Positions 1-64,000 of a stretch of 64,000 bases of DNA are shown here, in pieces. This stretch comes from Paracoccaceae bacterium (GTDB lineage Bacteria; Pseudomonadota; Alphaproteobacteria; Rhodobacterales; Rhodobacteraceae): the NCBI GenBank assembly GCA_022843025.1, contig JALHOL010000007.1, positions 186,001-250,000 on the forward strand. Reading direction: 5' to 3'. The notes under the pieces are model-generated. The model was not told where the DNA came from and did no database searches. It saw only the letters and a list, made by a program, of their open reading frames with translations. Position 1 is the first letter of the stretch. Every line of letters starts with the position of its first letter. A program made the translations under genes and the position numbers.

Positions 1-1
1 C

Positions 2-433
2 ATGATCTCCGCCCGCCGCCTTGGCAGCAGTGAAACCGCCCCGGCACTGGCCTTCTGGGGCAATGCGGTCTTTCTTGTGGCTGCCATCGCCATGTCGGCG
101 GTCCTTGGCTCCGGCGCATGGGAAAGCGACGCCCACCCCTCGCTCGCCTTCCTGCTGCGCGGCTGGGCCATGCCAACGGCCTTTGACCTGATGCTGATGA
201 TGGCCTGCGGCGTCATCGCCGCCATCGGACTTACCCTGCTGACCCAAGCCTATCGCGTGGCCGAATCCTCGGTCGTCACGCCGTTTGAATATACCGGCCT
301 GCTCTGGTCGGTGATCTATGGCTGGATCTTCTGGCGCGATTGGCCCGTGCTGACCGATTGGATCGGCATCGCCATCATCACCGGCGCAGGGCTTTACATC
401 CTCTGGCGCGAAGCCCGGCAAAAGCGCGCATGA
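2..433 (+). CDS. DMT-family (EamA) permease, C-terminal part, cut by window edge
   Basis: Carboxy-terminal half of an inner-membrane drug/metabolite transporter. About 143 residues are visible, rich in hydrophobic helices (roughly four to five), with the typical last-helix ending GAGLYILWREARQ that closes the second EamA repeat. A full member has about 290 residues and ten helices, so the gene starts left of the window. The ATG at base 2 is probably internal, because the reading frame is open to base 1. The substrate cannot be predicted. The stop is followed by a hairpin shared with the convergent tig gene. A second, unlinked DMT permease lies near 14 kb and ends in a very similar helix. Confidence 0.8.
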   Translation: MISARRLGSSETAPALAFWGNAVFLVAAIAMSAVLGSGAWESDAHPSLAFLLRGWAMPTAFDLMLMMACGVIAAIGLTLLTQAYRVAESSVVTPFEYTGLLWSVIYGWIFWRDWPVLTDWIGIAIITGAGLYILWREARQKRA

Positions 434-470
434 AAAAGGGGCCGAAGGCATCGCCCTCGGCCCCGCTATT
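434..470. terminator. Bidirectional rho-independent terminator between DMT permease and tig
   Basis: GGGGCCGA (439-446) pairs with TCGGCCCC (458-465), extended by inner pairs. An A run (434-438) flanks the left side. Read on the minus strand the stem is followed by a T run, the expected form for terminating tig. Confidence 0.75.
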
Positions 471-494
471 TCCACCCGCGAACGGGCGAAGCGA

Positions 495-1829
495 TTACAT
501 CTCGTCCAGCGCTTCGATGGCCTTCTGAAGCTCGTCCTTGCTGACGTCCTTCTCGGTCACCTTGGCCCCGGCCATGATGTGATCCACAACCTTGTCTTCA
601 AAGATCGGCGCGCGCAGCTGCTGCTGCACTTGCTGGTTCTTCTGCACGAACTCGAAATAGGCGCGCTCCTGGCCCGGATAGTTCCGCGCCTGTGCCAGCA
701 CAGCCTGCGTCATCTCGGCATCCGTCACGGTCACTTCGGCCTTGCGGCCCACTTCGGCCAGCACCAGCCCCAGACGCACCCGGCGCTCGGCCAGCGCCTT
801 GTGCTCATCCGTCGGGTCGATGGAGCCGTGGTTGTGGCCATGCTCTTCCGGATGCTCTTCATGCCACAGCTGATGCGCGATCTGCGAAGCCTCGGCTTCC
901 ACCAGACGCGCCGGCAGATCGAACTTCACCATCGAATCCAGCTGATCCAGCAGCGCCCGCTTCAACACGGCGCGCGAGGCACCCTTGTATTCGGATTCCA
1001 GACGCTCGGCGATCTGGCCCTTCAGCGCAGCCAGATCTTCGGCACCGTACTTCTTGGCCAGCTCGTCATCCACTTCGGCGGGCTTGGCTTCCTTGACCGC
1101 CTTGATGGTGCAGGCGAACACGGCGGCTTTCCCGGCAAGGTGCTTGGCACCATATTCCTCGGGGAAGCTCACATTGACCGCCACTTCGTCGCCCACCTTG
1201 GCGCCGACCAGCTGCTCTTCAAAGCCGGGGATGAACGACTTCGATCCCAGCACCAGCGCATAATCATCGGCCGAGCCGCCATCGAACAGCTCACCATCGA
1301 CCGAGCCCTTGAAGTCGATCACGACCTGATCGCCATCCTTGGCCTTGGCACCCTTTTTGCGGTCTTCGAAATTCTGCGCGGTCGCGGCGAGGTTCTTCAG
1401 CGCCTCATCCACATCCGCATCTGCTGCCTTCACGACCAGCTTTTCCAGCGTGATCTTGCTTGCATCCACATCCGGGATCGGCGGCAGCGTCTCATAGGAC
1501 ATCTCGACGACGACATCCTGACCCTCGGCCCAGGTCTCGCCCTCGACCATCTTCACCTCGGGCTGCAGCGCGGGGCGGTCACCGGTCTTGTCAAAGTGAT
1601 CCTTCATCGCGCCGTCGATGGCATCCTGCATCGCATCGCCCAGCAGGCGCTGACCGAACTGCTTGCGCAGGATCGCCAGCGGCACCTTGCCCTTGCGGAA
1701 ACCCTTCATCTCGATCTCGGGCTGCGCCTCGACCAGCTTTTCCTGAACCTTTGCTTCCAGTTCGGCAGCGGTCACCGTGATGGTGTAGCCGCGCTTCAGA
1801 CCGTCGTTCAGGGTCTCGGTGACCTGCAT
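495..1829 (-). CDS. tig: Trigger factor, ribosome-associated chaperone/prolyl isomerase
   Basis: Binds the ribosome exit tunnel and shields nascent chains. The protein has 444 residues, normal for the family. The ribosome-binding signature GFRKGKVP sits at residues 43-50, an FKBP-type isomerase domain (around [15 protein letters not shown]) follows, then the helical chaperone domain. A His/Glu-rich stretch ([10 protein letters not shown]) interrupts the C-terminal arms near residue 320. I chose the ATG at 1829 (MQVTETLND). The open frame continues upstream only because it reads through the tRNA-Leu gene. The usual neighbours clpP/clpX are not here. The gene ends in a clear terminator shared with the convergent DMT gene. 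Confidence 0.95.
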
Positions 1830-1854
1830 TGTTTCGTCCTTCTCATCACATCCC

Positions 1855-1939
1855 TGGTGCGGGTGGAGGGACTTGAACCCCCACGCCTTGCGGCGCCAGA
1901 ACCTAAATCTGGTGCGTCTACCAGTTTCGCCACACCCGC
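1855..1939 (-). tRNA. tRNA-Leu (anticodon UAG)
   Basis: On the minus strand an 85-nt cloverleaf starts GCGGGTG and closes with CACCCGC, discriminator A and an encoded CCA (1855-1857). The anticodon stem CCAGA/TCTGG encloses the loop TTTAGGT, giving anticodon TAG (reads CUN, mainly CUA). A long variable arm (class II) and a T arm with GGTTCAAGTCC are present, as expected for leucine. It lies 25 nt upstream of tig on the same strand, so the two may be co-transcribed. Confidence 0.95.
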
Positions 1940-2050
1940 AAATTGACCAAAACGCACACGTCTGCCCCGCCAAGGGGCAGGCCCGCGCGCGTCTTGAAAT
2001 TCCGCGCCCTTCTAGCAAAGCCCCACGGGGGATGCGAGAGGAAAATCAGG

Positions 2051-2165
2051 GCGAAATCTGACGCAGATTTCGCGCCGTTTCCTGACACAGGAAACGCTGC
2101 GGGCATCCTGCCCGCAAACCGGAATTTGCGTCAAATTCCGCAGCGATTTTTGCGTCAAAAATCGC
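2051..2165. repeat. Array of five consecutive perfect hairpins
   Basis: Five short palindromes follow each other in 115 bp just past the nnr stop codon. Stems are 2051-2059/2065-2073 (9 bp), 2076-2084/2088-2096 (9 bp), 2099-2105/2109-2115 (7 bp), 2120-2128/2132-2140 (9 bp) and 2143-2152/2156-2165 (10 bp). Loops are 3-5 nt, twice CGT. Similar isolated palindromes occur at 10641-10660, 10824-10844 and 22076-22119. The array could end nnr transcription, protect a 3' end, or be a protein target. No coding potential is visible. Confidence 0.8.
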
Positions 2166-2169
2166 CTGT

Positions 2170-3882
2170 TCACACCCCCAGCCGCCGAAACACCGCAGGC
2201 AGCATCTCCGGCAGATCCTCGGCAATCAGCCCTGGCCCGAACTCCCGCGCACATTCCACATGCAGCCACGCCCCCGTGCAGGCCGCGTCAAAGGGCGCAA
2301 ACCCCCGCGCCATCAACCCCGCGATGAACCCCGCCAGCACATCGCCCGCGCCTGCGGTTGCCAACCACGGCGCCGCGCGGTCATAATGGGCCGAATTGAT
2401 CGCACAGCGCCCATCAGGGGCCGCAATCACCGTATCCGCCCCCTTGAACAGCACCACGCATCCCGCCCAAACTGCGGCCTCTCGCGTTGCATCCACCTTG
2501 GAATAGGCAGGCCCCGTCACCGCAGGCGCATCCAGCTTCGCCGATATATCCGGAAACAACCGCGCAAACTCCCCACCATGCGGCGTCAGCACGCACCCAG
2601 CGTGCAAGGCCCCGAACAACCCTGCCTCCCGCGACAGCAGTGTCAAAGCATCCGCATCCAGAACGACCTTCGGACGCGTCGCTGGCGAAGGCCGCTGAAA
2701 AGCCTCGGGCAGGTTTGCCAAATGCGGCGGAACCTCCCCCTTCCGCAGTGTCCGCAACACTTCGCCCAGCAATCTCCGCGCCTTCGGCCCGACCCCAAGC
2801 CCCGGCCCTGCGCAGATCACCCCGATACGCCAATCCGCCAGCAACCGCGCCAGCGCCGCCCCATCCTCCACCACCCGCAACATCACCGCATCCAGCCGCG
2901 CGGCGTTCTCCGCCAAGGCCCCCGCCGGACAGCCCACCGTTACCAGCCCGGCCCCCACACGCAACGCCCCCCGCGCCGCCAGCCGCGCCGCGCCCCCACG
3001 CCCGCTTGGCCCGCCAAGGACCAGCGCATGGCCATGCGTGAACTTGTGCGACAGATGGTCCTCCGCCCAGCCAGCCTTGGACAGTTGCCGCAACCGGAAT
3101 CCGCCCGGCGCGGGCAGCAAAGCCTCATCCGGAGCAACGAGTCCTAGCCGTACAGGCTTCCACGCGCCGCTCCACCCCGCCGCCGTTCGGCGCGGCTTCT
3201 TCATCTGACGCCACGGCGCTATCCCGATATCCACAACAACCACCCGCCCACAGAGCGCCGGTCCCTCTGCCAGCACATGCCCCGCTTTCAGACTGTCGAA
3301 GGTCACCGTCAGCCGCGCCCGCGGCTGATCCCAGCCGCGCTTCAGGGACCGCCCGCTGTCCAGACACAGGCAGGAGGGCGCGTCCACGGCCACCAGCCGC
3401 TCGCGATAAAAGGCCAAATCCCCCCCATACCCGCCGATATGGCCAAGAATGCGGTCAACCTCCCCCTCCGGCGGTCGCGACAGGCCCGTGCCAAAGATCG
3501 CATCCACATACATGTCACAGGATGGTCCGCGCCGCAGGTTGTCCTCCGTCAGGGGCTCCACCACCCCATAGGCCCACCACCGCCGCGCATTCACCGCAGC
3601 ATCGCGCGGCATCGCATCGGGCCTCGCCGCCGCCAACACCCGCACCTGCCACCCCCGCTCATGCAGCAGCCGCGCCACGACAAACCCGTCGCCGCCATTG
3701 TTCCCCGGCCCGCAGAGCACCAACGCCCGCCCACCTGACGAAAGCTCCGGCCATTCCGCGCAGATGGCCTCCACCACCCCCCGCCCCGCGCGCTCCATCA
3801 ACGCCAGCCCGGACACGGCGCCGGACTCCATCGCCTCGCCCTCGATGGCGCGCATTTGTGCAGAGGTCAGCAAAACAGCCAT
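2170..3882 (-). CDS. nnr: Bifunctional NAD(P)H-hydrate epimerase / ADP-dependent dehydratase
   Basis: Repairs hydrated NADH/NADPH: the N-terminal YjeF_N domain epimerises R- to S-NAD(P)HX and the C-terminal ribokinase-like domain dehydrates the S form using ADP. The protein has 570 residues, as expected for the fused form. The N-terminal domain carries CGPGNNGGDGFVVARLL. The C-terminal domain carries the phosphate-binding ATAGAGDVLAGFIAGL near the end. The start at 3882 (MAVLLTSAQMRAIE) fits the family; longer frames reach into the glnB promoter region. It is divergent from glnB. Downstream lie the hairpin array and tRNA-Leu. Confidence 0.93.
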   Translation of the reverse strand: MAVLLTSAQMRAIEGEAMESGAVSGLALMERAGRGVVEAICAEWPELSSGGRALVLCGPGNNGGDGFVVARLLHERGWQVRVLAAARPDAMPRDAAVNARRWWAYGVVEPLTEDNLRRGPSCDMYVDAIFGTGLSRPPEGEVDRILGHIGGYGGDLAFYRERLVAVDAPSCLCLDSGRSLKRGWDQPRARLTVTFDSLKAGHVLAEGPALCGRVVVVDIGIAPWRQMKKPRRTAAGWSGAWKPVRLGLVAPDEALLPAPGGFRLRQLSKAGWAEDHLSHKFTHGHALVLGGPSGRGGAARLAARGALRVGAGLVTVGCPAGALAENAARLDAVMLRVVEDGAALARLLADWRIGVICAGPGLGVGPKARRLLGEVLRTLRKGEVPPHLANLPEAFQRPSPATRPKVVLDADALTLLSREAGLFGALHAGCVLTPHGGEFARLFPDISAKLDAPAVTGPAYSKVDATREAAVWAGCVVLFKGADTVIAAPDGRCAINSAHYDRAAPWLATAGAGDVLAGFIAGLMARGFAPFDAACTGAWLHVECAREFGPGLIAEDLPEMLPAVFRRLGV

Positions 3883-4015
3883 GACACCACCCAATCCATT
3901 TGCAAACCGCCCATCCAGCAGGCGTTTTGCACAATATTTAATCACCACTCGCGGAAACCCGCCGCAGACCGCCTCGCCCGCCCGCTCACCGATTGTGGCC
4001 CCCAATCAGAAATGA

Positions 4016-4396
<381 letters not shown>

Positions 4397-4465
4397 CCTT
4401 TCCGAATACCCGCCAGCGCCTTCTTGCGCGGCGGCCTCTGCAACACCCAACCGAAAGGCATCATG

Positions 4466-5875
4466 ATGAGCGCAGTTAAGAATGCTCTGAAGCTGATGAA
4501 GGACGAGGAAGTCGAATATGTCGACATCCGCTTCACCGACCCAAAGGGCAAGCTTCAGCACGTCACCCTGGTGGCGGACCTCGTGGATGAAGACTTCTTC
4601 GAAGAAGGCTTCATGTTCGATGGCTCCTCCATCGCTGGCTGGAAGTCGATCGACCAGTCCGACATGAAGCTCATCCCCGATGCTTCCTCGGTCTATATCG
4701 ACCCTTTCTATGCCGAAAAGACGATGTGCGTGCATTGCAACGTCGTCGAACCCGACACGGGCGAGGCCTATAGCCGCGACCCGCGCGGCACCGCCTTCAA
4801 GGCCGAGGCCTATCTGAAATCCTCGGGCGTGGGCGATGTGGCCTATTTCGGCCCCGAAGCCGAATTCTTCATCTTCGACGACGTCCGCTACTCGGTCGCA
4901 CCGAACAAGGTATCGTACCAGATCGACGCCGAAGCCGCCGCCTGGAACACCGACACCGTGATGGAAGGTGGCAACCTTGCCCACCGCGCCAATTACAAGG
5001 GCGGCTACTTCCCGGTGAACCCGATCGACGAAGCCCAGGACCTGCGCGGCGAGATGCTCTCGACGATGAAGCGCATGGGCATCAAGGTCGACAAGCACCA
5101 CCACGAAGTGGCGACCTGCCAGCACGAACTGGGTATGATCTTCGGCGGGCTGGTCCAGCAGGCCGACAACATCCAGAAATACAAGTACGTCATCCACAAC
5201 GTCGCGGCCGCCTATGGCAAGACCGTGACCTTCATGCCAAAGCCCATGAAGGGCGACAACGGCTCGGGGATGCACGTCAACATGTCGATCTGGAAGGACG
5301 GCAAGCCGCTCTTCGCAGGCGACAAGTATGCCGACCTGTCGCAGGAAGCGCTGTATTTCATCGGCGGCATCCTGAAGCACGCCAAGGCGCTGAACGCGAT
5401 CACCAACCCGTCCACCAACAGCTACAAGCGCCTGATCCCCGGCTTCGAGGCCCCAGTTCTGCGCGCGTACTCCGCCCGCAACCGGTCGGGCTGCGTCCGT
5501 ATTCCGTGGACCGAATCGCCCAAAGCCAAGCGCGTCGAAGCCCGCTTCCCCGATCCGTCGGCCAACCCCTATCTGGCCTTCGCAGCGCTGCTGATGGCCG
5601 GTCTTGACGGCATCAAGAACAAGATCGACCCGGGCCCGGCTTCGGACAAGGATCTCTACGATCTGCCCCCGGAAGAACTGGCCGCGATCCCTACCGTCTG
5701 CGGTTCGCTGCGTGAAGCGCTGGAAGAGCTTGAAAAGGATCACGACTTCCTGCTCGCAGGCGACGTGTTCACCAAGGATCAACTCGAAGGTTACATCGCC
5801 CTGAAATGGGAAGAGGTCTATGCCTTCGAACACACGCCGCATCCGGTGGAATACCTGATGTACTATTCCTGCTGA
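4466..5875 (+). CDS. glnA: Type I glutamine synthetase
   Basis: ATP-dependent condensation of ammonia with glutamate, in a cytosolic dodecamer. 469 residues from the chosen ATG (MSAVKNALK). A tandem ATG three bases upstream (4463) is equally possible; GAAAGG lies just before both. Visible family blocks include the N-terminal FDGSSIAGW, the glutamate-binding region [10 protein letters not shown], and [10 protein letters not shown] with Tyr398, the site of regulatory adenylylation in GSI-beta enzymes. PII encoded immediately upstream controls that modification through GlnE. A strong terminator follows 23 bp after the stop. Confidence 0.97.
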
Positions 5876-5898
5876 TCCCCGGATCAGTGAATAAAGGC

Positions 5899-5926
5899 AA
5901 AAGGGCCGCCCTAGGGCGGCCCTTTT
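5899..5926. terminator. Rho-independent terminator of glnBA
   Basis: A perfect 28-nt palindrome: AAAAGGGCCGCC, loop CTAG, GGCGGCCCTTTT. The 12-bp stem with A and T tails works in both directions. Confidence 0.92.
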
Positions 5927-6089
5927 CGCATTCCTGCCACAGGTTTCGGGCCACCATCGGGCAAACCCGGCATGACGCGCAGCCGCGATTACCAGGATTT
6001 GCAGGGAATACCCCAAACCCCGCCACAGAAAGCGCAAATTCTGGTCACGATTCGATGGTTCGGTTAACAAAACCTAAGGAGTTGCCGCC

Positions 6090-7211
6090 ATGCTGGATAG
6101 TGACGCTTCCTTCTTCCTTGTACCCGAATTCCAATCCTCTCGCGGGGCGCGCCGGACCAGCCGCGCACCCTTGTCAGACCTCCGGTTCGGCGCCGAAACC
6201 GGCGCCGATCTGTGCATGGCCCTGATGCCCGATCCTGGCACCCATGGCGTGGCGGCCTTGGCCGACCTTGCCGTTACAGGTGCAAATGTCGTGCCAAGCC
6301 GGAAAACCGACACCGATTTTTCTGCAATCAACACGGCAGATGATCCGGCAGACGGCATCGAAACCTGTGAAGACATTCACGCAGATTTCTTGTCATTCGA
6401 TGAAGACGATGCCGATTTCTTCGCCCCAGAAGATGGGTCCGATGTAACGCTGGCAGAGGCAGCCCCCTTTGCCGACAGCCCCGACATCCGCGCTGTCACT
6501 CCGCGCCGCCCGATGCGCTTTACCTTTGCGCGCGACGCGGTCGAACACAGCCGCGCCATCCTGCCCTCCCCCAACCTTTTTGCCAATGTCTTCGATGATG
6601 ACAGCCTTGTCGGCCCCGGCATCGACCCCCGGCTTCAGCGCAGCCGCGCCCGCGCCCGTGCCCGCCTTGCCGCGCATGAGGCCGGCCTTGCCCCCGAAGC
6701 GCGCAACCTCTGGGGCGATGATGCCAACGAAGCGGTGATGGCCACGGAAGATAGCCCCGAAACCGCCCCGGACATGCCAACGATCACCCTGACCGAAACA
6801 AGCGCCTCGGATGGCAGCGATGGGCAGGCCCCGCGCCGCGCCGTGCGACACCTGTCGGTCACCCGGCGCATGCCAAAGCCGCGCCTTGCACAATCCGAAA
6901 TCCACGATCCGCTACAGAACCATCTGCATCAGGTCCGCCACGCGCTCTACACCCCCGACCCGGAAGAAGTGGCCGCAGCGCTCGCATCGCCCGCGCAGCA
7001 AACCCTTCCCCTGCGCGTGATGGCGGCTCTGGTCACGCTGGCACTCTTGCTGACCCGGATCATTGCCCCGCTGCGCGCCGTGCTGGCCGATCAGGCCCGC
7101 TTTCTGCGCGATATGGCAACGGGCAACGGCCTGCGCCTGCCCTCGCGCGCCATGGCGATCACCGGCCTCATCTTCGCCCTTGCCCAGACTATCCCGCCCA
7201 ATCTGATGTAA
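6090..7211 (+). CDS. Unknown acidic protein with membrane-anchored C-terminal tail
   Basis: 373 residues, not recognised. The first ~250 residues are acidic and low in predicted structure, with Asp/Glu clusters such as FDEDDADFF. An Arg/Ala-rich patch (RSRARARARLAAH) follows. The last ~95 residues hold a conserved-looking block, LHQVRHALYTPD, then two hydrophobic helices separated by a short polar link, ending IPPNLM. The same tail layout occurs in the next gene, so the two are probably related. AAGGAG is placed well before the ATG. It is preceded by the glnA terminator, so it has its own promoter. Topology (large N-terminal part in the cytoplasm, two C-terminal helices in the membrane) is inference. 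Confidence 0.7.
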   Translation: MLDSDASFFLVPEFQSSRGARRTSRAPLSDLRFGAETGADLCMALMPDPGTHGVAALADLAVTGANVVPSRKTDTDFSAINTADDPADGIETCEDIHADFLSFDEDDADFFAPEDGSDVTLAEAAPFADSPDIRAVTPRRPMRFTFARDAVEHSRAILPSPNLFANVFDDDSLVGPGIDPRLQRSRARARARLAAHEAGLAPEARNLWGDDANEAVMATEDSPETAPDMPTITLTETSASDGSDGQAPRRAVRHLSVTRRMPKPRLAQSEIHDPLQNHLHQVRHALYTPDPEEVAAALASPAQQTLPLRVMAALVTLALLLTRIIAPLRAVLADQARFLRDMATGNGLRLPSRAMAITGLIFALAQTIPPNLM

Positions 7212-7455
7212 CGGCCCTGCCCGGCCATCCCGGGCAGAACACAACCGCAGGCAAGATCATCGCATCGCTGACCTGTTCACGATCCGTCGACAACCACCGC
7301 AGATTAGGCGGGTTTCCGCGCAAACACCCCCAAATCAGGCAACAATCGGGCAGAAAAACCGCCAAATTCATCCATCGACCGCAAACCCACCTGAAATTAG
7401 GCACAATTAACCTTCAACCTCTGGGCAACGATAAAAAAGGCAGGAGGGCATTCAG

Positions 7456-8376
7456 ATGGCATTCGACGACAGTACGATCGCCCAGTTTGTCTTTGACCGC
7501 GACCCAGCATTGAACCTACCCGTCCTGGTGCGCGAACTTGACGATGCGCTTGGCCGGTCCGGCGCCGGCGACCGCCGCATCACTTGGGATTGCGAAGACC
7601 TCGTTTTCGTCGATCTGCACGGTGTGCGTTTCACCCTCTCCTACACGGGCGAACCGGCCCTCGGCCTGCCCAGCAGCTTGATGATTTCGGTCGGCCCCGG
7701 CGCTGATGTGATCGCGGGCAACCGCGAAGATCCCGCCGATCGCCGCCGCTACGAAGACCTCTGTCACCTGATCGCTGATCGCCTGCGTGCCCGCTTTGCG
7801 CCCCGCGAAACGCTCTGGCATCAGGTCGCCGGTCCCGTCACCGCCGATCTGGTCGACAACCTCTTCGACCGCTTGCCTGATTTCTCCGCCCCGGCGGCCA
7901 CGCGCCCGCTCGCCCGCCGCTCCCCATCGGCCGAGGCGATCCGCGCCTTCCCGGAAACCGATGGCGGAATGCCTGTGTCCTTTGTCGAAAAGGCCATGGC
8001 CATCAAGGCCGCCAAGGCCGAACGCGCCCGCGCCGCCATGACGCGCCTCTCCAATGCCGCCATGGCCCCCGCCGCCCCGGCCAACAGCCAACCCGATCTG
8101 CCGCGCCGCCCGTCCGGCGACCTCGATCAGGTCCGCAACGCCCTTTATCCCGAAGAGCCGGAAACCAAAGGCCAGAACGTCCGGATGCGCCTTGCCGCCT
8201 CCACGCTCGATGTCACGCTGATGGTGGTCTATCTGCCCATGGGGGCCGCGATGCTCACCTGCTCGCTCCTGCGCGGCGGCGATATCAACGCCTCCGGTCG
8301 CGTCATGGCCCTGACTTGCACGCTGCTCGCGCTTGGCCACTTTGCGGGGCTGAACCCGATGCTGTCGCTGCTGTAA
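7456..8376 (+). CDS. Unknown protein sharing the membrane tail of the preceding gene
   Basis: 306 residues, function unknown. The N-terminal ~140 residues look like a compact alpha/beta domain (ITWDCEDLVFVDLHGVRF, LMISVGPGAD). A proline/alanine-rich linker follows, then LDQVRNALYPEEPE, two hydrophobic helices (LAASTLDVTLMVVYL and VMALTCTLLALGHFAGL) and the end LNPMLSLL. The LxQVRxALY motif and the double helix match the tail of the gene just upstream, suggesting duplication of a membrane-anchoring module. AGGAGG at 7442-7448 supports the start. The 244-bp gap between the two genes shows no terminator. It ends 6 bp from the convergent DUF3445 gene. Confidence 0.75.
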   Translation: MAFDDSTIAQFVFDRDPALNLPVLVRELDDALGRSGAGDRRITWDCEDLVFVDLHGVRFTLSYTGEPALGLPSSLMISVGPGADVIAGNREDPADRRRYEDLCHLIADRLRARFAPRETLWHQVAGPVTADLVDNLFDRLPDFSAPAATRPLARRSPSAEAIRAFPETDGGMPVSFVEKAMAIKAAKAERARAAMTRLSNAAMAPAAPANSQPDLPRRPSGDLDQVRNALYPEEPETKGQNVRMRLAASTLDVTLMVVYLPMGAAMLTCSLLRGGDINASGRVMALTCTLLALGHFAGLNPMLSLL

Positions 8377-8382
8377 GGCGGC

Positions 8383-9165
8383 CTACAAACCGGCCGCCAC
8401 CATCGCCGCCCGCTCTGCCTCGGAGAACCGCGCCATGGGCACCAGATGCGTGTGGATGGAAAACACCACCGCCCCCGTTTCGGGCAGGCGCAGGATACAT
8501 TGCCGCTCGGATCGCATGTAAAGACGCTCCACCGCATAGGGCCGGGTGTCAAATTCTTGACGCGGGTTGTGCAGCGCCGGGTCGTCATAGACCAGCGCAT
8601 TGTACCGCTCCAGCGGTTGCCCCACCCGCACCAGATCAAACAGCCGCTGCACCCGCCGCGCCACATCCTCATCATAATGCCGCACAGGCCGATGGATGCC
8701 CTTCATCGGACGCCCGATCTTCTGGCCCAGCGTCCAGCTTGCCGGAAAGCACAGGATCGCCCCGGTCAGAACGGATTCCTCCCCCTGCTTTTCCATCAGG
8801 CACAGATCTTCCTGCACCAACCGCCCCAACGTGATCAGGGGAAATGCCGGATCCAGCCGCACCTCCACACCATCCGGCCGCCGCACCCGATCCGGCGCCA
8901 CCGCGTAACCGTCACGCCGTGACACCAACTCCAGCACCGCCGCATAAAGCTCTGCCGCCGCCGCCCGCCCTTCGGGCAACAGCGCATGCACCAAAGGCTG
9001 CCGCGTGGCGATCAGCCAATCCCGCTCGGCCATCTGCCCGGCAAAGGCCTCGTCCGCGCGGATCCAATCCTCCGCCCCGCAGGGCAGCATCCCGGGCAGC
9101 CGCCATGTCCGCGGGTCCGCCCATGGCTGATGGGGCAAGCTGTCCTGAAAAACCGGCTCTCTCAT
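8383..9165 (-). CDS. DUF3445 protein, haem-dependent oxidative N-demethylase-like
   Basis: 260 residues. The family includes haem enzymes with a PAS-like fold that oxidatively demethylate small methylamines, and DmmA, a subunit of dimethylamine monooxygenase. Seen here are the family blocks VQEDLCLM, CFPASWTLGQKIGRPMKGIH, and near the end YMRSERQCILRLPETGAVVFSI. The dmmB/C/D partner genes are not adjacent, so a stand-alone demethylase, or a different substrate, is more likely than a full Dmm complex. It is divergent from dddP across 126 bp, which suggests shared control and a link to methylated osmolytes, but this is inference. Confidence 0.8.
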   Translation of the reverse strand: MREPVFQDSLPHQPWADPRTWRLPGMLPCGAEDWIRADEAFAGQMAERDWLIATRQPLVHALLPEGRAAAAELYAAVLELVSRRDGYAVAPDRVRRPDGVEVRLDPAFPLITLGRLVQEDLCLMEKQGEESVLTGAILCFPASWTLGQKIGRPMKGIHRPVRHYDEDVARRVQRLFDLVRVGQPLERYNALVYDDPALHNPRQEFDTRPYAVERLYMRSERQCILRLPETGAVVFSIHTHLVPMARFSEAERAAMVAAGL

Positions 9166-9291
9166 CCCTCTTGCCTACATTCCCGCCCTGCGACCAGCAA
9201 CCCCATCCAAATCCGACTCCCCCGCGTCGCAGAGCGGCAACCCCCTTGCCCCTGCCTGCCCGACCATCCGCATGCCAGCAGGGGGGCCACC

Positions 9292-10635
9292 ATGAACCAG
9301 CACTACGCCGACCGCCGCAAGATCGATCCAAGCCGGGGCACCACGCTTGGCGACGGCACCCCGAACGACAATGACCGCGTCGAAATCGGCCCCACCCAGC
9401 TTGCCTTCGCCGAATGGCAGGCGGCGGGCCTCACGCCCCCGAACCTCGCCCGAATGCGCGAATATCGTTGGGATCGTCTGGTCAAGGCGCTGCAAGCCCG
9501 CGATTACGGCGGCCTTCTGATGTTCGATCCGCTCAACATCCGCTACGCCACCGATACAACAAACATGCAGCTGTGGAACACCCACAACCCCTTCCGCGCC
9601 TGCCTTCTGATGGCCGATGGCCATATGGTCATGTGGGAATACAAGAACTCGCCCTTCCTCGTGACCTTCAACCCGCTGGTCAAGGAACTCCGCTCCGGCG
9701 CCACCTTCTTCTACAACTCCACCGGCGACCGTGGCGCCGCAGCCGCCCGCGCCTTCGCCCAGCAAGTCGATGATCTGATGCGCGCCCATGTCGGCACCAA
9801 CCGCCGCCTTGCAGTGGACAAGATCATGGTCCACGGCCTGCGCGCGCTGGAATCCATCGGCTTTCAGGTGATGGAAGGCGAAGAGGTCACCGAACGCACC
9901 CGCGCCATCAAAGGCCCCGATGATATGCTTGCCATGCGCTGCGCGGCCCATGCCTGCGAAACCGCGGTTGCAGCGATGGAGGCGTTCACCCGCGAAAACG
10001 TCCCCAAAGGCAACGTGTCCGAAGATGACATCTGGTCCGTCCTGCACGCGGAAAACATCCGCCGCGGCGGGGAATGGATCGAAACCCGCCTGCTCGCCTC
10101 CGGCCCTCGCACCAATCCCTGGTTTCAGGAATGCGGCCCCCGCATCGTGCAGAACAATGAAATCGTGGCTTTCGATACCGACCTGATCGGCGCCTACGGC
10201 TTTTGCATCGACATCTCCCGCACCTGGTGGGTGGGCGACCAGCGCCCGACCAACGCGATGATCGCCGCCTATGCCCATGCGCTCGACCATATCCGCGATC
10301 ACCAGTCCCGCCTGAAACCCGGCGTCTCGATCCGCGACCTCACTTTCGGCGGGCATCAGCTGGACGGCCAATACTGGCAGCAGAAATACTCCTGCAAGAT
10401 GCACGGCGTCGGGCTTTGCGATGAATGGCCCTATGTCACCTATCCCGATGGCTGGATGGAAGGCGCCTTCGACGCCGTGCTGGAACCCGGCATGACGATC
10501 TGTGTCGAGGCTCTGGTCAGCCCAGAAGGCGGCGATTTCTCGATCAAGCTCGAAGATCAGGTGCTCATCACCGAAACCGGCTGCGAAAACCTGACCCGCT
10601 ACCCCTTTGACGCCGCACTGATGGGCCTCGCATAG
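9292..10635 (+). CDS. dddP: DMSP lyase DddP (M24-peptidase fold)
   Basis: Cleaves dimethylsulfoniopropionate to dimethyl sulfide and acrylate. 447 residues. It starts MNQHYADRRKIDPSRG and contains LMFDPLNIRYATD and TNMQLWNTHNPFRA, hallmarks of DddP rather than of prolidases. The residues known from DddP structures fall at exactly the expected positions: metal ligands Asp295, Asp297, Asp307, His371, Glu406 and Glu421, and the catalytic Asp377 (in HGVGLCDEW). AGGGGGG precedes the ATG at 9292; the longer frame back to 8986 would run antisense through the DUF3445 gene. Automated annotation often mislabels this family as Xaa-Pro aminopeptidase. Confidence 0.93.
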   Translation: MNQHYADRRKIDPSRGTTLGDGTPNDNDRVEIGPTQLAFAEWQAAGLTPPNLARMREYRWDRLVKALQARDYGGLLMFDPLNIRYATDTTNMQLWNTHNPFRACLLMADGHMVMWEYKNSPFLVTFNPLVKELRSGATFFYNSTGDRGAAAARAFAQQVDDLMRAHVGTNRRLAVDKIMVHGLRALESIGFQVMEGEEVTERTRAIKGPDDMLAMRCAAHACETAVAAMEAFTRENVPKGNVSEDDIWSVLHAENIRRGGEWIETRLLASGPRTNPWFQECGPRIVQNNEIVAFDTDLIGAYGFCIDISRTWWVGDQRPTNAMIAAYAHALDHIRDHQSRLKPGVSIRDLTFGGHQLDGQYWQQKYSCKMHGVGLCDEWPYVTYPDGWMEGAFDAVLEPGMTICVEALVSPEGGDFSIKLEDQVLITETGCENLTRYPFDAALMGLA

Positions 10636-10640
10636 AATAC

Positions 10641-10844
10641 GATTTTTCATGCGAAAAATCAGGGGGCTGTCCGCCCCCTCTTGGCCTGCGGCCAATTCAC
10701 CCCCGCGGATATTTGGGCAGAGAAGAACCCGACAGACCCGCATTCATTCTTCTCTGTTGAAATATCCTCGGGGGTGAATTGGCGCGGCACGCGCCAAGAG
10801 GGGGCAGACAGCCCCCTTCCTTCCGAATTTTCGCAGAAAATTCG
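10641..10844. repeat. Head-to-head inverted pair of intergenic repeat, ends capped by small palindromes
   Basis: The left copy (about 10661-10726) and right copy (about 10749-10818) are near-perfect inverted repeats of ~65-70 bp. Shared elements, read from the right copy, are TTCTCTG, AAATATCCTCGGGGGTGAAT, the hairpin GGCGCGGCACGCGCC and the hairpin GGGGGCAGACAGCCCCC. The outer edges are small palindromes: GATTTTTC/GAAAAATC (10641-10660) and CGAATTTTC/GAAAATTCG (10824-10844). It fills most of the dddP-purB gap. Single or diverged copies occur at about 13778, 21363, 32458, 42333 and 52988. Confidence 0.85.
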
Positions 10845-10929
10845 TGCCTCCCGTCCCGTCCCTGCGCCTTGCCTCGCAGCGCGTCCCGGCGTAAGCCCAC
10901 CGCGTCCCTTCCCTGACACGAGGCCCGCC

Positions 10930-12231
10930 ATGATCCCCCGCTATTCCCGCCCCGACATGGTCGCCCTTTGGGAACCCCAAACCCGCTTCCGCATCTGGTT
11001 CGAGATCGAGGCTCATGCCTGTGATGCACAGGCCATCCTGGGCGTCATCCCCAAGGACAATGCCGAAGCCGTGTGGAAAGCCAAGGATGTCACCTTCGAC
11101 GTCGCCCGGATTGATGAGATCGAGGCCGTCACCAAACATGACGTCATCGCCTTCCTCACCCACCTTGCCGAAATCATCGGCAATGACACCGCGCGGTTTG
11201 TCCATCAGGGGATGACTTCGTCGGATGTGCTCGACACCACGCTGAACATCCAACTCACCCGCGCCGCCGATCTGCTGCTCGCGGGCCTTGACCGCGTCCT
11301 CGCCGCGCTGAAAACCCGCGCTTTTGAGCATAAGGACACCGTCCGCATCGGCCGCAGCCACGGCATCCATGCCGAACCCACGACCATGGGCCTCACCTTC
11401 GCGCGCTTCTACGCCGAGATGTCGCGCAACCGCGCCCGCCTGATCAACGCCCGGGCCGAAATTGCCACCGGTGCCATCTCCGGCGCCGTCGGCACTTTCG
11501 CCAATATCGACCCCTTCGTCGAAGAGCATGTCTGCGCCCAACTGGGCCTCACCCCTGAACCCATCTCCACGCAGGTCATCCCGCGCGACCGCCATGCCAT
11601 GTTCTTTGCCACGCTGGGCGTCATCGCCTCCAGCATCGAAAACATCGCGATCGAGATTCGCCACATGCAGCGCACCGAAGTGCTGGAGGCCGAGGAATTC
11701 TTCTCCCCCGGCCAAAAAGGCAGCAGCGCCATGCCACATAAAAGAAACCCGGTGCTCACCGAAAACCTCACCGGCCTTGCCCGCCTCGTGCGCATGTCGG
11801 TGATCCCCGCGCTGGAAAACGTGGCGCTCTGGCATGAACGCGACATCAGCCATTCCTCGGTGGAACGTGCCATCGGCCCCGACACCACCATCACGCTCGA
11901 TTTCGCCCTGCATCGCCTGGCAGGTGTTGTCGAAAAGCTGGTGATCTACCCCGAGAACATGCTCAAGAACATGAACAAGTTCAAAGGTCTGGTCATGTCG
12001 CAGCGCGTGCTTCTCGCGCTCACCCAGGCCGGCGTCAGCCGTGAAGACAGCTACCGCCTCGTCCAGCGCAACGCGATGAAGGTCTGGGAACAGGGCGCCG
12101 ATTTCCAGACCGAACTGCTAGCCGACGCTGAGGTGACAGCCGCCCTGTCACCGGCAGAAATCGCCGAAAAATTCGACTTGGGCTATCACACCAAACATGT
12201 CGACACGATCTTCCGCCGCGTTTTCGGCTGA
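10930..12231 (+). CDS. purB: Adenylosuccinate lyase
   Basis: Two steps of purine synthesis: SAICAR to AICAR plus fumarate, and adenylosuccinate to AMP plus fumarate. 433 residues, typical. The superfamily signature GSSAMPHKRNP is intact, TSSDVLDTTLN and GRSHGIHAEPTTMGL are the other conserved blocks. The start at 10930 (MIPRYSRPDMVALW) matches the family; upstream in-frame sequence lies in the repeat region. It is followed by two hairpins and a small exported peptide gene on the same strand. Confidence 0.96.
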   Translation: MIPRYSRPDMVALWEPQTRFRIWFEIEAHACDAQAILGVIPKDNAEAVWKAKDVTFDVARIDEIEAVTKHDVIAFLTHLAEIIGNDTARFVHQGMTSSDVLDTTLNIQLTRAADLLLAGLDRVLAALKTRAFEHKDTVRIGRSHGIHAEPTTMGLTFARFYAEMSRNRARLINARAEIATGAISGAVGTFANIDPFVEEHVCAQLGLTPEPISTQVIPRDRHAMFFATLGVIASSIENIAIEIRHMQRTEVLEAEEFFSPGQKGSSAMPHKRNPVLTENLTGLARLVRMSVIPALENVALWHERDISHSSVERAIGPDTTITLDFALHRLAGVVEKLVIYPENMLKNMNKFKGLVMSQRVLLALTQAGVSREDSYRLVQRNAMKVWEQGADFQTELLADAEVTAALSPAEIAEKFDLGYHTKHVDTIFRRVFG

Positions 12232-12232
12232 T

Positions 12233-12285
12233 CTCACGAAAGCGTGAGGCGGGCATGGCGCAGGGGCGGAATTTTCCGCCCTTGA
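12233..12285 (+). terminator. Two hairpins after purB, probable terminator
   Basis: CTCACG-AAAG-CGTGAG (12233-12248) is followed by GGGCGGA-ATTT-TCCGCCC (12264-12281). No long T run follows, so termination is likely but not certain. Confidence 0.5.
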
Positions 12286-12386
12286 AACGCACGATTCCAT
12301 GCTAGCCTCATCCCCACGTACCGGATGCGGATTTTCCGACCGCCGGTCGCCCTGCTGACAGTCACATGCCAACACAAGGACGACCC

Positions 12387-12557
12387 ATGAAAATCAAGAC
12401 CACATTCATTGCGCTGACCCTGTCGCTTGCCCCGACCTTCGCCCTCGCAGGCGGTGGCTGCAATTCCGACAAGATGAACATCACCGCTTCGACCTGCGTC
12501 GAAGGCACCGTTTACGACGCGGCAACCGGTGTTTGCGTGCCGCAAACCACCTCGTGA
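12387..12557 (+). CDS. Small exported Cys-containing peptide
   Basis: 56 residues. A clear Sec signal peptide (MKIKTTFIALTLSLAPTFALA) is predicted to be cut after ALA, leaving about 35 residues with three cysteines. The pattern TCVEGTVYDAATGVCVP resembles short chitin-binding or knottin-like motifs (C-x2-G-x2-YD-x2-T-x2-C-x-P). Function unknown; a periplasmic role is likely. AAGGACG precedes the chosen ATG, so the in-frame ATG at 12366 is less likely. It lies 155 bp downstream of purB. Confidence 0.7.
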   Translation: MKIKTTFIALTLSLAPTFALAGGGCNSDKMNITASTCVEGTVYDAATGVCVPQTTS

Positions 12558-12629
12558 TCCGAACCCGGGTAAGGGCCGGTTAACCCGGCCCGCCTAACCT
12601 TCCCGAAGCAACCTTCGGGAAGGATCAAG

Positions 12630-13700
12630 ATGCAGGACGAAGGCCCTGTCGCGCTTGCGCGCATCACCCCAGTGCCCGCCGCCGCAGCGGGCCTTGTGCC
12701 ACGCAGCACCACGCCCGGCGAAAAGGCCGCGATCATCGTGCGCCTCATGCTGGCCGAAGGGGAACCGCTTCCCCTGTCGAACCTGCCCGAACAACACCAG
12801 ACCCGCCTCGCCGAACTGATGGCCCGTATGGGGCTGGTGGACAGGGCCACCCTCGCTGCCGTGGTGGACGATTTCCTCACCGCGCTGGATGCCACCGGCC
12901 TTGTCTTCCCCGATGGGATCGATGGCGCCCTGTCGCTTGTGGATGGCCATATCTCACCCAATGCCGCCAGCCGCCTGCGCCGCATGGCCGCCAGCAACGC
13001 CCGCAGCGATCCCTGGGACAGGATCGCCGCCCTTCCCCCCGAAGACCTGCTTCCCCTCATCGCGGATGAGGCGGCGGAAACAGCCGCCGTTGCGCTCTCC
13101 AAACTGCCCGTGGCCCGCGCAGCCGACATTCTGGCCAAGATGCCGGGGGATCGCGCCCGCCGCGTGGCGCTGGCCATGTCGCGCACCGCCGCCACCGCCC
13201 CCGAAACCTTGCGCCGCATCGGCCTTGCGCTCGTGGCACAGCTTGATGCCCGCCCGCCCCGCGCCTTTGCCGCAGGCCCGGTCGACCGGATCGGCGCCAT
13301 CCTCAACGTCTCACCCTCCGCCACCCGCGATGATGTGCTCGCCGGGCTGGATGAGGCCGACGCCGCCTTTGCCGAACAGGTTCGCCGCGCGATCTTCACC
13401 TTCGCCCATATCCCCGACCGTATCGCCCCGCGCGATCTGCCCCGCCTCTTGCGTGCCGTCGATGCGCCCACGATCACGACCGCCTTCACCGCCGCACAGG
13501 CCGACCCGGCCCTCGCCCCGGTGGTTGATGCCGTCTTCGCCGCCCTCTCCCCTCGCATGGTGCAGCAGTTGCGCGATGACATGGCCGCGCGCGGCAAGGT
13601 CACGCCAAAGGATGCCGATGCCGCCTTCACCGCCATCGTCTCTGCCATCCGCGGGCTAGAGGCGTCGGGCGAACTCACCCTCAAACAGGAAGATGAGTGA
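12630..13700 (+). CDS. fliG: FliG-like flagellar motor switch protein (orphan)
   Basis: 356 residues, close to FliG length. The N-terminal EKAAIIVRLMLAEGE, the middle-domain region (FAEQVRRAIFTFAHIPDRIAPRDLPRLLRAVD) and the C-terminal LSPRMVQQLRDDMAARGKV follow the FliG layout of the rotor protein that contacts MotA and FliM/FliF. No flagellar gene is nearby; the neighbours are purB and a permease. Sequence is diverged (Ala/Arg-rich spacer, residues ~90-200), so it may be a lineage-specific second FliG or a non-motor derivative. GGGAAGG precedes the ATG. Confidence 0.7.
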   Translation: MQDEGPVALARITPVPAAAAGLVPRSTTPGEKAAIIVRLMLAEGEPLPLSNLPEQHQTRLAELMARMGLVDRATLAAVVDDFLTALDATGLVFPDGIDGALSLVDGHISPNAASRLRRMAASNARSDPWDRIAALPPEDLLPLIADEAAETAAVALSKLPVARAADILAKMPGDRARRVALAMSRTAATAPETLRRIGLALVAQLDARPPRAFAAGPVDRIGAILNVSPSATRDDVLAGLDEADAAFAEQVRRAIFTFAHIPDRIAPRDLPRLLRAVDAPTITTAFTAAQADPALAPVVDAVFAALSPRMVQQLRDDMAARGKVTPKDADAAFTAIVSAIRGLEASGELTLKQEDE

Positions 13701-13777
13701 ACGCACCCAGACGCCACCAGGTCCGACAATCCCGCCCAAACCAACGGCCCGGCGATCCCAAAAGCCCACCCTTTCGC

Positions 13778-13894
13778 CCTTCATCTTGGTCTTAAATACC
13801 CGCAGGGGGTGAATGGCGGCGCGGCACGCGCCGACAGAGGGGGCGGCACGCCCCATCAAACCCGAGCCAAGCGCGAAGGCGCGCAGGCGAGACA
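13778..13894 (+). repeat. Intergenic palindromic repeat copy
   Basis: Begins CTTCATCTTGG...AAATACC, continues with GGGGGTGAATGGCGGCGCGG, two hairpins and a CGAAGGCGCGCAGGCGAGACA tail. It is nearly identical over about 110 bp to the copy at 53050-53166. It occupies the gap between fliG and the DMT permease, with no gene in it. Confidence 0.85.
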
Positions 13895-13995
13895 GATGCC
13901 GTGCGGCGGCACGCCGCGCCGCCAGATTACCGCCCCCACCACCTTGCCCCCGCCCGTCACCCCGCCTAGGGTCCGGCCGAGCCAAGGAACACCCC

Positions 13996-14874
13996 ATGCA
14001 GCAGCCGACCGAAGCCTCCACCCGTCAGGGCATCCTCCTGATGCTGCTCTCACTTTTGATGTTCACCGCGATGGATGCGCTGGCCAAGGGTCTGGTGCAG
14101 CGCTACCCGACACCGCAGGTCGTCTGGGCCCGCTTTGCGGGGCAGTTGTTCCTTGTGGTATTGATCCTGAACATCCGCCTTGCCCCGGCCCTGCGCACCA
14201 AACACCCGCGCCTGCACGCCCTACGGTCCCTCACTCAACTGGGCGCAACCGGCTTCTTCTTCGCTTCCCTCACCCATATCGGCCTGGCCGAGGCGACGGC
14301 GCTTGCCGATATCAACCCCGTCCTGATCACACTGGGTGCCGCGCTGTTCCTTGGCGAAAAACTCGGCCCCCGCCGCATTGCGGGCGTTGTCGCCGCCATG
14401 ATCGGCGCGCTCATCATCATCCGCCCCGGCGCGGATGTGTTCACCCCCGCCGCCCTGCTCCCCTTGGCCTGCGCTGTCTGCTACGCCGCCTCGGCGCTCC
14501 TCACCCGCAAGGTCGGCATGACCGAAAGCCCGTGGACAGCCATGTTCTACGGCGCGCTTCTGGGCACCCTAGTCACCAGCGCGATGATGCCCGCCGTCTG
14601 GCAACCCATCGCCGCATCCGATCTGTGGCTATTCGCCATCGTGGGCTGCCTTGGCACCGCCGCGCAGATCTGCCTGATCCGCGCCTTTTCCGTGGCCGAG
14701 GCCGGGGCCATCGCCCCCTTCGGCTATGGCGGCATCCTGCTGGCCACACTTTGGGGCGTGCTGTTCTACGACGAATGGCCCGACGCGCTCGCCTTTCTGG
14801 GCGCGTTCATCATCGTGGCTTCCGGCACCTATATCTGGCACCGCGAAACGCGCGCCAAACGCGCCTGCCGCTAG
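13996..14874 (+). CDS. DMT-family (EamA) permease
   Basis: 292 residues with about ten membrane helices in two EamA repeats, an inner-membrane exporter or importer of small metabolites of unknown identity. Typical motifs are EATALADINPVLITLGAALFLGEKLGPRR in the first repeat and the VAEAGAIAPFGYG block in the second. The start at 13996 (MQQPTEAST) is placed after AAGGAAC; upstream in-frame codons fall in the repeat element. Its stop codon overlaps the stop of the convergent DUF1223 gene by 4 bp. Confidence 0.88.
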   Translation: MQQPTEASTRQGILLMLLSLLMFTAMDALAKGLVQRYPTPQVVWARFAGQLFLVVLILNIRLAPALRTKHPRLHALRSLTQLGATGFFFASLTHIGLAEATALADINPVLITLGAALFLGEKLGPRRIAGVVAAMIGALIIIRPGADVFTPAALLPLACAVCYAASALLTRKVGMTESPWTAMFYGALLGTLVTSAMMPAVWQPIAASDLWLFAIVGCLGTAAQICLIRAFSVAEAGAIAPFGYGGILLATLWGVLFYDEWPDALAFLGAFIIVASGTYIWHRETRAKRACR

Positions 14875-15584
14875 TCCAGCCGCGCCGCCGCCAGTACCGC
14901 CGCCGGGCCGGGCTCTTGCACGATCACCACCACCGGCGCATCGCCCGGTGCCGCCGCCTCGATCTCCAGCGGTGCCAGCCCCGGCCAATCGGCCACCTTC
15001 GTCCATTCCGTCACGATGTTGCGATAGGTCACCAACCGGCCCGCATTCTCGCCCCGCTCGATGGCCACCTCGGCCGCCGGCATATAGCGCACCAGCTGCA
15101 CCACCGCGCCCCCGCTCAAGGGCGGCTCGGCCACGGCGCGTATGATCACCCGCTCTCCCTGCCGCTCGATCGTCACCTGAACGGTACGCTCCACCGCAAG
15201 ATGCTTGCCGATCAGGTTCACCACCGCGTCGGGCGTATTCCCCTCGACCCGGTCCACGCCCCCGATGATCATCTGCGGGGTGTAAATCAACCGGCTCTTC
15301 ACCGCGCGGGCATACATCTTCTGCCGCTCGGTGAACGCTGCCTGCGCAAAGCTGTCCTCCCAGCCGATGTAATCCCAGTAATCCACATGCAGCGCGAGCG
15401 GGATCACTTCCTTATGCGTGGCCAGTTCAGCCAGAAATTCATCCGCAGGCGGGCAAGAGGCGCAGCCCTGGCTCGTGTACAGCTCCACCACCACGCCCTC
15501 GGTAGATTGCGCCATCACGGGCGCAGCAAGGCCCAAACCAAGCCACAGGGCCACCCCGCAGGTGGCGCTGACGATATGTCGCAT
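14871..15584 (-). CDS. DUF1223 exported thioredoxin-like protein
   Basis: 237 residues. A Sec signal peptide (MRHIVSATCGVALWLGLGL...VMA) is followed by VVELYTSQGCASCPPAD, the DUF1223 hallmark with a CxxC (CASC) like a thioredoxin active site, and later IYTPQMIIGG. Likely a periplasmic redox protein; no specific substrate is known to me. The start at 15584 is chosen for the signal peptide. It is divergent from acnA across about 335 bp. Confidence 0.85.
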   Translation of the reverse strand: MRHIVSATCGVALWLGLGLAAPVMAQSTEGVVVELYTSQGCASCPPADEFLAELATHKEVIPLALHVDYWDYIGWEDSFAQAAFTERQKMYARAVKSRLIYTPQMIIGGVDRVEGNTPDAVVNLIGKHLAVERTVQVTIERQGERVIIRAVAEPPLSGGAVVQLVRYMPAAEVAIERGENAGRLVTYRNIVTEWTKVADWPGLAPLEIEAAAPGDAPVVVIVQEPGPAAVLAAARLD

Positions 15585-15919
15585 CTGGTCCTTCCCGATC
15601 TTTCGATCCGCTCTGCCGGCCTGTCCCCGCCGTATCCCCGTGTAACAAAAAGCCCGTCCCTGCCGCCAATCAAGGTTTTGCGATTGGCCCACCGCCATTT
15701 TTCACTTCCCTGCGTGACCTGTAACACGCACCCCCTGTCGTGCGAATGCTGCAAAATCTCTGTATATTCCGCGCGTGGCGGGGCTGGATTTTCGGCATAC
15801 AATGGCATACAACGCCAAAGACACCCTTGCCCGACAGGATTCTTTCGGGCATCCGGAATGTTGAACCCGCCCTGCCCCCCGGGCAGTCCGTGAACGCCAG
15901 CCACAGCCAGGAGGCAAGC

Positions 15920-18685
<2,766 letters not shown>

Positions 18686-18711
18686 TCCCGGCACGACACT
18701 TGCAGTACAGA

Positions 18712-18750
18712 ACGCCCCGCGGCCGAAATGCCGCGGGGCGTCCGCGTTTT
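18712..18750 (+). terminator. Rho-independent terminator of acnA
   Basis: ACGCCCCGCGG (18712-18722) pairs perfectly with CCGCGGGGCGT (18731-18741), with an 8-nt loop, followed by CCGCGTTTT. Confidence 0.88.
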
Positions 18751-18947
18751 GGCCCAAAAGCTGCCGCAATCCCCGGTAAAAAGATGCCTTATTCGCGCGG
18801 TCCGGGCCATGCCCCACCGCGCCGGTTCCCTTTGTGCCGTGCCGGTGTGGAAACCCATTGTTTCCACCAAACCGGGCTGCTTTCGCGGCACCATGGGCCT
18901 ATAATGATCCTGTCGCGTATGAATGGTTCACACGCCGGGAACGCCAA

Positions 18948-19067
18948 ATGATCGACTTCACTCCTCCCCGTGCTGCAAGCCGATCGGTCCTTTCCGGCAC
19001 TTACCTGCCTTTTGGCGAAGGTCTCTTTCTCTTCGCGCTTCTGTTCATTGTGCTCACTGGTTTCTGA
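18948..19067 (+). CDS. Possible small membrane protein
   Basis: 39 codons: a polar Arg-containing N-terminal half (MIDFTPPRAASRSVLS) and one hydrophobic helix at the end (LFLFALLFIVLTGF). It lies alone between the acnA terminator and the terminator at 19119. CGGGAACG upstream is a weak ribosome-binding site. Single-helix proteins of this size are common but this one is not recognised; it may be noise. Confidence 0.4.
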   Translation: MIDFTPPRAASRSVLSGTYLPFGEGLFLFALLFIVLTGF

Positions 19068-19118
19068 GCGGGCGTACCGACCAGAATAAGATGAACGCTT
19101 ACCCTTGGGCGGACATCG

Positions 19119-19149
19119 AAAAGGGGGGGCCCGCTCAGCCCCCCCTTTT
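19119..19149. terminator. Bidirectional terminator after ccmG
   Basis: AAAAGGGGGGG (19119-19129) and CCCCCCCTTTT (19139-19149) form a perfect 11-bp stem with a 9-nt loop. It closes the minus-strand ccm operon and any plus-strand transcript from the small ORF before it. Confidence 0.9.
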
Positions 19150-19173
19150 CAGTTTCAACCCAGAGCTTCCGGT

Positions 19174-19725
19174 TCAGCTTCCCGTATTCTCCGCCAGCGC
19201 CGCTTCCAGCGCCGGTACGAAACGCGCCTCGTAATCCGTGCCCACCAGCGGCCCGATGAAACGGAACGCCACCGTCCCGTCGCCCCGGATGATGAACGTC
19301 TCCGGCGGTGCGGTCACACCCCATTCCACCCGGTCCCGCCCCCGCGGATCGAACCCTACGGCAAAGAAGGGATTGCCCTCCTCCTCCAGATAGGCCACCG
19401 CCGCGCCCTCATCATCCATCATGTTCACACCCGCCACCCGGATGCCGCGTTCGGCCATCTCCAGCAACACCGGATGCTCGGCCCGGCAGGGCGGGCACCA
19501 GCTCGCCCAAAAGTTCACCACCGTCACCTCGCCCGTCCGCAGATCGGCCGCCGTCAGCCCCGGTATCCCCGGCAAGGCCAGCGCCGGCACCGCTGGCGCC
19601 TCCTTGTCGATGAACACCGATGGCAGGTCATCGGGATTGCTGCGCTGCATCCCCACATAGAACATCCCCGCCAGCCCCAGAAACAGCACCGGCGGCAGTA
19701 CCATCAACCATCTAGCCATCCTCAC
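19174..19725 (-). CDS. ccmG: Thiol:disulfide oxidoreductase CcmG (DsbE)
   Basis: Periplasmic, membrane-anchored thioredoxin that keeps the haem-binding cysteines of apocytochrome c reduced. 183 residues: an N-terminal anchor (WLMVLPPVLFLGLAGMFYVG), then the thioredoxin fold with WCPPC (Cys77/Cys80) and the GVTAPPETFII cis-Pro loop. It is last in ccmABCDG. The ATG at 19725 overlaps the ccmD end; an ATG six bases later (19719) is also possible. A terminator follows. Confidence 0.93.
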   Translation of the reverse strand: MRMARWLMVLPPVLFLGLAGMFYVGMQRSNPDDLPSVFIDKEAPAVPALALPGIPGLTAADLRTGEVTVVNFWASWCPPCRAEHPVLLEMAERGIRVAGVNMMDDEGAAVAYLEEEGNPFFAVGFDPRGRDRVEWGVTAPPETFIIRGDGTVAFRFIGPLVGTDYEARFVPALEAALAENTGS

Positions 19726-19873
19726 GCTCCTGCCGCAGTTCTACCTCGCGCAACTGCCCCTTCACCCGCGCGCCACGCCACATGGTCAGCCCCACGATGG
19801 CCACCAGCAACAGCAGCGACGCCCCATAGGATGCCAGCACCGCAAAGGCATATTTCCCCAGATCCGGCATCAT
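19712..19873 (-). CDS. ccmD: Haem exporter protein CcmD
   Basis: Small single-helix membrane protein that stabilises haem-loaded CcmE release from CcmABC. 53 residues: MMPDLGKYAFAVLASYGAS, helix, then a charged Arg/Glu tail. The ATGATG at 19873-19868 overlaps the ccmC stop (TGA within it), so translation is coupled; the second ATG gives 52 residues. Its 3' end overlaps ccmG. Confidence 0.88.
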   Translation of the reverse strand: MMPDLGKYAFAVLASYGASLLLLVAIVGLTMWRGARVKGQLREVELRQEREDG

Positions 19874-20598
19874 GCCAGCCGCTCCCGCGCCAACAGCGCC
19901 TGCAACCGCCGCGCCCGGATCTCCGTCCGCGTCCGCATCAACACCAGCGCCACAAACAGCAGCACGAACCCCGCAATACAGACCAGCAGCGGGAACCAGA
20001 ACACATCCGCCACATTCTCCTCCTTGTCCAAAGACAGCGACGCCCCCTGATGCAGCCCCTGATTCCAGAACAGCACCGCATAGCGCGACAGCAGCGCAAA
20101 GACTGACCCCACCAGACACAGCACCGCCGTCAGGTCCGCCGCCGTATCCGGGTCCTCGATCGCCTGCCACAGCGCGATATAGCCCAGATAGAACAGCGTC
20201 AGGATCAGAAAGGATGTCAGCCGCGGGTCCCAGGCCCACCAGGTCCCCCACATCGGCTGCCCCCAGAAGGCCCCCGTCAGCAGCGCGATCACCGTAAAGG
20301 TCAGCCCCACAGGCGCTGCCGCCTTGGCCGCCAAGGCGCTCACATGATGCCGCCGGATCAGCCAGATCAGGCTGGTCACCAACATCATCACCCAGGCATT
20401 GATCGCCATCATCGCGCTTGGAACATGCAGATAGATGATCTTGACGGTGGACCCTTGCCGGAAATCATCCGGCGTGAAGAAGAACCCCCAGATCAGCCCT
20501 GCCACCAGACAGGCCAGCGCCAGCCCGGTCACCCAGGGCAAGACCCAGGCCGAGGTCTGCATGAACTTCTTCGGATTGGCATATTCCCAGATCGACAT
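19870..20598 (-). CDS. ccmC: Haem exporter protein CcmC
   Basis: Inner-membrane protein of the haem-handling family that presents haem to CcmE in cytochrome c maturation system I. 242 residues, about six helices, and the tryptophan-rich haem signature WGTWWAWDPRLTS. It sits between ccmB and ccmD, with stop/start overlap to ccmD. Confidence 0.95.
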   Translation of the reverse strand: MSIWEYANPKKFMQTSAWVLPWVTGLALACLVAGLIWGFFFTPDDFRQGSTVKIIYLHVPSAMMAINAWVMMLVTSLIWLIRRHHVSALAAKAAAPVGLTFTVIALLTGAFWGQPMWGTWWAWDPRLTSFLILTLFYLGYIALWQAIEDPDTAADLTAVLCLVGSVFALLSRYAVLFWNQGLHQGASLSLDKEENVADVFWFPLLVCIAGFVLLFVALVLMRTRTEIRARRLQALLARERLA

Positions 20599-20652
20599 GC
20601 AGGCTCCTTACGTCCTCCGGCTCAAAGCCTCAATTCACTATCACGCGCGCGC

Positions 20653-21309
20653 TCAGCGCAGATTGATGCGGATTGCCGCAGCCGCCGCAAATGGCAACAG
20701 CGCCGCCGCCGCCAGCGTGATCCCGGCCAGCAGCAACACCGGAACCGATACCGCCTGCCCCGCCGCCCCGCGCTTGACCACCTCCGCCCCAAAGATCAGC
20801 GTCGGCACATAAAGCGGCAACACCAGCAGGCTCAAGAGCAAACCGCCCCGCTTCACCCCCACCACCAGCGACGCCCCAAAAGCCCCGATGACCGACAGCG
20901 CCGGCGTCCCCAGCAGCAGCGACAGCACCAGCCACCCATAGCCCGCCACCGGCAGGTTCAACAGCACCCCCAGCACCGGCGCCACAATCGTCAGCGGCAA
21001 TCCCGTCACCACCCAATGCGCCAACGCCTTCACCGCCACCACCCCCTCCAGCGGGATCGGCGCCGTCGCCAGCAGGTCCAGCGACCCATCCTCGAAATCC
21101 AGCGCAAAGATACGGTCCAGGCTCAGCAGGCAGGCCAGCAGCGCCCCAACCCACAGGATGCCCGGCGCAATCCGGCCCAGCACATCGCCCTCCGGCCCCA
21201 CGCCCAAAGGCACCAGCACCGCCACCAGCAGGAAAAACGCCAGCCCCAGCCCAAAGCCGCCCCCCGCCCGCATCGCCAGCCGCAAATCCCGGATCAGCAG
21301 CGCCCCCAT
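20653..21309 (-). CDS. ccmB: Haem ABC exporter permease CcmB
   Basis: Membrane subunit of the CcmAB ATPase that drives release of holo-CcmE. 218 residues with about six helices; FALDFEDGSLDLLATAPIPLE and LPLYVPTLIFGA are family blocks. The start at 21309 (MGALLIRDLRLAMR) matches other CcmB. It is separated from ccmA by 133 bp holding an intergenic repeat, unusual for this otherwise tightly packed operon. Confidence 0.93.
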   Translation of the reverse strand: MGALLIRDLRLAMRAGGGFGLGLAFFLLVAVLVPLGVGPEGDVLGRIAPGILWVGALLACLLSLDRIFALDFEDGSLDLLATAPIPLEGVVAVKALAHWVVTGLPLTIVAPVLGVLLNLPVAGYGWLVLSLLLGTPALSVIGAFGASLVVGVKRGGLLLSLLVLPLYVPTLIFGAEVVKRGAAGQAVSVPVLLLAGITLAAAALLPFAAAAAIRINLR

Positions 21310-21362
21310 GCCGCCCTCCCGTTGATCGCGCCCGCCACAGCCAGAAGCACAGCCATGCCCCT

Positions 21363-21420
21363 CTCTTCTCTGGAAAAATATCCTCGGGGGTCTGGGGGCA
21401 GACAGCCCCCAGTCCGCACC
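21363..21420 (-). repeat. Intergenic repeat copy between ccmA and ccmB
   Basis: TTCTCTGGAAAAATATCCTC is followed by GGGGGTCTGGGGGC and the hairpin CTGGGGGCAGACAGCCCCCAG. It matches the family at 10749 and 42333. It interrupts the ccm operon. As a stable stem it could attenuate or process the ccmA-ccmB transcript. Confidence 0.8.
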
Positions 21421-21442
21421 CTCCACCCGCGCCACGCGGCCC

Positions 21443-22072
21443 TCATCCGAAGGCCTCGTCGAACGCGCCCACACGGCCCCCGGCTGCAGGCCGCTGCGCC
21501 TTGAACGGCGTCAGGTCCAGCACCTCCGCTTCTGCCAACCCCAGATCGATATGCGTGGCCATCAACGCCGATCCCCCCGCCGCCAGATGCGCCCGCACCA
21601 CGCCCGCAAACAGCGCGACCGATGCCGCATCCAACGACACCGTGGGTTCATCCAGCACCCAGATCGGCCGCCCCGTCACCAAGATCCGCGCCAGCCCCAG
21701 CCGCCGCTTCTGCCCGGCAGACAGGTTCGCCGCCCGCCGGTCGCGCAAAGCGCTCAGGTTCATTGCCACCATCGCCGCCTCGGCCCCATCCGTGCCGTTG
21801 ACCGCAGCCCAGAACCGCAGGTTCTCTTCCACCGTCAGCACGGCCTTCAACCCATCCGCATGGGCGGCATAAGCCAGGCTCTCGGGTGGCACCGACATCT
21901 CCCCCGCCAAGGGCGGCTGCAACCCGGCGAGCGTCCGCAAAAGCGTTGTCTTGCCAATCCCGTTCGGCCCGCGCAGCACCAAAGCCCGCCCCGCCGCCAG
22001 CCTGAAGGTCACCCCTTCCAGCACCGCGATGCCGCCCCGCGCCACCGCCAGATCGGCAACCGTCAGGTCCAT
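21443..22072 (-). CDS. ccmA: Haem ABC exporter ATP-binding protein CcmA
   Basis: Cytoplasmic ATPase of CcmAB. 209 residues. Walker [10 protein letters not shown], signature [15 protein letters not shown], Walker [13 protein letters not shown], then the MATHIDL switch. The ATG at 22072 has AAGGA at 22085-22081, eight bases away, but that site lies inside a perfect hairpin (see the leader entry). It is first of the ccmABCDG genes and follows the secF/Mth938-like genes on the same strand. Confidence 0.94.
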
Positions 22073-22075
22073 AAC

Positions 22076-22119
22076 CAAATTCCTTCCAAGGAATTTGCAA
22101 ATTTCTTCCAAGAAATTTG
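22076..22119 (-). promoter_or_regulatory. Two tandem perfect hairpins covering the ccmA ribosome-binding site
   Basis: On the minus strand, CAAATTTCTT-GG-AAGAAATTTG (22119-22098) is directly followed by CAAATTCCTT-GG-AAGGAATTTG (22097-22076), then GTT and the ccmA ATG. The 3' arm of the second stem holds the AAGGA Shine-Dalgarno. Each stem is 10 bp with a minimal loop and AU-rich, so it could melt with temperature or be opened by a protein. Confidence 0.7.
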
Positions 22120-22133
22120 TGCCGGCGTCACCG

Positions 22134-22496
22134 TCACGGCCCAGCCACCGGCAGCAGCGCCGCCGCGATCCGGCGGCCCTCGCTCAACAGCACATTATAG
22201 GTCCGGCACGCAGCGGGGGAGGACATCACCTCGACCCCGATCCCCGCCGCGTCCAGAGTGGCGACGAAATCCTTCGGCGCATGGGCGATATCGCCCCCCA
22301 TGCCCACGAACAGCACATCGATCCGCCCCGCCAGCGACAGCGGCGTTTCGGTATCCGCAAACCCGCCCCACAACCCCGCATCCCAGGGTGTGATCAGGCA
22401 GGCCCCGCGCAGCACATGGCCGCCGACCCGGAAAAACCCCGGCCCATAACCCTCAATGGGCTGGGCCGTGCCATAACTGATCTCGGTCAGGCGCAT
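22134..22496 (-). CDS. Mth938-like domain protein (DUF498 family)
   Basis: 120 residues. The fold is shared with the mitochondrial complex I assembly factor NDUFAF3; bacterial function is not established. Seen: [10 protein letters not shown], then [11 protein letters not shown] and [24 protein letters not shown], which is the family's conserved end. In alphaproteobacteria it commonly follows secDF, as here (36 bp after secF). It is followed by ccmA. Confidence 0.85.
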
Positions 22497-22532
22497 CCGC
22501 CCCCCTCACGCCTGCCCCCGCCCAAGAGCGGC

Positions 22533-23510
22533 TCAGGCATCCACGTTCGCAAAATCATCCGGCGTGCCCCGGTTCTTCGGCTTTTCGCTCCGGTCCAGCC
22601 CGATGAAAAGCACGATGTTCTTTGCCACATAGACCGAAGAATAGGTGCCGAACAGAACCCCAAGGAAAATAGCCAGCGAGAAGCCACGCAGCACATCCCC
22701 GCCGAAAATCAGCATGGCTCCGACGGCAATCAACGTGGTCAAGGCTGTCATCAAGGTCCGCGCCAGCGTCTCGTTCACCGACAGGTTCATCACATCGCGC
22801 AACGGCATCTGCTTGTACTTCTGCAAATTCTCGCGCAGCCGGTCGAACACCACCACCGTGTCATTGATCGAATAGCCCAGAATGGTCAGCAGGGCCGCCA
22901 CGATGGTCAGGTCGAACTTGATCTGGAACAGCGCGAATATGCCAATGGTGATCAGCACATCATGCAGCAGTGCCAGCACCGCCCCCACCCCGAACTGCCA
23001 TTCAAACCGCAGCCACATATAGATCATGATCGCCACGCTCGTCACGATCAGCGACAGGACAGAGGTAAAGACCAACTCGCCCGAAACCTTGGGCCCGACG
23101 CTTTCCACGCTGGGAAAGGTCATCGCCGGATCAATCGCCGCGCGCAGCACCTCTTCCAACTGAATGATCTGCTCGGGCGTCACCGCCTGGCTTTCATCCT
23201 CGGCCGCGATGCGGATCATCGTCACATGCTGGTCATCGGTGAAATTCGGATCGAACACCTCGGTGATCGACACATCACCCAGCGGCAACCCCTGCAACGC
23301 ATCCCGATACGCGCCTACATCCACCGCGATGGTGGATTCCGTGCGGATTGTCGTGCCGCCCTTGAAGTCGATTCCGTAGTTCAACCCCATCACCGCCCAG
23401 GCGACAATGGCCAGCACAGACAGCATCAGCGACCCGCCAAAGGTCACCCATTGCCAGCGGAAAAAGTCGAAATTCGTCTTGTCGGGTGCAAGCTTGAAAC
23501 GCCATGCCAT
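22533..23510 (-). CDS. secF: Protein translocase subunit SecF
   Basis: Partner of SecD in the SecDF complex, which uses proton motive force to pull exported proteins through SecYEG. 325 residues, six helices, N-terminal FDFFRWQW followed by the first helix, NYGIDFKGGTTI, and the later GYSINDTVVVFDRLREN motif. It is 12 bp downstream of secD. Confidence 0.96.
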   Translation of the reverse strand: MAWRFKLAPDKTNFDFFRWQWVTFGGSLMLSVLAIVAWAVMGLNYGIDFKGGTTIRTESTIAVDVGAYRDALQGLPLGDVSITEVFDPNFTDDQHVTMIRIAAEDESQAVTPEQIIQLEEVLRAAIDPAMTFPSVESVGPKVSGELVFTSVLSLIVTSVAIMIYMWLRFEWQFGVGAVLALLHDVLITIGIFALFQIKFDLTIVAALLTILGYSINDTVVVFDRLRENLQKYKQMPLRDVMNLSVNETLARTLMTALTTLIAVGAMLIFGGDVLRGFSLAIFLGVLFGTYSSVYVAKNIVLFIGLDRSEKPKNRGTPDDFANVDA

Positions 23511-23522
23511 GATCCGGTCCCC

Positions 23523-25193
23523 TTATACGACAAGCGTCTTCGGCTTGCGCCGGTTGTACCAGTAGGTCACGATCAACCGCGTCACATTGATCGCCGTGAA
23601 CACGGATGTGATGATCCCGATGGCCAGCGTGACCGCAAAACCGCGCACCGGCCCGGCACCCAGGAAAAACAGCACCCCTGCCGTGATCAGCGTCGTCACG
23701 TTCGCGTCCACGATGGCCGACAGCGCCCGCTCAAAGCCAAGCTCGATCGCCCGCGCCGCGTTCTTCGCGCCTGCCCGCAATTCATCGCGGATACGTTCAT
23801 AGATCAGAACGTTGGCATCCACCGCCATCCCGATGGTCAGCACCAGACCGGCAATCCCCGGCAGCGTCAGCGTGGCCCCGATCATCGACATCACGCCAAA
23901 GATCAGCCCCATGTTTATGGCCAGCGCCACCACCGCAAACACCCCGAACAACCCATAAGATGCGATCATCAACAGACTGACCGACCCCGCCGCCACCAGC
24001 GTCGCCACCCGGCCTGCATCAATCGAATCCTGCCCAAGCTCCGGCCCGATGGTCCGCTCTTCCAGGAAGGTCATGCTCGCAGGCAGCGCCCCGGCAGACA
24101 GCAGCACCGCAAGGCGGTTCGCCTCTTCCACCGTGAAGTTGCCGGTGATGATCCCCGATCCGCCCGGAATATGGCTCTGAATCACGGGGGCGGAAATCAC
24201 CTCGCCATCCAGAACGATGGCAAAGGGCGCGCCGATATTTTGCGCTGTGTAATCGCCAAAGGCCCGCGCGCCGCGCACGTCGAACTGGAACGCCACCGCA
24301 GGACGCCCGTTCTGGTCAAAATCGCCCTTGGCATTGGTCAGGTCCTCGCCCGAAACGACGGGGACTTCCTCAACCGTATACCAGACACCCTCTTCATCCA
24401 TCGACGGCAGGCTGATATTGCCCGGCCCCGGCGTCTGATCCTCGGCCGTGCCGCGCCGCACCACCGGATTGAAGGTCAGTTTTGCCGTCGTCCCGATCAG
24501 CGCCTTCAATTCCGTGGCCGATCCGATGCCCGGCACCTGAATCAGGATGCGGTCCGCACCTTGCCGCTGAATCGTGGGCTCCCGCGTCCCGGCCGTATCC
24601 ACCCGCGTGCGGATGATCTCCAGCGATTGCTGGATCGTGCGCAGGTCCAGCGCCTCGCGCTCCGGCTCGGACAGCTGCACGATCAGCACGTTGCCCTCGG
24701 CCGTCACGTCAATATCCGTCTGGCCGACCCCGGTCAGCGTGACAACATTCGACGCCAGCGCCCGAACGGCCTGCACCGCAGCGGCCATCCCGGCCTCGGT
24801 CTCAATCTGCACGCGCAGCTCATAGGGCACCTGCCCCGGCTGCCGCCGCACGCTGCCTACCTGATCGCGCACATCACGCAGCGCATCGCGCACTTCCGGC
24901 CACCAGCCATCCATCCGCGCCTTATAGACATCCACCACCTGCACTTCAGCAAGCAGATGCGCGCCCCCCCGAAGGTCCAGACCCAAGTTCACCACCCCAG
25001 ACGGAAGATAATCCGGCCATTGGTCCAGTGCCGCCTGTTGTTCGGTGGTGGCAAAGCCTGCCGCCTCCACCGCCTTGGCCGCATCATTATGCGCCTCGAC
25101 CTGCGCATAATACAGGTTCGGCACCGCCAGCAGCAGACCGGCCGCCACAGCAAGCCAGGTCAGGATCTGCTTCCACAGGGGAAATGTCAGCAT
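23523..25193 (-). CDS. secD: Protein translocase subunit SecD
   Basis: 556 residues, typical for SecD. The N-terminal helix is followed by the DLRGGAHLL motif (GLDLRGG), a large periplasmic domain (IQRQGADRILIQVPGI), and six C-terminal helices with GMAVDANVLIYERIRDEL. It is preceded by yajC (19 bp) and followed by secF, the conserved order. Confidence 0.97.
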   Translation of the reverse strand: MLTFPLWKQILTWLAVAAGLLLAVPNLYYAQVEAHNDAAKAVEAAGFATTEQQAALDQWPDYLPSGVVNLGLDLRGGAHLLAEVQVVDVYKARMDGWWPEVRDALRDVRDQVGSVRRQPGQVPYELRVQIETEAGMAAAVQAVRALASNVVTLTGVGQTDIDVTAEGNVLIVQLSEPEREALDLRTIQQSLEIIRTRVDTAGTREPTIQRQGADRILIQVPGIGSATELKALIGTTAKLTFNPVVRRGTAEDQTPGPGNISLPSMDEEGVWYTVEEVPVVSGEDLTNAKGDFDQNGRPAVAFQFDVRGARAFGDYTAQNIGAPFAIVLDGEVISAPVIQSHIPGGSGIITGNFTVEEANRLAVLLSAGALPASMTFLEERTIGPELGQDSIDAGRVATLVAAGSVSLLMIASYGLFGVFAVVALAINMGLIFGVMSMIGATLTLPGIAGLVLTIGMAVDANVLIYERIRDELRAGAKNAARAIELGFERALSAIVDANVTTLITAGVLFFLGAGPVRGFAVTLAIGIITSVFTAINVTRLIVTYWYNRRKPKTLVV

Positions 25194-25212
25194 GTTCTGC
25201 GTCCAGCCAGGC

Positions 25213-25539
25213 TCAGGCCGCGGCCGGTTCGGTCTTGTTCATGACCTGCGCGATGGTGCCCTTGATCACCTTGACCTTCACGTTCTCGGCGATCTCCACC
25301 TCGACCATGCCGTCTTCCTGCACCTTGGTCACCTTGCCGACGATGCCGCCCTGCGTCACCACCTGATCCCCGCGGCGCAGCGCCTCGATCATGGCCTTGT
25401 GTTCCTTCAGCTTTTTCTGCTGCGGACGGATCAGCAGGAAATACATGATCGCAAAGATCAGGATCAGCGGAATGAACGAAGCAAAGGCAGAACCGGCACC
25501 GGCACCGGCGGCCTGTGCATAGGCGGGAGTAGCGAACAT
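25213..25539 (-). CDS. yajC: Preprotein translocase accessory subunit YajC
   Basis: Small inner-membrane protein accompanying SecDF. 108 residues: one helix (FIPLILIFAIMYFLLIRP) then the signature RPQQKKLKEHKAMIEALRRGDQVVTQGGIVG. The ATG at 25539 has GAGGAC upstream; an in-frame GTG four codons earlier is less well placed. First gene of the yajC-secD-secF-DUF498-ccm run. Confidence 0.95.
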   Translation of the reverse strand: MFATPAYAQAAGAGAGSAFASFIPLILIFAIMYFLLIRPQQKKLKEHKAMIEALRRGDQVVTQGGIVGKVTKVQEDGMVEVEIAENVKVKVIKGTIAQVMNKTEPAAA

Positions 25540-25723
25540 GGGCGTCCTCACTGTTTGTCATCACCGGGCAATGGCTCCCGGCCGAATTTGCGCGCACCCT
25601 ATAGTCGGGTTCATGGGAAGGCAAGGCAGCCAAGAACCGGTCTGACCTGCGCTCCAGCCCCGATATGGGGGGATGGTGCGCTGCGTTCAACCAGCAACCC
25701 TTGCCACCCTGCGCGCCCCCTGT

Positions 25724-26503
25724 TCAAAGCCGCCGCGGCACGGGGCTGCGCCGGGTCAGCTTGTCCAGCAGCCGCCGTTTCAGACTGCGCGTCTCAAGCA
25801 ATTCACGGTCCAGCACAAAGCTGCGGCCGTTCAGGCTGCGGTCATGCCACAGCGCCAGCCGCGCGCCCCAGATTGCGGCCTCCCGCGCGGGCAGCCCCCC
25901 CGGCACACCCATCCGCGTGGCCAGAATCCCGGGCATCCATTCACTGATCACAATCCCGGGAAACCGGTCGCCGATATCGGCCACCAGCGCCCGGGTCAGA
26001 ATACGGCCCGCCCCTTTTGAAACGGCATAGCCCGCGCTCGCAGGCACCGGCTGAATATCGGCAAAGGTCGACACGTTCAGGATGCGCCCGAACCCCGTCT
26101 CCACCATGCCCATCAGCGCCGCATGGGTGCAGGCCGCCACCCCGCCCAGATTGATGGCCACTGTCGCCATGAAATCGGCCGTGCCTTCCTCCAGAAAGTC
26201 CCGCCGCGGATAGATGGCCGCATTGTTGATCAACAGCGTCACCGGTCCCAGATCCCGCGCAATCCCCGCAAACGCCTCTGGCACGGCAGCCGCGTCCTTC
26301 AGATCCAGCACCACCGGATGCACGCGCCCACTTTCCGCCTTTGCCGCCACGGCGCGCAAACCTGCCTCATCTCGCCCGATTGCGGCGACCGTCACCCCCA
26401 GCCCCGCCAATTCCAGCGCAAGCGCTTCCCCCAGCCCCCGGTTCGCGCCCGTGACCACCGCCACACCCTGCCGCAGCCGCTCGGATACCTGTGCATCACT
26501 CAT
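25724..26503 (-). CDS. Short-chain dehydrogenase/reductase
   Basis: 259 residues, classical SDR. NAD(P)-binding TGANRGLGEALA, LINNAAIY, catalytic Ser in ILNVSTF and Tyr-x3-Lys in YAVSKGAG. The start at 26503 overlaps the end of the GMC oxidoreductase gene by 8 bp. Together with that gene and the acyltransferase upstream it forms a coupled three-gene operon, so it probably oxidises or reduces an intermediate of the same product. Confidence 0.88.
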   Translation of the reverse strand: MSDAQVSERLRQGVAVVTGANRGLGEALALELAGLGVTVAAIGRDEAGLRAVAAKAESGRVHPVVLDLKDAAAVPEAFAGIARDLGPVTLLINNAAIYPRRDFLEEGTADFMATVAINLGGVAACTHAALMGMVETGFGRILNVSTFADIQPVPASAGYAVSKGAGRILTRALVADIGDRFPGIVISEWMPGILATRMGVPGGLPAREAAIWGARLALWHDRSLNGRSFVLDRELLETRSLKRRLLDKLTRRSPVPRRL

Positions 26504-28103
26504 GCCGCCCCTCCCCCATCGCCTGTGCAAGGCCTGCCGCCACCCGCAGCGCATTCGCCGCGATGGTCAGGCTGGGGTTCACCCCCATCGACGTGGGCAT
26601 GAATGACCCGTCGGCGACATAAAGATTGGCGATCCCATGCGCGCGGCAATCGCTGTCCAGCACACTGGTCGCCGGATCATGGCCAAAGCGCAGCGTTCCC
26701 GTCGGATGCCCGAAATTCAATTCCGGCCACCGCGTCAGGAACAGATGCCGCTGCCCCTTCAGCGACCGCCCGATCACGCGGCGAAACATCTTGCGCCGCG
26801 CCAGCACCTCAGGGTGGAACGCATAATCCAGCCGAAGGGTATCCCCATCGCCCGGCGCCCATGTCACCCGATTTTCCGCATAAGGCAGGTCTTCCAGCAG
26901 GCCCACGAAGATCTGCGCCTCGCCCAGCATCCGCGCCGCAATCTCCGCAGGCAACCGCACCAGGCTTTGCAGACCTTTCACCCGGCCAAACCGCGACCGC
27001 GCCAGCATCTGACGCAGGAAATGCACGATCACCCCGCTGCTCGCCGTCACGCCCATGGCCTGCACCATGCCAAAACGCTCGCCGTTCACGTGATACAGGT
27101 CACGAAATCCGATCGCCTTGGTCGGCCCGTCAAAGGCCGGCGCACCCCGTTCGGGCCAGATCGCCAGCATCTCGTTCAGATGGAACATCAGGTTGCGCCC
27201 CACCTGCCCGCTGCTATTGGCACAGCCCTGCGGCCATGCCTCACTGGCCGAGGCCAGCAGCAACCGGGGCGAGGCCAGCGCCCCACCGGCCAGCACATAG
27301 GTCCGCGCCTTCAGCGTGATCGCCTGCCCGCGATGGCGCGCCTCAAGATGCGTCACCGCCCCGCCATCCCCGCAAATCCGCGTGACGACGCAATTGTCCA
27401 GCAGCGCCGCCCGCCCGGTGGCCAGCGCGGGTTCCACCCCCGCCGACCGGCCATCCATCTTGCACGGGCGCGGGCATTTGTGGCCAAGGCAACTCATGCA
27501 CCCGTCCACATTCCTCAAGGCCGAATGCAACTGATAGGGGTTCAACCCCGCCTTCCGCATCCGCGCCATCATCGCCACTTCGCCCGCATCCAGGGGCGGC
27601 GGCGCGCGCAGGCTGTCCGCCCCCGCCCCGCTGCGCGGATCCGGCTCGCCGCTCACATGGAACATCTCTTCCGCCCGCGACAGCCACGGTGCCATCTCCG
27701 CATGGCGCACCGGCCAGCCGCCCACCGGATGCGGACGCCCCGGCATATCATCCAGATCATGCGGCTCTGGCCGTTCCAGCGTCGCGGCGTAGAAAACCGA
27801 TGATCCGCCCACTCCGCTGCCAATCGGCGCAAAAAACTCGCTTTCCATGCCGTCGATCCGGGCCGCCATCGGAGCCGGCCAACATCCCCGCATCTGCCGC
27901 GCGACCGGGTCGGGGCTTTCCGACAAAAGCGGATTCTGCTCTGCCCGATACCCCGCAGGCCCCTTCTCGACAAACAGCACCGACAGCCCGGCCTCGGCCA
28001 GCGCCCGCCCCGCGCTGCCCCCGCCCATGCCAGTGCCGATGACGATGGCGTCCCAAACCCGCCCCGTCGCCGCATCCAGGGGCGCTGTGGTCATCCCCGT
28101 CAT
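26496..28103 (-). CDS. GMC-family FAD oxidoreductase
   Basis: 535 residues. The N-terminal FAD-binding site is IVIGTGMGGGSAGRALAEAG, with GSGVGGSSVFYAATLERP next. A cysteine cluster, CMSCLGHKCPRPCK, sits near residue 200, as in GMC enzymes with a Cys-rich insert. The C-terminal active-site region is NLYVADGSFMPTSMGVNPSLTI. It probably oxidises an alcohol or sterol-like hydroxyl; substrate unknown. The start overlaps the acyltransferase stop by 4 bp. Confidence 0.88.
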   Translation of the reverse strand: MTGMTTAPLDAATGRVWDAIVIGTGMGGGSAGRALAEAGLSVLFVEKGPAGYRAEQNPLLSESPDPVARQMRGCWPAPMAARIDGMESEFFAPIGSGVGGSSVFYAATLERPEPHDLDDMPGRPHPVGGWPVRHAEMAPWLSRAEEMFHVSGEPDPRSGAGADSLRAPPPLDAGEVAMMARMRKAGLNPYQLHSALRNVDGCMSCLGHKCPRPCKMDGRSAGVEPALATGRAALLDNCVVTRICGDGGAVTHLEARHRGQAITLKARTYVLAGGALASPRLLLASASEAWPQGCANSSGQVGRNLMFHLNEMLAIWPERGAPAFDGPTKAIGFRDLYHVNGERFGMVQAMGVTASSGVIVHFLRQMLARSRFGRVKGLQSLVRLPAEIAARMLGEAQIFVGLLEDLPYAENRVTWAPGDGDTLRLDYAFHPEVLARRKMFRRVIGRSLKGQRHLFLTRWPELNFGHPTGTLRFGHDPATSVLDSDCRAHGIANLYVADGSFMPTSMGVNPSLTIAANALRVAAGLAQAMGEGRHE

Positions 28104-30136
28104 GCGCCCCGCCCCGTCAATGCCGGCAGCAGCAGGTCACGTATCAACCGCGCCCCGCCATTCGTCAGATGGTTGGTGTCGAAATAGACCGGCCCGCCCC
28201 CTTGCATCACACTGCAATTCGCCGCGTCGCACAGCCTGTCCCAGCCGTCGATCAGCGCAATCTTCCCCTCCGCCTCCAGCGCGCGCAGCATCCCGTCGGC
28301 CCGTGCCGCCCGCGCCGCGGCCGCGGCGCGCGGCACGCTCAGCATCGCAGGCACCGTCTCAGCCCGGCCATGCGCCATGGCCCGCGCCGCCAGCAGCGAT
28401 GTATAGACCGGAATCTCTGGCATCTGCCGCAGCACCGTCACTGGCCCCAGCACCGAAAGTGCCTCTACCGTCCGCGCCAGTGCCGCTTCCATCAGATCGG
28501 GCGCAGCCTCCAGCCCGCTTCCCGGTGCCGGATCCAGACGGATCTTGTTGTGCACGTCCAGCCCGAACCCCTGCCCCTCCGCGTAATAGCTCCACCGCGC
28601 GATGACCAGAACCCGCTTCACACTCGAAAGCTCCGGCAAGGCTGCTTCCAGCTGGCCGTTGATCTCCGGGCAGGCGCGGTTCGCTGCGGCGGTCGAGGCG
28701 GTCTCGTCCTTGACCACCCCGAACAGTGGCGGGCATCCCGCCGTCCAAAGGATGATGCCGGGCACACCCGCCTCCATCGCAGCCTGCGAAACCACGTCCA
28801 TTATCGACCGCACATGGCTGTCCCCCCAGACCAGAACCTCCGGCGGGCCAGCATCCTCGGGCCCGATCCGGCACAGCCTGATGCCGGTCAGCGGCCCCTC
28901 CGCCTCCACCGAACAGCGGCTTATGTCCTGATTGAAATCCTGCGTTGCGGCGATGTGGGCGCGCGTTGCTGCGTCAAACCGCTGCTCCAGCCCATCGCGC
29001 GCATAGACAAAGGCCGCAAATCCCAGCGTGACCGCCGACGCCAGCGCCATCCCGCCAAACACCGGCCGCCATGGTGCCACGTCGCCCGCCTGTTCCCCAC
29101 GCGCGCCCCAGGATGGCCCCCGACGAAACGGCCGTTCCACAAACCGCCAGCTCACCACCGCCAGCGCCAAGGATAGCGCAATCCAGAACGCCACCTCCGC
29201 AGGTCCGGCATAGCCACCCCGCCACGTCGTCGACAGGCTGAACACCGGCCAGTGCCACAGATACAGCGAATAGGAGATCAACCCCACGAACACCGGCCCG
29301 CGCATCGCCAGCAGCCGGTTCACCAGATTGACCTGCCCCGTTCCCGCCAGGATCAGCACCGTGCCCAGCACCGGAAACACCGCCTGCCAGCCCGGAAATC
29401 CCGGCCCCGCCTGCACCAGCACCACCGATCCCAGCACCAGCCCCATACCCAGCACCGACACGCCCGCCTGCACCGCATCCGGCAACCGCCGCCCCTGCAA
29501 ATGCGCAATCGCCAGCAGCACACCCGCCAGCATTTCCCAGGCCCGGAAATGGAACAGATAAAACGCCGCCTCCGGCATCCGGGGTGTCAGCAAAAGGCTC
29601 GCTGCGAGCGATCCGGCAAAGCCCAGCCACAACACCAGATGCAGCGCGCGCGGATGATGGCGCAGCAACAGGATCGCAATCGGCAAGACAACATAGAACT
29701 GTTCTTCCACCGAAAGTGACCAGGTGTGCAAAAGAACCTTTTCCTCTGCCCCAAAGTCGAAATATCCCGCATCCCGCCAGAACTGCGCATTCGCCAGATA
29801 AACCGTCGCCGCGATCAGCGATTTCGCGAACTCTCGGTATTCCACCGGCAAAAGCACGAACCAACCCACCAACGACACAGCCGCCGCCATCGCGAAAAAG
29901 GCCGGCGCAAGCCGCCGGAACCGCCGGATATAGAACCGCACCAGCGATACCCGGCCCGTCTGTGTCATCTCGGCCCACAGGATGCCGCCGATCAGATATC
30001 CCGAAATGACGAAAAAGACGTCCACCCCGACAAACCCGCCGTCGAGTCCCGAAATCCCGAAATGGTACAATACGACAGACAGCACCGCGACCGCGCGCAG
30101 ACCGTCAATTTCGGGCCGATAGGCAATGGCGACCAT
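28100..30136 (-). CDS. Membrane acyltransferase (family 3) with C-terminal SGNH domain, OafA-like
   Basis: 678 residues. The N-terminal ~350 residues hold about ten helices and the acyltransferase-3 signatures YRPEIDGLRAVAVLSVVLYH and FFVISGYLIG. The C-terminal SGNH hydrolase-like domain shows VWGDSHVRS and the catalytic DTNHLTNGGARL. Such proteins O-acylate lipopolysaccharide, capsule or peptidoglycan. The start ATG at 30136 is preferred over a TTG ten codons earlier. First gene of the acyltransferase-GMC-SDR operon, divergent from serS. Confidence 0.9.
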   Translation of the reverse strand: MVAIAYRPEIDGLRAVAVLSVVLYHFGISGLDGGFVGVDVFFVISGYLIGGILWAEMTQTGRVSLVRFYIRRFRRLAPAFFAMAAAVSLVGWFVLLPVEYREFAKSLIAATVYLANAQFWRDAGYFDFGAEEKVLLHTWSLSVEEQFYVVLPIAILLLRHHPRALHLVLWLGFAGSLAASLLLTPRMPEAAFYLFHFRAWEMLAGVLLAIAHLQGRRLPDAVQAGVSVLGMGLVLGSVVLVQAGPGFPGWQAVFPVLGTVLILAGTGQVNLVNRLLAMRGPVFVGLISYSLYLWHWPVFSLSTTWRGGYAGPAEVAFWIALSLALAVVSWRFVERPFRRGPSWGARGEQAGDVAPWRPVFGGMALASAVTLGFAAFVYARDGLEQRFDAATRAHIAATQDFNQDISRCSVEAEGPLTGIRLCRIGPEDAGPPEVLVWGDSHVRSIMDVVSQAAMEAGVPGIILWTAGCPPLFGVVKDETASTAAANRACPEINGQLEAALPELSSVKRVLVIARWSYYAEGQGFGLDVHNKIRLDPAPGSGLEAAPDLMEAALARTVEALSVLGPVTVLRQMPEIPVYTSLLAARAMAHGRAETVPAMLSVPRAAAAARAARADGMLRALEAEGKIALIDGWDRLCDAANCSVMQGGGPVYFDTNHLTNGGARLIRDLLLPALTGRGA

Positions 30137-30405
30137 GATCTTCTTTTTCAAAGGGCAAATGATCAAACAGCGCTGATCCGGGCGCGGCTGAAGCTAGTCG
30201 AGAAGACCCGCCCATGCCACTGAAAATTAGTGATTATTAACTGCCCTTTTGCCGCATTCGGCACAACCTGCGGCCCAGCCACCCGATCTCGGCCTGTGTT
30301 CGCCATGCCGCAAGCTGCCGCCCGTTTCGCAAGGCCCCGGTTACACCGGGCCGCACAATGACGCATAAGGCAGCAAGCACCGATTCACAGACCACGAGGT
30401 TTGCC

Positions 30406-31698
30406 ATGCATGACATTCGCGCCATCCGCGAGAATCCCGCCGCCTTCGACGAAGGCCTGCGCCGTCGTGGCCTGCCCCCCGCCTCGCCCGAAATCCTCGC
30501 CCTCGATGCCGACCGCCGCGCCCGCATCGTCGCCGCTGAAACCGCCACCGCTGAACAAAACCGCGCCTCCAAGGATGTGGGGGCCGCCAAAGCCCGCGGT
30601 GACGATGCCGAATTCGAACGTCTGCGCGCGCTTGTCTCGGATAAAAAGGCCGAAATCGCCCGCCTCACGGCCGAGGCCGACGCCCAGGATGCCGCCCTGC
30701 GCGACATGCTGATGCGCATCCCCAACCTCCCCCTCGCCGCGGTGCCAGAGGGCAAGGACGAAGACGACAACGTCGAACTGCGCCGCTGGGGCACCCCCCG
30801 CGCCTTCGATTTCAAACCGCTGGAACATTTCGATATTCCCGGCGTCAAACCCGGCATGGACTTTGAAACCGCCGCCAAACTCTCCGGCGCGCGTTTCGTC
30901 GTGCTGCGCGGCGCGGTCATCCGCGTCCACCGCGCGCTGGCGCAGATGATGCTCGATACCCACATCACCGACCATGGCCTGACCGAAACCTGGACCCCGG
31001 TTCTGGTGAAGGAAGAGGCGATGTATGGCACCAACCAACTGCCCAAATTCGCCGAAGACAGCTACCAAACCACCAACGGCTGGTGGCTTGTCCCAACGTC
31101 TGAGGTCACGCTGACCAACACCGTCGCAGGCGACGTCCTTGACGAATCCCAGCTTCCCATCCGCATGACCGCCCACACCCAGTGCTTCCGGTCCGAGGCC
31201 GGTTCGGCAGGCAAGGACACCACCGGGATGCTTCGCCAGCATCAGTTCGAAAAGGTGGAAATGGTGTCGATCACCACCCCGGACACCAGCCTCGCTGAAC
31301 ATGACCGCATGACGCGCTGCGCCGAAGCGATCCTTGAAAAGCTGGGCCTGCCCTATCGCACCATCGTCCTTTGCACCGGCGACATGGGCTTTGGCGCGCA
31401 AAGAACCCATGATCTTGAGGTTTGGCTTCCCGGTCAGAACCGGTATCGCGAAATTTCCTCCGTCTCCGTCTGCGGTGATTTTCAGGCCCGCCGCATGAAC
31501 GCCCGCTTCCGCCCCGCCGGCGGCGGCAAGCCAGAGTTTGTCCACACCCTCAACGGCTCCGGCCTTGCCGTGGGCCGCTGCCTGATCGCGGTGCTGGAAA
31601 ACGGGCAACAGGCCGACGGCTCTGTCGATCTGCCCGCCGCCCTGCACCCCTATCTCGGCGGCAAAACCCGCATCGCCGCCGATGGGACGCTCGCCTGA
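30406..31698 (+). CDS. serS: Seryl-tRNA synthetase
   Basis: Charges tRNA-Ser. 430 residues, class II. The N-terminal coiled-coil tRNA-binding arm spans residues ~30-105, motif 2 is [21 protein letters not shown], and motif 3 is [16 protein letters not shown]. The start [11 protein letters not shown] follows ACGAGGT. The 239-bp gap to the acyltransferase shows no riboswitch or leader that I can identify. Confidence 0.97.
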
Positions 31699-31742
31699 AC
31701 CCGACAACAGGTCCAATTCCGGGGCCGGAACGTAGAAGACAT

Positions 31743-32444
31743 ATGAAACTTCACGCCCTCCTCCTCCTGATCGTGACCGCAGCCTTCGGCGCGGCCCCGT
31801 TCATCACGCCGCCCTTCACGGGCTATGACCCTACCCTCTTCCCCGTGCAGATCGCCCGCCCCTCGATCCAGCCCGCCGGTTACGCCTTTTCGATCTGGAG
31901 CGTGATCTACCTCTGGCTGGCCATCCATGCCGTCACCAGCCTGTGGAAGCGCAGCACCAATCCGGTCTGGGATCGCACGCGCCCGGCCCTGATTGTCGCC
32001 ATCGCCCTCGGCTCCGCCTGGCTCTCCATCGCGCCGGTCGCCCCGATCTGGGCAACCGTCGTCATCTGGATCATGGCCGCCAGCGCGCTCACGGCCTTCC
32101 TGCGCGCCGATACAGAAACCGACCGCTGGCTCCTGTCAGCCCCCATCGCCATTCTGGCAGGCTGGCTTTCCGCCGCTGCCTCCGTCTCCACGGGCGTCGT
32201 GATCGCGGGCTATGGCTGGCTTTCGGATACCGCCACCGCCGCGGTGATGATCGCCATAACGCTGGCCCTCGCCACCTGGACCCAACGTCAGAAACCCCAC
32301 ATGCCAGTCTACGGCCTCACCGTGATCTGGGCTCTCATCGGCATCACGGTCGCCAATGCCGGTTTGAACCCCACCGTCGCCATCCTCGCCGGCATCGGCA
32401 TCGCGCTCATGGCGCTCACGCTCCGCGCGACACGGCTGGGTTAG
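31743..32444 (+). CDS. TspO/MBR-like polytopic membrane protein
   Basis: 233 residues, about seven helices. The N-terminal part contains PAGYAFSIWSVIYLWLAIHA, the aromatic PxxxFSIW-type motif of tryptophan-rich sensory proteins, but it is longer than TspO (~160 residues), so it belongs to the extended relatives. Function unknown; tetrapyrrole or lipid binding is possible. It follows serS by 44 bp and may be co-transcribed. Confidence 0.65.
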   Translation: MKLHALLLLIVTAAFGAAPFITPPFTGYDPTLFPVQIARPSIQPAGYAFSIWSVIYLWLAIHAVTSLWKRSTNPVWDRTRPALIVAIALGSAWLSIAPVAPIWATVVIWIMAASALTAFLRADTETDRWLLSAPIAILAGWLSAAASVSTGVVIAGYGWLSDTATAAVMIAITLALATWTQRQKPHMPVYGLTVIWALIGITVANAGLNPTVAILAGIGIALMALTLRATRLG

Positions 32445-32457
32445 AGCCAACCCTGCC

Positions 32458-32482
32458 ACTTCATCTTGGCAAAAATACCCAA
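32458..32482 (+). repeat. Short intergenic repeat copy
   Basis: CTTCATCTTGGCAAAAATACCC, matching the left end of the copies at 13778 and 53051 and, inverted, 52988-53016. No GC-rich hairpins follow here. It lies between the convergent TspO-like and der genes. Confidence 0.7.
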
Positions 32483-32574
32483 ATCCGACGAAAGCCACCA
32501 GAACCAAGGGTTACCGAAGGGCACCCACCCCGCCTTTGCGGGAAGGGTCTTTGGTCGCCTGGTTCCAGCGGAGC

Positions 32575-34041
32575 TCAGTCCTTCCGCCCTTCCTTATGCT
32601 TGCGCAGGCGGGAGGGTGTGTGGAACTTGCGGTCCTTGAACGGGTTCTTGTCGCTTTGCGACCGGAACATGATCCGGATCGGCACGCCCGGCATCTCGAA
32701 ATGGTCGCGCAACCCGTTCACAAGATAGCGCTTATAGCTTTCCGGCATCTCATCAGGCCGCGAACACATGATCACAAACCCCGGCGGCCGCGCCTTCACC
32801 TGCGTCATGTACCGCAGCTTGATGCGGTGCCCGCCCGGTGCCGGCGGCGGGTGCGCCTCGGTCATCGCGCCCAGCCAAGTGTTCAGCCGCGCCGTCGTGA
32901 TCCGCTTGTTCCAGATGTCATGCGTCCGCCGGATCGCATCATGCAGCCGGTCCAACCCGCGCCCGGTCTTGGCCGACACCGTAATCAGCGGCGCCCCGCG
33001 CAACTGCGGCAGAAGACGTTCGAACATCTCCTTCAGCTCGGCCAGCTTTTCCTGCTTCTCGTCTTCCAGATCCCATTTGTTGACCGCGATCACCACGCCC
33101 CGGCCCTCAGACTCGGCATGATCCGCGATCCGCAGATCCTGCACCTCGAACGGAATCTCCACATCCAGCAGCACGACGACAACCTCGGCAAAGCGCACCG
33201 CGCGCAGCCCGTCCGCCACCGACAGCTTTTCCAGCTTCTCGGTCACCCGCGCCTTCTTGCGCATCCCCGCCGTGTCGAAAATCCGGATCGGCGTCCCCAG
33301 CCAGTCCGACCGGACCGAAATCGCATCCCGCGTGATCCCCGCCTCCGGCCCCGTCAGCAATCGGTCCTCGCCGATGATCTTGTTGATCAGCGTCGATTTC
33401 CCCGCATTGGGCCGCCCGATCACCGCAATCTGCAACGGCTTCTTGGCGGTCGGGCGATAGGCGGTGGCATCGGCCTCCTCCTCGCTCAACTCCTCAGAAA
33501 CATCGACCTCGACATCGGGCGTGTTCATCGCCTCGCGTTCGGCAAATTCCTCACGGAAGGGCAGCAGGATGCGATACAGATCGTCCATCCCCTCGCCATG
33601 CTCCGCCGAAAGGCGGATCGGCTCACCCAGGCCAAGCGACCACGCCTCCAGCGCGCCGGAATCCCCCGCCGCGCCCTCGGCCTTGTTCACCCCCAGGATC
33701 ACCCGCGCGCTCTTTTTCCGCAGAATATCGGCAAACACCTCATCCGTGGGCATCACGCCCATACGCCCGTCGATCAGGAACAGGCACACATCGGCCAGTT
33801 CCACCGCGCGTTCGGTCAGACGCCGCATCCGGCCCTGAAGGCTGTCATCGGTCACTTCTTCCAGACCGGCCGTGTCGATCACGGTGAACCGCAGGTCAAA
33901 AAGCCGCGCATCCCCCTCGCGCAGGTCACGCGTCACGCCGGGCTGGTCATCGACCAGCGCCAGCTTCCGCCCGACCAGACGGTTGAACAGCGTGGATTTC
34001 CCCACATTGGGGCGACCCACGATCGCAAGGGTGAAGCTCAT
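32575..34041 (-). CDS. der: Ribosome-assembly GTPase Der (EngA)
   Basis: 488 residues with two tandem GTPase domains: [14 protein letters not shown] at the N terminus and [14 protein letters not shown] near residue 210, then the KH-like C-terminal domain. Required for 50S maturation. The preceding order yfgM-like, bamB, der is the same as in enterobacteria. Confidence 0.97.
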
Positions 34042-34089
34042 CTTCCACTCCGGAATTCCGAAAGAGGAACCCCTTACACGGGGAACCCG

Positions 34090-35454
34090 TCAACGGAAAG
34101 CGTGAAGTTGTCCATTCCCGCTGACAACATACAGCGTGCCACCCGCCAGCGCTGGCGGAGCCGAGGCACCACCGGGGATCTCTGCGCCGCCGACAAGCGC
34201 GCCATCCGCCGGATTGAACAGCCGCAGCTGCCCGTCACCCGACACCACCGCCAGCCGTCCGCCGGCCAGCACAGGGCCGAAATGCGGAACAATGGCCTTG
34301 CGCCGCTTCGGCTTGTCCTTGGTGAAATAGGGCATGTCCACCGCCCAGATCGGCGCACCCGTTGCCGCATCCAGCCGCACCAGACGGTTCTCGTCATTCA
34401 CGACGAACACCGATCCCCCTACCACGAGCGGTGGGTTCAGCGCGCCTTCCACAGCCGTCCAGATCCGCTCGCCCGACGATGTATCCAGCGCCGCCGTCCG
34501 GCCCGATGCGGTGCCCACATAGGTCACATCGCCCATCACCACCGCGTCGCCCGTGATATCCGTCACACCCGCAAAGGCCCGGCCCACGCGCTGCCCCGTC
34601 ACCGGGGCCTGCCAGACCTGCACGCCCGATACCTTCAGCGCCGCCGTCACCGACCCGTTGGTGAACGGGAACAGCACCACGTTGTCACCAACCGAAGGTC
34701 CAGCCGCCCCGATCATCCCCGTGGACCCGACAGCCCCCGGCACGGTCCAGCGCACGCGCCCCGTATCGGCGGCAATCGCCCAGCCCGATCCGTCGCGACC
34801 CGACACGAACACCGTGCCGCCCGAAACCGTCGGTGCACCCGTCACCGCAGAATCCAGCCGCTGCCGCCACACCACTGCGCCGCTTGCCGCATCCAGAGCG
34901 ACCAGCTCGCCATAAGCCGTCGCCGCATAGACGCGCCCCGGCCCTGCGGCCAGCCCGCCCCCCGACACACCACCGCCCCGGTCAAACTCGGCCGTCAGGT
35001 CGGATTGCCACAGCACCGCGCCATTCGTTCCCGTGGCCTGCACGACCGCCGCCGCATCCATCGTATAGACCCGGCCATCCGCCACCACAGGGGCCGCGCT
35101 CACGCGGTTCTTGCGGCTGTTGCCCTTGCCTGCATTCACCGTCCACACCCGCTGCGGCGCGGCTGACAATGCGCCATGCGGCTGGGCGTGGTTCGCCGCG
35201 CCACCGCGCTGCGACCAATCGGCATTGGCCACCGCCGATGGCAGCGAGATGGGCACAGACTGGTTTTCCGGCCGGATCGGCGCAGCCACCGGCGCGGGCT
35301 GCCCCTCGACAGGGATCGACGCTTCAAGCGGTTCACGCACCGAAAAGCGTTCGCCCGACAGGATCAGTTCGCGTTCGCATCCGGCCAAGGCCGTCGCCAT
35401 GGCGAGCCCCGAGATCGTCACCCAAAACCTGCGCTTCACCGTTCCGGCCCCCAT
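34090..35454 (-). CDS. bamB: Outer-membrane assembly lipoprotein BamB-like, PQQ-repeat propeller
   Basis: 454 residues. A lipoprotein signal peptide ends in ATALAGC (lipobox), followed by a proline-rich segment and PQQ-like beta-propeller repeats (GRVYAATAYGELVALDAASGAVVW). BamB scaffolds the BAM complex that inserts outer-membrane proteins. The start at 35454 is chosen for the lipoprotein signal. A short tandem repeat (CGACATTCGGGG twice) lies just upstream. It sits between the yfgM-like gene and der. Confidence 0.9.
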   Translation of the reverse strand: MGAGTVKRRFWVTISGLAMATALAGCERELILSGERFSVREPLEASIPVEGQPAPVAAPIRPENQSVPISLPSAVANADWSQRGGAANHAQPHGALSAAPQRVWTVNAGKGNSRKNRVSAAPVVADGRVYTMDAAAVVQATGTNGAVLWQSDLTAEFDRGGGVSGGGLAAGPGRVYAATAYGELVALDAASGAVVWRQRLDSAVTGAPTVSGGTVFVSGRDGSGWAIAADTGRVRWTVPGAVGSTGMIGAAGPSVGDNVVLFPFTNGSVTAALKVSGVQVWQAPVTGQRVGRAFAGVTDITGDAVVMGDVTYVGTASGRTAALDTSSGERIWTAVEGALNPPLVVGGSVFVVNDENRLVRLDAATGAPIWAVDMPYFTKDKPKRRKAIVPHFGPVLAGGRLAVVSGDGQLRLFNPADGALVGGAEIPGGASAPPALAGGTLYVVSGNGQLHAFR

Positions 35455-35524
35455 GTTGCCCCGAATGTCGCCCCGAATGTCGCCATGCGTCGGCTTTGCG
35501 TCCCGGCCAACCGGCCCTGCTGCA

Positions 35525-36220
35525 TCAGCCCGCATCATCAGCGCCCGCTTCTGGTGCCAGTGCCGGGGCGGGCGCAGCCGGTGCCACCTCGCCACCCAAA
35601 GCGATAATCATTTCCTGCGCCCGCGACCGCACGCCACCGGGGGCTTCCTGATCGGTCAGCAGCGCGGTCAGCGCCGTGATCGCCTCATCCGTCCGGTTTT
35701 CTTCCACCAGCAGATAGGCCATCTGCTCCAGCGCCATGGTCCGGTAGGGCCGCCCCGGCGCCGCGATCGGGTCCAGCGCCGCGCGCCGTTCCGCCAGCGG
35801 CAGGTCTGCCCCTGCCACGACCACCCGCCGCAACACCGCCAGATCGCGATAGCTCGCCGGTTGCGTCGCGTCATTGGCCAACGCCTCAAGCGCGGTCAGC
35901 GTCGCCTCCCGGTCGCCGACCGGGTCTGATGCCAGCAGCAATTGCAGAACGGAACTCTGCGCCCCATCCGTGGGGATCGCTCCCAGCGCAGCCACACGGT
36001 CCTCGGGCGCGCCCAGATCCAGCGCATCCAGCACCGCATCGCCAAAGGCTTCGGCCTTCGCCTCGGCCTGCGTGCGCTGCCATTCGGTCCAGCCCGCGCC
36101 GCCAACGATGCCCAGCACCACGACAACCCCGATCCAGCCATATTTGCGGAACAGCGCAAACAGCCGGTCGCGGCGGACCTCCTCGGTCACCTCATCGATA
36201 AAGCTGTCAGGATTGCTCAC
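35525..36220 (-). CDS. YfgM-like tetratricopeptide membrane protein
   Basis: 231 residues. A cytoplasmic N-terminus ([20 protein letters not shown]) is followed by one helix ([21 protein letters not shown]) and a periplasmic helical repeat region of TPR_21 type, ending in an Ala/Pro tail. In enterobacteria YfgM interacts with SecYEG and periplasmic chaperones. Gene order with bamB and der supports the assignment. Confidence 0.85.
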
Positions 36221-36409
36221 GGGCCTCTCCAGTCCTTTTCCACCGTCTTACACGCAAGCGGGAACCCTTGCCAAGCCCCGCGCCTGTTCCGCCCCCTTTC
36301 CCGCGCAGTCCTTCTCGCCCCAGTCTCACCCGTATTCCGTCAAATTTTCTCCACATCGGTCTGCCATGCGGTAAGGGGTAGTTCTGTAACCAGTATCGGA
36401 TCGTGTGAA

Positions 36410-37702
36410 ATGGGTATCGAGTTTCTGATGTGGCCACTCCTCCTGCTGGGGCTTGTTGGCTATGATTTCATCTCCGAAGCGGATGACGATGACGTTCCCC
36501 CTGTCGTCACCCCCCCCATCAATCCTGATGCTGGCTACACCCCAACGCTCGATACCGGCGGCGCAAAAAGCCAGACCGGCGATCCGGACATGCGGTCGCT
36601 CTTCGATACCACCGATTATGCCGATACCCAGACCGGCTCGGACGATGATGACACGATGGTCGCCGCTCCCGGCGCGACCGACGTCGTCTTCTACGGCGGT
36701 GCCGGCAATGACAGGATCACCGGCAGCGCCGATGACGATTGGGCACAGGGCGGAACCGGCAATGACAGCCTGTCGATGGGCAGCGGTGATGACTTCGGCT
36801 TCGGCGGCGAGGGCAACGACACCCTCATCGGCGACAGCGGGGCCGATTTCCTGCATGGCGGCCTGAATGATGACAGCCTCTATGGCGGCACCGGGGCCGA
36901 CAGCCTGCATGGCGGCGCGGGCAATGACCAGCTGACCGCAGATGCAGGCGACGACGCCGTCTATGGCGGCGCAGGCAATGACAGCCTGGACAGCGGCGCC
37001 GACAATGACACTGTCTTCGGCGGCGCAGGCAATGACACCATGGTCGGTGGCAGCGGCAATGACAGCATGAACGGCGATGCCGGGAATGACTCCATCGTCG
37101 CCGGAAGCGGCAACGACACCGTCATCGGCGGCGACGGGGCCGATACCGTGCTGGGCGATGACGGCAACGATCTGCTGACCGGCTTCGACGGCGATGACAG
37201 CATGACCGGCGGCGGCGGCAATGACAGCCTCTTCGGCGGCAATGATGATGACGTGCTCTCCGGCGAACTGGGCAACGATTCCCTCGCAGGTGGCGGCGGC
37301 AGCGACCGGCTGACCGGGGGCGAAGGCAATGACACGATCGCAGGCGATGGCGGCGATGACCGGCTCGACGGCGGCGCCGGCAATGACAGCCTCTCCGGCG
37401 GGGATGAGAATGACACGCTGGTCGGCGGTTCGGGCAACGATACCCTGACCGGCGGCACAGGGTCCGATTCCTTCGTCCTCGATACTCCCGGCACACCTGA
37501 TGGCGTGACAACCGTCACCGATTTCGGGGCCGATGATCGCCTCGTGATCGATTGGTCCGGCACCACGCCGCCGACCGTCACCACCACCCCCGATACGGCC
37601 AACAACCGCACCGCAGTCTATGTCAACGGCGTGCTGACGGCCTATGTGCAGGGCACCACAACGCTGACGCCAGATCAGATCGCGTTGAACCGCATCACGT
37701 GA
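36410..37702 (+). CDS. RTX-type calcium-binding repeat protein
   Basis: 430 residues. A short hydrophobic N-terminus ([17 protein letters not shown]) is followed by an acidic linker, then 29 uninterrupted nine-residue repeats (consensus GGxGNDxLx) from residue 96 to 356, and a ~75-residue C-terminal cap. Such repeats fold as a calcium-bound beta-roll after export, usually by type I secretion, but the N-terminal helix suggests membrane anchoring instead. No hydrolase or adhesin domain is visible. The ATG at 36410 has a weak ribosome-binding site; ATG at 36428 is an alternative. Confidence 0.85.
36695..37477 (+). repeat. 29 tandem RTX nonapeptide units (27-bp period)
   Basis: Coding repeat in exact 9-residue register with GGCAATGAC (GND) recurring. 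No unit is skipped. The near-identity of units makes this stretch prone to slippage and assembly error. Confidence 0.9.
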
Positions 37703-37724
37703 TGCACATCGCTTCGCTGGCGGC

Positions 37725-39554
37725 TCACTCGGCCGCCAGCGTCTCTTCCTCTTCCGACGATTGCCGCGCCCACATCGCGGCATAGCGCCCGCCACGTGTC
37801 AGCAAATCCTCATGCGTGCCGCGCTCGACGATCTCGCCCGCCTCCAGCACCACGATCTGATCGGCATCCGCGATGGTCGAAAGGCGGTGCGCGATGGTAA
37901 TCACTGTCCGCCCCTGCCCCATCTCGCGCAGGCTGTCCTGAATATCCCGCTCCGTCTGCGTGTCCAGCGCGCTCGTCGCCTCATCCAGAATCAGGATCGG
38001 CGGATTCTTCAGCAGCGTCCGCGCAATGCCCACGCGCTGCTTCTCGCCCCCGGAAAGCTTCAACCCCCGCTCGCCCACCGTGGTTTCATACCCCTCCGGC
38101 AGCGACATGATGAAATCATGGATCTTGGCCGCCTTCGCCGCCACCACGATCTCATCCTCGGTCGCATCCGCGCGGCCATAGGCGATGTTGTATCGCACCG
38201 TATCGTTGAACAGCACCGTATCCTGCGGCACCACCCCGATCTGCGCGTGGATCGAACTTTGCGTCACATCCCGCAAATCCTGCCCATCAATCCGGATCGC
38301 CCCGCCATTTACGTCATAGAACCGGAACATCAGCCGCCCGATGGTCGACTTGCCAGAACCCGACGGCCCCACCAGCGCCACCTTGTTCCCCGCAGGCACC
38401 GTCAGGCTGATCCCCTTCAGGATCGCCCGCGTTTCCTCATAGCCGAACTCCACCCGGTCAAACTCGACCGATCCCCCCGTCACCGCCATCGCCTTCGCCC
38501 CCGGCTTGTCGACCACCTCTGCAGGCTGGCCCAGCAGACCGAACATCTCGCCCATATCCACCAGCGCCTGCCGGATTTCGCGGTACACCGTGCCAAGAAA
38601 GTTCAGCGGCATGGTGATCTGGATCATATAGGCGTTGACCATCACGAAATCGCCGACCGTCAACTCGCCCCGCTGCACCCCCAGCGCCGCCATCGACATC
38701 ACGATGACCAGACCAGAGGTAATCAGGAACGCCTGCCCCCCGTTCAGGAACGAAAGGCTCTGCCCGGTCTTGACCGCCGCCACTTCATAAAACTGCATCG
38801 CCCGGTCATAACGCCCCGCCTCGCGCTCTTCGGCGTTGAAATACTTGACCGTTTCATAATTCAGCAGGCTGTCGATGGCCTTCTGGTTGGCATCGGTATC
38901 CTGATCATTCATCTCGCGGCGCAGCTTCACCCGCCACTCCGTGACCTTCAGCGTGAAGATGACGTAGAGCGTGATCACCACCACCACGACCGCCATATAG
39001 GAAAACCCGAACAGCGTCGCAAAGATCACCGCCACCATCGCCAGTTCAAGGATCAGCGGCCCGATGGAAAACAGCATGAAGCGCAGCAGAAAATCCACGC
39101 CCTTCACACCGCGTTCGATGATCCGGCTCAGCCCCCCCGTCTTGCGCGTGATGTGATAGCGCAGCGACAGGCGGTGAATATGCGTGAACGTCTCCAGCGC
39201 CAACTTGCGCAGCGCCCGCTGCCCAACCCGCACAAAGACCGCGTCGCGCAATTCCTGAAACGCCACCGTCCCCAGCCGCGCAATCCCATAGGCCACGGTC
39301 AGCCCTACCGCCGTCAGCCCCAGCAGCGTCCCGGTATCCGGCGTTTCCCCCGCCAGCGCATCCACCGCCTGCTTGTAAAGGAACGGCGTCGATACCGACA
39401 CGATCTTCGCCGCCACCAGCAACAGCAGCGCCGCCACCACCCGCCGCTTCACCCATCCTTCGCCGGGCGGCCACAGATAGGGCAGCACACGCTTGATGGT
39501 CGCCCAGCCATTGGCCGGGCGGTTCGCTTGGTCCGTGGGTTTGATCTGGCGCAT
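37725..39554 (-). CDS. atm1: Atm1-type ABC exporter (fused permease-ATPase)
   Basis: 609 residues. Six helices, then the nucleotide-binding domain: Walker A GPSGSGKST, signature LSGGEKQRVGIA, Walker B ILILDEATSALD. The N-terminal FTHIHRLSLRYHITRKTGGLSRIIERG region and overall similarity are those of the ABCB7/Atm1 group, which exports glutathione-linked sulfur or metal species (heavy-metal tolerance, Fe-S balance). It is convergent with the RTX gene, 22 bp apart. Confidence 0.9.
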   Translation of the reverse strand: MRQIKPTDQANRPANGWATIKRVLPYLWPPGEGWVKRRVVAALLLLVAAKIVSVSTPFLYKQAVDALAGETPDTGTLLGLTAVGLTVAYGIARLGTVAFQELRDAVFVRVGQRALRKLALETFTHIHRLSLRYHITRKTGGLSRIIERGVKGVDFLLRFMLFSIGPLILELAMVAVIFATLFGFSYMAVVVVVITLYVIFTLKVTEWRVKLRREMNDQDTDANQKAIDSLLNYETVKYFNAEEREAGRYDRAMQFYEVAAVKTGQSLSFLNGGQAFLITSGLVIVMSMAALGVQRGELTVGDFVMVNAYMIQITMPLNFLGTVYREIRQALVDMGEMFGLLGQPAEVVDKPGAKAMAVTGGSVEFDRVEFGYEETRAILKGISLTVPAGNKVALVGPSGSGKSTIGRLMFRFYDVNGGAIRIDGQDLRDVTQSSIHAQIGVVPQDTVLFNDTVRYNIAYGRADATEDEIVVAAKAAKIHDFIMSLPEGYETTVGERGLKLSGGEKQRVGIARTLLKNPPILILDEATSALDTQTERDIQDSLREMGQGRTVITIAHRLSTIADADQIVVLEAGEIVERGTHEDLLTRGGRYAAMWARQSSEEEETLAAE

Positions 39555-39644
39555 AAACGGGTCCTCTTCCGGCCCTACCTATGCCCCTTGCCGCAAAAGC
39601 ACCAGAGGGCGGTCCGCAGCCCCGCCTGTGCATTCCTGCGGGGT

Positions 39645-41177
39645 CTATTCCACCTCGGGGATGGCAAAGACCTGCCCGGGATAGATCAGGTCAGGATCGC
39701 GGATCTGGTCCTTGTTGGCCTCGAACACCTGCACATAGCGCGGCCCGGCCCCCAACTGCTCGCTGGCGATCTGCCACAGGGTAAAGCCCGGCTGCACTGT
39801 CACCGTCACGGGTGCCACCGCCTCGGCCACGGCTTCGCCCTCTGCCGCACCCACAGCCTCTGCCGCAGGTTCCGCCTCGGCCACAACCTCACCGGCCGTT
39901 TCGGCCCCAGCAGCAGCTTCAGCCACAGTCCCGGCCTCAGCTTCTGCCTCTCCCGCAGATGCCGCCGCCAGCGCCTCGACCGTCTCGCGCTTGAAGGGCG
40001 TCTCGAAGCGGCTGGTCACCGCCCCCGCCGCATCCACCTGATCGGCGCGCAGGGTATAGATCCCGGCCGCCACCTCGGGCAGCGTCACCGCCCAGTCCCC
40101 GGCCGCCGAAATGGTCACCTCGCTCAGCGGCGCATTGTCCAGATACAGCCGCACCACCCGCTCCGGCGTGCCCCGCCCTGCCAGTTGCACCGCCCCTTCG
40201 GGCGTATAGGTGATGGTGTCGATGGTCACATTCGCCACCAGTTCCGGCGGCATGTCCTCCGCCGATTGCAACACCTTCGCCCCCTCATCCGTCACCAGCA
40301 AAGCCGCAGGCGCAGCAGGCGCGGCCTCAGCCTCTGCCACGGCTTCCGGCGCCGGCTCCGCCTCGGGCGTTCCCACTTCGGCCATGGCGTCTTCCCGCGG
40401 CTCGTCCACCGGGGCCTCTGCCACCGCAACAGGTGCCACAGGTGCCACAGTCGGCGCGATCACGACAGACCCTTCCGCCGCTACCTCCGTCCCGTCCGGC
40501 ATCTGCATCACAAGCGACAAGACCCGCGGCGCAACGCTGGGGGCAAGGTTGAACATCGCCACGAACTTGCCCTGCCCATCCGCCGGCACGCTGACAATCT
40601 CTTCACCCGTCACCCGCAAGGACAACACAGCCTCCGGCACCGCCGCCCCGGCCACCAGCGCCGATCCATCCTTTTCCACCCGCACCAGATCAAAAGACGG
40701 CGGCACGATAACCACCTCGGGCACCACCTCTGCCGCCGCATCCGGCGCAGGCTCTGCAACGGCTTCCGGCTCTGCCCCCGCCTCGGCCTCGGCAACCGCC
40801 CCCGCCTCAGCATCCGCCGCAACGTCACCAGCCGCCGCATCCGCCGGCGGCTCCGCTCCGGCAGTCTCAGCCCCGGCAGTCTCCGCTCCAGCAGTCTCCG
40901 CCCCACTCGCCTCAGCCCCGGCCACGTCGGCACCCGCCTCAGGCGCAGCCTCCGCATCCGCAGCCTCGGTCGCCCCGGCATCCGCCACCGCCTCACCAGC
41001 AGCCTCACCCTCGGCAGGCGCGGCCTCGCCCGTGCCCGTCCCGGTCACCACCCCCACCGGTTCCACCGGCGGGCGGCTCACGCTCCACGCCCCATAGAAC
41101 AACGCCGCGATCACCGCGGCCACCCCGCCGATCACGCCACCGCGTCCGGCAACCGACATCTCTGCCCAAGGCTTCAT
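39645..41177 (-). CDS. Membrane-anchored LysM-domain protein
   Basis: 510 residues. An N-terminal helix (GGVIGGVAAVIAALFYGAW) is followed by ~130 residues of Ala/Glu/Pro low complexity with a repeated GAETA unit, two beta-rich segments, another Ala/Glu-rich stretch, and a C-terminal LysM domain (FTLWQIASEQLGAGPRYVQVFEANKDQIRDPDLIYPGQVF). LysM binds peptidoglycan, so this likely spans the periplasm. The start at 41177 (MKPWAEMSVAGR) is chosen because upstream in-frame sequence is not hydrophobic or conserved-looking. Confidence 0.85.
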   Translation of the reverse strand: MKPWAEMSVAGRGGVIGGVAAVIAALFYGAWSVSRPPVEPVGVVTGTGTGEAAPAEGEAAGEAVADAGATEAADAEAAPEAGADVAGAEASGAETAGAETAGAETAGAEPPADAAAGDVAADAEAGAVAEAEAGAEPEAVAEPAPDAAAEVVPEVVIVPPSFDLVRVEKDGSALVAGAAVPEAVLSLRVTGEEIVSVPADGQGKFVAMFNLAPSVAPRVLSLVMQMPDGTEVAAEGSVVIAPTVAPVAPVAVAEAPVDEPREDAMAEVGTPEAEPAPEAVAEAEAAPAAPAALLVTDEGAKVLQSAEDMPPELVANVTIDTITYTPEGAVQLAGRGTPERVVRLYLDNAPLSEVTISAAGDWAVTLPEVAAGIYTLRADQVDAAGAVTSRFETPFKRETVEALAAASAGEAEAEAGTVAEAAAGAETAGEVVAEAEPAAEAVGAAEGEAVAEAVAPVTVTVQPGFTLWQIASEQLGAGPRYVQVFEANKDQIRDPDLIYPGQVFAIPEVE

Positions 41178-41324
41178 TGCATTACCCCATATCCCTGCGG
41201 CCATTCCGGGCGAAAAACCATCTCCGCCGGTTGGCAGGGCCTGTTCCCGGCCCCTTCTTCCCTTAGATAGCAAAGCCCGATAACACAGGTTCAGGCAACC
41301 TCCCAATCCCCGAAAGCGCCCAGC

Positions 41325-41879
41325 ATGACCCCGCTTCGTTCCGTCTGTGTCTTCTGTGGCTCACGTCCCGGCCTTCGCCCCGCCTATGCGCAGGCCGCCC
41401 GCAGCTTCGGCAGCGCCATCGCAACCGAAGGCTGGCGCCTCGTTTATGGCGCAGGCGACGTGGGGCTGATGGGCGAAGTGGCCCGCGCGGCGCAGGAGGC
41501 GGGGGCCACCACCATGGGCGTCATCCCCACCCATCTGATGACCCGCGAACGCGGCCGCCGCGACCTGTCGCAACTCGTCATCACCGAAGACATGCATGAA
41601 CGCAAAAAGGTGATGTTCATGAATTCCGATGCCATCGTCGTCCTGCCGGGCGGCGCGGGCTCATTGGACGAATTCTTCGAGGTGCTCACCTGGCGCCAGA
41701 TCGGCCTGCACCGCAAACCCATCTTCCTTCTGGATACCGAAGGCTACTGGCAACCCCTCGTCGCCCTCACCCGCCACGTCATCGACGAAGGCTTCGCCGA
41801 AGAAACCATGCAGGATTACTTCACCACCGTCCTCGACGTGCCCAGCCTCGTCCTGCGCCTGCGCGAGGCGCTGGCCTGA
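41325..41879 (+). CDS. LOG-family nucleoside 5'-monophosphate phosphoribohydrolase
   Basis: 184 residues. The fold cleaves the ribose-5-phosphate from (cytokinin) nucleotides. Motifs: VCVFCGSRPG at the start, YGAGDVGLMGEVA, and PGGAGSLDEFFE, where most family members have PGGxGTxxE; the Thr is Ser here and the first glycine motif is GAGD instead of GGGS. Bacterial members act on AMP-type nucleotides or are called lysine decarboxylase by mistake. Divergent from the LysM gene. Confidence 0.88.
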   Translation: MTPLRSVCVFCGSRPGLRPAYAQAARSFGSAIATEGWRLVYGAGDVGLMGEVARAAQEAGATTMGVIPTHLMTRERGRRDLSQLVITEDMHERKKVMFMNSDAIVVLPGGAGSLDEFFEVLTWRQIGLHRKPIFLLDTEGYWQPLVALTRHVIDEGFAEETMQDYFTTVLDVPSLVLRLREALA

Positions 41880-41962
41880 TCGGCACACCTCCGCTCCCAG
41901 CCTTGCAAAATACAACTCAGGCGTGCATCTTGCCAGAACAGTGCAATTATAGGTTAGCCGCC

Positions 41963-42247
41963 GTGACAGATAATCAACTCGACCGCGCCCTGCGCTCCAT
42001 CGGCATGGGCTGCTTCGTCACCTATCTGCCGTTGTTCCGTGACGTTCGGCGCGGCACTGCCGACATCGCCGCCGAACTCAGCCAATTCTACACCGCCAAG
42101 GCCGCAACATCACGCACCACCCATGCGCGCCGGATCATCGCAGCGGGCCGCATCAGCGACGCATTGCATCGGGTGATCGCCTCCGACCGTGTCGATCCCG
42201 CTATCCGCCAAGCCGCCCAACAAGCCCTGGCCGACCACAGCATCTGA
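41963..42247 (+). CDS. Small conserved-looking protein of unknown function
   Basis: 94 residues from a GTG start (MTDNQLDRALRSIGMGCFVTY). Arg-rich and helical with FFDL-like LPLFRDV, then TRTTHARRIIAAGRISDALHRVIAS. The GTG start is chosen because the frame upstream (ATG 41903) overlaps weakly conserved sequence near the LOG gene end; the true start is uncertain. No domain is recognised. Confidence 0.6.
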   Translation: MTDNQLDRALRSIGMGCFVTYLPLFRDVRRGTADIAAELSQFYTAKAATSRTTHARRIIAAGRISDALHRVIASDRVDPAIRQAAQQALADHSI

Positions 42248-42332
42248 TGTAACCTCTGGCGGCACAAAACCCGGCCCCGTCTACCCAAGCACGTCGATCT
42301 CCCGACCAACTGGCAGCTTCCCCCCCCTGCCC

Positions 42333-42390
42333 ATATCTTCTCTGCAAAAATATCCTCGGGGGGTCCGGGGGGCGAAGCGCCCCCGGGGTT
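42333..42390 (+). repeat. Intergenic repeat copy
   Basis: TATCTTCTCTGCAAAAATATCC is followed by TCGGGGGGTCC and a GC hairpin around GGGGGGCGAAGCGCCCCC. The same family as 10749 and 21363, placed just beyond the sodB terminator. Confidence 0.8.
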
Positions 42391-42416
42391 ACCCTCCAGC
42401 GCACCGCCCAAAAGAA

Positions 42417-42448
42417 AAGGCCCGCCGCAGTCCCCCGCGACGGGCCTT
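42417..42448 (-). terminator. Rho-independent terminator of sodB
   Basis: On the minus strand AAGGCCCG (42448-42441) pairs with CGGGCCTT (42424-42417), followed by TTCTTTT. Confidence 0.85.
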
Positions 42449-42468
42449 CCCTCAAACGTCAGAACCGA

Positions 42469-43071
42469 TCACAGCTTCGCCGCAACCGCTTCCCAGTTCA
42501 CCAGCTTGTCCAGGAAGTTGGTCAGGTAAGCCGGGCGCTTGTTGCGGAAGTCGATGTAATAGGAATGTTCCCATACATCGCAGCCCAGCAGCGCGGTCTG
42601 GCCAAAGCACAGCGGGTTCACGCCGTTCTCGGTCTTGGTCACCTTCAGCGCGCCGTCCTTGTCCTTCACCAGCCAGGCCCAGCCCGACCCGAACTGTCCG
42701 GCCCCGGCAGCCGCGAAATCTTCCTTGAACTTGGCCACCGACCCAAAGCTCTCTGCCAGCGCAAGCTCCAGCTCGCTCGGCATCTTCTTGTTCTCGCCCG
42801 GCCCCATGATCTCCCAGAACAGGGCATGGTTCCAATGCTGCGAGGCGTTGTTGAACAGACCGCTCTGCGCCACCGCGCCAGCCTGATAGGTGCTGGTGAT
42901 GATGTCTTCCAGGCTCATCGCCTCATATTCCGACGCGGCCAGCAGCTTGTTGCCGTTGTCCACATAGGCCTTGTGGTGGATGTCGTGGTGATACTCGAAG
43001 GTTTCCTTCGACATGCCCAGCGACGCCAGCGCGTCATGTGCATAGGGAAGATCGGGAAGCGTGAAAGCCAT
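42469..43071 (-). CDS. sodB: Superoxide dismutase [Fe]
   Basis: 200 residues. Converts superoxide to oxygen and hydrogen peroxide in the cytoplasm. Metal ligands: His in FEYHHDIHHKAY, His in NNASQHWNHALFW, and Asp/His in DVWEHSYY. The Gln in NNASQ is at the position that marks Fe-type rather than Mn-type enzymes. No signal peptide. Terminator follows; GGACTC precedes the ATG. Confidence 0.95.
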   Translation of the reverse strand: MAFTLPDLPYAHDALASLGMSKETFEYHHDIHHKAYVDNGNKLLAASEYEAMSLEDIITSTYQAGAVAQSGLFNNASQHWNHALFWEIMGPGENKKMPSELELALAESFGSVAKFKEDFAAAGAGQFGSGWAWLVKDKDGALKVTKTENGVNPLCFGQTALLGCDVWEHSYYIDFRNKRPAYLTNFLDKLVNWEAVAAKL

Positions 43072-43244
43072 GGGAGAGTCCTCTCGGTTCGCGTGTCACG
43101 GGATGGCGCAGATAAGGGTCCTCCCGCCCAGAAGGTCAAGGGCCAAAGCACCCTTTTGGTTCCATCCCGCCGCCGCAACAGCAAAGATTGCCCCCGCACC
43201 CAGCCCCGATCTGAACGGCAACGCGACGCGCGTCAACGCCCATG

Positions 43245-44798
43245 TCAGGGCGTGTCGATGCGGCGCAGCACGGCAAGGTTGCGCGCCTCATCCGCCACCA
43301 CCACCTCGAACAGATCGCCAAATCCCGCGCGCTCTTCGGTGTCAAAGGCCGCCATGCCGTACCAGTCCGCCAGCCACCTGATCTGCGGATTCGACACCAC
43401 ATAGGTGTAGAAATGCCCCTCGGTCAGCAGGGCCTGCAACGCCTGCGGGTTCACCTTGCCATCCAGATTGATCGTGCGGTCATGCCAGAACCCCAGCGTC
43501 CCGGTCTGCACCGCCGATACCCAATCCTCGTCCGGCACGTTTTCCTGAACCCAGTCCACAACCTGGAAATGCCCCTGATCATGATGCCCCGGCAGCAAGA
43601 GCCGCGCCGTTGTCACCACGCCCAGCAGGATCGCCCCGGCCACGGCCATCTCGGCCAAGCGCGGCGCCCGCATCCGCGCGCCCAGCCACGCCGCCTGCGC
43701 CACCGCCGCCGTCACCAGCAACGGGCTCAGCGGGAACAGATACCGCGACAGGAAATGCGGCGCGCCAAAGAAGGTGCCGTAATATACGCATTGCAGCACC
43801 GCAAACAGCGAATAGCCCAGCACGGCCAACCGCATCGGATGCCCCTCGCGCACGATCCGCCACACGAAGCTGACCCAGATGACCAGCACGATCAGCCACA
43901 ACACCACCTGCACCGGAATCAGGCTCTCGATGGACCCCGGAACCGGCAGCATCGGAAACATCGTCTCGAACAGCTTGCCGGGCAGAATGTCGAAATTGCC
44001 ACCGATGGGGGCCGCAAAGGATTGCGAAGTGCCGCTGATCGGCACGAAAGACCCGAAATAGATCTTGTTATGCAGCAGCCACGGCAAGCCGATCACCAGC
44101 GACACCACACCCGGCACCGCACCTTCCACCACCGCGCGCACAAACCCCACCTCGGGCAGCCGCAGCGCAAAGACAAAGCGCACGAACAGCAGCGCGGCAA
44201 TCAGGAACACCGCATCGTTGCGCGCCCAGAAGGCCAGCCCCGCCAACCCGCCCAGCGTCAGCATCTCGCCCATCGTCAACCGCCGCGCCTGCACCGCGAT
44301 ACGCCCAAAGATCAGCACAAAGACCACAACGACCAGCACATAAAGCCCGGTCTCCAGCGCGTTCATGCTGTGGCGCGCGGACAAAGGCCCCGAAGCCCAC
44401 AGCGCCGCCACGGCCCAGGGCAGAATCACCGCCTCCGGCCCCATCAGCGACGCGGCAAACCGCTTCACCGCCAGCACCGACGCCACCCAGAACAGCACCA
44501 TCAACACCAGAACAATCGCCACCCCGCCCAGCTTGTCGCCGTCCACCAGCCAGAACCCCGCCGAATACATCAACGTCGCCAGCGGCTGCACCCCGTTCGA
44601 TGCGATGGTCCCCTCCGACACGCTCAACCCCAGCCCAATGGCCAGATTGCGCGCCAGCGTCAGCATCAGATAGCCGTCCTCGGTGACAAAGAACTGCGTG
44701 ATCCACTCTTCCCCCAAAGCCAGCGGAAAGACCCGGAACAGGAATCCGAAGATCAAGGCAAACGCGGCAACAGCCCCCAGAACCCCGAAACGCGCCAT
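43245..44798 (-). CDS. Polytopic membrane protein, GT39/ArnT-like glycosyltransferase fold
   Basis: 517 residues with about 11-12 helices and a C-terminal periplasmic domain of ~100 residues (HHDQGHFQVVDWVQENVPDEDWVSAVQTG). The first loop, FFVTEDGYLMLTLARNLA, has the acidic pair at the place expected for lipid-linked-sugar transferases. The enzyme family is inferred from layout only; the sugar and acceptor are unknown. No glycan gene cluster is adjacent. Confidence 0.6.
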   Translation of the reverse strand: MARFGVLGAVAAFALIFGFLFRVFPLALGEEWITQFFVTEDGYLMLTLARNLAIGLGLSVSEGTIASNGVQPLATLMYSAGFWLVDGDKLGGVAIVLVLMVLFWVASVLAVKRFAASLMGPEAVILPWAVAALWASGPLSARHSMNALETGLYVLVVVVFVLIFGRIAVQARRLTMGEMLTLGGLAGLAFWARNDAVFLIAALLFVRFVFALRLPEVGFVRAVVEGAVPGVVSLVIGLPWLLHNKIYFGSFVPISGTSQSFAAPIGGNFDILPGKLFETMFPMLPVPGSIESLIPVQVVLWLIVLVIWVSFVWRIVREGHPMRLAVLGYSLFAVLQCVYYGTFFGAPHFLSRYLFPLSPLLVTAAVAQAAWLGARMRAPRLAEMAVAGAILLGVVTTARLLLPGHHDQGHFQVVDWVQENVPDEDWVSAVQTGTLGFWHDRTINLDGKVNPQALQALLTEGHFYTYVVSNPQIRWLADWYGMAAFDTEERAGFGDLFEVVVADEARNLAVLRRIDTP

Positions 44799-45166
44799 CT
44801 GACACCCTCAAAATGCAAAACTTAATCTACGTTAAGAACTTGAGGCCTCAACTTGGCAACCCGGGACTTCGGCCAGCACCCCGCCGCGCCCTCACACAGT
44901 GCTGCGGCACAAGACAATGTTGCACCGCAGCAACGCTTTTGGCGGCCCGCGCGCCGGAAACCGCCTTGCCGCCCGCGCCATCGCTCCGGCCTTAATCGCA
45001 AGGCAAACAAGGCAATCCTCACCCCCGGTTGCAATCCCGGCGCGCGCCTCTCCCGCTTGCGACGGTTGGGCCAAAAGTGGCGGTCCGCGCCCGCCCCAAG
45101 CCATCGCCAAAACGAAAGGCCGGCCCCCGCAGGAACCGGCCCAATACGTTCCGCAACCCTGCTGCG
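44799..45166. other. 368-bp gap between membrane GT-like gene and soxG
   Basis: No convincing ORF. Apart from the soxG-side terminator, it contains an imperfect stem, GCTGCGG...CCGCAGC, near 44905-44935 whose role is unclear. Confidence 0.5.
45114..45143 (-). terminator. Rho-independent terminator of the sox operon
   Basis: On the minus strand GGCCGG (45141-45136) pairs with CCGGCC (45123-45118), followed by TTTCGTTTT. Confidence 0.75.
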
Positions 45167-45718
45167 TCAGTGCAGTTCCGACCCCGGCTTCGCGCCAGAT
45201 GCCAGCAGGTCGAACACATAGCGCGCCACCGACCGGAAGCAGACGACAGTAAACCCGTCCCCCTCGCGCCACAGCGCCGCCGCCACCTGCGCCGCCCGCG
45301 TCCGGCGCAACTCGCCGGGTTCCAGCTTCGCGAAATCGACTGGCGACAGCTTGGCCAGCACCTGTTCGGCCTTTGCACCCTCCACCCGGAACACCGCCCG
45401 CGCGTCCGACACATCCACCGCAAGGTGATGCGCGCCCGTCATGGCCTTGCCGATGGCCTCCAGCGCCCCCGCCACCGCCGCATAGGGCATGACCAGCAGA
45501 TATTCGTCCGGGCTCATCCAGCCGCAGGCGCGATCACCTTCCGTCACGATCCCCCGCACCCCCGGAAGGCCCGTCCCCACAGCGGCCTTCACCGCCTTGG
45601 CCAGCCCCGCCGCGTCCGGCTTGGCGCGCAGGGTGATCATCCCCACCGGTCCGATCTCGCGGACCGAGGCAAAGCCCCCCGCCACAGCCCCGCCCAATGC
45701 GCTTTTGGGTTCAGACAT
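45167..45718 (-). CDS. soxG: Sarcosine oxidase gamma subunit
   Basis: 183 residues, last subunit of heterotetrameric sarcosine oxidase. Seen: GMITLRAKPDAAGL, WMSPDEYLLVMP and the GELRRTRAAQVAAALWREGDGF block. Folds like the T-protein/GcvT-related domain. The start at 45718 overlaps the soxA end by 8 bp. Confidence 0.93.
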   Translation of the reverse strand: MSEPKSALGGAVAGGFASVREIGPVGMITLRAKPDAAGLAKAVKAAVGTGLPGVRGIVTEGDRACGWMSPDEYLLVMPYAAVAGALEAIGKAMTGAHHLAVDVSDARAVFRVEGAKAEQVLAKLSPVDFAKLEPGELRRTRAAQVAAALWREGDGFTVVCFRSVARYVFDLLASGAKPGSELH

Positions 45719-48700
45719 TCGGCTTCTCCCCATCCTTGTCATAGAAGACGGCATCCACGACCCGCGCCTTCACGGTGCCGCCCTTGACAGTGTTGAATTC
45801 CACCACCTCGCCCATCCGCTCCGGCCCGCGATGCAGCAAGCCCATCGCAATCCCCTTCTTCAGCGTGGGCGAATAATAGGTCGACGTCACGCGCCCTTGC
45901 GTATTGCCCTGCCCGTTCGCATTCACACCCGGCGCCACGATATAGGCCCCGTCCGGGATCACCGACCCGTCCAGCGTCTCGAACCCGACGAGCTTCCACC
46001 GCTCGGCCGAGGCGAGGAAGTTGCGCGCCTGCCCCCGCTTGCCCAGATAATCCGCCTTCTTCTTCGAAATCGCCCAGTCGAGGCCCAAATCCTGCGGGAT
46101 CACCGTGCCATCGGTTTCATCCCCGATCATGATAAAGCCCTTCTCGGCCCGCATGATATGCAGCGCCTCGGTGCCATAGGGCATCGCCCCGAACTCCGCC
46201 CCTGCCGCGTGCAGCGCCTCCCAGAAGGCCGCGCCATGGCTCGCAGGCACCGCGATCTCATAGGACAACTCACCCGAGAAACTGATGCGATAGACCCGGC
46301 AGCCAAACCCGCCCAAGGTGCCATCCGCCCATTGCATGAAGGGCAGCGCCTCCTTGGACACATCCATCCCGCCAAGTTTCTCCAGCACTTTGCGCGCATT
46401 CGGCCCCACCACGGCGACCTGCGCATATTGCTCGGTCACATTGGCGGTATAGACCTGCCAATCCCACCACTCGCATTGCAGCCAGTCCTCCATCCACGCA
46501 TGGATGCGGTCTGCCCCGCCCGAAGTGGTGTGGCACAGCCACGTCTCTTCATCGATCCGCGCCACCACGCCGTCATCCGACAGGAAGCCCTGCTCGTTGC
46601 ACATCAGCCCATAACGGCACTTGCCCACAGGCAAAGTGCTCATCACGCCCGTGTAAAGCATGTCGAGGAATTTCCCCGCATCCGGACCCTTCACGATGAT
46701 CTTGCCCAGCGTCGACGCATCCAACAGCCCCAGCGCGTTGCGCGTATTGAGAACCTCGCGATGCACCGCCTGTTCATGCGTCTCCCCGGCACGGGGGAAG
46801 CAATAGGGCCGCCGCCACAGACCGACCGGCTCGAAATAAGCCCCGTTCCGCTCATGCCATTCATGCATCGGTGTGCGCCGCAGCGGCTGGAATATCTCAT
46901 CCCGCGCCTCACCCGCCAACGCGCCCAGCGTCACAGGCGTATAAGGCGGGCGGAAGGTGGTGGTGCCAACCTGCGGAATATCCGCATTCAACGCCCCCGC
47001 CAGCACGGCCAAGCCATTGATATTGGACAGCTTGCCCTGATCCGTCGCCATCCCCAGCGTGGTGTAGCGCTTGGTATGTTCAACCGATTCATACCCTTCC
47101 CGCGCCGCCAACTGCACGTCGGACACTTTCACGTCGTTCTGATAATCCAGCCACATCTTCGACTTCAGCTCGATCGATGCCCCCTGCGGCATGATCCAGA
47201 CGGCCTCCATCGGCCCCTCAACCACCGCATCAGCAACCGGAGCCTTGCCCTTCTTGGCCTTCACCCCCAGCGCCGCCAGCACCGCCCCGGCCTGCGCATC
47301 CGCATCCGCCAGCGCCGCCGCAGCACTCATCGCGCCATTGGCAGCCCCTGCCGCATAGACCATCGCCCCGCCATCATGGTTCAGCGGGGGCCGCGCCGCA
47401 TCCGGCCGGAAATGCGCATGCGCCGCGTCCCAAATCAGCTTGCCGCCGCAATGGCTCCACAGATGCACCACAGGCGACCAGCCGCCCGACATGGCCACCG
47501 CGTCACAGGCGATCTCTTCGATCACCGCGCCCTCACCGGCCTGCAGGCAAATGGCGACAGAGGTCACCCGCTTGCCCCCCTTCACCTTGGCAATCCCGCG
47601 CCCTGCCTCGATCCGCAGCCCCAAAGCCCGCGCCTTGTCGATCAGCGCCCCCGCAGGCGCAGACCGCGCATCCACAATCGCTGGAACCGCCAACCCCGCC
47701 TCGCGCAGCGCAATCGCCGTGCGATAGCCGTCATCATTGTTCGTCACCACAACCGTGCGATCCCCCGGCGACACCGCCCAGTTCACCACATAGTCGCGCA
47801 CCGCCGCCGCCAGCATCACGCCGGGAATGTCATTGCCAGCAAAGCTCAAGGGCCGTTCAATCGCCCCCGTCGCCGTCAGTATCTTGCCCGCCCGGATACG
47901 CCACAGCCGATGCTTCGGCCGCCCATCGCCGGGCGTATGGTCGGCCACCTTCTCATCGGCCAGCACATAGCCATGGTCATAGACCCCCGCCGCCATGCAG
48001 CGCGTCCGCAGGGTGACGTTCTCCATCCCCTCCAGCGCCGCCACCGCCGCATCGACCCATGCGCCCGCAGGCTGACCGTCGATCACATCGCCATCCACCG
48101 GCGCGCGCCCGCCCCAATGGGCGTTCTGTTCCAGCAGCAGAACCCGCGCCCCCGCACGGCCCGCCACCAGCGCCGCCTGCAACCCGGCAATCCCGCCACC
48201 CACGACCAGCAGGTCGCAAAACGCATAGGCCTGCTCATAGCGATCCGCATCCCGGTCCTTCGGCGCTTTGCCAAGGCCCGCCGATTGCCGGATGATCGGC
48301 TCGAAGACATGTTTCCAGAACGGGCGCGGATGGATGAAGGTCTTGTAATAGAACCCGGCAGGCAAAAACCGCGCGGCCGTGTTGTTCAGCACACCCACAT
48401 CATACTCAAGGCTCGGCCAATGGTTCTGGCTCGTCGCCTCAAGCCCGTCGAACAGTTCCGTCACCGTGGTCCGCTGGTTCGGCTCCAGCCGCGCGCCAGA
48501 TCCCAGATTGACCAGCGCATTGGGCTCCTCCGCCCCCGCCGCCACGATGCCGCGCGGACGGTGATACTTGAACGACCGGCCCACCAGCATCTGGTCATTG
48601 GCCAGCAGCGCCGCCGACAGCGTATCGCCGCGAAAGCCCTTCATCCGCTTGCCGTTGAAGCTGAACTCAAGCGCCGCCGACCGGTCGATCAACCGGCCCC

Positions 48701-48722
48701 CTTTTGCAAGACGGGTGCTCAT
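45711..48722 (-). CDS. soxA: Sarcosine oxidase alpha subunit
   Basis: 1003 residues. An N-terminal 2Fe-2S-like fold (FSFNGKRMKGFRGDTLSAAL), an NAD/FAD-binding domain (LLVVGGGIAGLQAALVAGRAG), and a C-terminal GcvT/THF-binding half. The enzyme oxidises sarcosine to glycine, passing the methyl group to tetrahydrofolate and making H2O2. The ATG at 48722 overlaps the soxD stop by 4 bp. The long plus-strand frame opposite is a shadow. Confidence 0.96.
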   Translation of the reverse strand: MSTRLAKGGRLIDRSAALEFSFNGKRMKGFRGDTLSAALLANDQMLVGRSFKYHRPRGIVAAGAEEPNALVNLGSGARLEPNQRTTVTELFDGLEATSQNHWPSLEYDVGVLNNTAARFLPAGFYYKTFIHPRPFWKHVFEPIIRQSAGLGKAPKDRDADRYEQAYAFCDLLVVGGGIAGLQAALVAGRAGARVLLLEQNAHWGGRAPVDGDVIDGQPAGAWVDAAVAALEGMENVTLRTRCMAAGVYDHGYVLADEKVADHTPGDGRPKHRLWRIRAGKILTATGAIERPLSFAGNDIPGVMLAAAVRDYVVNWAVSPGDRTVVVTNNDDGYRTAIALREAGLAVPAIVDARSAPAGALIDKARALGLRIEAGRGIAKVKGGKRVTSVAICLQAGEGAVIEEIACDAVAMSGGWSPVVHLWSHCGGKLIWDAAHAHFRPDAARPPLNHDGGAMVYAAGAANGAMSAAAALADADAQAGAVLAALGVKAKKGKAPVADAVVEGPMEAVWIMPQGASIELKSKMWLDYQNDVKVSDVQLAAREGYESVEHTKRYTTLGMATDQGKLSNINGLAVLAGALNADIPQVGTTTFRPPYTPVTLGALAGEARDEIFQPLRRTPMHEWHERNGAYFEPVGLWRRPYCFPRAGETHEQAVHREVLNTRNALGLLDASTLGKIIVKGPDAGKFLDMLYTGVMSTLPVGKCRYGLMCNEQGFLSDDGVVARIDEETWLCHTTSGGADRIHAWMEDWLQCEWWDWQVYTANVTEQYAQVAVVGPNARKVLEKLGGMDVSKEALPFMQWADGTLGGFGCRVYRISFSGELSYEIAVPASHGAAFWEALHAAGAEFGAMPYGTEALHIMRAEKGFIMIGDETDGTVIPQDLGLDWAISKKKADYLGKRGQARNFLASAERWKLVGFETLDGSVIPDGAYIVAPGVNANGQGNTQGRVTSTYYSPTLKKGIAMGLLHRGPERMGEVVEFNTVKGGTVKARVVDAVFYDKDGEKPNV

Positions 48723-49042
48723 TTGTAACCCTTCCACTCCGGCCTGCGGGCCTTGATCTTCTCGATGATATCGGCGGGCGGCTCGCCCACCTGCGCGGGA
48801 TAGGTGCCGAACACTTCCAGCGTCGCCGTGCAACGCGCGGCCAGAAACCACTTCCCGCAGCCATAGGAATGCCGCCACCGCTCGAAATGTACCCCCTTGG
48901 GGTTCTTGCGGGCAAACATATAGGCCTCGAATTCCTCATCCGAGGAACCGGGACCGAACCGCTTCAAATGCGCCTCATATCCCGGCGAAAGCTCGGTCTC
49001 CTCGGCGGCAACGCCGCAATAAGGGCAGGTCAGGGTCAGCAC
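48719..49042 (-). CDS. soxD: Sarcosine oxidase delta subunit
   Basis: 107 residues. Zinc-binding cysteines in TCPYCGV and later YGCGKWF...RC. The GTG start at 49042 has GGAG upstream; the in-frame ATG at 49063 has no good ribosome-binding site. It is followed by soxA with ATGA overlap. Confidence 0.92.
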   Translation of the reverse strand: MLTLTCPYCGVAAEETELSPGYEAHLKRFGPGSSDEEFEAYMFARKNPKGVHFERWRHSYGCGKWFLAARCTATLEVFGTYPAQVGEPPADIIEKIKARRPEWKGYK

Positions 49043-49120
49043 GGGCAATCTCCAGACATGCAAACGGCGGGCACAACACTGTGCCCGCCGCTGGCGGTGA
49101 TCAGAAAGGATAGGGTGGTA

Positions 49121-49420
49121 TCAGGGCGTAGCGGGCGCTGCCGGGGCAGGCGCAGGCGCGACAGGCTCGGCTGGTGCGGGCTCGGCAGGCGCCGCAGGCT
49201 CTGGCGCGGGCGCAGGTGCGGCCGGCTCGGCTGGCGCAGGCGCGGTTGTGTTGTTCTCGATGCTGACAGCGGGCGATCCGGCATCCCCATCGGACATGGA
49301 ACCGCCCGTGATGATATAGGCGACAACCCCCACCGCGACGACAAGACCGCCGACGATGAAGACAAGCATGCCGTTGGATTTGGGCGGCGGCGGTGGGGCA
49401 GATTGGCGTGAGTCAGACAT
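49121..49420 (-). CDS. Small single-helix membrane protein inside the sox operon
   Basis: 99 residues: a short N-terminus (MSDSRQSAPPPPPKSNG), one helix (MLVFIVGGLVVAVGVVAYIITGG), then a long Pro/Ala/Glu low-complexity tail. GGAG is before the ATG. It lies between soxB and soxD, not part of the known enzyme. It may anchor the oxidase at the membrane or be a periplasmic proline-rich spacer protein; no function can be assigned. Confidence 0.75.
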   Translation of the reverse strand: MSDSRQSAPPPPPKSNGMLVFIVGGLVVAVGVVAYIITGGSMSDGDAGSPAVSIENNTTAPAPAEPAAPAPAPEPAAPAEPAPAEPVAPAPAPAAPATP

Positions 49421-49502
49421 GGGACAGTCTCCGTTAAGGCCGTGTTCAACAGCCCAACGTCCAAATCCCCGCTCCGGTTCCCCATCACGCCCGCGCAACC
49501 CA

Positions 49503-50750
49503 TCAATGCGCCACCCCGGCGGCCACGGATTCGTCGATGAACCGCCCTTCCTTGAACCGCCACATGTCGAACTCCGCGGCCAGCGGCCCCGGCTCGCCCT
49601 TGGCCATCAACTCGGCCATCGCCCAGCCGGAACCCGGAATCGCCTTGAACCCGCCTGTCCCCCAGCCACAGTTGATGAAGCAATTCCCCAAGGGCGTTTT
49701 CGAGATGATCGGCGACCGATCCCCCGTCATGTCCACGATCCCGCCCCACTGCCGAAGCATCTTCAACCGGCTGATGATCGGGAAGGTCTCGATCAGCGCC
49801 CGCAGCGTTTCCTCGATGTGATGGAAGCTGCCACGCTGGGTATAGTTGTTGAACCCGTCCGTCCCGCCGCCAATCACCATCTCGCCCTTGTCGGACTGGC
49901 TCATATAGCCATGCACCGTATTGGCCATCACCACGATGTCCATGCAGGGCTTGATCGGCTCACTCACCAGCGCCTGCAACGCCACCGCTTCCACCGGCAG
50001 GCGGAACCCGGCCATCTCGGCCACCTGCCCCGAATGCCCCGCCACGACGATGCCCAGCTTCTTGGTCCCGATATAGCCCTTGGAGGTTTCCACCCCCACG
50101 ACCTTGCCACCCTCAGACCGAACGCCCGTCACCTCGCATTGCTGGATGATGTCCATGCCCATGTCGCTGCACGCCCGCGCATAGCCCCAAGCCACCGCGT
50201 CATGCCGCCCCGTGCCGCCCCGCGCCTGCCACAGCGCGCCCAGCACCGGATAGCGCGGCCCGTCGATATTCAGGATCGGGCACAGCTCCTTCACCCGCTG
50301 CGGCGTGATGAACTCCGTCTGCACGCCCTGCAAGGCGTTCGCATGCGCCGTGCGCAGATAGCCCCGCACCTCGTGATGCGTCTGCGCCAGCATCATCACG
50401 CCACGCGGGCTGAACATCACGTTGTAGTTCAGGTCCTGGCTCAGCGTTTCATAAAGCGAGCGGGACTTCTCATAGATCGCAGCCGAGGAATCCTGCAGGT
50501 AATTCGACCGGATGATCGTCGTATTCCGGCCCGTATTGCCGCCACCCAGCCAGCCCTTTTCAAGGATCGCCACATTGGTGATGCCGTAATTCTTGCCCAG
50601 GTAATAGGCCGTCGCCAACCCATGCCCCCCTGCGCCCACGATGATCGCATCATAGGCGGCCTTGGGGGCCGGGCTTTTCCAAGCCCGCTCCCACCCCGTG
50701 TGGTGACGCAGCGCCTCGCGGGCAATCGCAAAGACCGAATAGCGTTTCAT
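49503..50750 (-). CDS. soxB: Sarcosine oxidase beta subunit
   Basis: 415 residues. FAD-binding IIVGAGGHGLATAYYLGKNYG at the N terminus. GGTGRHDAVAWGY contains the histidine (near residue 183) that in studied enzymes carries covalent FMN. The C-terminal GWGTGGFKAIPGSG is conserved. First gene of the soxB-orf-soxD-soxA-soxG operon; divergent from ccmI. Confidence 0.95.
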   Translation of the reverse strand: MKRYSVFAIAREALRHHTGWERAWKSPAPKAAYDAIIVGAGGHGLATAYYLGKNYGITNVAILEKGWLGGGNTGRNTTIIRSNYLQDSSAAIYEKSRSLYETLSQDLNYNVMFSPRGVMMLAQTHHEVRGYLRTAHANALQGVQTEFITPQRVKELCPILNIDGPRYPVLGALWQARGGTGRHDAVAWGYARACSDMGMDIIQQCEVTGVRSEGGKVVGVETSKGYIGTKKLGIVVAGHSGQVAEMAGFRLPVEAVALQALVSEPIKPCMDIVVMANTVHGYMSQSDKGEMVIGGGTDGFNNYTQRGSFHHIEETLRALIETFPIISRLKMLRQWGGIVDMTGDRSPIISKTPLGNCFINCGWGTGGFKAIPGSGWAMAELMAKGEPGPLAAEFDMWRFKEGRFIDESVAAGVAH

Positions 50751-50964
50751 GGCCAAACCCCCGTGACGCGCGGCACAGCGCTGTGCCGTCCTTCTCATAT
50801 GCCGTGCAGATAATCCCCCACCCACAAGCGGCACAATCGGGAAATTTGCGACAGAACCGCCCTGCGACAGCGTCGCAGCCGTCACTTTCGCGTTTCCGCC
50901 TTCCGCCAGCCCCGCCGAAGGATTACATCGCGCCCAACCGCCAACCACAAACGGGCCCGATGAC

Positions 50965-52188
50965 ATGGAGATGATCGCCTTCTGGATCGCCGCAGGCGGC
51001 ATGGGCCTCGCCATTCTGGCGCTGTTCCTGCTCGCCCTGATCCGCGCCCGGGCCGAGATCGCCTCCGCCGCTGAATACGATCTCAAGGTCTATCGCGACC
51101 AACTGGCCGAGATCGACCGCGACCTCGCCCGCGGCACCCTTCCCACCGATGAGGCCGACCGCCAGCGCACCGAAGTGTCCCGCCGCCTGCTCGAGGCAGA
51201 CCGCGCCCTGCACAGCGGCGACCGCAGCGCCAGCACGCGCGGCATCCTCGTGGCGGGTGTCCTGATCCTCGCCCTGATCGGCAGCAGCTATTGGCTCTAT
51301 ATCCGCCTCGGCGCACCGGGCTACCCCGACCTCCCCCTCGCAACCCGCCTCGCCATGTCGGATGAACTGCGCGCCAACCGTGCCCCGCAGGCGGAAATGG
51401 AGGCGCAGGCCGCCGCCGCCCGCCCCGCCCCCGCAGCACCCGATGCCGATTTCGCCCAGCTGATGGAACAGCTTCGCACCGCCGTGGCCGAACGCCCCGA
51501 TGACCAGCGCGGCCTCGAACTCCTCGCAACAAACGAAGCGCGCCTTGGCAACCTGCCCGAGGCCCGGATCGCCCAGGAACAGCTGATCCGCCTCAAGGGC
51601 GACACGGCCACCGCCGGGGATCACGCCGCCTTGGCCGAACTGATGATCATGGCTGCAGGCGGCCTTGTCTCGGCCGAGGCCGAGGCCGAACTGGCCCAGG
51701 CCCTGACCCTCGATGCCACCAACGGCACTGCCCGCTATTACTACGGCCTGATGGCCGCGCAGGTGGGCCGGTTTGATCGCACCTTCGGCCTGTGGGAACC
51801 ACTTTTGCGCGACAGCCCGCCCGATGCGCCTTGGATCGCCCCGATCCGCGCCCAGATCGCCGATGTCGCCGCCCGCGCCGGGATCGAATATACTCTGCCC
51901 GACGCGCTCCCCGGCCCCGATGCCGACGCGCTCACCGCCGCAGGCGAGATGAGCGAAGAGGATCGCCAAGCCATGATCGAAGGCATGGTCGCCCAGTTGG
52001 GAAGCCGCCTCGCGACCGAAGGCGGCACGGTCGAAGAATGGGCCCGCCTGATTTCCTCCCTTGCCACGCTCAACCGCATGGACGAGGCACAGGAAATCTA
52101 TGCCGAGGCGCTGGAGGTCTTCGACGGCTCCCCCTCGCAGCAAAGCTTCCTGCGCGAAGCGGCGCTGAACGCGGGCCTTACCCCGTGA
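50965..52188 (+). CDS. ccmI: Cytochrome c biogenesis protein CcmI
   Basis: 407 residues. Two helices (MIAFWIAAGGMGLAILALFL and ILVAGVLILALIGSSYWLYI) bracket a cytoplasmic coiled-coil-like loop; the periplasmic TPR part follows. CcmI holds apocytochrome c for the CcmFH haem ligase. Its own copy here is 29 kb from ccmABCDG. An ATG two codons in (50971) is an alternative. It overlaps ruvX by 4 bp. Confidence 0.93.
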   Translation: MEMIAFWIAAGGMGLAILALFLLALIRARAEIASAAEYDLKVYRDQLAEIDRDLARGTLPTDEADRQRTEVSRRLLEADRALHSGDRSASTRGILVAGVLILALIGSSYWLYIRLGAPGYPDLPLATRLAMSDELRANRAPQAEMEAQAAAARPAPAAPDADFAQLMEQLRTAVAERPDDQRGLELLATNEARLGNLPEARIAQEQLIRLKGDTATAGDHAALAELMIMAAGGLVSAEAEAELAQALTLDATNGTARYYYGLMAAQVGRFDRTFGLWEPLLRDSPPDAPWIAPIRAQIADVAARAGIEYTLPDALPGPDADALTAAGEMSEEDRQAMIEGMVAQLGSRLATEGGTVEEWARLISSLATLNRMDEAQEIYAEALEVFDGSPSQQSFLREAALNAGLTP

Positions 52189-52667
52189 TCTGCGACAGCT
52201 TCGACTCCTTCGCCGCCACCCTGCCCCCCAACCGCGCCATTGCGGGGCTGGATTTCGGCGAAAAGACCATCGGCATCGCCATCTCCGACCTGCGCCGCAT
52301 GGTGGCCACCCCGGTTGAAACCCTGCGCCGCGTGAAATTCACCGAAGACGCCACCCGCCTTCTGGCCCTGCTTAGCACCCGCGGCGCACATGGCATCGTG
52401 CTGGGCCTGCCCCTGAACATGGACGGCTCCACCGGCCCCCGCGTGCAAGCGACGCAAGCCTTCGCCCGCAATCTGGCCCGGATGACCGACCTGCCCATCA
52501 CCTTCTGGGATGAGCGCCTCTCCACCGTTGCGGCAGAAAGGGCACTGCTCGAGGCGGATACGTCGCGAAAGCGTCGGAAAGAGGTGATCGATGCCGTCGC
52601 CGCAGGCTATATCCTGCAAGGCGCCCTGGATCGTATGGGGCATATGGGAAACGGGGTGCAGACGTGA
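52185..52667 (+). CDS. ruvX: Holliday junction resolvase-like YqgF/RuvX
   Basis: 160 residues. GLDFGEKTIGIAIS at the N terminus and the C-terminal TFWDERLSTVAAERAL are RuvX/YqgF signatures; the fold processes 16S rRNA 3' end or resolves Holliday junctions. The GTG at 52185 overlaps the ccmI stop (GTGA), so translation is coupled. An ATG-like start further in would lose the first strand. Confidence 0.93.
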   Translation: MICDSFDSFAATLPPNRAIAGLDFGEKTIGIAISDLRRMVATPVETLRRVKFTEDATRLLALLSTRGAHGIVLGLPLNMDGSTGPRVQATQAFARNLARMTDLPITFWDERLSTVAAERALLEADTSRKRRKEVIDAVAAGYILQGALDRMGHMGNGVQT

Positions 52668-52894
52668 AGGATGATGTCTGGCAGCGGGATGAGGTGCAAT
52701 CGCCCTGCGTCAAGCTCTGCACGATCCACCCGGCTGAGCGCATCTGCGTCGGCTGCTTCCGCACCATCGACGAAATCTCCTCCTGGTCGCGCCTTACGCA
52801 TGAGGCCCGCCACGCCATTATGGCCGACCTCCCCACCCGCGCCCCCCGCCTTGCCAAACGCCGCGGCGGCCGCATGGGCCGGTTGCAAGACTGA
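52664..52894 (+). CDS. DUF1289 small protein
   Basis: 76 residues from a GTG that overlaps the ruvX stop. Cysteines in SPCVKLCTIHPAERICVGCFRTIDEI (C-x3-C and C-x2-C) are the DUF1289 hallmark; metal or Fe-S binding is likely. Ends RLAKRRGGRMGRLQD, Arg-rich. Third gene of the ccmI-ruvX operon. Confidence 0.88.
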   Translation: MKDDVWQRDEVQSPCVKLCTIHPAERICVGCFRTIDEISSWSRLTHEARHAIMADLPTRAPRLAKRRGGRMGRLQD

Positions 52895-52987
52895 CCTGAC
52901 CAATTTCCTCGATGGCAAGGGGGCCAGCCGGCCCACTTAACCCCTGTGTTCCTCACTGTCAGAGGGCAGCACCTTTGACCTGCGTCG

Positions 52988-53166
52988 CAAGATGGGTATT
53001 TTTGCCAAGGTGAATGGGCAAGCGCAGCTTTCCGTTTCCATGGCCTGTCCATTCATCTTGGCCCAAATACCCAAGCGGGGGTGAATGGCGGCGCGGCACG
53101 CGCCGACAGAGGGGGCGGCACGCCCCTTGAACCCCGAGCCAAGCGCGAAGGCGCGCAGGCGAGACA
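52988..53166. repeat. Paired intergenic repeat (short inverted copy plus full copy)
   Basis: AAGATGGGTATTTTTGCCAAGGTGAATG (52989-53016, inverted short copy) faces the full copy that begins ATTCATCTTGG at 53051 and ends with the AGGCGAGACA tail at 53166. The full copy is nearly identical to 13778-13894. Together with flanks it makes up most of the 457-bp gap 52895-53351; I see no gene there. Confidence 0.85.
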
Positions 53167-53351
53167 AAAGGAATGCGCGGCCCCCATGGGCCGCGCGCCG
53201 ATCCCTTGCCGCGACTCACACGCCGGGCGTTAACCTTAATGCTTCCTGACCGTTCGCTGCGTGCATACGCCCGTCTGCACAGCCATCTGCACCCCGCGCT
53301 GCACTCTCAGATCTCGGAAAATCGGAAAGTTAAACCAACGCCCGCAAGGAG

Positions 53352-54095
53352 TTAGGCGTCGTCCTGCAACCACGCCGCCACCGTTGGCAGCAATGGCCGG
53401 AAATAGGCCACCATCCGCCCCGGCGCCCCTGCAGTCGCCCCATCCGCCCAAGGCGCCACGCCATGGATCATGTGGCGGTGCAGGATGACCGCCTCCCCCG
53501 GTTGGCCCGGCAGTTCAACCCGCGGGCAATTGTCAAACACCTGCTTGCGCGCCGCCTGATAAGCCTCTGTGATATCGACGTTTTCCAGATCATCCGCCCG
53601 CCCCGCAAAGGCCGCACGCAGCGCCGCGCCCATCACGATATGACTGCCTTCCCACACCACAAGCGGCGATGCCCCCGCATCCGCCCGGTTCAGCGGCAGC
53701 CCAAGGATCCAGCCATGCGGTTCCTGCACCATCCGCCGTTTCTGCGGCCCCACGGGCAGCAGCCCATCCAGATGCGCCGCGTCGCGCACCCTGCGGAAAT
53801 CGAACGCTTTTTCTCTCTCACCCTCATCGCGCCGGGGATATCCCGCCCGGGTCACCGAAATCTGCGCCGGGTGCAGAGGAACGGGCGACAAGCCTATGTC
53901 ATTCCACGGCAATTCCACATTGTTGATCGAACCGTCCACCCCGCTCGGCAGGGCATCCAGCCCCACGAACCACGTCCCCCCGCAACGCCACGGTTCTTGG
54001 CTTTCCATCACGATCCGCCGCGCCACCGGCTCTGCCGCCGCCGCCCAACGCGCAATGGCCGATGATTGCACCCGCCGCCATCCCAGATTCGCCAC
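53352..54095 (-). CDS. PhyH-like (2-oxoglutarate/Fe(II) dioxygenase fold) protein
   Basis: 247 residues from a GTG with GGAG well placed upstream. VVWEGSHIVMG and AVILHRHMIHGVAPW, then an Arg in RMVAYFRP, resemble the second half of the phytanoyl-CoA hydroxylase jelly roll (metal His, 2-oxoglutarate Arg). An obvious HxD pair is not clear, so catalytic status is uncertain. Substrate unknown. Divergent from the Bcr/CflA-type MFS gene. Confidence 0.65.
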   Translation of the reverse strand: MANLGWRRVQSSAIARWAAAAEPVARRIVMESQEPWRCGGTWFVGLDALPSGVDGSINNVELPWNDIGLSPVPLHPAQISVTRAGYPRRDEGEREKAFDFRRVRDAAHLDGLLPVGPQKRRMVQEPHGWILGLPLNRADAGASPLVVWEGSHIVMGAALRAAFAGRADDLENVDITEAYQAARKQVFDNCPRVELPGQPGEAVILHRHMIHGVAPWADGATAGAPGRMVAYFRPLLPTVAAWLQDDA

Positions 54096-54235
54096 GTCAG
54101 GTCTCCAATTCAATGGGACAAGCCCCTGATTTCAAACCAATTCCAGACCAAACAGCCCAAAACGACCCACGCAGTCTGGACCTGCCCGGCGAAAAGGCGT
54201 ATGCCACCCCCTTCATTTCAGCCACAGGCCTTTTC

Positions 54236-55429
54236 ATGTCTGATCGTATCCTCCGCCCCGCCCTCATCCTTGGGCTGCTCTCCTGCATCGGCCCCTTCGC
54301 CATCGACATGTATCTCCCCGCCCTGCCCGATATCGGCACGGCGCTGGGAACCACCGTACCCGCGATGCAGACCACGATCACCGCCTATTTCATTGCCTTC
54401 GGTCTGGCGCAACTGATCTATGGTCCCTGGGCCGATCAGGCCGGACGCAAACCGCCGCTTTACGCGGGCATAGCGATTTTCCTTGCTGGTTCCGTGCTTT
54501 GCACCTTTGCCCCCAGCGTGGAATGGCTGATCGCCGGCCGCTTTGTGCAAGGGTTGGGCGGCGCCGCGATGATGGTGGTGCCCCGCGCCATCATCCGCGA
54601 CATGTATACCGGCCACGCCGCAACCCGCCTCATGGCGGCGGTCATGCTGGTGATCTCGGTCTCGCCCATGCTGGCCCCGCTGGTGGGCTCCGGCCTGATG
54701 GCCGTCACCGGCTGGCGCGGAATTTTTGCTACATTGGTCGTGGCCGGGCTGGTCAGCCTTGCCGTCCTCGTCTTCGCGCAGCAGGAAACGCTCCGCGCAG
54801 AAGACCGCCAACCCTTTGACATGGCGTCCACTTTGCGCGGCGCGCGCCGCTTGCTGACCGACCGTGTCTTCATGGGGCTGACGTTCCTTGGCGGCTTCGG
54901 CATGGCCAGCTTCTTCGTCTTCATCGCCTCGGCCAGCTTTGTGTATACCGAAAGCTTCGGGCTAACCCCGACCGGCTTTTCCATCGCCTTCGCCATCAAC
55001 GCCATCGGCTTCTTCGCCGCATCACAGGCGGCCGGTCCGCTGGGCCTGCGGCTTGGCGCGCGCAAGGTGATGGCTTGGGCCACGCTCGGCTTTGCCGTCA
55101 CCACGGCTGCGCTTCTTGCCCTTGCTCTGCTGGGATTTGCCAGCCTGATCGTCTGCGTGGCGGGGCTGTTTCTGGCCAATGCCTTCCTCGGCCTGATTAT
55201 CCCAACCACTATGGTCATGGCGCTGGAGGATCACGGCGACAGCGCAGGTCTGGCCTCATCGCTGGGCGGCACGCTGCAAATGCTTGCGGGCGGTCTGATG
55301 ATCGCGGCCACAGGGCCGTTCTTCGATGGCACTGCCACGCCGATGCTGGCCGCCATTGCGCTTTGCGGGGTGCTGGCGCTGATCCTGTCGCGCCTCGCCC
55401 TCGCCCGGCCTCAGCCCAAGGCCGCCTGA
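54236..55429 (+). CDS. MFS multidrug exporter, Bcr/CflA subfamily
   Basis: 397 residues, twelve helices. The N-terminal PFAIDMYLPALPDIG is the Bcr/CflA signature and YGPWADQAGRKPP is MFS motif A. Drug:H+ antiporters of this group export bicyclomycin, chloramphenicol or sulfonamides; the substrate here is not known. The start at 54236 follows a short upstream open stretch that is not conserved-looking. Its 3' end overlaps dusA by 19 bp, antisense. Confidence 0.92.
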   Translation: MSDRILRPALILGLLSCIGPFAIDMYLPALPDIGTALGTTVPAMQTTITAYFIAFGLAQLIYGPWADQAGRKPPLYAGIAIFLAGSVLCTFAPSVEWLIAGRFVQGLGGAAMMVVPRAIIRDMYTGHAATRLMAAVMLVISVSPMLAPLVGSGLMAVTGWRGIFATLVVAGLVSLAVLVFAQQETLRAEDRQPFDMASTLRGARRLLTDRVFMGLTFLGGFGMASFFVFIASASFVYTESFGLTPTGFSIAFAINAIGFFAASQAAGPLGLRLGARKVMAWATLGFAVTTAALLALALLGFASLIVCVAGLFLANAFLGLIIPTTMVMALEDHGDSAGLASSLGGTLQMLAGGLMIAATGPFFDGTATPMLAAIALCGVLALILSRLALARPQPKAA

Positions 55430-56412
55430 TCGACGGTTTGACCCGTCACCTCGGTCAAGGCTGCCTCCAGCACCTCCAGCCCCGCCCCGGGACGCGACGC
55501 ACCTTCGGACAGAACACGCCGCCAGCCCCGCGCACCGGGGCGGGCGTGGAACAGGCCCAGCATGTGCCGCGTGATCGGATGGAGTCGCCCGCCCTGCGCC
55601 AGATGATCGGCGATATAGGGCCGCATCGCCTCAACCGCTCCCACTGCATCCAGCCCCGGCCCATCGCCCCACAGCGCATCCGCCCCGATCAGCACCGCGC
55701 CGGGATCGTGATAGGCCGCGCGCCCGATCATCACCCCGTCCAGCCCCGCCGCCAGCAGGGCCTTTGCCTGATCCAGTGTCGTGATCCCACCATTGATGCA
55801 GATCGTCAGATGCGGGAACTGCGCCTTCATCTGTTGAACCAACGCATAATCAAGCGGTGGTATCTCACGGTTTTCCTTGGGAGAAAGCCCCTTGAGCCAG
55901 GCCTTCCGCGCATGAATCACGAAATGCCGCACCCCCGCCGCCGACACGCGGTCCAAGAAATCGGGCAGCACCTCCTCGGGCCTTTGGTCATCCACCCCGA
56001 TCCGGCATTTCACCGTCACCGGCACAGGGCTGGCCTCCAACATCGCCGCCACGCAATCGGCCACAAGCTGCGGCCGCTCCATCAGCACGGCGCCGAAACA
56101 GCCTGATTGCACCCGGTCCGACGGGCAGCCGACATTCAGGTTGATCTCGTCATAGCCAAAAGGCGCGGCCAACCGCACCGCTGCATGCAACTCCGCGGGG
56201 TCCGACCCGCCCAGTTGCAGCGCCACCGGATGTTCCGCCCGGTGATACCCCAGCAGCCGCTCCCGGTCGCCATGCACCACCGCAGGCGCCGTCACCATCT
56301 CGGTATACAGCATCGCCCGCCGCGTCATCAGGCGGTGGAAGTACCGGCAATGCCGATCCGTCCAATCCATCATGGGCGCAACAGACAGTTTATGCGGTTG
56401 GTCCGTCGTCAT
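55411..56412 (-). CDS. dusA: tRNA-dihydrouridine(20/20a) synthase DusA
   Basis: 333 residues. FMN-dependent TIM barrel that reduces D-loop uridines of tRNA. N-terminal LSVAPMMDWTDRHCRYF, catalytic-cysteine region NVGCPSDRVQSGCFGA, CINGGITT and GVMIGRAAYHDP are all DusA-like. The start at 56412 (MTTDQPHKLSVAPMMDWTD) is chosen; the longer frame adds nothing recognisable. Confidence 0.95.
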   Translation of the reverse strand: MTTDQPHKLSVAPMMDWTDRHCRYFHRLMTRRAMLYTEMVTAPAVVHGDRERLLGYHRAEHPVALQLGGSDPAELHAAVRLAAPFGYDEINLNVGCPSDRVQSGCFGAVLMERPQLVADCVAAMLEASPVPVTVKCRIGVDDQRPEEVLPDFLDRVSAAGVRHFVIHARKAWLKGLSPKENREIPPLDYALVQQMKAQFPHLTICINGGITTLDQAKALLAAGLDGVMIGRAAYHDPGAVLIGADALWGDGPGLDAVGAVEAMRPYIADHLAQGGRLHPITRHMLGLFHARPGARGWRRVLSEGASRPGAGLEVLEAALTEVTGQTVDQAALG

Positions 56413-56718
56413 TCGTGCAGCATCTTCCGTCTGTTCGCCCCGCGCGCGCCCCTTTGCCGTGCAACGCGCAAACACAGGCCCAGTTCGGGGCCGAGGCGGT
56501 GATCGATCAAAGGCTTCTGCCCCACAGATCGCCCCAACGCGCCTTGCAAGGCTTCGATGAATTCGCCGCCTCTATATCCGATCTCTTTGCGATAGGGAAA
56601 CCACCCCGAACCGGAACGGCAACGGCCCGCGACACGTCCTCTGTCTCACTACAGGACAGGAACCAGCATAGCGCGACGAAAGCCGGGGCCAGATCCCAAC
56701 AACCCGCCCGCCCGGTCC
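56413..56718. other. 306-bp gap between dusA and atzF
   Basis: Frames on both strands are short and low in plausible codon use. No clear terminator for the upstream operon is seen. Confidence 0.4.
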
Positions 56719-58533
56719 CTATCCTTGCGCGGTTAGAAAGCCCCGCCAACCGCCCAGATGGGTGATCTCCTGCGCGCCTCCCACCCCTGCCGCCTCGGCC
56801 AGAAAACCCACAGCAAGCCGACCATCCGCCAGCTCGACCTTCCCAAGCCCCAGCGGCGCGGGGATCAGCGCCAAAAACGCCCCTACCTGCGCCAAAGGCA
56901 GCGCCCAGACCTCCACCTCGATCGCGGCCCCGCCTTCGGCCCGGATCATCCCCGGTCGGGCCGGGGGCGGTCCCGGCAGCCGGAACAGCCGATACTTGGG
57001 GGCCGTCGCCGTCCGCTCCAGAAACCGCCCGCCAAGCCCCGCAATCTGCCCGTTCAGTGGCAGCCCGGTCATATGCGCGCCCACAAGCACCACCGCCATC
57101 TCGCCCGGCAACGCCTCAGCAACCGGCGCAGGCGCGGCGGGAATGCTCCATCCCGTCGCCCCCAGCCGACCGCCCGTATCCGACTGGATCGCCGCGCCCA
57201 GCGCCGCGATCTTCGCATCCTCCCCCGCCCGCGCCAGCAGCGTCACGCTGCCGGGTCGCCCATCGCTGCGCGGCCCGGTCGGCACGGCGATGCCGCACAT
57301 GTCCAGCAGGTTCACGAAATTCGTATAGGTCCCCAACCGGCTGTTCGGCCCGATGGGATCGGCCTCCAGATCGGCGAGGGTGTAAAAGGTCGGGATCGTC
57401 GGCACCGCAAGCAGGTCCAGCCCCGCCATCGCCGCCATCGCCTGCCGCTTCAACGCCGCAAGCCGATAGATACCCCGAAACGCATCCGCCGCCGTCAGGC
57501 GATCCGCCCCCCCGATGATCTTGGCCGTCACCGGATGGAAGGCCTCCGGCTGCGCGCGGAACAGCGTCTCCACCGCTGCCATCCGCTCGGCCACCCAAGC
57601 CCCTTCATACAGCATCTTCGCCACGTCGTAGAACGGCGTGAAATCCACCTCCTCCACATGGCATCCCATGGCCCGCAGCGCCGCCACCTGCCCCGCAAAC
57701 GCCGCGGCCTGCACCGCATCGCCAAAAAACTCGATGCTTGCCGCATCCGGCACGCCCAGCCGCATCCCCACCGGCACCGCGGCCAGCGCGGGCGCTGGCA
57801 TCACCCGCGACCATGGATCAACCCCGTCAAAGGCACAGGCCACCCGATACGCCGCCCAGGCATCCGCCACTGTCAGTCCGAAGATGGAAATCGTGTCCAG
57901 CGTCCGGCAGGCCGGCACCATCCCCGTCCCCGACAGCGCGCCCAGCGATGGCTTCAACCCCACGATATTGTTCAGCGCCGCCGGCACCCGCCCCGATCCC
58001 GCCGTATCCGTCCCCAGCGAAAACGACACCAGCCCCCGCGCCACGGATACCGCCGATCCGCTTGACGATCCGCCGGGAACAATCTCGGGGTCCAGCGCAT
58101 TGCGCGGCACCCCATAGGGCGACCGCACGCCCACCAGCCCGGTCGCGAACTGATCAAGGTTGGTCTTGCCGATCCACACCGCCCCCGCCGCGCGCAGCCG
58201 CGCCACCACAAAGGCATCCTCCCCCGGCACATAGGCAAAGGCCGGACAGCCAGCCGTCGTCGGCACGCCGCCCACATCGATATTGTCCTTCACCGCAAAC
58301 GGCACCCCCCAAAGCGGATGGGCAACAGGATCAAACGGCGGCAACCCGGCCACCTCGGCCAGCGCCTCATCCCTGTCCCGCAGATGCAGGAACATGGCCG
58401 GGTCCTCTGCCGCCGCGATGCGGGCAAAGACCTCCTCCATCACCGCCACAGGCGACAGGCCCGCAGCATAGGCCTCATGCAGCCGCGCGATGTCGAACGG
58501 CAGGTCGGAAAGGTCTGTCTTTGTCATCATCAT
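56719..58533 (-). CDS. atzF: Allophanate hydrolase
   Basis: 604 residues, expected length for AtzF without the urea carboxylase fusion. The amidase-signature N-terminal domain holds catalytic Lys82 (VKDN), cis-Ser near 156 (PGGSSSGS) and nucleophile Ser180 (DTAGSGR). The C-terminal ~150 residues are the AtzF_C domain, which finishes decarboxylation and ammonia release. Allophanate is hydrolysed to ammonia and CO2. Three tandem ATGs (58533/58530/58527) make the start ambiguous. The cupin gene upstream ends 2 bp away. Last gene of the operon. Confidence 0.93.
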   Translation of the reverse strand: MMMTKTDLSDLPFDIARLHEAYAAGLSPVAVMEEVFARIAAAEDPAMFLHLRDRDEALAEVAGLPPFDPVAHPLWGVPFAVKDNIDVGGVPTTAGCPAFAYVPGEDAFVVARLRAAGAVWIGKTNLDQFATGLVGVRSPYGVPRNALDPEIVPGGSSSGSAVSVARGLVSFSLGTDTAGSGRVPAALNNIVGLKPSLGALSGTGMVPACRTLDTISIFGLTVADAWAAYRVACAFDGVDPWSRVMPAPALAAVPVGMRLGVPDAASIEFFGDAVQAAAFAGQVAALRAMGCHVEEVDFTPFYDVAKMLYEGAWVAERMAAVETLFRAQPEAFHPVTAKIIGGADRLTAADAFRGIYRLAALKRQAMAAMAGLDLLAVPTIPTFYTLADLEADPIGPNSRLGTYTNFVNLLDMCGIAVPTGPRSDGRPGSVTLLARAGEDAKIAALGAAIQSDTGGRLGATGWSIPAAPAPVAEALPGEMAVVLVGAHMTGLPLNGQIAGLGGRFLERTATAPKYRLFRLPGPPPARPGMIRAEGGAAIEVEVWALPLAQVGAFLALIPAPLGLGKVELADGRLAVGFLAEAAGVGGAQEITHLGGWRGFLTAQG

Positions 58534-58535
58534 TC

Positions 58536-58868
58536 TCAGGTCACGAATTCCACAGGCAGGTTCCACTGGATCAGCACCGTGCAGCCCGTCTCGGACCACA
58601 CCGAATGCTCCGTCCCCTCGGGGTTCAGGATCAGCGACCCGGCAGGATAATCCCCCCGCTCGTCGCTCTGCACCCCCTCCAGCACAAGGATCGTCTCCAG
58701 CGCCGGATGCCGATGGCGCGGCACCCCCGCCCCCGGCGCATAACGCAAAAGCGCCACTCCCGGCGCCCCCGCGCGCAAGACGGCGATTTCCACACCCTCG
58801 CGGAAGGGAAGGAACTCCTGCCGCCGCCAATCCATCAACAGCGCGGCAAAGGCCTGCGGATCATCCAT
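58536..58868 (-). CDS. ChrR-like cupin in the biuret operon
   Basis: 110 residues, single cupin. Metal-binding pattern [14 protein letters not shown] with a later His in [22 protein letters not shown] is typical of the ChrR-like cupin_7 group. No sigma-factor partner is adjacent. It may be a small metalloenzyme acting on an intermediate or a sensor. The start at 58868 overlaps the hydrolase stop by 8 bp, so it is translationally coupled to it. Confidence 0.82.
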
Positions 58869-59538
58869 GCAGCGCCTCGACGATCTCGGCGGTGGTGGCC
58901 GTCCAGCCGACAATGGCCCCCTGCGCCCGGATCATGGCAATGGCCGCCGCCTTGAACTCAGGGAAGTAACTCTCGGTCGAATCCTCGGCCAGCAGGCACT
59001 GAAACCCGCGATCATTCGCCTCGCGCATGGTGGTTTGCACGCAAACCTCGGTCGTCACCCCGGCAAAGATCAGCGTCGTCACCCCCATCCGCGCCAGGAT
59101 CGCGCCAAGGTCAGTGGCGTAAAACGCCCCCTTCCCCGGCTTGTCGATCACCACCTCGCCCGCCACGGGGTACAATTCCGGCACGATATCCGCCCCCGGC
59201 TCGCCCGCGATCAGGATACGCCCCATCGGCCCTTCGTCGCCAATCCGCAGGCGCGGATTGCCCCGGTCCCGCTTGGCGGGCGGCAGGTCGGAAAGGTCGG
59301 GGCGGTGGCATTCCCGCGTATGGATCACCGGCACCCCCGCCGCCCGCGCCCCCCCGATCAACGCGGCAACCGTGGGGATGATCGCCTGCAACCGCGTCAC
59401 GTCATTGCCCAGCGTCTCGCCAAATCCGCCCGGCTCCACAAAATCACGCTGCATGTCGATGACGATCACCGCCGTCTTCGCCCGGTCAAAGGCAAAGGGG
59501 AACGGCTGCGCCGCCGCAATCACCCGCATCCCGCTCAT
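58861..59538 (-). CDS. Isochorismatase-family amidohydrolase, BiuH paralog (candidate triuret hydrolase)
   Basis: 225 residues. Triad Asp28 (VIDMQRDF), Lys133 (DKPGKGAFY) and Cys166 ([18 protein letters not shown]). The C-terminal region differs from BiuH (no CCGATD after the MREANDRGF block), so substrate differs. Known relatives hydrolyse biuret, ureidoacrylate (RutB) or triuret (TrtA); no rut genes are present here, while BiuH and AtzF are, so TrtA-like action is a fair guess. Its ATG overlaps the ABC ATPase stop by 4 bp. Confidence 0.8.
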
Positions 59539-61085
59539 GCCGCATGCCCGCCCATGTAATGACCGATCTCGGCAATCTTCGCCTCGGCGGCGGGCACCTC
59601 ATATGTGATCCGCCCCTCCGACATCACCAGCACCCGGTCCGACAGTTCCAGCACCTCGTCCAGATCCTCGCTCATCAGCAAAACCGCCGCCCCCGCATTG
59701 CGCGCCGCCACGATCCGCGCGCGAATTTCGGACACGGCGGCGAAATCCAGCCCGAAACAGGGGTTGGAAATGACCAGCAGCTTCACCTCGCCCGTCAATT
59801 CCCGCGCCAGCACCGCGCGTTGAACATTCCCGCCCGACAGCGCCGCAATCGGCCCGTCCGGATCGGCCACCTTCACCTTGAACGCCCCGATCAGATCACG
59901 CGCCGCCGCCCGCATCTGGTTGGCCGAAAGCCAGAACCGCCGCCCCGCGCCATCCCGGTCGAAACTGCGAAAGGCGATATTCTCGATCACGCTCATCCGC
60001 GGCGCGCAGGCATTGCGCAGCGGCTCTTCCGGAAGATAGCGCACCGCATGGGCCTGCGCCTCGGCCCGCGTCGCGCCGTAAGGCACGCCCTGCACCCGTA
60101 TCTCGCCCGCCCGTGGCGCGCGCTGCCCGGTCAGAACCTCCATCAATTCCATCTGCCCGTTGCCTGAAATCCCGGCAATGCCCGCGATCTCTCCGGCATG
60201 GACGGTCAGGCTTTCAATGGCGATCTCCTTCAATCCCGACCGATCCGCCGCCTTCACCCCCCGCACCTCCAACACGGGTGCACCGCGCGCACCGCTACGG
60301 GCCACGGGCCGCTGTTCTTTTTCCGCCCCGATCATCATCGCCGCCATCTGTGCATGGCTCAGATCGGCCACATGCCCCTGCCCCACCAACCGCCCGCGCC
60401 GCAGCACCGATACCTCATCGGCAAAGGCCGTCACCTCGCGGAACTTGTGGGTGATCATCAGCACCGAAATCTGCCCGGCCTCGCACAGCCCGCGCACATG
60501 GCCCAGCACCTCATCCGCCTCATCCGGCGTCAGCACGGACGTGGGCTCGTCCAGGATCAGGAACCGGCTGCCCAGATAAAGCTGCTTCAGGATCTCCAGC
60601 TTCTGCTTTTCCCCTGCCGCCAGCCGCGCCACCGGTTGATCCAGCGGCACGCGAAAGGGCATGGCGGCCATGAACGCCTCTAGCCCCGCCCGCTCTTTCG
60701 CCCAGTCGATCACCACCGGCGCATTCGCGCGCGAGATGGCAAGGTTTTCGGCCACGCTCAGCGACGGCACCAGCGTGAAATGCTGATAAACCATCCCCAT
60801 GCCCAGCGCGCGCGCATCGCGCGGATCGCCAATCTCTGCCTCGCGCCGCCCCACCAGCAATTGCCCCGCCGTGGCGTGGTAGAACCCCATGATGCACTTC
60901 ACCAGCGTGGATTTGCCCGCGCCATTCTCACCCAGCAACGCGTGAAACGTGCCGGGCGCCACCCGGATCGACACATCCTCCAGCGCGGTAAAGGCCCCGA
61001 ACCGCATGGTCATTCCCACCGTTTCCACCTCCAGCGCGCCGGGGGCGTGTGGCTCGGCCCCAATGCCGGTAACAGGCGGCCTCAT
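59535..61085 (-). CDS. BMP-type ABC importer, ATP-binding protein (two domains)
   Basis: 516 residues with two ATPase domains. Domain 1: Walker [10 protein letters not shown], signature [12 protein letters not shown], Walker [12 protein letters not shown]. Domain 2 is degenerate at Walker A (GISGNGQME) and B (ISNPCFGLD), as usual for this ribose/nucleoside-type family, with [15 protein letters not shown]. It energises the two permeases upstream. The start at 61085 overlaps biuH by 4 bp. Confidence 0.93.
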
Positions 61086-61759
61086 ACCAGCGCCCCGATC
61101 AATGTGGCGCTGTCGCTCACCGCACCAAAGACACCGCCCTGCATGGTGACCATCTTCAACGCCGCCGCATGGTTGCCCGCATCCGTCGCCCCGCAGCAAT
61201 CGGCCAACACAAGGCATTCAAAGCCCCGATCATTCGCCTCGCGCATGGTGGTGGACACGCAGACATCCGTGGTGATCCCGGTCAGGATCAGGTTGTCGAT
61301 GCCCCGCGTCCGCAAGATCAGCTCAAGGTCGGTGGCGCAGAACGACCCCTTCCCCGGCTTGTCGATGATCGCCTCTCCCGGCAGGGGGTAAAGCTCGGGG
61401 ATGATGTCCCACCCCGGCTCCCCCCGGATCAGGATCTTGCCACAAGGCCCCGGATCGCCGATCCCCGCCCCGATCTGCTGGCTGCGCCACCGCTTGTTGG
61501 GCGGCAGGTCCGCCAGATCGGGCCGATGCCCCTCACGCGTGTGGATGATGTGGTATCCTTTGGCCCGCATCGCCTCCAGCACCGCCTTGATCGGCGCAAT
61601 CGGGGCCTGCGTCATCGACAGGTCATAGCCCATCATGTCCACATAACCGCCCTTGCCGCAGAAATCGGTCTGCATGTCGATGATGACCAGCGCGGTATTC
61701 TCCGGCCGCAGATCGCCGTTCCACGGCCAGGCATAGGGATTGGCGTCTATCGTGGTCAT
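61082..61759 (-). CDS. biuH: Biuret amidohydrolase
   Basis: 225 residues. Hydrolyses biuret to allophanate and ammonia. Triad Asp28 (IIDMQTDF), Lys134 ([10 protein letters not shown]) and Cys167 ([18 protein letters not shown]) sits at a constant offset of 8 from the Asp36/Lys142/Cys175 of the characterised Rhizobium enzyme. Shared stretches include [18 protein letters not shown] and [10 protein letters not shown], and the closing [16 protein letters not shown] precedes the ATG at 61759; an upstream ATG at 61771 overlaps the permease stop by 4 bp and is an alternative. Confidence 0.93.
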
Positions 61760-61767
61760 CCTGCCCC

Positions 61768-62691
61768 TCATTTTGTGATAGAAAGCTCGCCCGGTGCACC
61801 CGCCAGCGCACGGTTGGGCGAAGACGTGGCGATCAGCACACCCAGCGTCAGAACATATGGCGCGGCGTAGAACAGGTAATACCCCTCGGTCACCCCCACC
61901 GATTGCAGCGCCGGGCCCAGCGCGCCTGCCCCCCCGAACAGCAGCGCCGCCCAGAAGCAGTTCATCGGCTGCCAGCGCGCAAAGATGACCAGCGCCACCG
62001 CCATCAACCCTTGCCCGCTCGAAATCCCTTCATTCCAACTGCCCGGATAGAACAGCGACAGATAGGCCCCGCCCACCCCCGCAAAGGCCCCGCCCAGCGC
62101 GGTCGCCATCGTCCGGATCACCGCAGGCCGCAGCCCCATCGCCCGCGCCGCATCGGTGCTGTCGCCCACCACCCGCAGGATCAGCCCCGGCTTGGTGGAC
62201 CGCAGCCCCCAATGCAGCACCAGCGCCGCCGCGATGCCCACCAGAAACAGCACATTCACATTCAGCGCCGCCTGCACCTGCGGCACCTCCGACCACCAGC
62301 CGAACGGGATCGACGGCAGGTCAGGCGCCACCGGCTGGATGAAGGGCTTGCCGAAATAGAAGGCCAGCCCCGTCCCCAGCAGCATCATCGCAATCCCGAT
62401 GGCGATGTCGTTCACCTTCGCCATCGAACAGATCAGCCCATGCACCAGCCCGAACACTGCGCCCGCCAGCGCCGCCAGCACCACCCCGGCCCAAGGGTCG
62501 CCCGTCACCACGGCGGTCGCATAGCCCGCCATGGCGCCAAAGACGAGCGTGCCTTCCAACCCCAGATTGATCCGCCCCGACCGCTCTGTCAGCATCTCGC
62601 CCAGCGATACGAACAGGATCGGCGTCGACACCCGGATCGCCCCGCCCAGCACGGCCAGCGGCACGGCCCAAAGGCCAAGGTCATACTCCAT
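61768..62691 (-). CDS. BMP-type ABC importer permease 2
   Basis: 307 residues, about ten helices. [25 protein letters not shown] and the [19 protein letters not shown] block are typical of permeases in purine nucleoside/ribose-type importers (BmpA group). The start at 62691 ([12 protein letters not shown]) is chosen. It is 4 bp downstream of permease 1. Confidence 0.92.
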
Positions 62692-62695
62692 CGCC

Positions 62696-63775
62696 CTACC
62701 CCTTTGCCTTGAAGAACGCCAACCGCCCATAGGCCGCGTCCGACATCAGGATCGCCATGAACACGATCCCTTGCAGCACCTGCATCGTGGCATCGGGCAG
62801 GTCCATCCGCCGCTGGATCAGGCCCGATGACGCATCAAACCCCGCAAGGAGTATTGCCACCGGAATGATCGCCATCCCGTTATGCCGCGCCAAAAAGGCG
62901 ATCAGGATGCCCGTATAGCCATACCCTGCCGCCAGCGACGCATTCGCCGACCCATGCACCGCCGCCACCTCGAAGAACCCTGCAAGCCCTGCACAGGCCC
63001 CGCCCAGCGCGGTAAACCCAAGGATCAGCCGCCCCACCGGCAGGCCCTGCACCTCCGCCGCGCGCACGTTCCCGCCCGCGATCCGCGCTGCAAAGCCCCA
63101 CCGCGTCCGCTCCACCAGAACCCAGGCCACGACGCAGGCTATAGCCCCGAAAACAAGGCCCCAATGCACATCCATTCCGGGGATCATGCCCACCCGCAGC
63201 GCCTCATCCAGCGGCGCGGTCGATGGCTTGTTCAGGCTTTCAGGGTCGCGCAGCGGCCCCTCGACCAGATGGTTCATCAGCGCAATCGCGATATAGGCCA
63301 GCAGCAGGCTTGAAATCGTCTCGTTCACCCCCCGGTAATGGCGCAGCGCCCCGGCCATCCCGATCCAGACCGCGCCCACCGCCATCGCACTTGCCGCCAT
63401 CAGCGGCAGCCCGATCACCGCAGGCACCCCAGCCAGCGGCAAAGCCACCGCCCCGGCGGCCAACCCGCCCAGAACGATGGCCCCCTCGCCCCCGATCACC
63501 ACAAGGCCCAGCCGTGCGGGCAAAGCCACGCACAGCGCCGCCAGCAACAGCGGCGCCGCCCGTGACAGCGTGTTCATCCAAGAAAAGGCCGATCCAAAGG
63601 CCCCTTGCCAGACATAGCCGAAAAACGCGATGGGCGACCGGCCCTGCGTCAGCAGGAAAAGCGCAAACACCGCCAGCCCCGCCAGAAGCGCCAGAACCGG
63701 GATCACCACCGGTTCCGCACGGCGCAGGGCCGCCATGGCCCCGCCCCCTGTCACCTGCGCCTCGACCATCGCCAT
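62696..63775 (-). CDS. BMP-type ABC importer permease 1
   Basis: 359 residues, about nine to ten helices. ALPARLGLVVIGGEGAIVLGG is the permease motif matching the partner. The membrane pair with the two-domain ATPase takes up a small molecule, probably biuret, triuret or another ureide given the operon. The start could also be two codons later (MVEAQ). Confidence 0.92.
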   Translation of the reverse strand: MAMVEAQVTGGGAMAALRRAEPVVIPVLALLAGLAVFALFLLTQGRSPIAFFGYVWQGAFGSAFSWMNTLSRAAPLLLAALCVALPARLGLVVIGGEGAIVLGGLAAGAVALPLAGVPAVIGLPLMAASAMAVGAVWIGMAGALRHYRGVNETISSLLLAYIAIALMNHLVEGPLRDPESLNKPSTAPLDEALRVGMIPGMDVHWGLVFGAIACVVAWVLVERTRWGFAARIAGGNVRAAEVQGLPVGRLILGFTALGGACAGLAGFFEVAAVHGSANASLAAGYGYTGILIAFLARHNGMAIIPVAILLAGFDASSGLIQRRMDLPDATMQVLQGIVFMAILMSDAAYGRLAFFKAKG

Positions 63776-63787
63776 CGCCCCGGCCCC

Positions 63788-64000
63788 TTACGACGTCGAC
63801 CCGATCACACCCTCGACAAGGTATCCCATGCCCTCCAGCACCGGATCCGTCTCAAGGAAGGCTTCGCCATCGGCAGCCACCACATTGCCCTGATTGTCCT
63901 TCAGCGGCCCTTTGATCACGCTGAACCCGCCCTTCTCGATCTCGGCCTTCACCGCCTCGAACTGCACGCGTCCTGCCTCCGGCACGGCCGGACCCAGTGG
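63788..64000 (-). CDS. BMP-type ABC importer substrate-binding protein, C-terminal part
   Basis: Cut by the right edge. The visible 70 residues (FSVIKGPLKDNQGNVV, ending YLVEGVIGSTS) match the C-terminus of BmpA-like periplasmic binding lipoproteins. It ends 12 bp before permease 1. The missing N-terminal part should hold a signal peptide and lies outside the window. Confidence 0.8.
   Translation of the reverse strand, partial: PLGPAVPEAGRVQFEAVKAEIEKGGFSVIKGPLKDNQGNVVAADGEAFLETDPVLEGMGYLVEGVIGSTS

Follow-up and report, generated by a model that had tools for sequence, protein, structure and literature searches.

A predicted triuret and biuret operon with its own ABC importer in a Paracoccaceae bacterium

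Gene content and layout of the locus

Triuret and biuret are nitrogen-rich relatives of urea, found as impurities of urea fertiliser and as products of uric acid oxidation. The window, a stretch of 64,000 nucleotides of contig JALHOL010000007.1 from a Paracoccaceae bacterium, ends in eight genes of one direction (Table 1). Their order, together with the short gaps and overlaps between them, was described in an earlier sequence-only reading and is borne out on the minus strand. With the most likely starts, the binding-protein gene is separated from permease 1 by 12 bp and permease 1 from permease 2 by 4 bp, the permease 2/BiuH, BiuH/ATPase and ATPase/TrtA junctions are overlaps of 4 bp, and trtA overlaps the cupin gene by 8 bp. 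The start of permease 2 was taken at 62691, which was favoured over 62730. The gap between the cupin and AtzF genes is 2, 5 or 8 bp, depending on the choice among three ATGs. The binding-protein gene is indeed cut by the window end; in the host contig (locus L006) it extends over the window-equivalent positions 63788-64945. The SRRDLLRG motif near its start resembles a twin-arginine signal. A LysR gene, missed by the sequence-only reading, is divergent from the operon and starts at 65102 (window-equivalent), beyond the window end.

Table 1. Genes of the operon, in order of transcription
Gene product	Position in window	Strand	Supporting match
BMP-family (PnrA-like, AtzT-like) binding protein	63788..64000, cut by window end	-	Pfam Bmp E 1.4e-36; PDB best 6pi5 AtzT E 1e-57
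ABC permease 1 (BPD_transp_2)	62696..63775	-	Pfam E 1.7e-27
ABC permease 2 (BPD_transp_2)	61768..62691	-	Pfam E 8e-34
BiuH, predicted biuret hydrolase	61082..61771	-	NCBIfam NF050097 423 bits, cut-off 370
ABC transporter ATPase, two ABC_tran domains	59535..61085	-	Pfam, 2 stretches
TrtA, predicted triuret hydrolase	58861..59538	-	PDB best 6xix Herbaspirillum TrtA, E 9e-87
Small single-domain metal-type cupin	58536..58868	-	Cupin_7 E 1.8e-19
AtzF, allophanate hydrolase (amidase and AH_C domains)	56719..58533	-	TIGR02713 762 bits, cut-off 511

The two isochorismatase-type hydrolases are told apart by their residues. The catalytic triad of BiuH, D32-K138-C171, is spaced (106, 33) like D36-K142-C175 in Rhizobium BiuH, as had been claimed, and that of TrtA, D28-K133-C166, is spaced (105, 33) like D24-K129-C162 in Herbaspirillum TrtA (reference numbering from PMC5806882 and PMC7948467). 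BiuH is 82.8% identical to the R. leguminosarum enzyme and equals it at 13 of 13 positions that discriminate TrtA from BiuH. The other hydrolase, present as described but left unnamed as a "second isochorismatase hydrolase", is 63.3% identical to Herbaspirillum TrtA against 50.5% to BiuH, and agrees with the former at 13 of 13 diagnostic residues; the markers, in Herbaspirillum numbering, include F35, N41, A134, E160, Y187, Q202 and I205. It also stays under the cut-off of the BiuH model NF050097 (256 against 370 bits), and the discriminating residues rule out that it is another BiuH. By these residue tests the two proteins are BiuH and TrtA, predicted to hydrolyse biuret and triuret. The amidase residues reported for AtzF were confirmed: K81, S155 and S179 align with K91, S165 and S189 of the AtzF of strain ADP, and a C-terminal AH_C domain follows. 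S189 of ADP AtzF is named in PMC6219798.

Linkage across genomes and the proposed pathway

To examine the linkage of transporter and hydrolases, the host's family was sampled evenly through 198 genomes from 197 genera. Relatives of the binding protein scoring at least 600 bits (at least 74% identity) number 19, and all 19 lie in genomes with a TrtA/BiuH match. Conversely, TrtA of at least 280 bits occurs in 19 genomes, 18 of which also have the binding protein (co-occurrence with TrtA/BiuH, Fisher p 2e-23, uncorrected for kinship). The binding protein and the ureide genes share a contig in 18 of 19 cases and are split over two contigs in G017. The sequence-only reading had set down beforehand, as the outcome contrary to its proposal, that homologous transporters stay with purine genes; the close relatives were found instead in triuret/biuret genomes, and the host's purine-type paralog belongs to a branch different from the operon binding protein.

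A wider table of 153 loci, in which those with identical TrtA were counted once, was also compiled. Among Burkholderiales, 47 genomes had a TrtA match and 40 were taken in; three of the others duplicate loci already represented by L079, L211 and L233, and G397, G428, G464 and G502 were left out. A phylum sample gave 37 genomes with a match, of which all 36 other than the host were included. The ATPase gene lies between trtA and biuH in every one of the 103 operons that have TrtA, BiuH and transporter genes, an interleaved order that exceeds chance.

At the level of sequence, the gene identities, the catalytic and specificity residues, the conservation of the operon and a binding-pocket change common to ureide-linked proteins are established. 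The operon is probably a system for triuret/biuret nitrogen scavenging that combines import with complete breakdown (a rough probability of 0.8), and the earlier proposal, an operon that catabolises ureides completely and encodes its own ABC importer, is supported. In the periplasm, the BMP-type binding protein would capture triuret, biuret or both, for uptake into the cell by the cognate ABC transporter. TrtA is predicted to convert triuret to carboxybiuret and ammonia. Carboxybiuret would then yield biuret and CO2, a step provisionally assigned to the cupin; BiuH would hydrolyse biuret to allophanate and ammonia, and AtzF would release ammonia and CO2 from allophanate. The LysR protein probably controls the operon. 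The enzymes of the sequence-only route from biuret through allophanate to ammonia and CO2 are present, but biuret would not be the first substrate: because the second hydrolase is TrtA by every residue test, the pathway is expected to begin with triuret and to pass through carboxybiuret. Several observations count against the scavenging reading. A TrtA-like gene is present in G130 without this transporter, and AtzF was found in only 61 of the 103 operons within the flanks read. The three linked binding proteins that lack the Gln signature, the largely retained AtzT pocket (both described below) and the presence of atzD in 13 of the 103 operons weigh in the same direction.

The cupin and the binding protein

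The cupin is a single domain of 110 residues (AlphaFold2 model, mean pLDDT 92.8), and the metal motif HxH-x3-E...H is found in 64 of 64 cupins. From its position, its local exclusivity with AtzE/AtzH-like genes and the conserved metal site, it is predicted to be a candidate carboxybiuret decarboxylase. A regulatory, metal-sensing or enzyme-stabilising accessory outside the pathway's enzymes is a serious alternative, with a chance a little short of even, because ChrR anti-sigma factors contain the nearest named relatives, their cupin domains being the best hits by sequence as well as by fold. The protein itself is not of the ChrR type (a single cupin, 35.7 against a cut-off of 124.5), and 110 residues leave no space for a sigma-binding domain. 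Against an accessory also speak the fact that in all 63 cupin operons the annotated gene directly following trtA is the cupin, the absence of AtzE or AtzH-like genes from these 63 operons within the flanks read, and an operon of the host's family (G153) that has an AtzH-like gene instead of the cupin. The exclusivity is only local, which favours the accessory: an AtzE-type gene lies elsewhere in 2 of 10 cupin-operon genomes checked (L016 and L043, 373 and 254 bits), and the G125 genome has a distant AtzH-like gene. It is also statistically weak, since the tree (2 duplicate rows dropped) has about four label changes, too few independent pairs for significance.

The binding protein is BMP/PnrA-like by its Pfam match (PF02608) and its fold. 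It is 36% identical to AtzT, and the AlphaFold2 model of the L008 copy has the AtzT fold (TM 0.87-0.88). The statement that the family is usually tied to nucleosides was loosely worded, as purine bases are the ligands of both closest solved relatives, AtzT and 3s99, with hydroxyatrazine as a further ligand of AtzT (PMC6834077). Of the AtzT pocket, S97, F98, N169 and W194 are retained; with most of the pocket kept, a purine-like or triazine ligand is conceivable. At AtzT position 165, however, the host protein and 114 of 117 ureide-linked binding proteins have Gln in place of the Glu that reads the purine edge. Both AtzT and 3s99 have Glu there, as do 15 of 17 sampled family paralogs, among them that of the host, and 4 of another 5 binding proteins that are unlinked or of the purine type. 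The Gln signature is absent from L081 and L086, linked to TrtA/BiuH (Ser165), and from the BiuH-linked L281 (Thr165); in all three, Trp45 and His139 accompany the substitution. A generic nucleoside importer was rejected on the genome linkage, residue 165 and the separate purine-type branch. A literature search found no ligand measurement for such a binding protein and no paper describing a bacterial import route for triuret or biuret.

An AtzT-like importer of purine bases or cyanuric acid-like rings, with the ureide enzymes processing intracellular breakdown products, is improbable. It would fit the guanine, adenine and 2-hydroxyatrazine bound by the nearest solved relatives (PMC6834077), the conserved pocket residues and the atzD gene carried by 13 of the 103 operons. 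It is opposed by the replacement of the purine-hydrogen-bonding Glu165, by the distinct purine-type paralog that the host already has, apart from the operon and next to xdhC, by a search of the host genome for AtzD that gave no match (21 of 300 Burkholderiales genomes were positive with this query), and by the operon genes, none of which appears to resemble a purine-to-triuret step. That the operon is a triazine (cyanuric acid) operon after loss of atzD is very unlikely: the Rhizobium pRL10 locus does carry atzD within the same operon, but the 13 of 103 complete operons that have it make atzD resemble an occasional addition. Cyanuric acid as the main substrate was rejected on the same count and on the missing AtzD match in the host.

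A bolder joint proposal is possible, with the odds leaning against it: that this is the first BMP-family binder tuned to open-chain ureides (triuret/biuret) by the Glu-to-Gln change, and that the cupin is the missing carboxybiuret decarboxylase of the alphaproteobacterial triuret pathway, whose place an unrelated AtzH-like protein of the NTF2 fold can take and vice versa.

Relation to known systems

The operon layout is already known, from the interleaved order on pRL10 and from a 2025 paper in which a BMP "nucleoside" transporter neighbours triuret genes (PMC7948467; PMC12625717). The BiuH locus on pRL10 of Rhizobium johnstonii (leguminosarum) 3841 has the binding protein, two permeases, BiuH, ATPase, TrtA and cupin in identical order and direction, with binding proteins 73.4% identical. 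It differs in containing a formamidase gene and atzD, in a divergent GntR gene where the host has LysR, and in that no atzF adjoins it within the stretch read. Herbaspirillum sp. BH-1 has the same hydrolase trio TrtA-BiuH-AtzF and identical TrtA diagnostic residues, while the main text of its paper does not discuss a transporter or cupin (PMC7948467).

In ammonia oxidisers, biuH, trtA, trtB and atzF lie beside a BMP ABC transporter, bmpA-nupABC, which is labelled as a nucleoside transporter; trtB is reported and the word cupin does not occur in the main text (PMC12625717). Where trtB is lacking, the comammox authors regard the carboxybiuret step as either spontaneous or unidentified (PMC12625717). 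Spontaneous decay of carboxybiuret has a published half-life estimate of about 20 min (PMC7948467). The TrtB family was identified neither in the literature search nor from the Burkholderiales AtzD loci examined, and the cupin/AtzH-like exchange offers a testable candidate for this step. AtzT of Pseudomonas sp. ADP (6pi5/6pi6/6pii) shares the fold and most pocket residues with the host protein, in which its Glu165 is Gln and its Asn218/Asn220 are His/Asp; the conserved pocket change could correct the present "nucleoside transporter" label.

Operon organization and enzymes

The operon is comprised of eight co-directional genes on the minus strand of a 3.9 Mb genome; neighbouring genes overlap by up to 8 bp or are separated by up to 12 bp. 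The sequence-only reading had described this one-directional run of eight. Among the matches listed, Tabrizicola sp. TH137 is the best named relative at this locus, its TrtA being 92% identical.

Positions of the operon and of related genes (L, fetched loci; G, genomes searched, G000 being the host; "equivalent", window numbering continued into the host contig)
Feature	Position	Strand	Description
Window	G000:C7:186001-250000		
Operon	64945-equivalent down to 56719	minus	Families in gene order: Bmp; BPD_transp_2; BPD_transp_2; Isochorismatase; ABC_tran (two stretches); Isochorismatase; Cupin_7; Amidase + AH_C
LysR gene (family assignment)	start 65102-equivalent	divergent from operon	Neighbour of operon
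Host purine-type BMP transporter	L148:531-6275 (G000:C5)		Directly adjoins XdhC gene
Divergent BMP binding protein and its transporter	L149:6078-8151 (G013)		Pocket WSFHLTWHD; adjoin DUF1989 protein
Second BMP transporter copy, long branch	L150 (G125:C6:674547-675653)		Pocket WSFHFNWND; AtzH-like gene about 6 kb off; one TGA counted inside its search match
Purine-type and ureide-type BMP binding proteins	L071:15800-18700		Share locus with TrtA, AtzG and AtzE
Open frame like a detached AH_C (allophanate hydrolase C-terminal) domain	L081:19581-20027		Near TrtA operon; likeness judged by eye
Formamidase-like gene, example	L007:7650-8663		Absent from window

The upstream isochorismatase scores above the BiuH equivalog cut-off (423 vs 370) and shares 82.8% identity with R. 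leguminosarum BiuH; its earlier assignment as a biuret hydrolase is borne out at the level of sequence. The downstream one falls below that cut-off (256 vs 370); with Herbaspirillum TrtA (structure 6xix) its identity is 63.3%. Residues distinguishing TrtA from BiuH are listed in PMC7948467, and each window enzyme equals its own reference at all 13 diagnostic positions. Across 153 distinct TrtA loci, with only position 134 left free, the TrtA pattern is kept in 103/103 operons with BiuH and transporter, 3/3 BiuH-only loci and 45/47 loci without BiuH in the flanks. AtzF exceeds the TIGR02713 cut-off (762 vs 511) and retains K/S/S, in agreement with the amidase residues claimed previously; the second-best AtzF-like match in the host reaches 121 bits, and a search of the host for AtzD gave no match.

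Elsewhere, four loci (L151 in G130, L215 in G547, L231 in G890 and L268 in G407) carry a TrtA-like gene with AtzE and AtzH-like genes nearby, and a second, BiuH-range match is absent from their genomes at the cut-off used. These gene sets suggest a triuret route through AtzEG and AtzH that bypasses biuret. Eight "solo" loci, L072 included, have AtzE and AtzH-like genes; for L227, L240, L241 and L276 a BiuH-range match is present elsewhere in the genome.

Transporter linkage and the binding-protein pocket

The search of related genomes proposed with the sequence-only reading drew on two sets. The first, 80 named loci with the best of 575 confirmed TrtA-type matches, plus pRL10 and the host locus, is biased to close relatives because only the best matches were taken. 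The second came from TrtA searches of 300 Burkholderiales genomes, where 47 had a match and 40 of these were fetched, and of 398 Pseudomonadota genomes, where 37 had one and every genome except the host was fetched. After identical TrtA were dropped, the pooled 153 loci fell into 103 that hold BiuH plus transporter genes, 3 that hold BiuH alone and 47 that hold neither within the flanks. Of these 47, some run into a contig end and many represent more distant TrtA-like genes; in several cases a second, BiuH-range match lies elsewhere in the genome. Every one of the 103 operons places the ATPase gene between biuH and trtA; AtzF occurs within the flanks in 61, formamidase in 51 and AtzD in 13.

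The proposed linkage of the binding protein to ureide genes held in the 198 genomes of the host's family: all 19 matches at 74% identity or more fall among the 25 genomes that gave a TrtA/BiuH match, and below them comes a gap (53%, 48%, then about 34-38%). G130 has a TrtA-like gene and no close binding-protein relative.

The closest solved structures are AtzT of Pseudomonas sp. ADP (36% identity, TM 0.87-0.88) and 3s99. AtzT contacts guanine through Tyr45, Ser97, Phe98, Glu165, Trp194, Asn218 and Asn220, backed by Asn169 and Thr139, and binds hydroxyatrazine likewise (PMC6834077). At positions 45/97/98/139/165/169/194/218/220, Y-S-F-Q-Q-N-W-H-D occurs in 106 of 117 ureide-linked proteins, and Gln165 in 114. 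The link comes from genes within the locus for 100 of the 117 and from coordinates for the other 17, among them G017, where binding protein and TrtA lie on different contigs. The exceptions at 165 are L081 and L086 (WSFHSNWHD) and L281 (WSFHTNWHD). Of about 180 family paralogs 17 were sampled; 15, the host's L148 copy included, read W-S-F-R-E-G-W-H-D as in 3s99, the others being L137 and L150. Five further unlinked or second copies have Glu165 in four cases and Leu in L218, and an extra L071 protein, beside TrtA without BiuH, reads YSFEQNWHD. A quick tree of 70 of 142 rows, which carries a long-branch warning, clusters 43 linked proteins (support 90) and places those of L081, L086 and L281 with two unlinked proteins. 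The change from Glu to Gln at 165, together with Gln at 139, would suit a neutral ureide ligand, and ureide specificity of the operon binding protein is a concrete prediction. The L149 transporter, in a genome where no TrtA/BiuH match was found, probably takes another nitrogen-rich ligand.

The cupin downstream of trtA

The cupin is present in 63 of the 103 operons, always as the next annotated gene past trtA and never with AtzE or AtzH-like within the flanks; 29 operons have AtzE and/or AtzH-like without cupin, and 11 none of them. AtzH-like is the next gene past trtA in eight operons, at most 95 bp away in seven and 788 bp in L086. A stand-alone cupin (>100 bits) occurs in 17/198 family genomes, each adjoining TrtA by coordinates. 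Two other family genomes bear the operon: in G118 it is cut by a contig end, and in G153 an AtzH-like gene follows AtzF in place of the cupin. AtzE searches gave no match in G153 (E up to 1e-60) or in the named genomes of L070, L085 and L086, whose operons carry AtzH-like. The AtzH-like protein is therefore unlikely to serve AtzEG there, which leaves carboxybiuret decarboxylation as its step and, by analogy, makes the cupin a predicted candidate carboxybiuret decarboxylase. All 64 cupin sequences share the metal ligands HxH-x3-E and H, and the predicted model is a confident cupin fold. Against this role, however, the closest matches are ChrR domains, and the cupin label changes only about four times on the TrtA tree, so that the association is statistically non-independent. 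Moreover, 2 of 10 cupin-operon genomes checked hold an AtzE-type gene elsewhere (L016, 373 bits; L043, 254 bits), G125 combines a cupin operon with a distant AtzH-like gene, and carboxybiuret decays spontaneously, with a published half-life estimate of about 20 min (PMC7948467). The known decarboxylase, TrtB, could be related to the cupin or to AtzH-like.

Comparison with known layouts

No paper on a biuret transporter, or combining the BMP family with biuret and transporter, came up in literature text searches; the words "transporter" and "ABC" are absent from the main text of PMC5806882, and that of PMC7948467 does not discuss a transporter. In an ammonia oxidiser, trtA/biuH/trtB/atzF stand together with bmpA-nupABC, labelled there a nucleoside transporter (PMC12625717). 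On pRL10, the plasmid with the R. leguminosarum BiuH gene, the order is binding protein, permease, permease, formamidase (NF009803, 587 vs 406 bits), BiuH, AtzD, ATPase, TrtA, cupin. From these two gene sets the layout is already known and the window is a further member; the operon is ordinary in layout, and its function is well supported.
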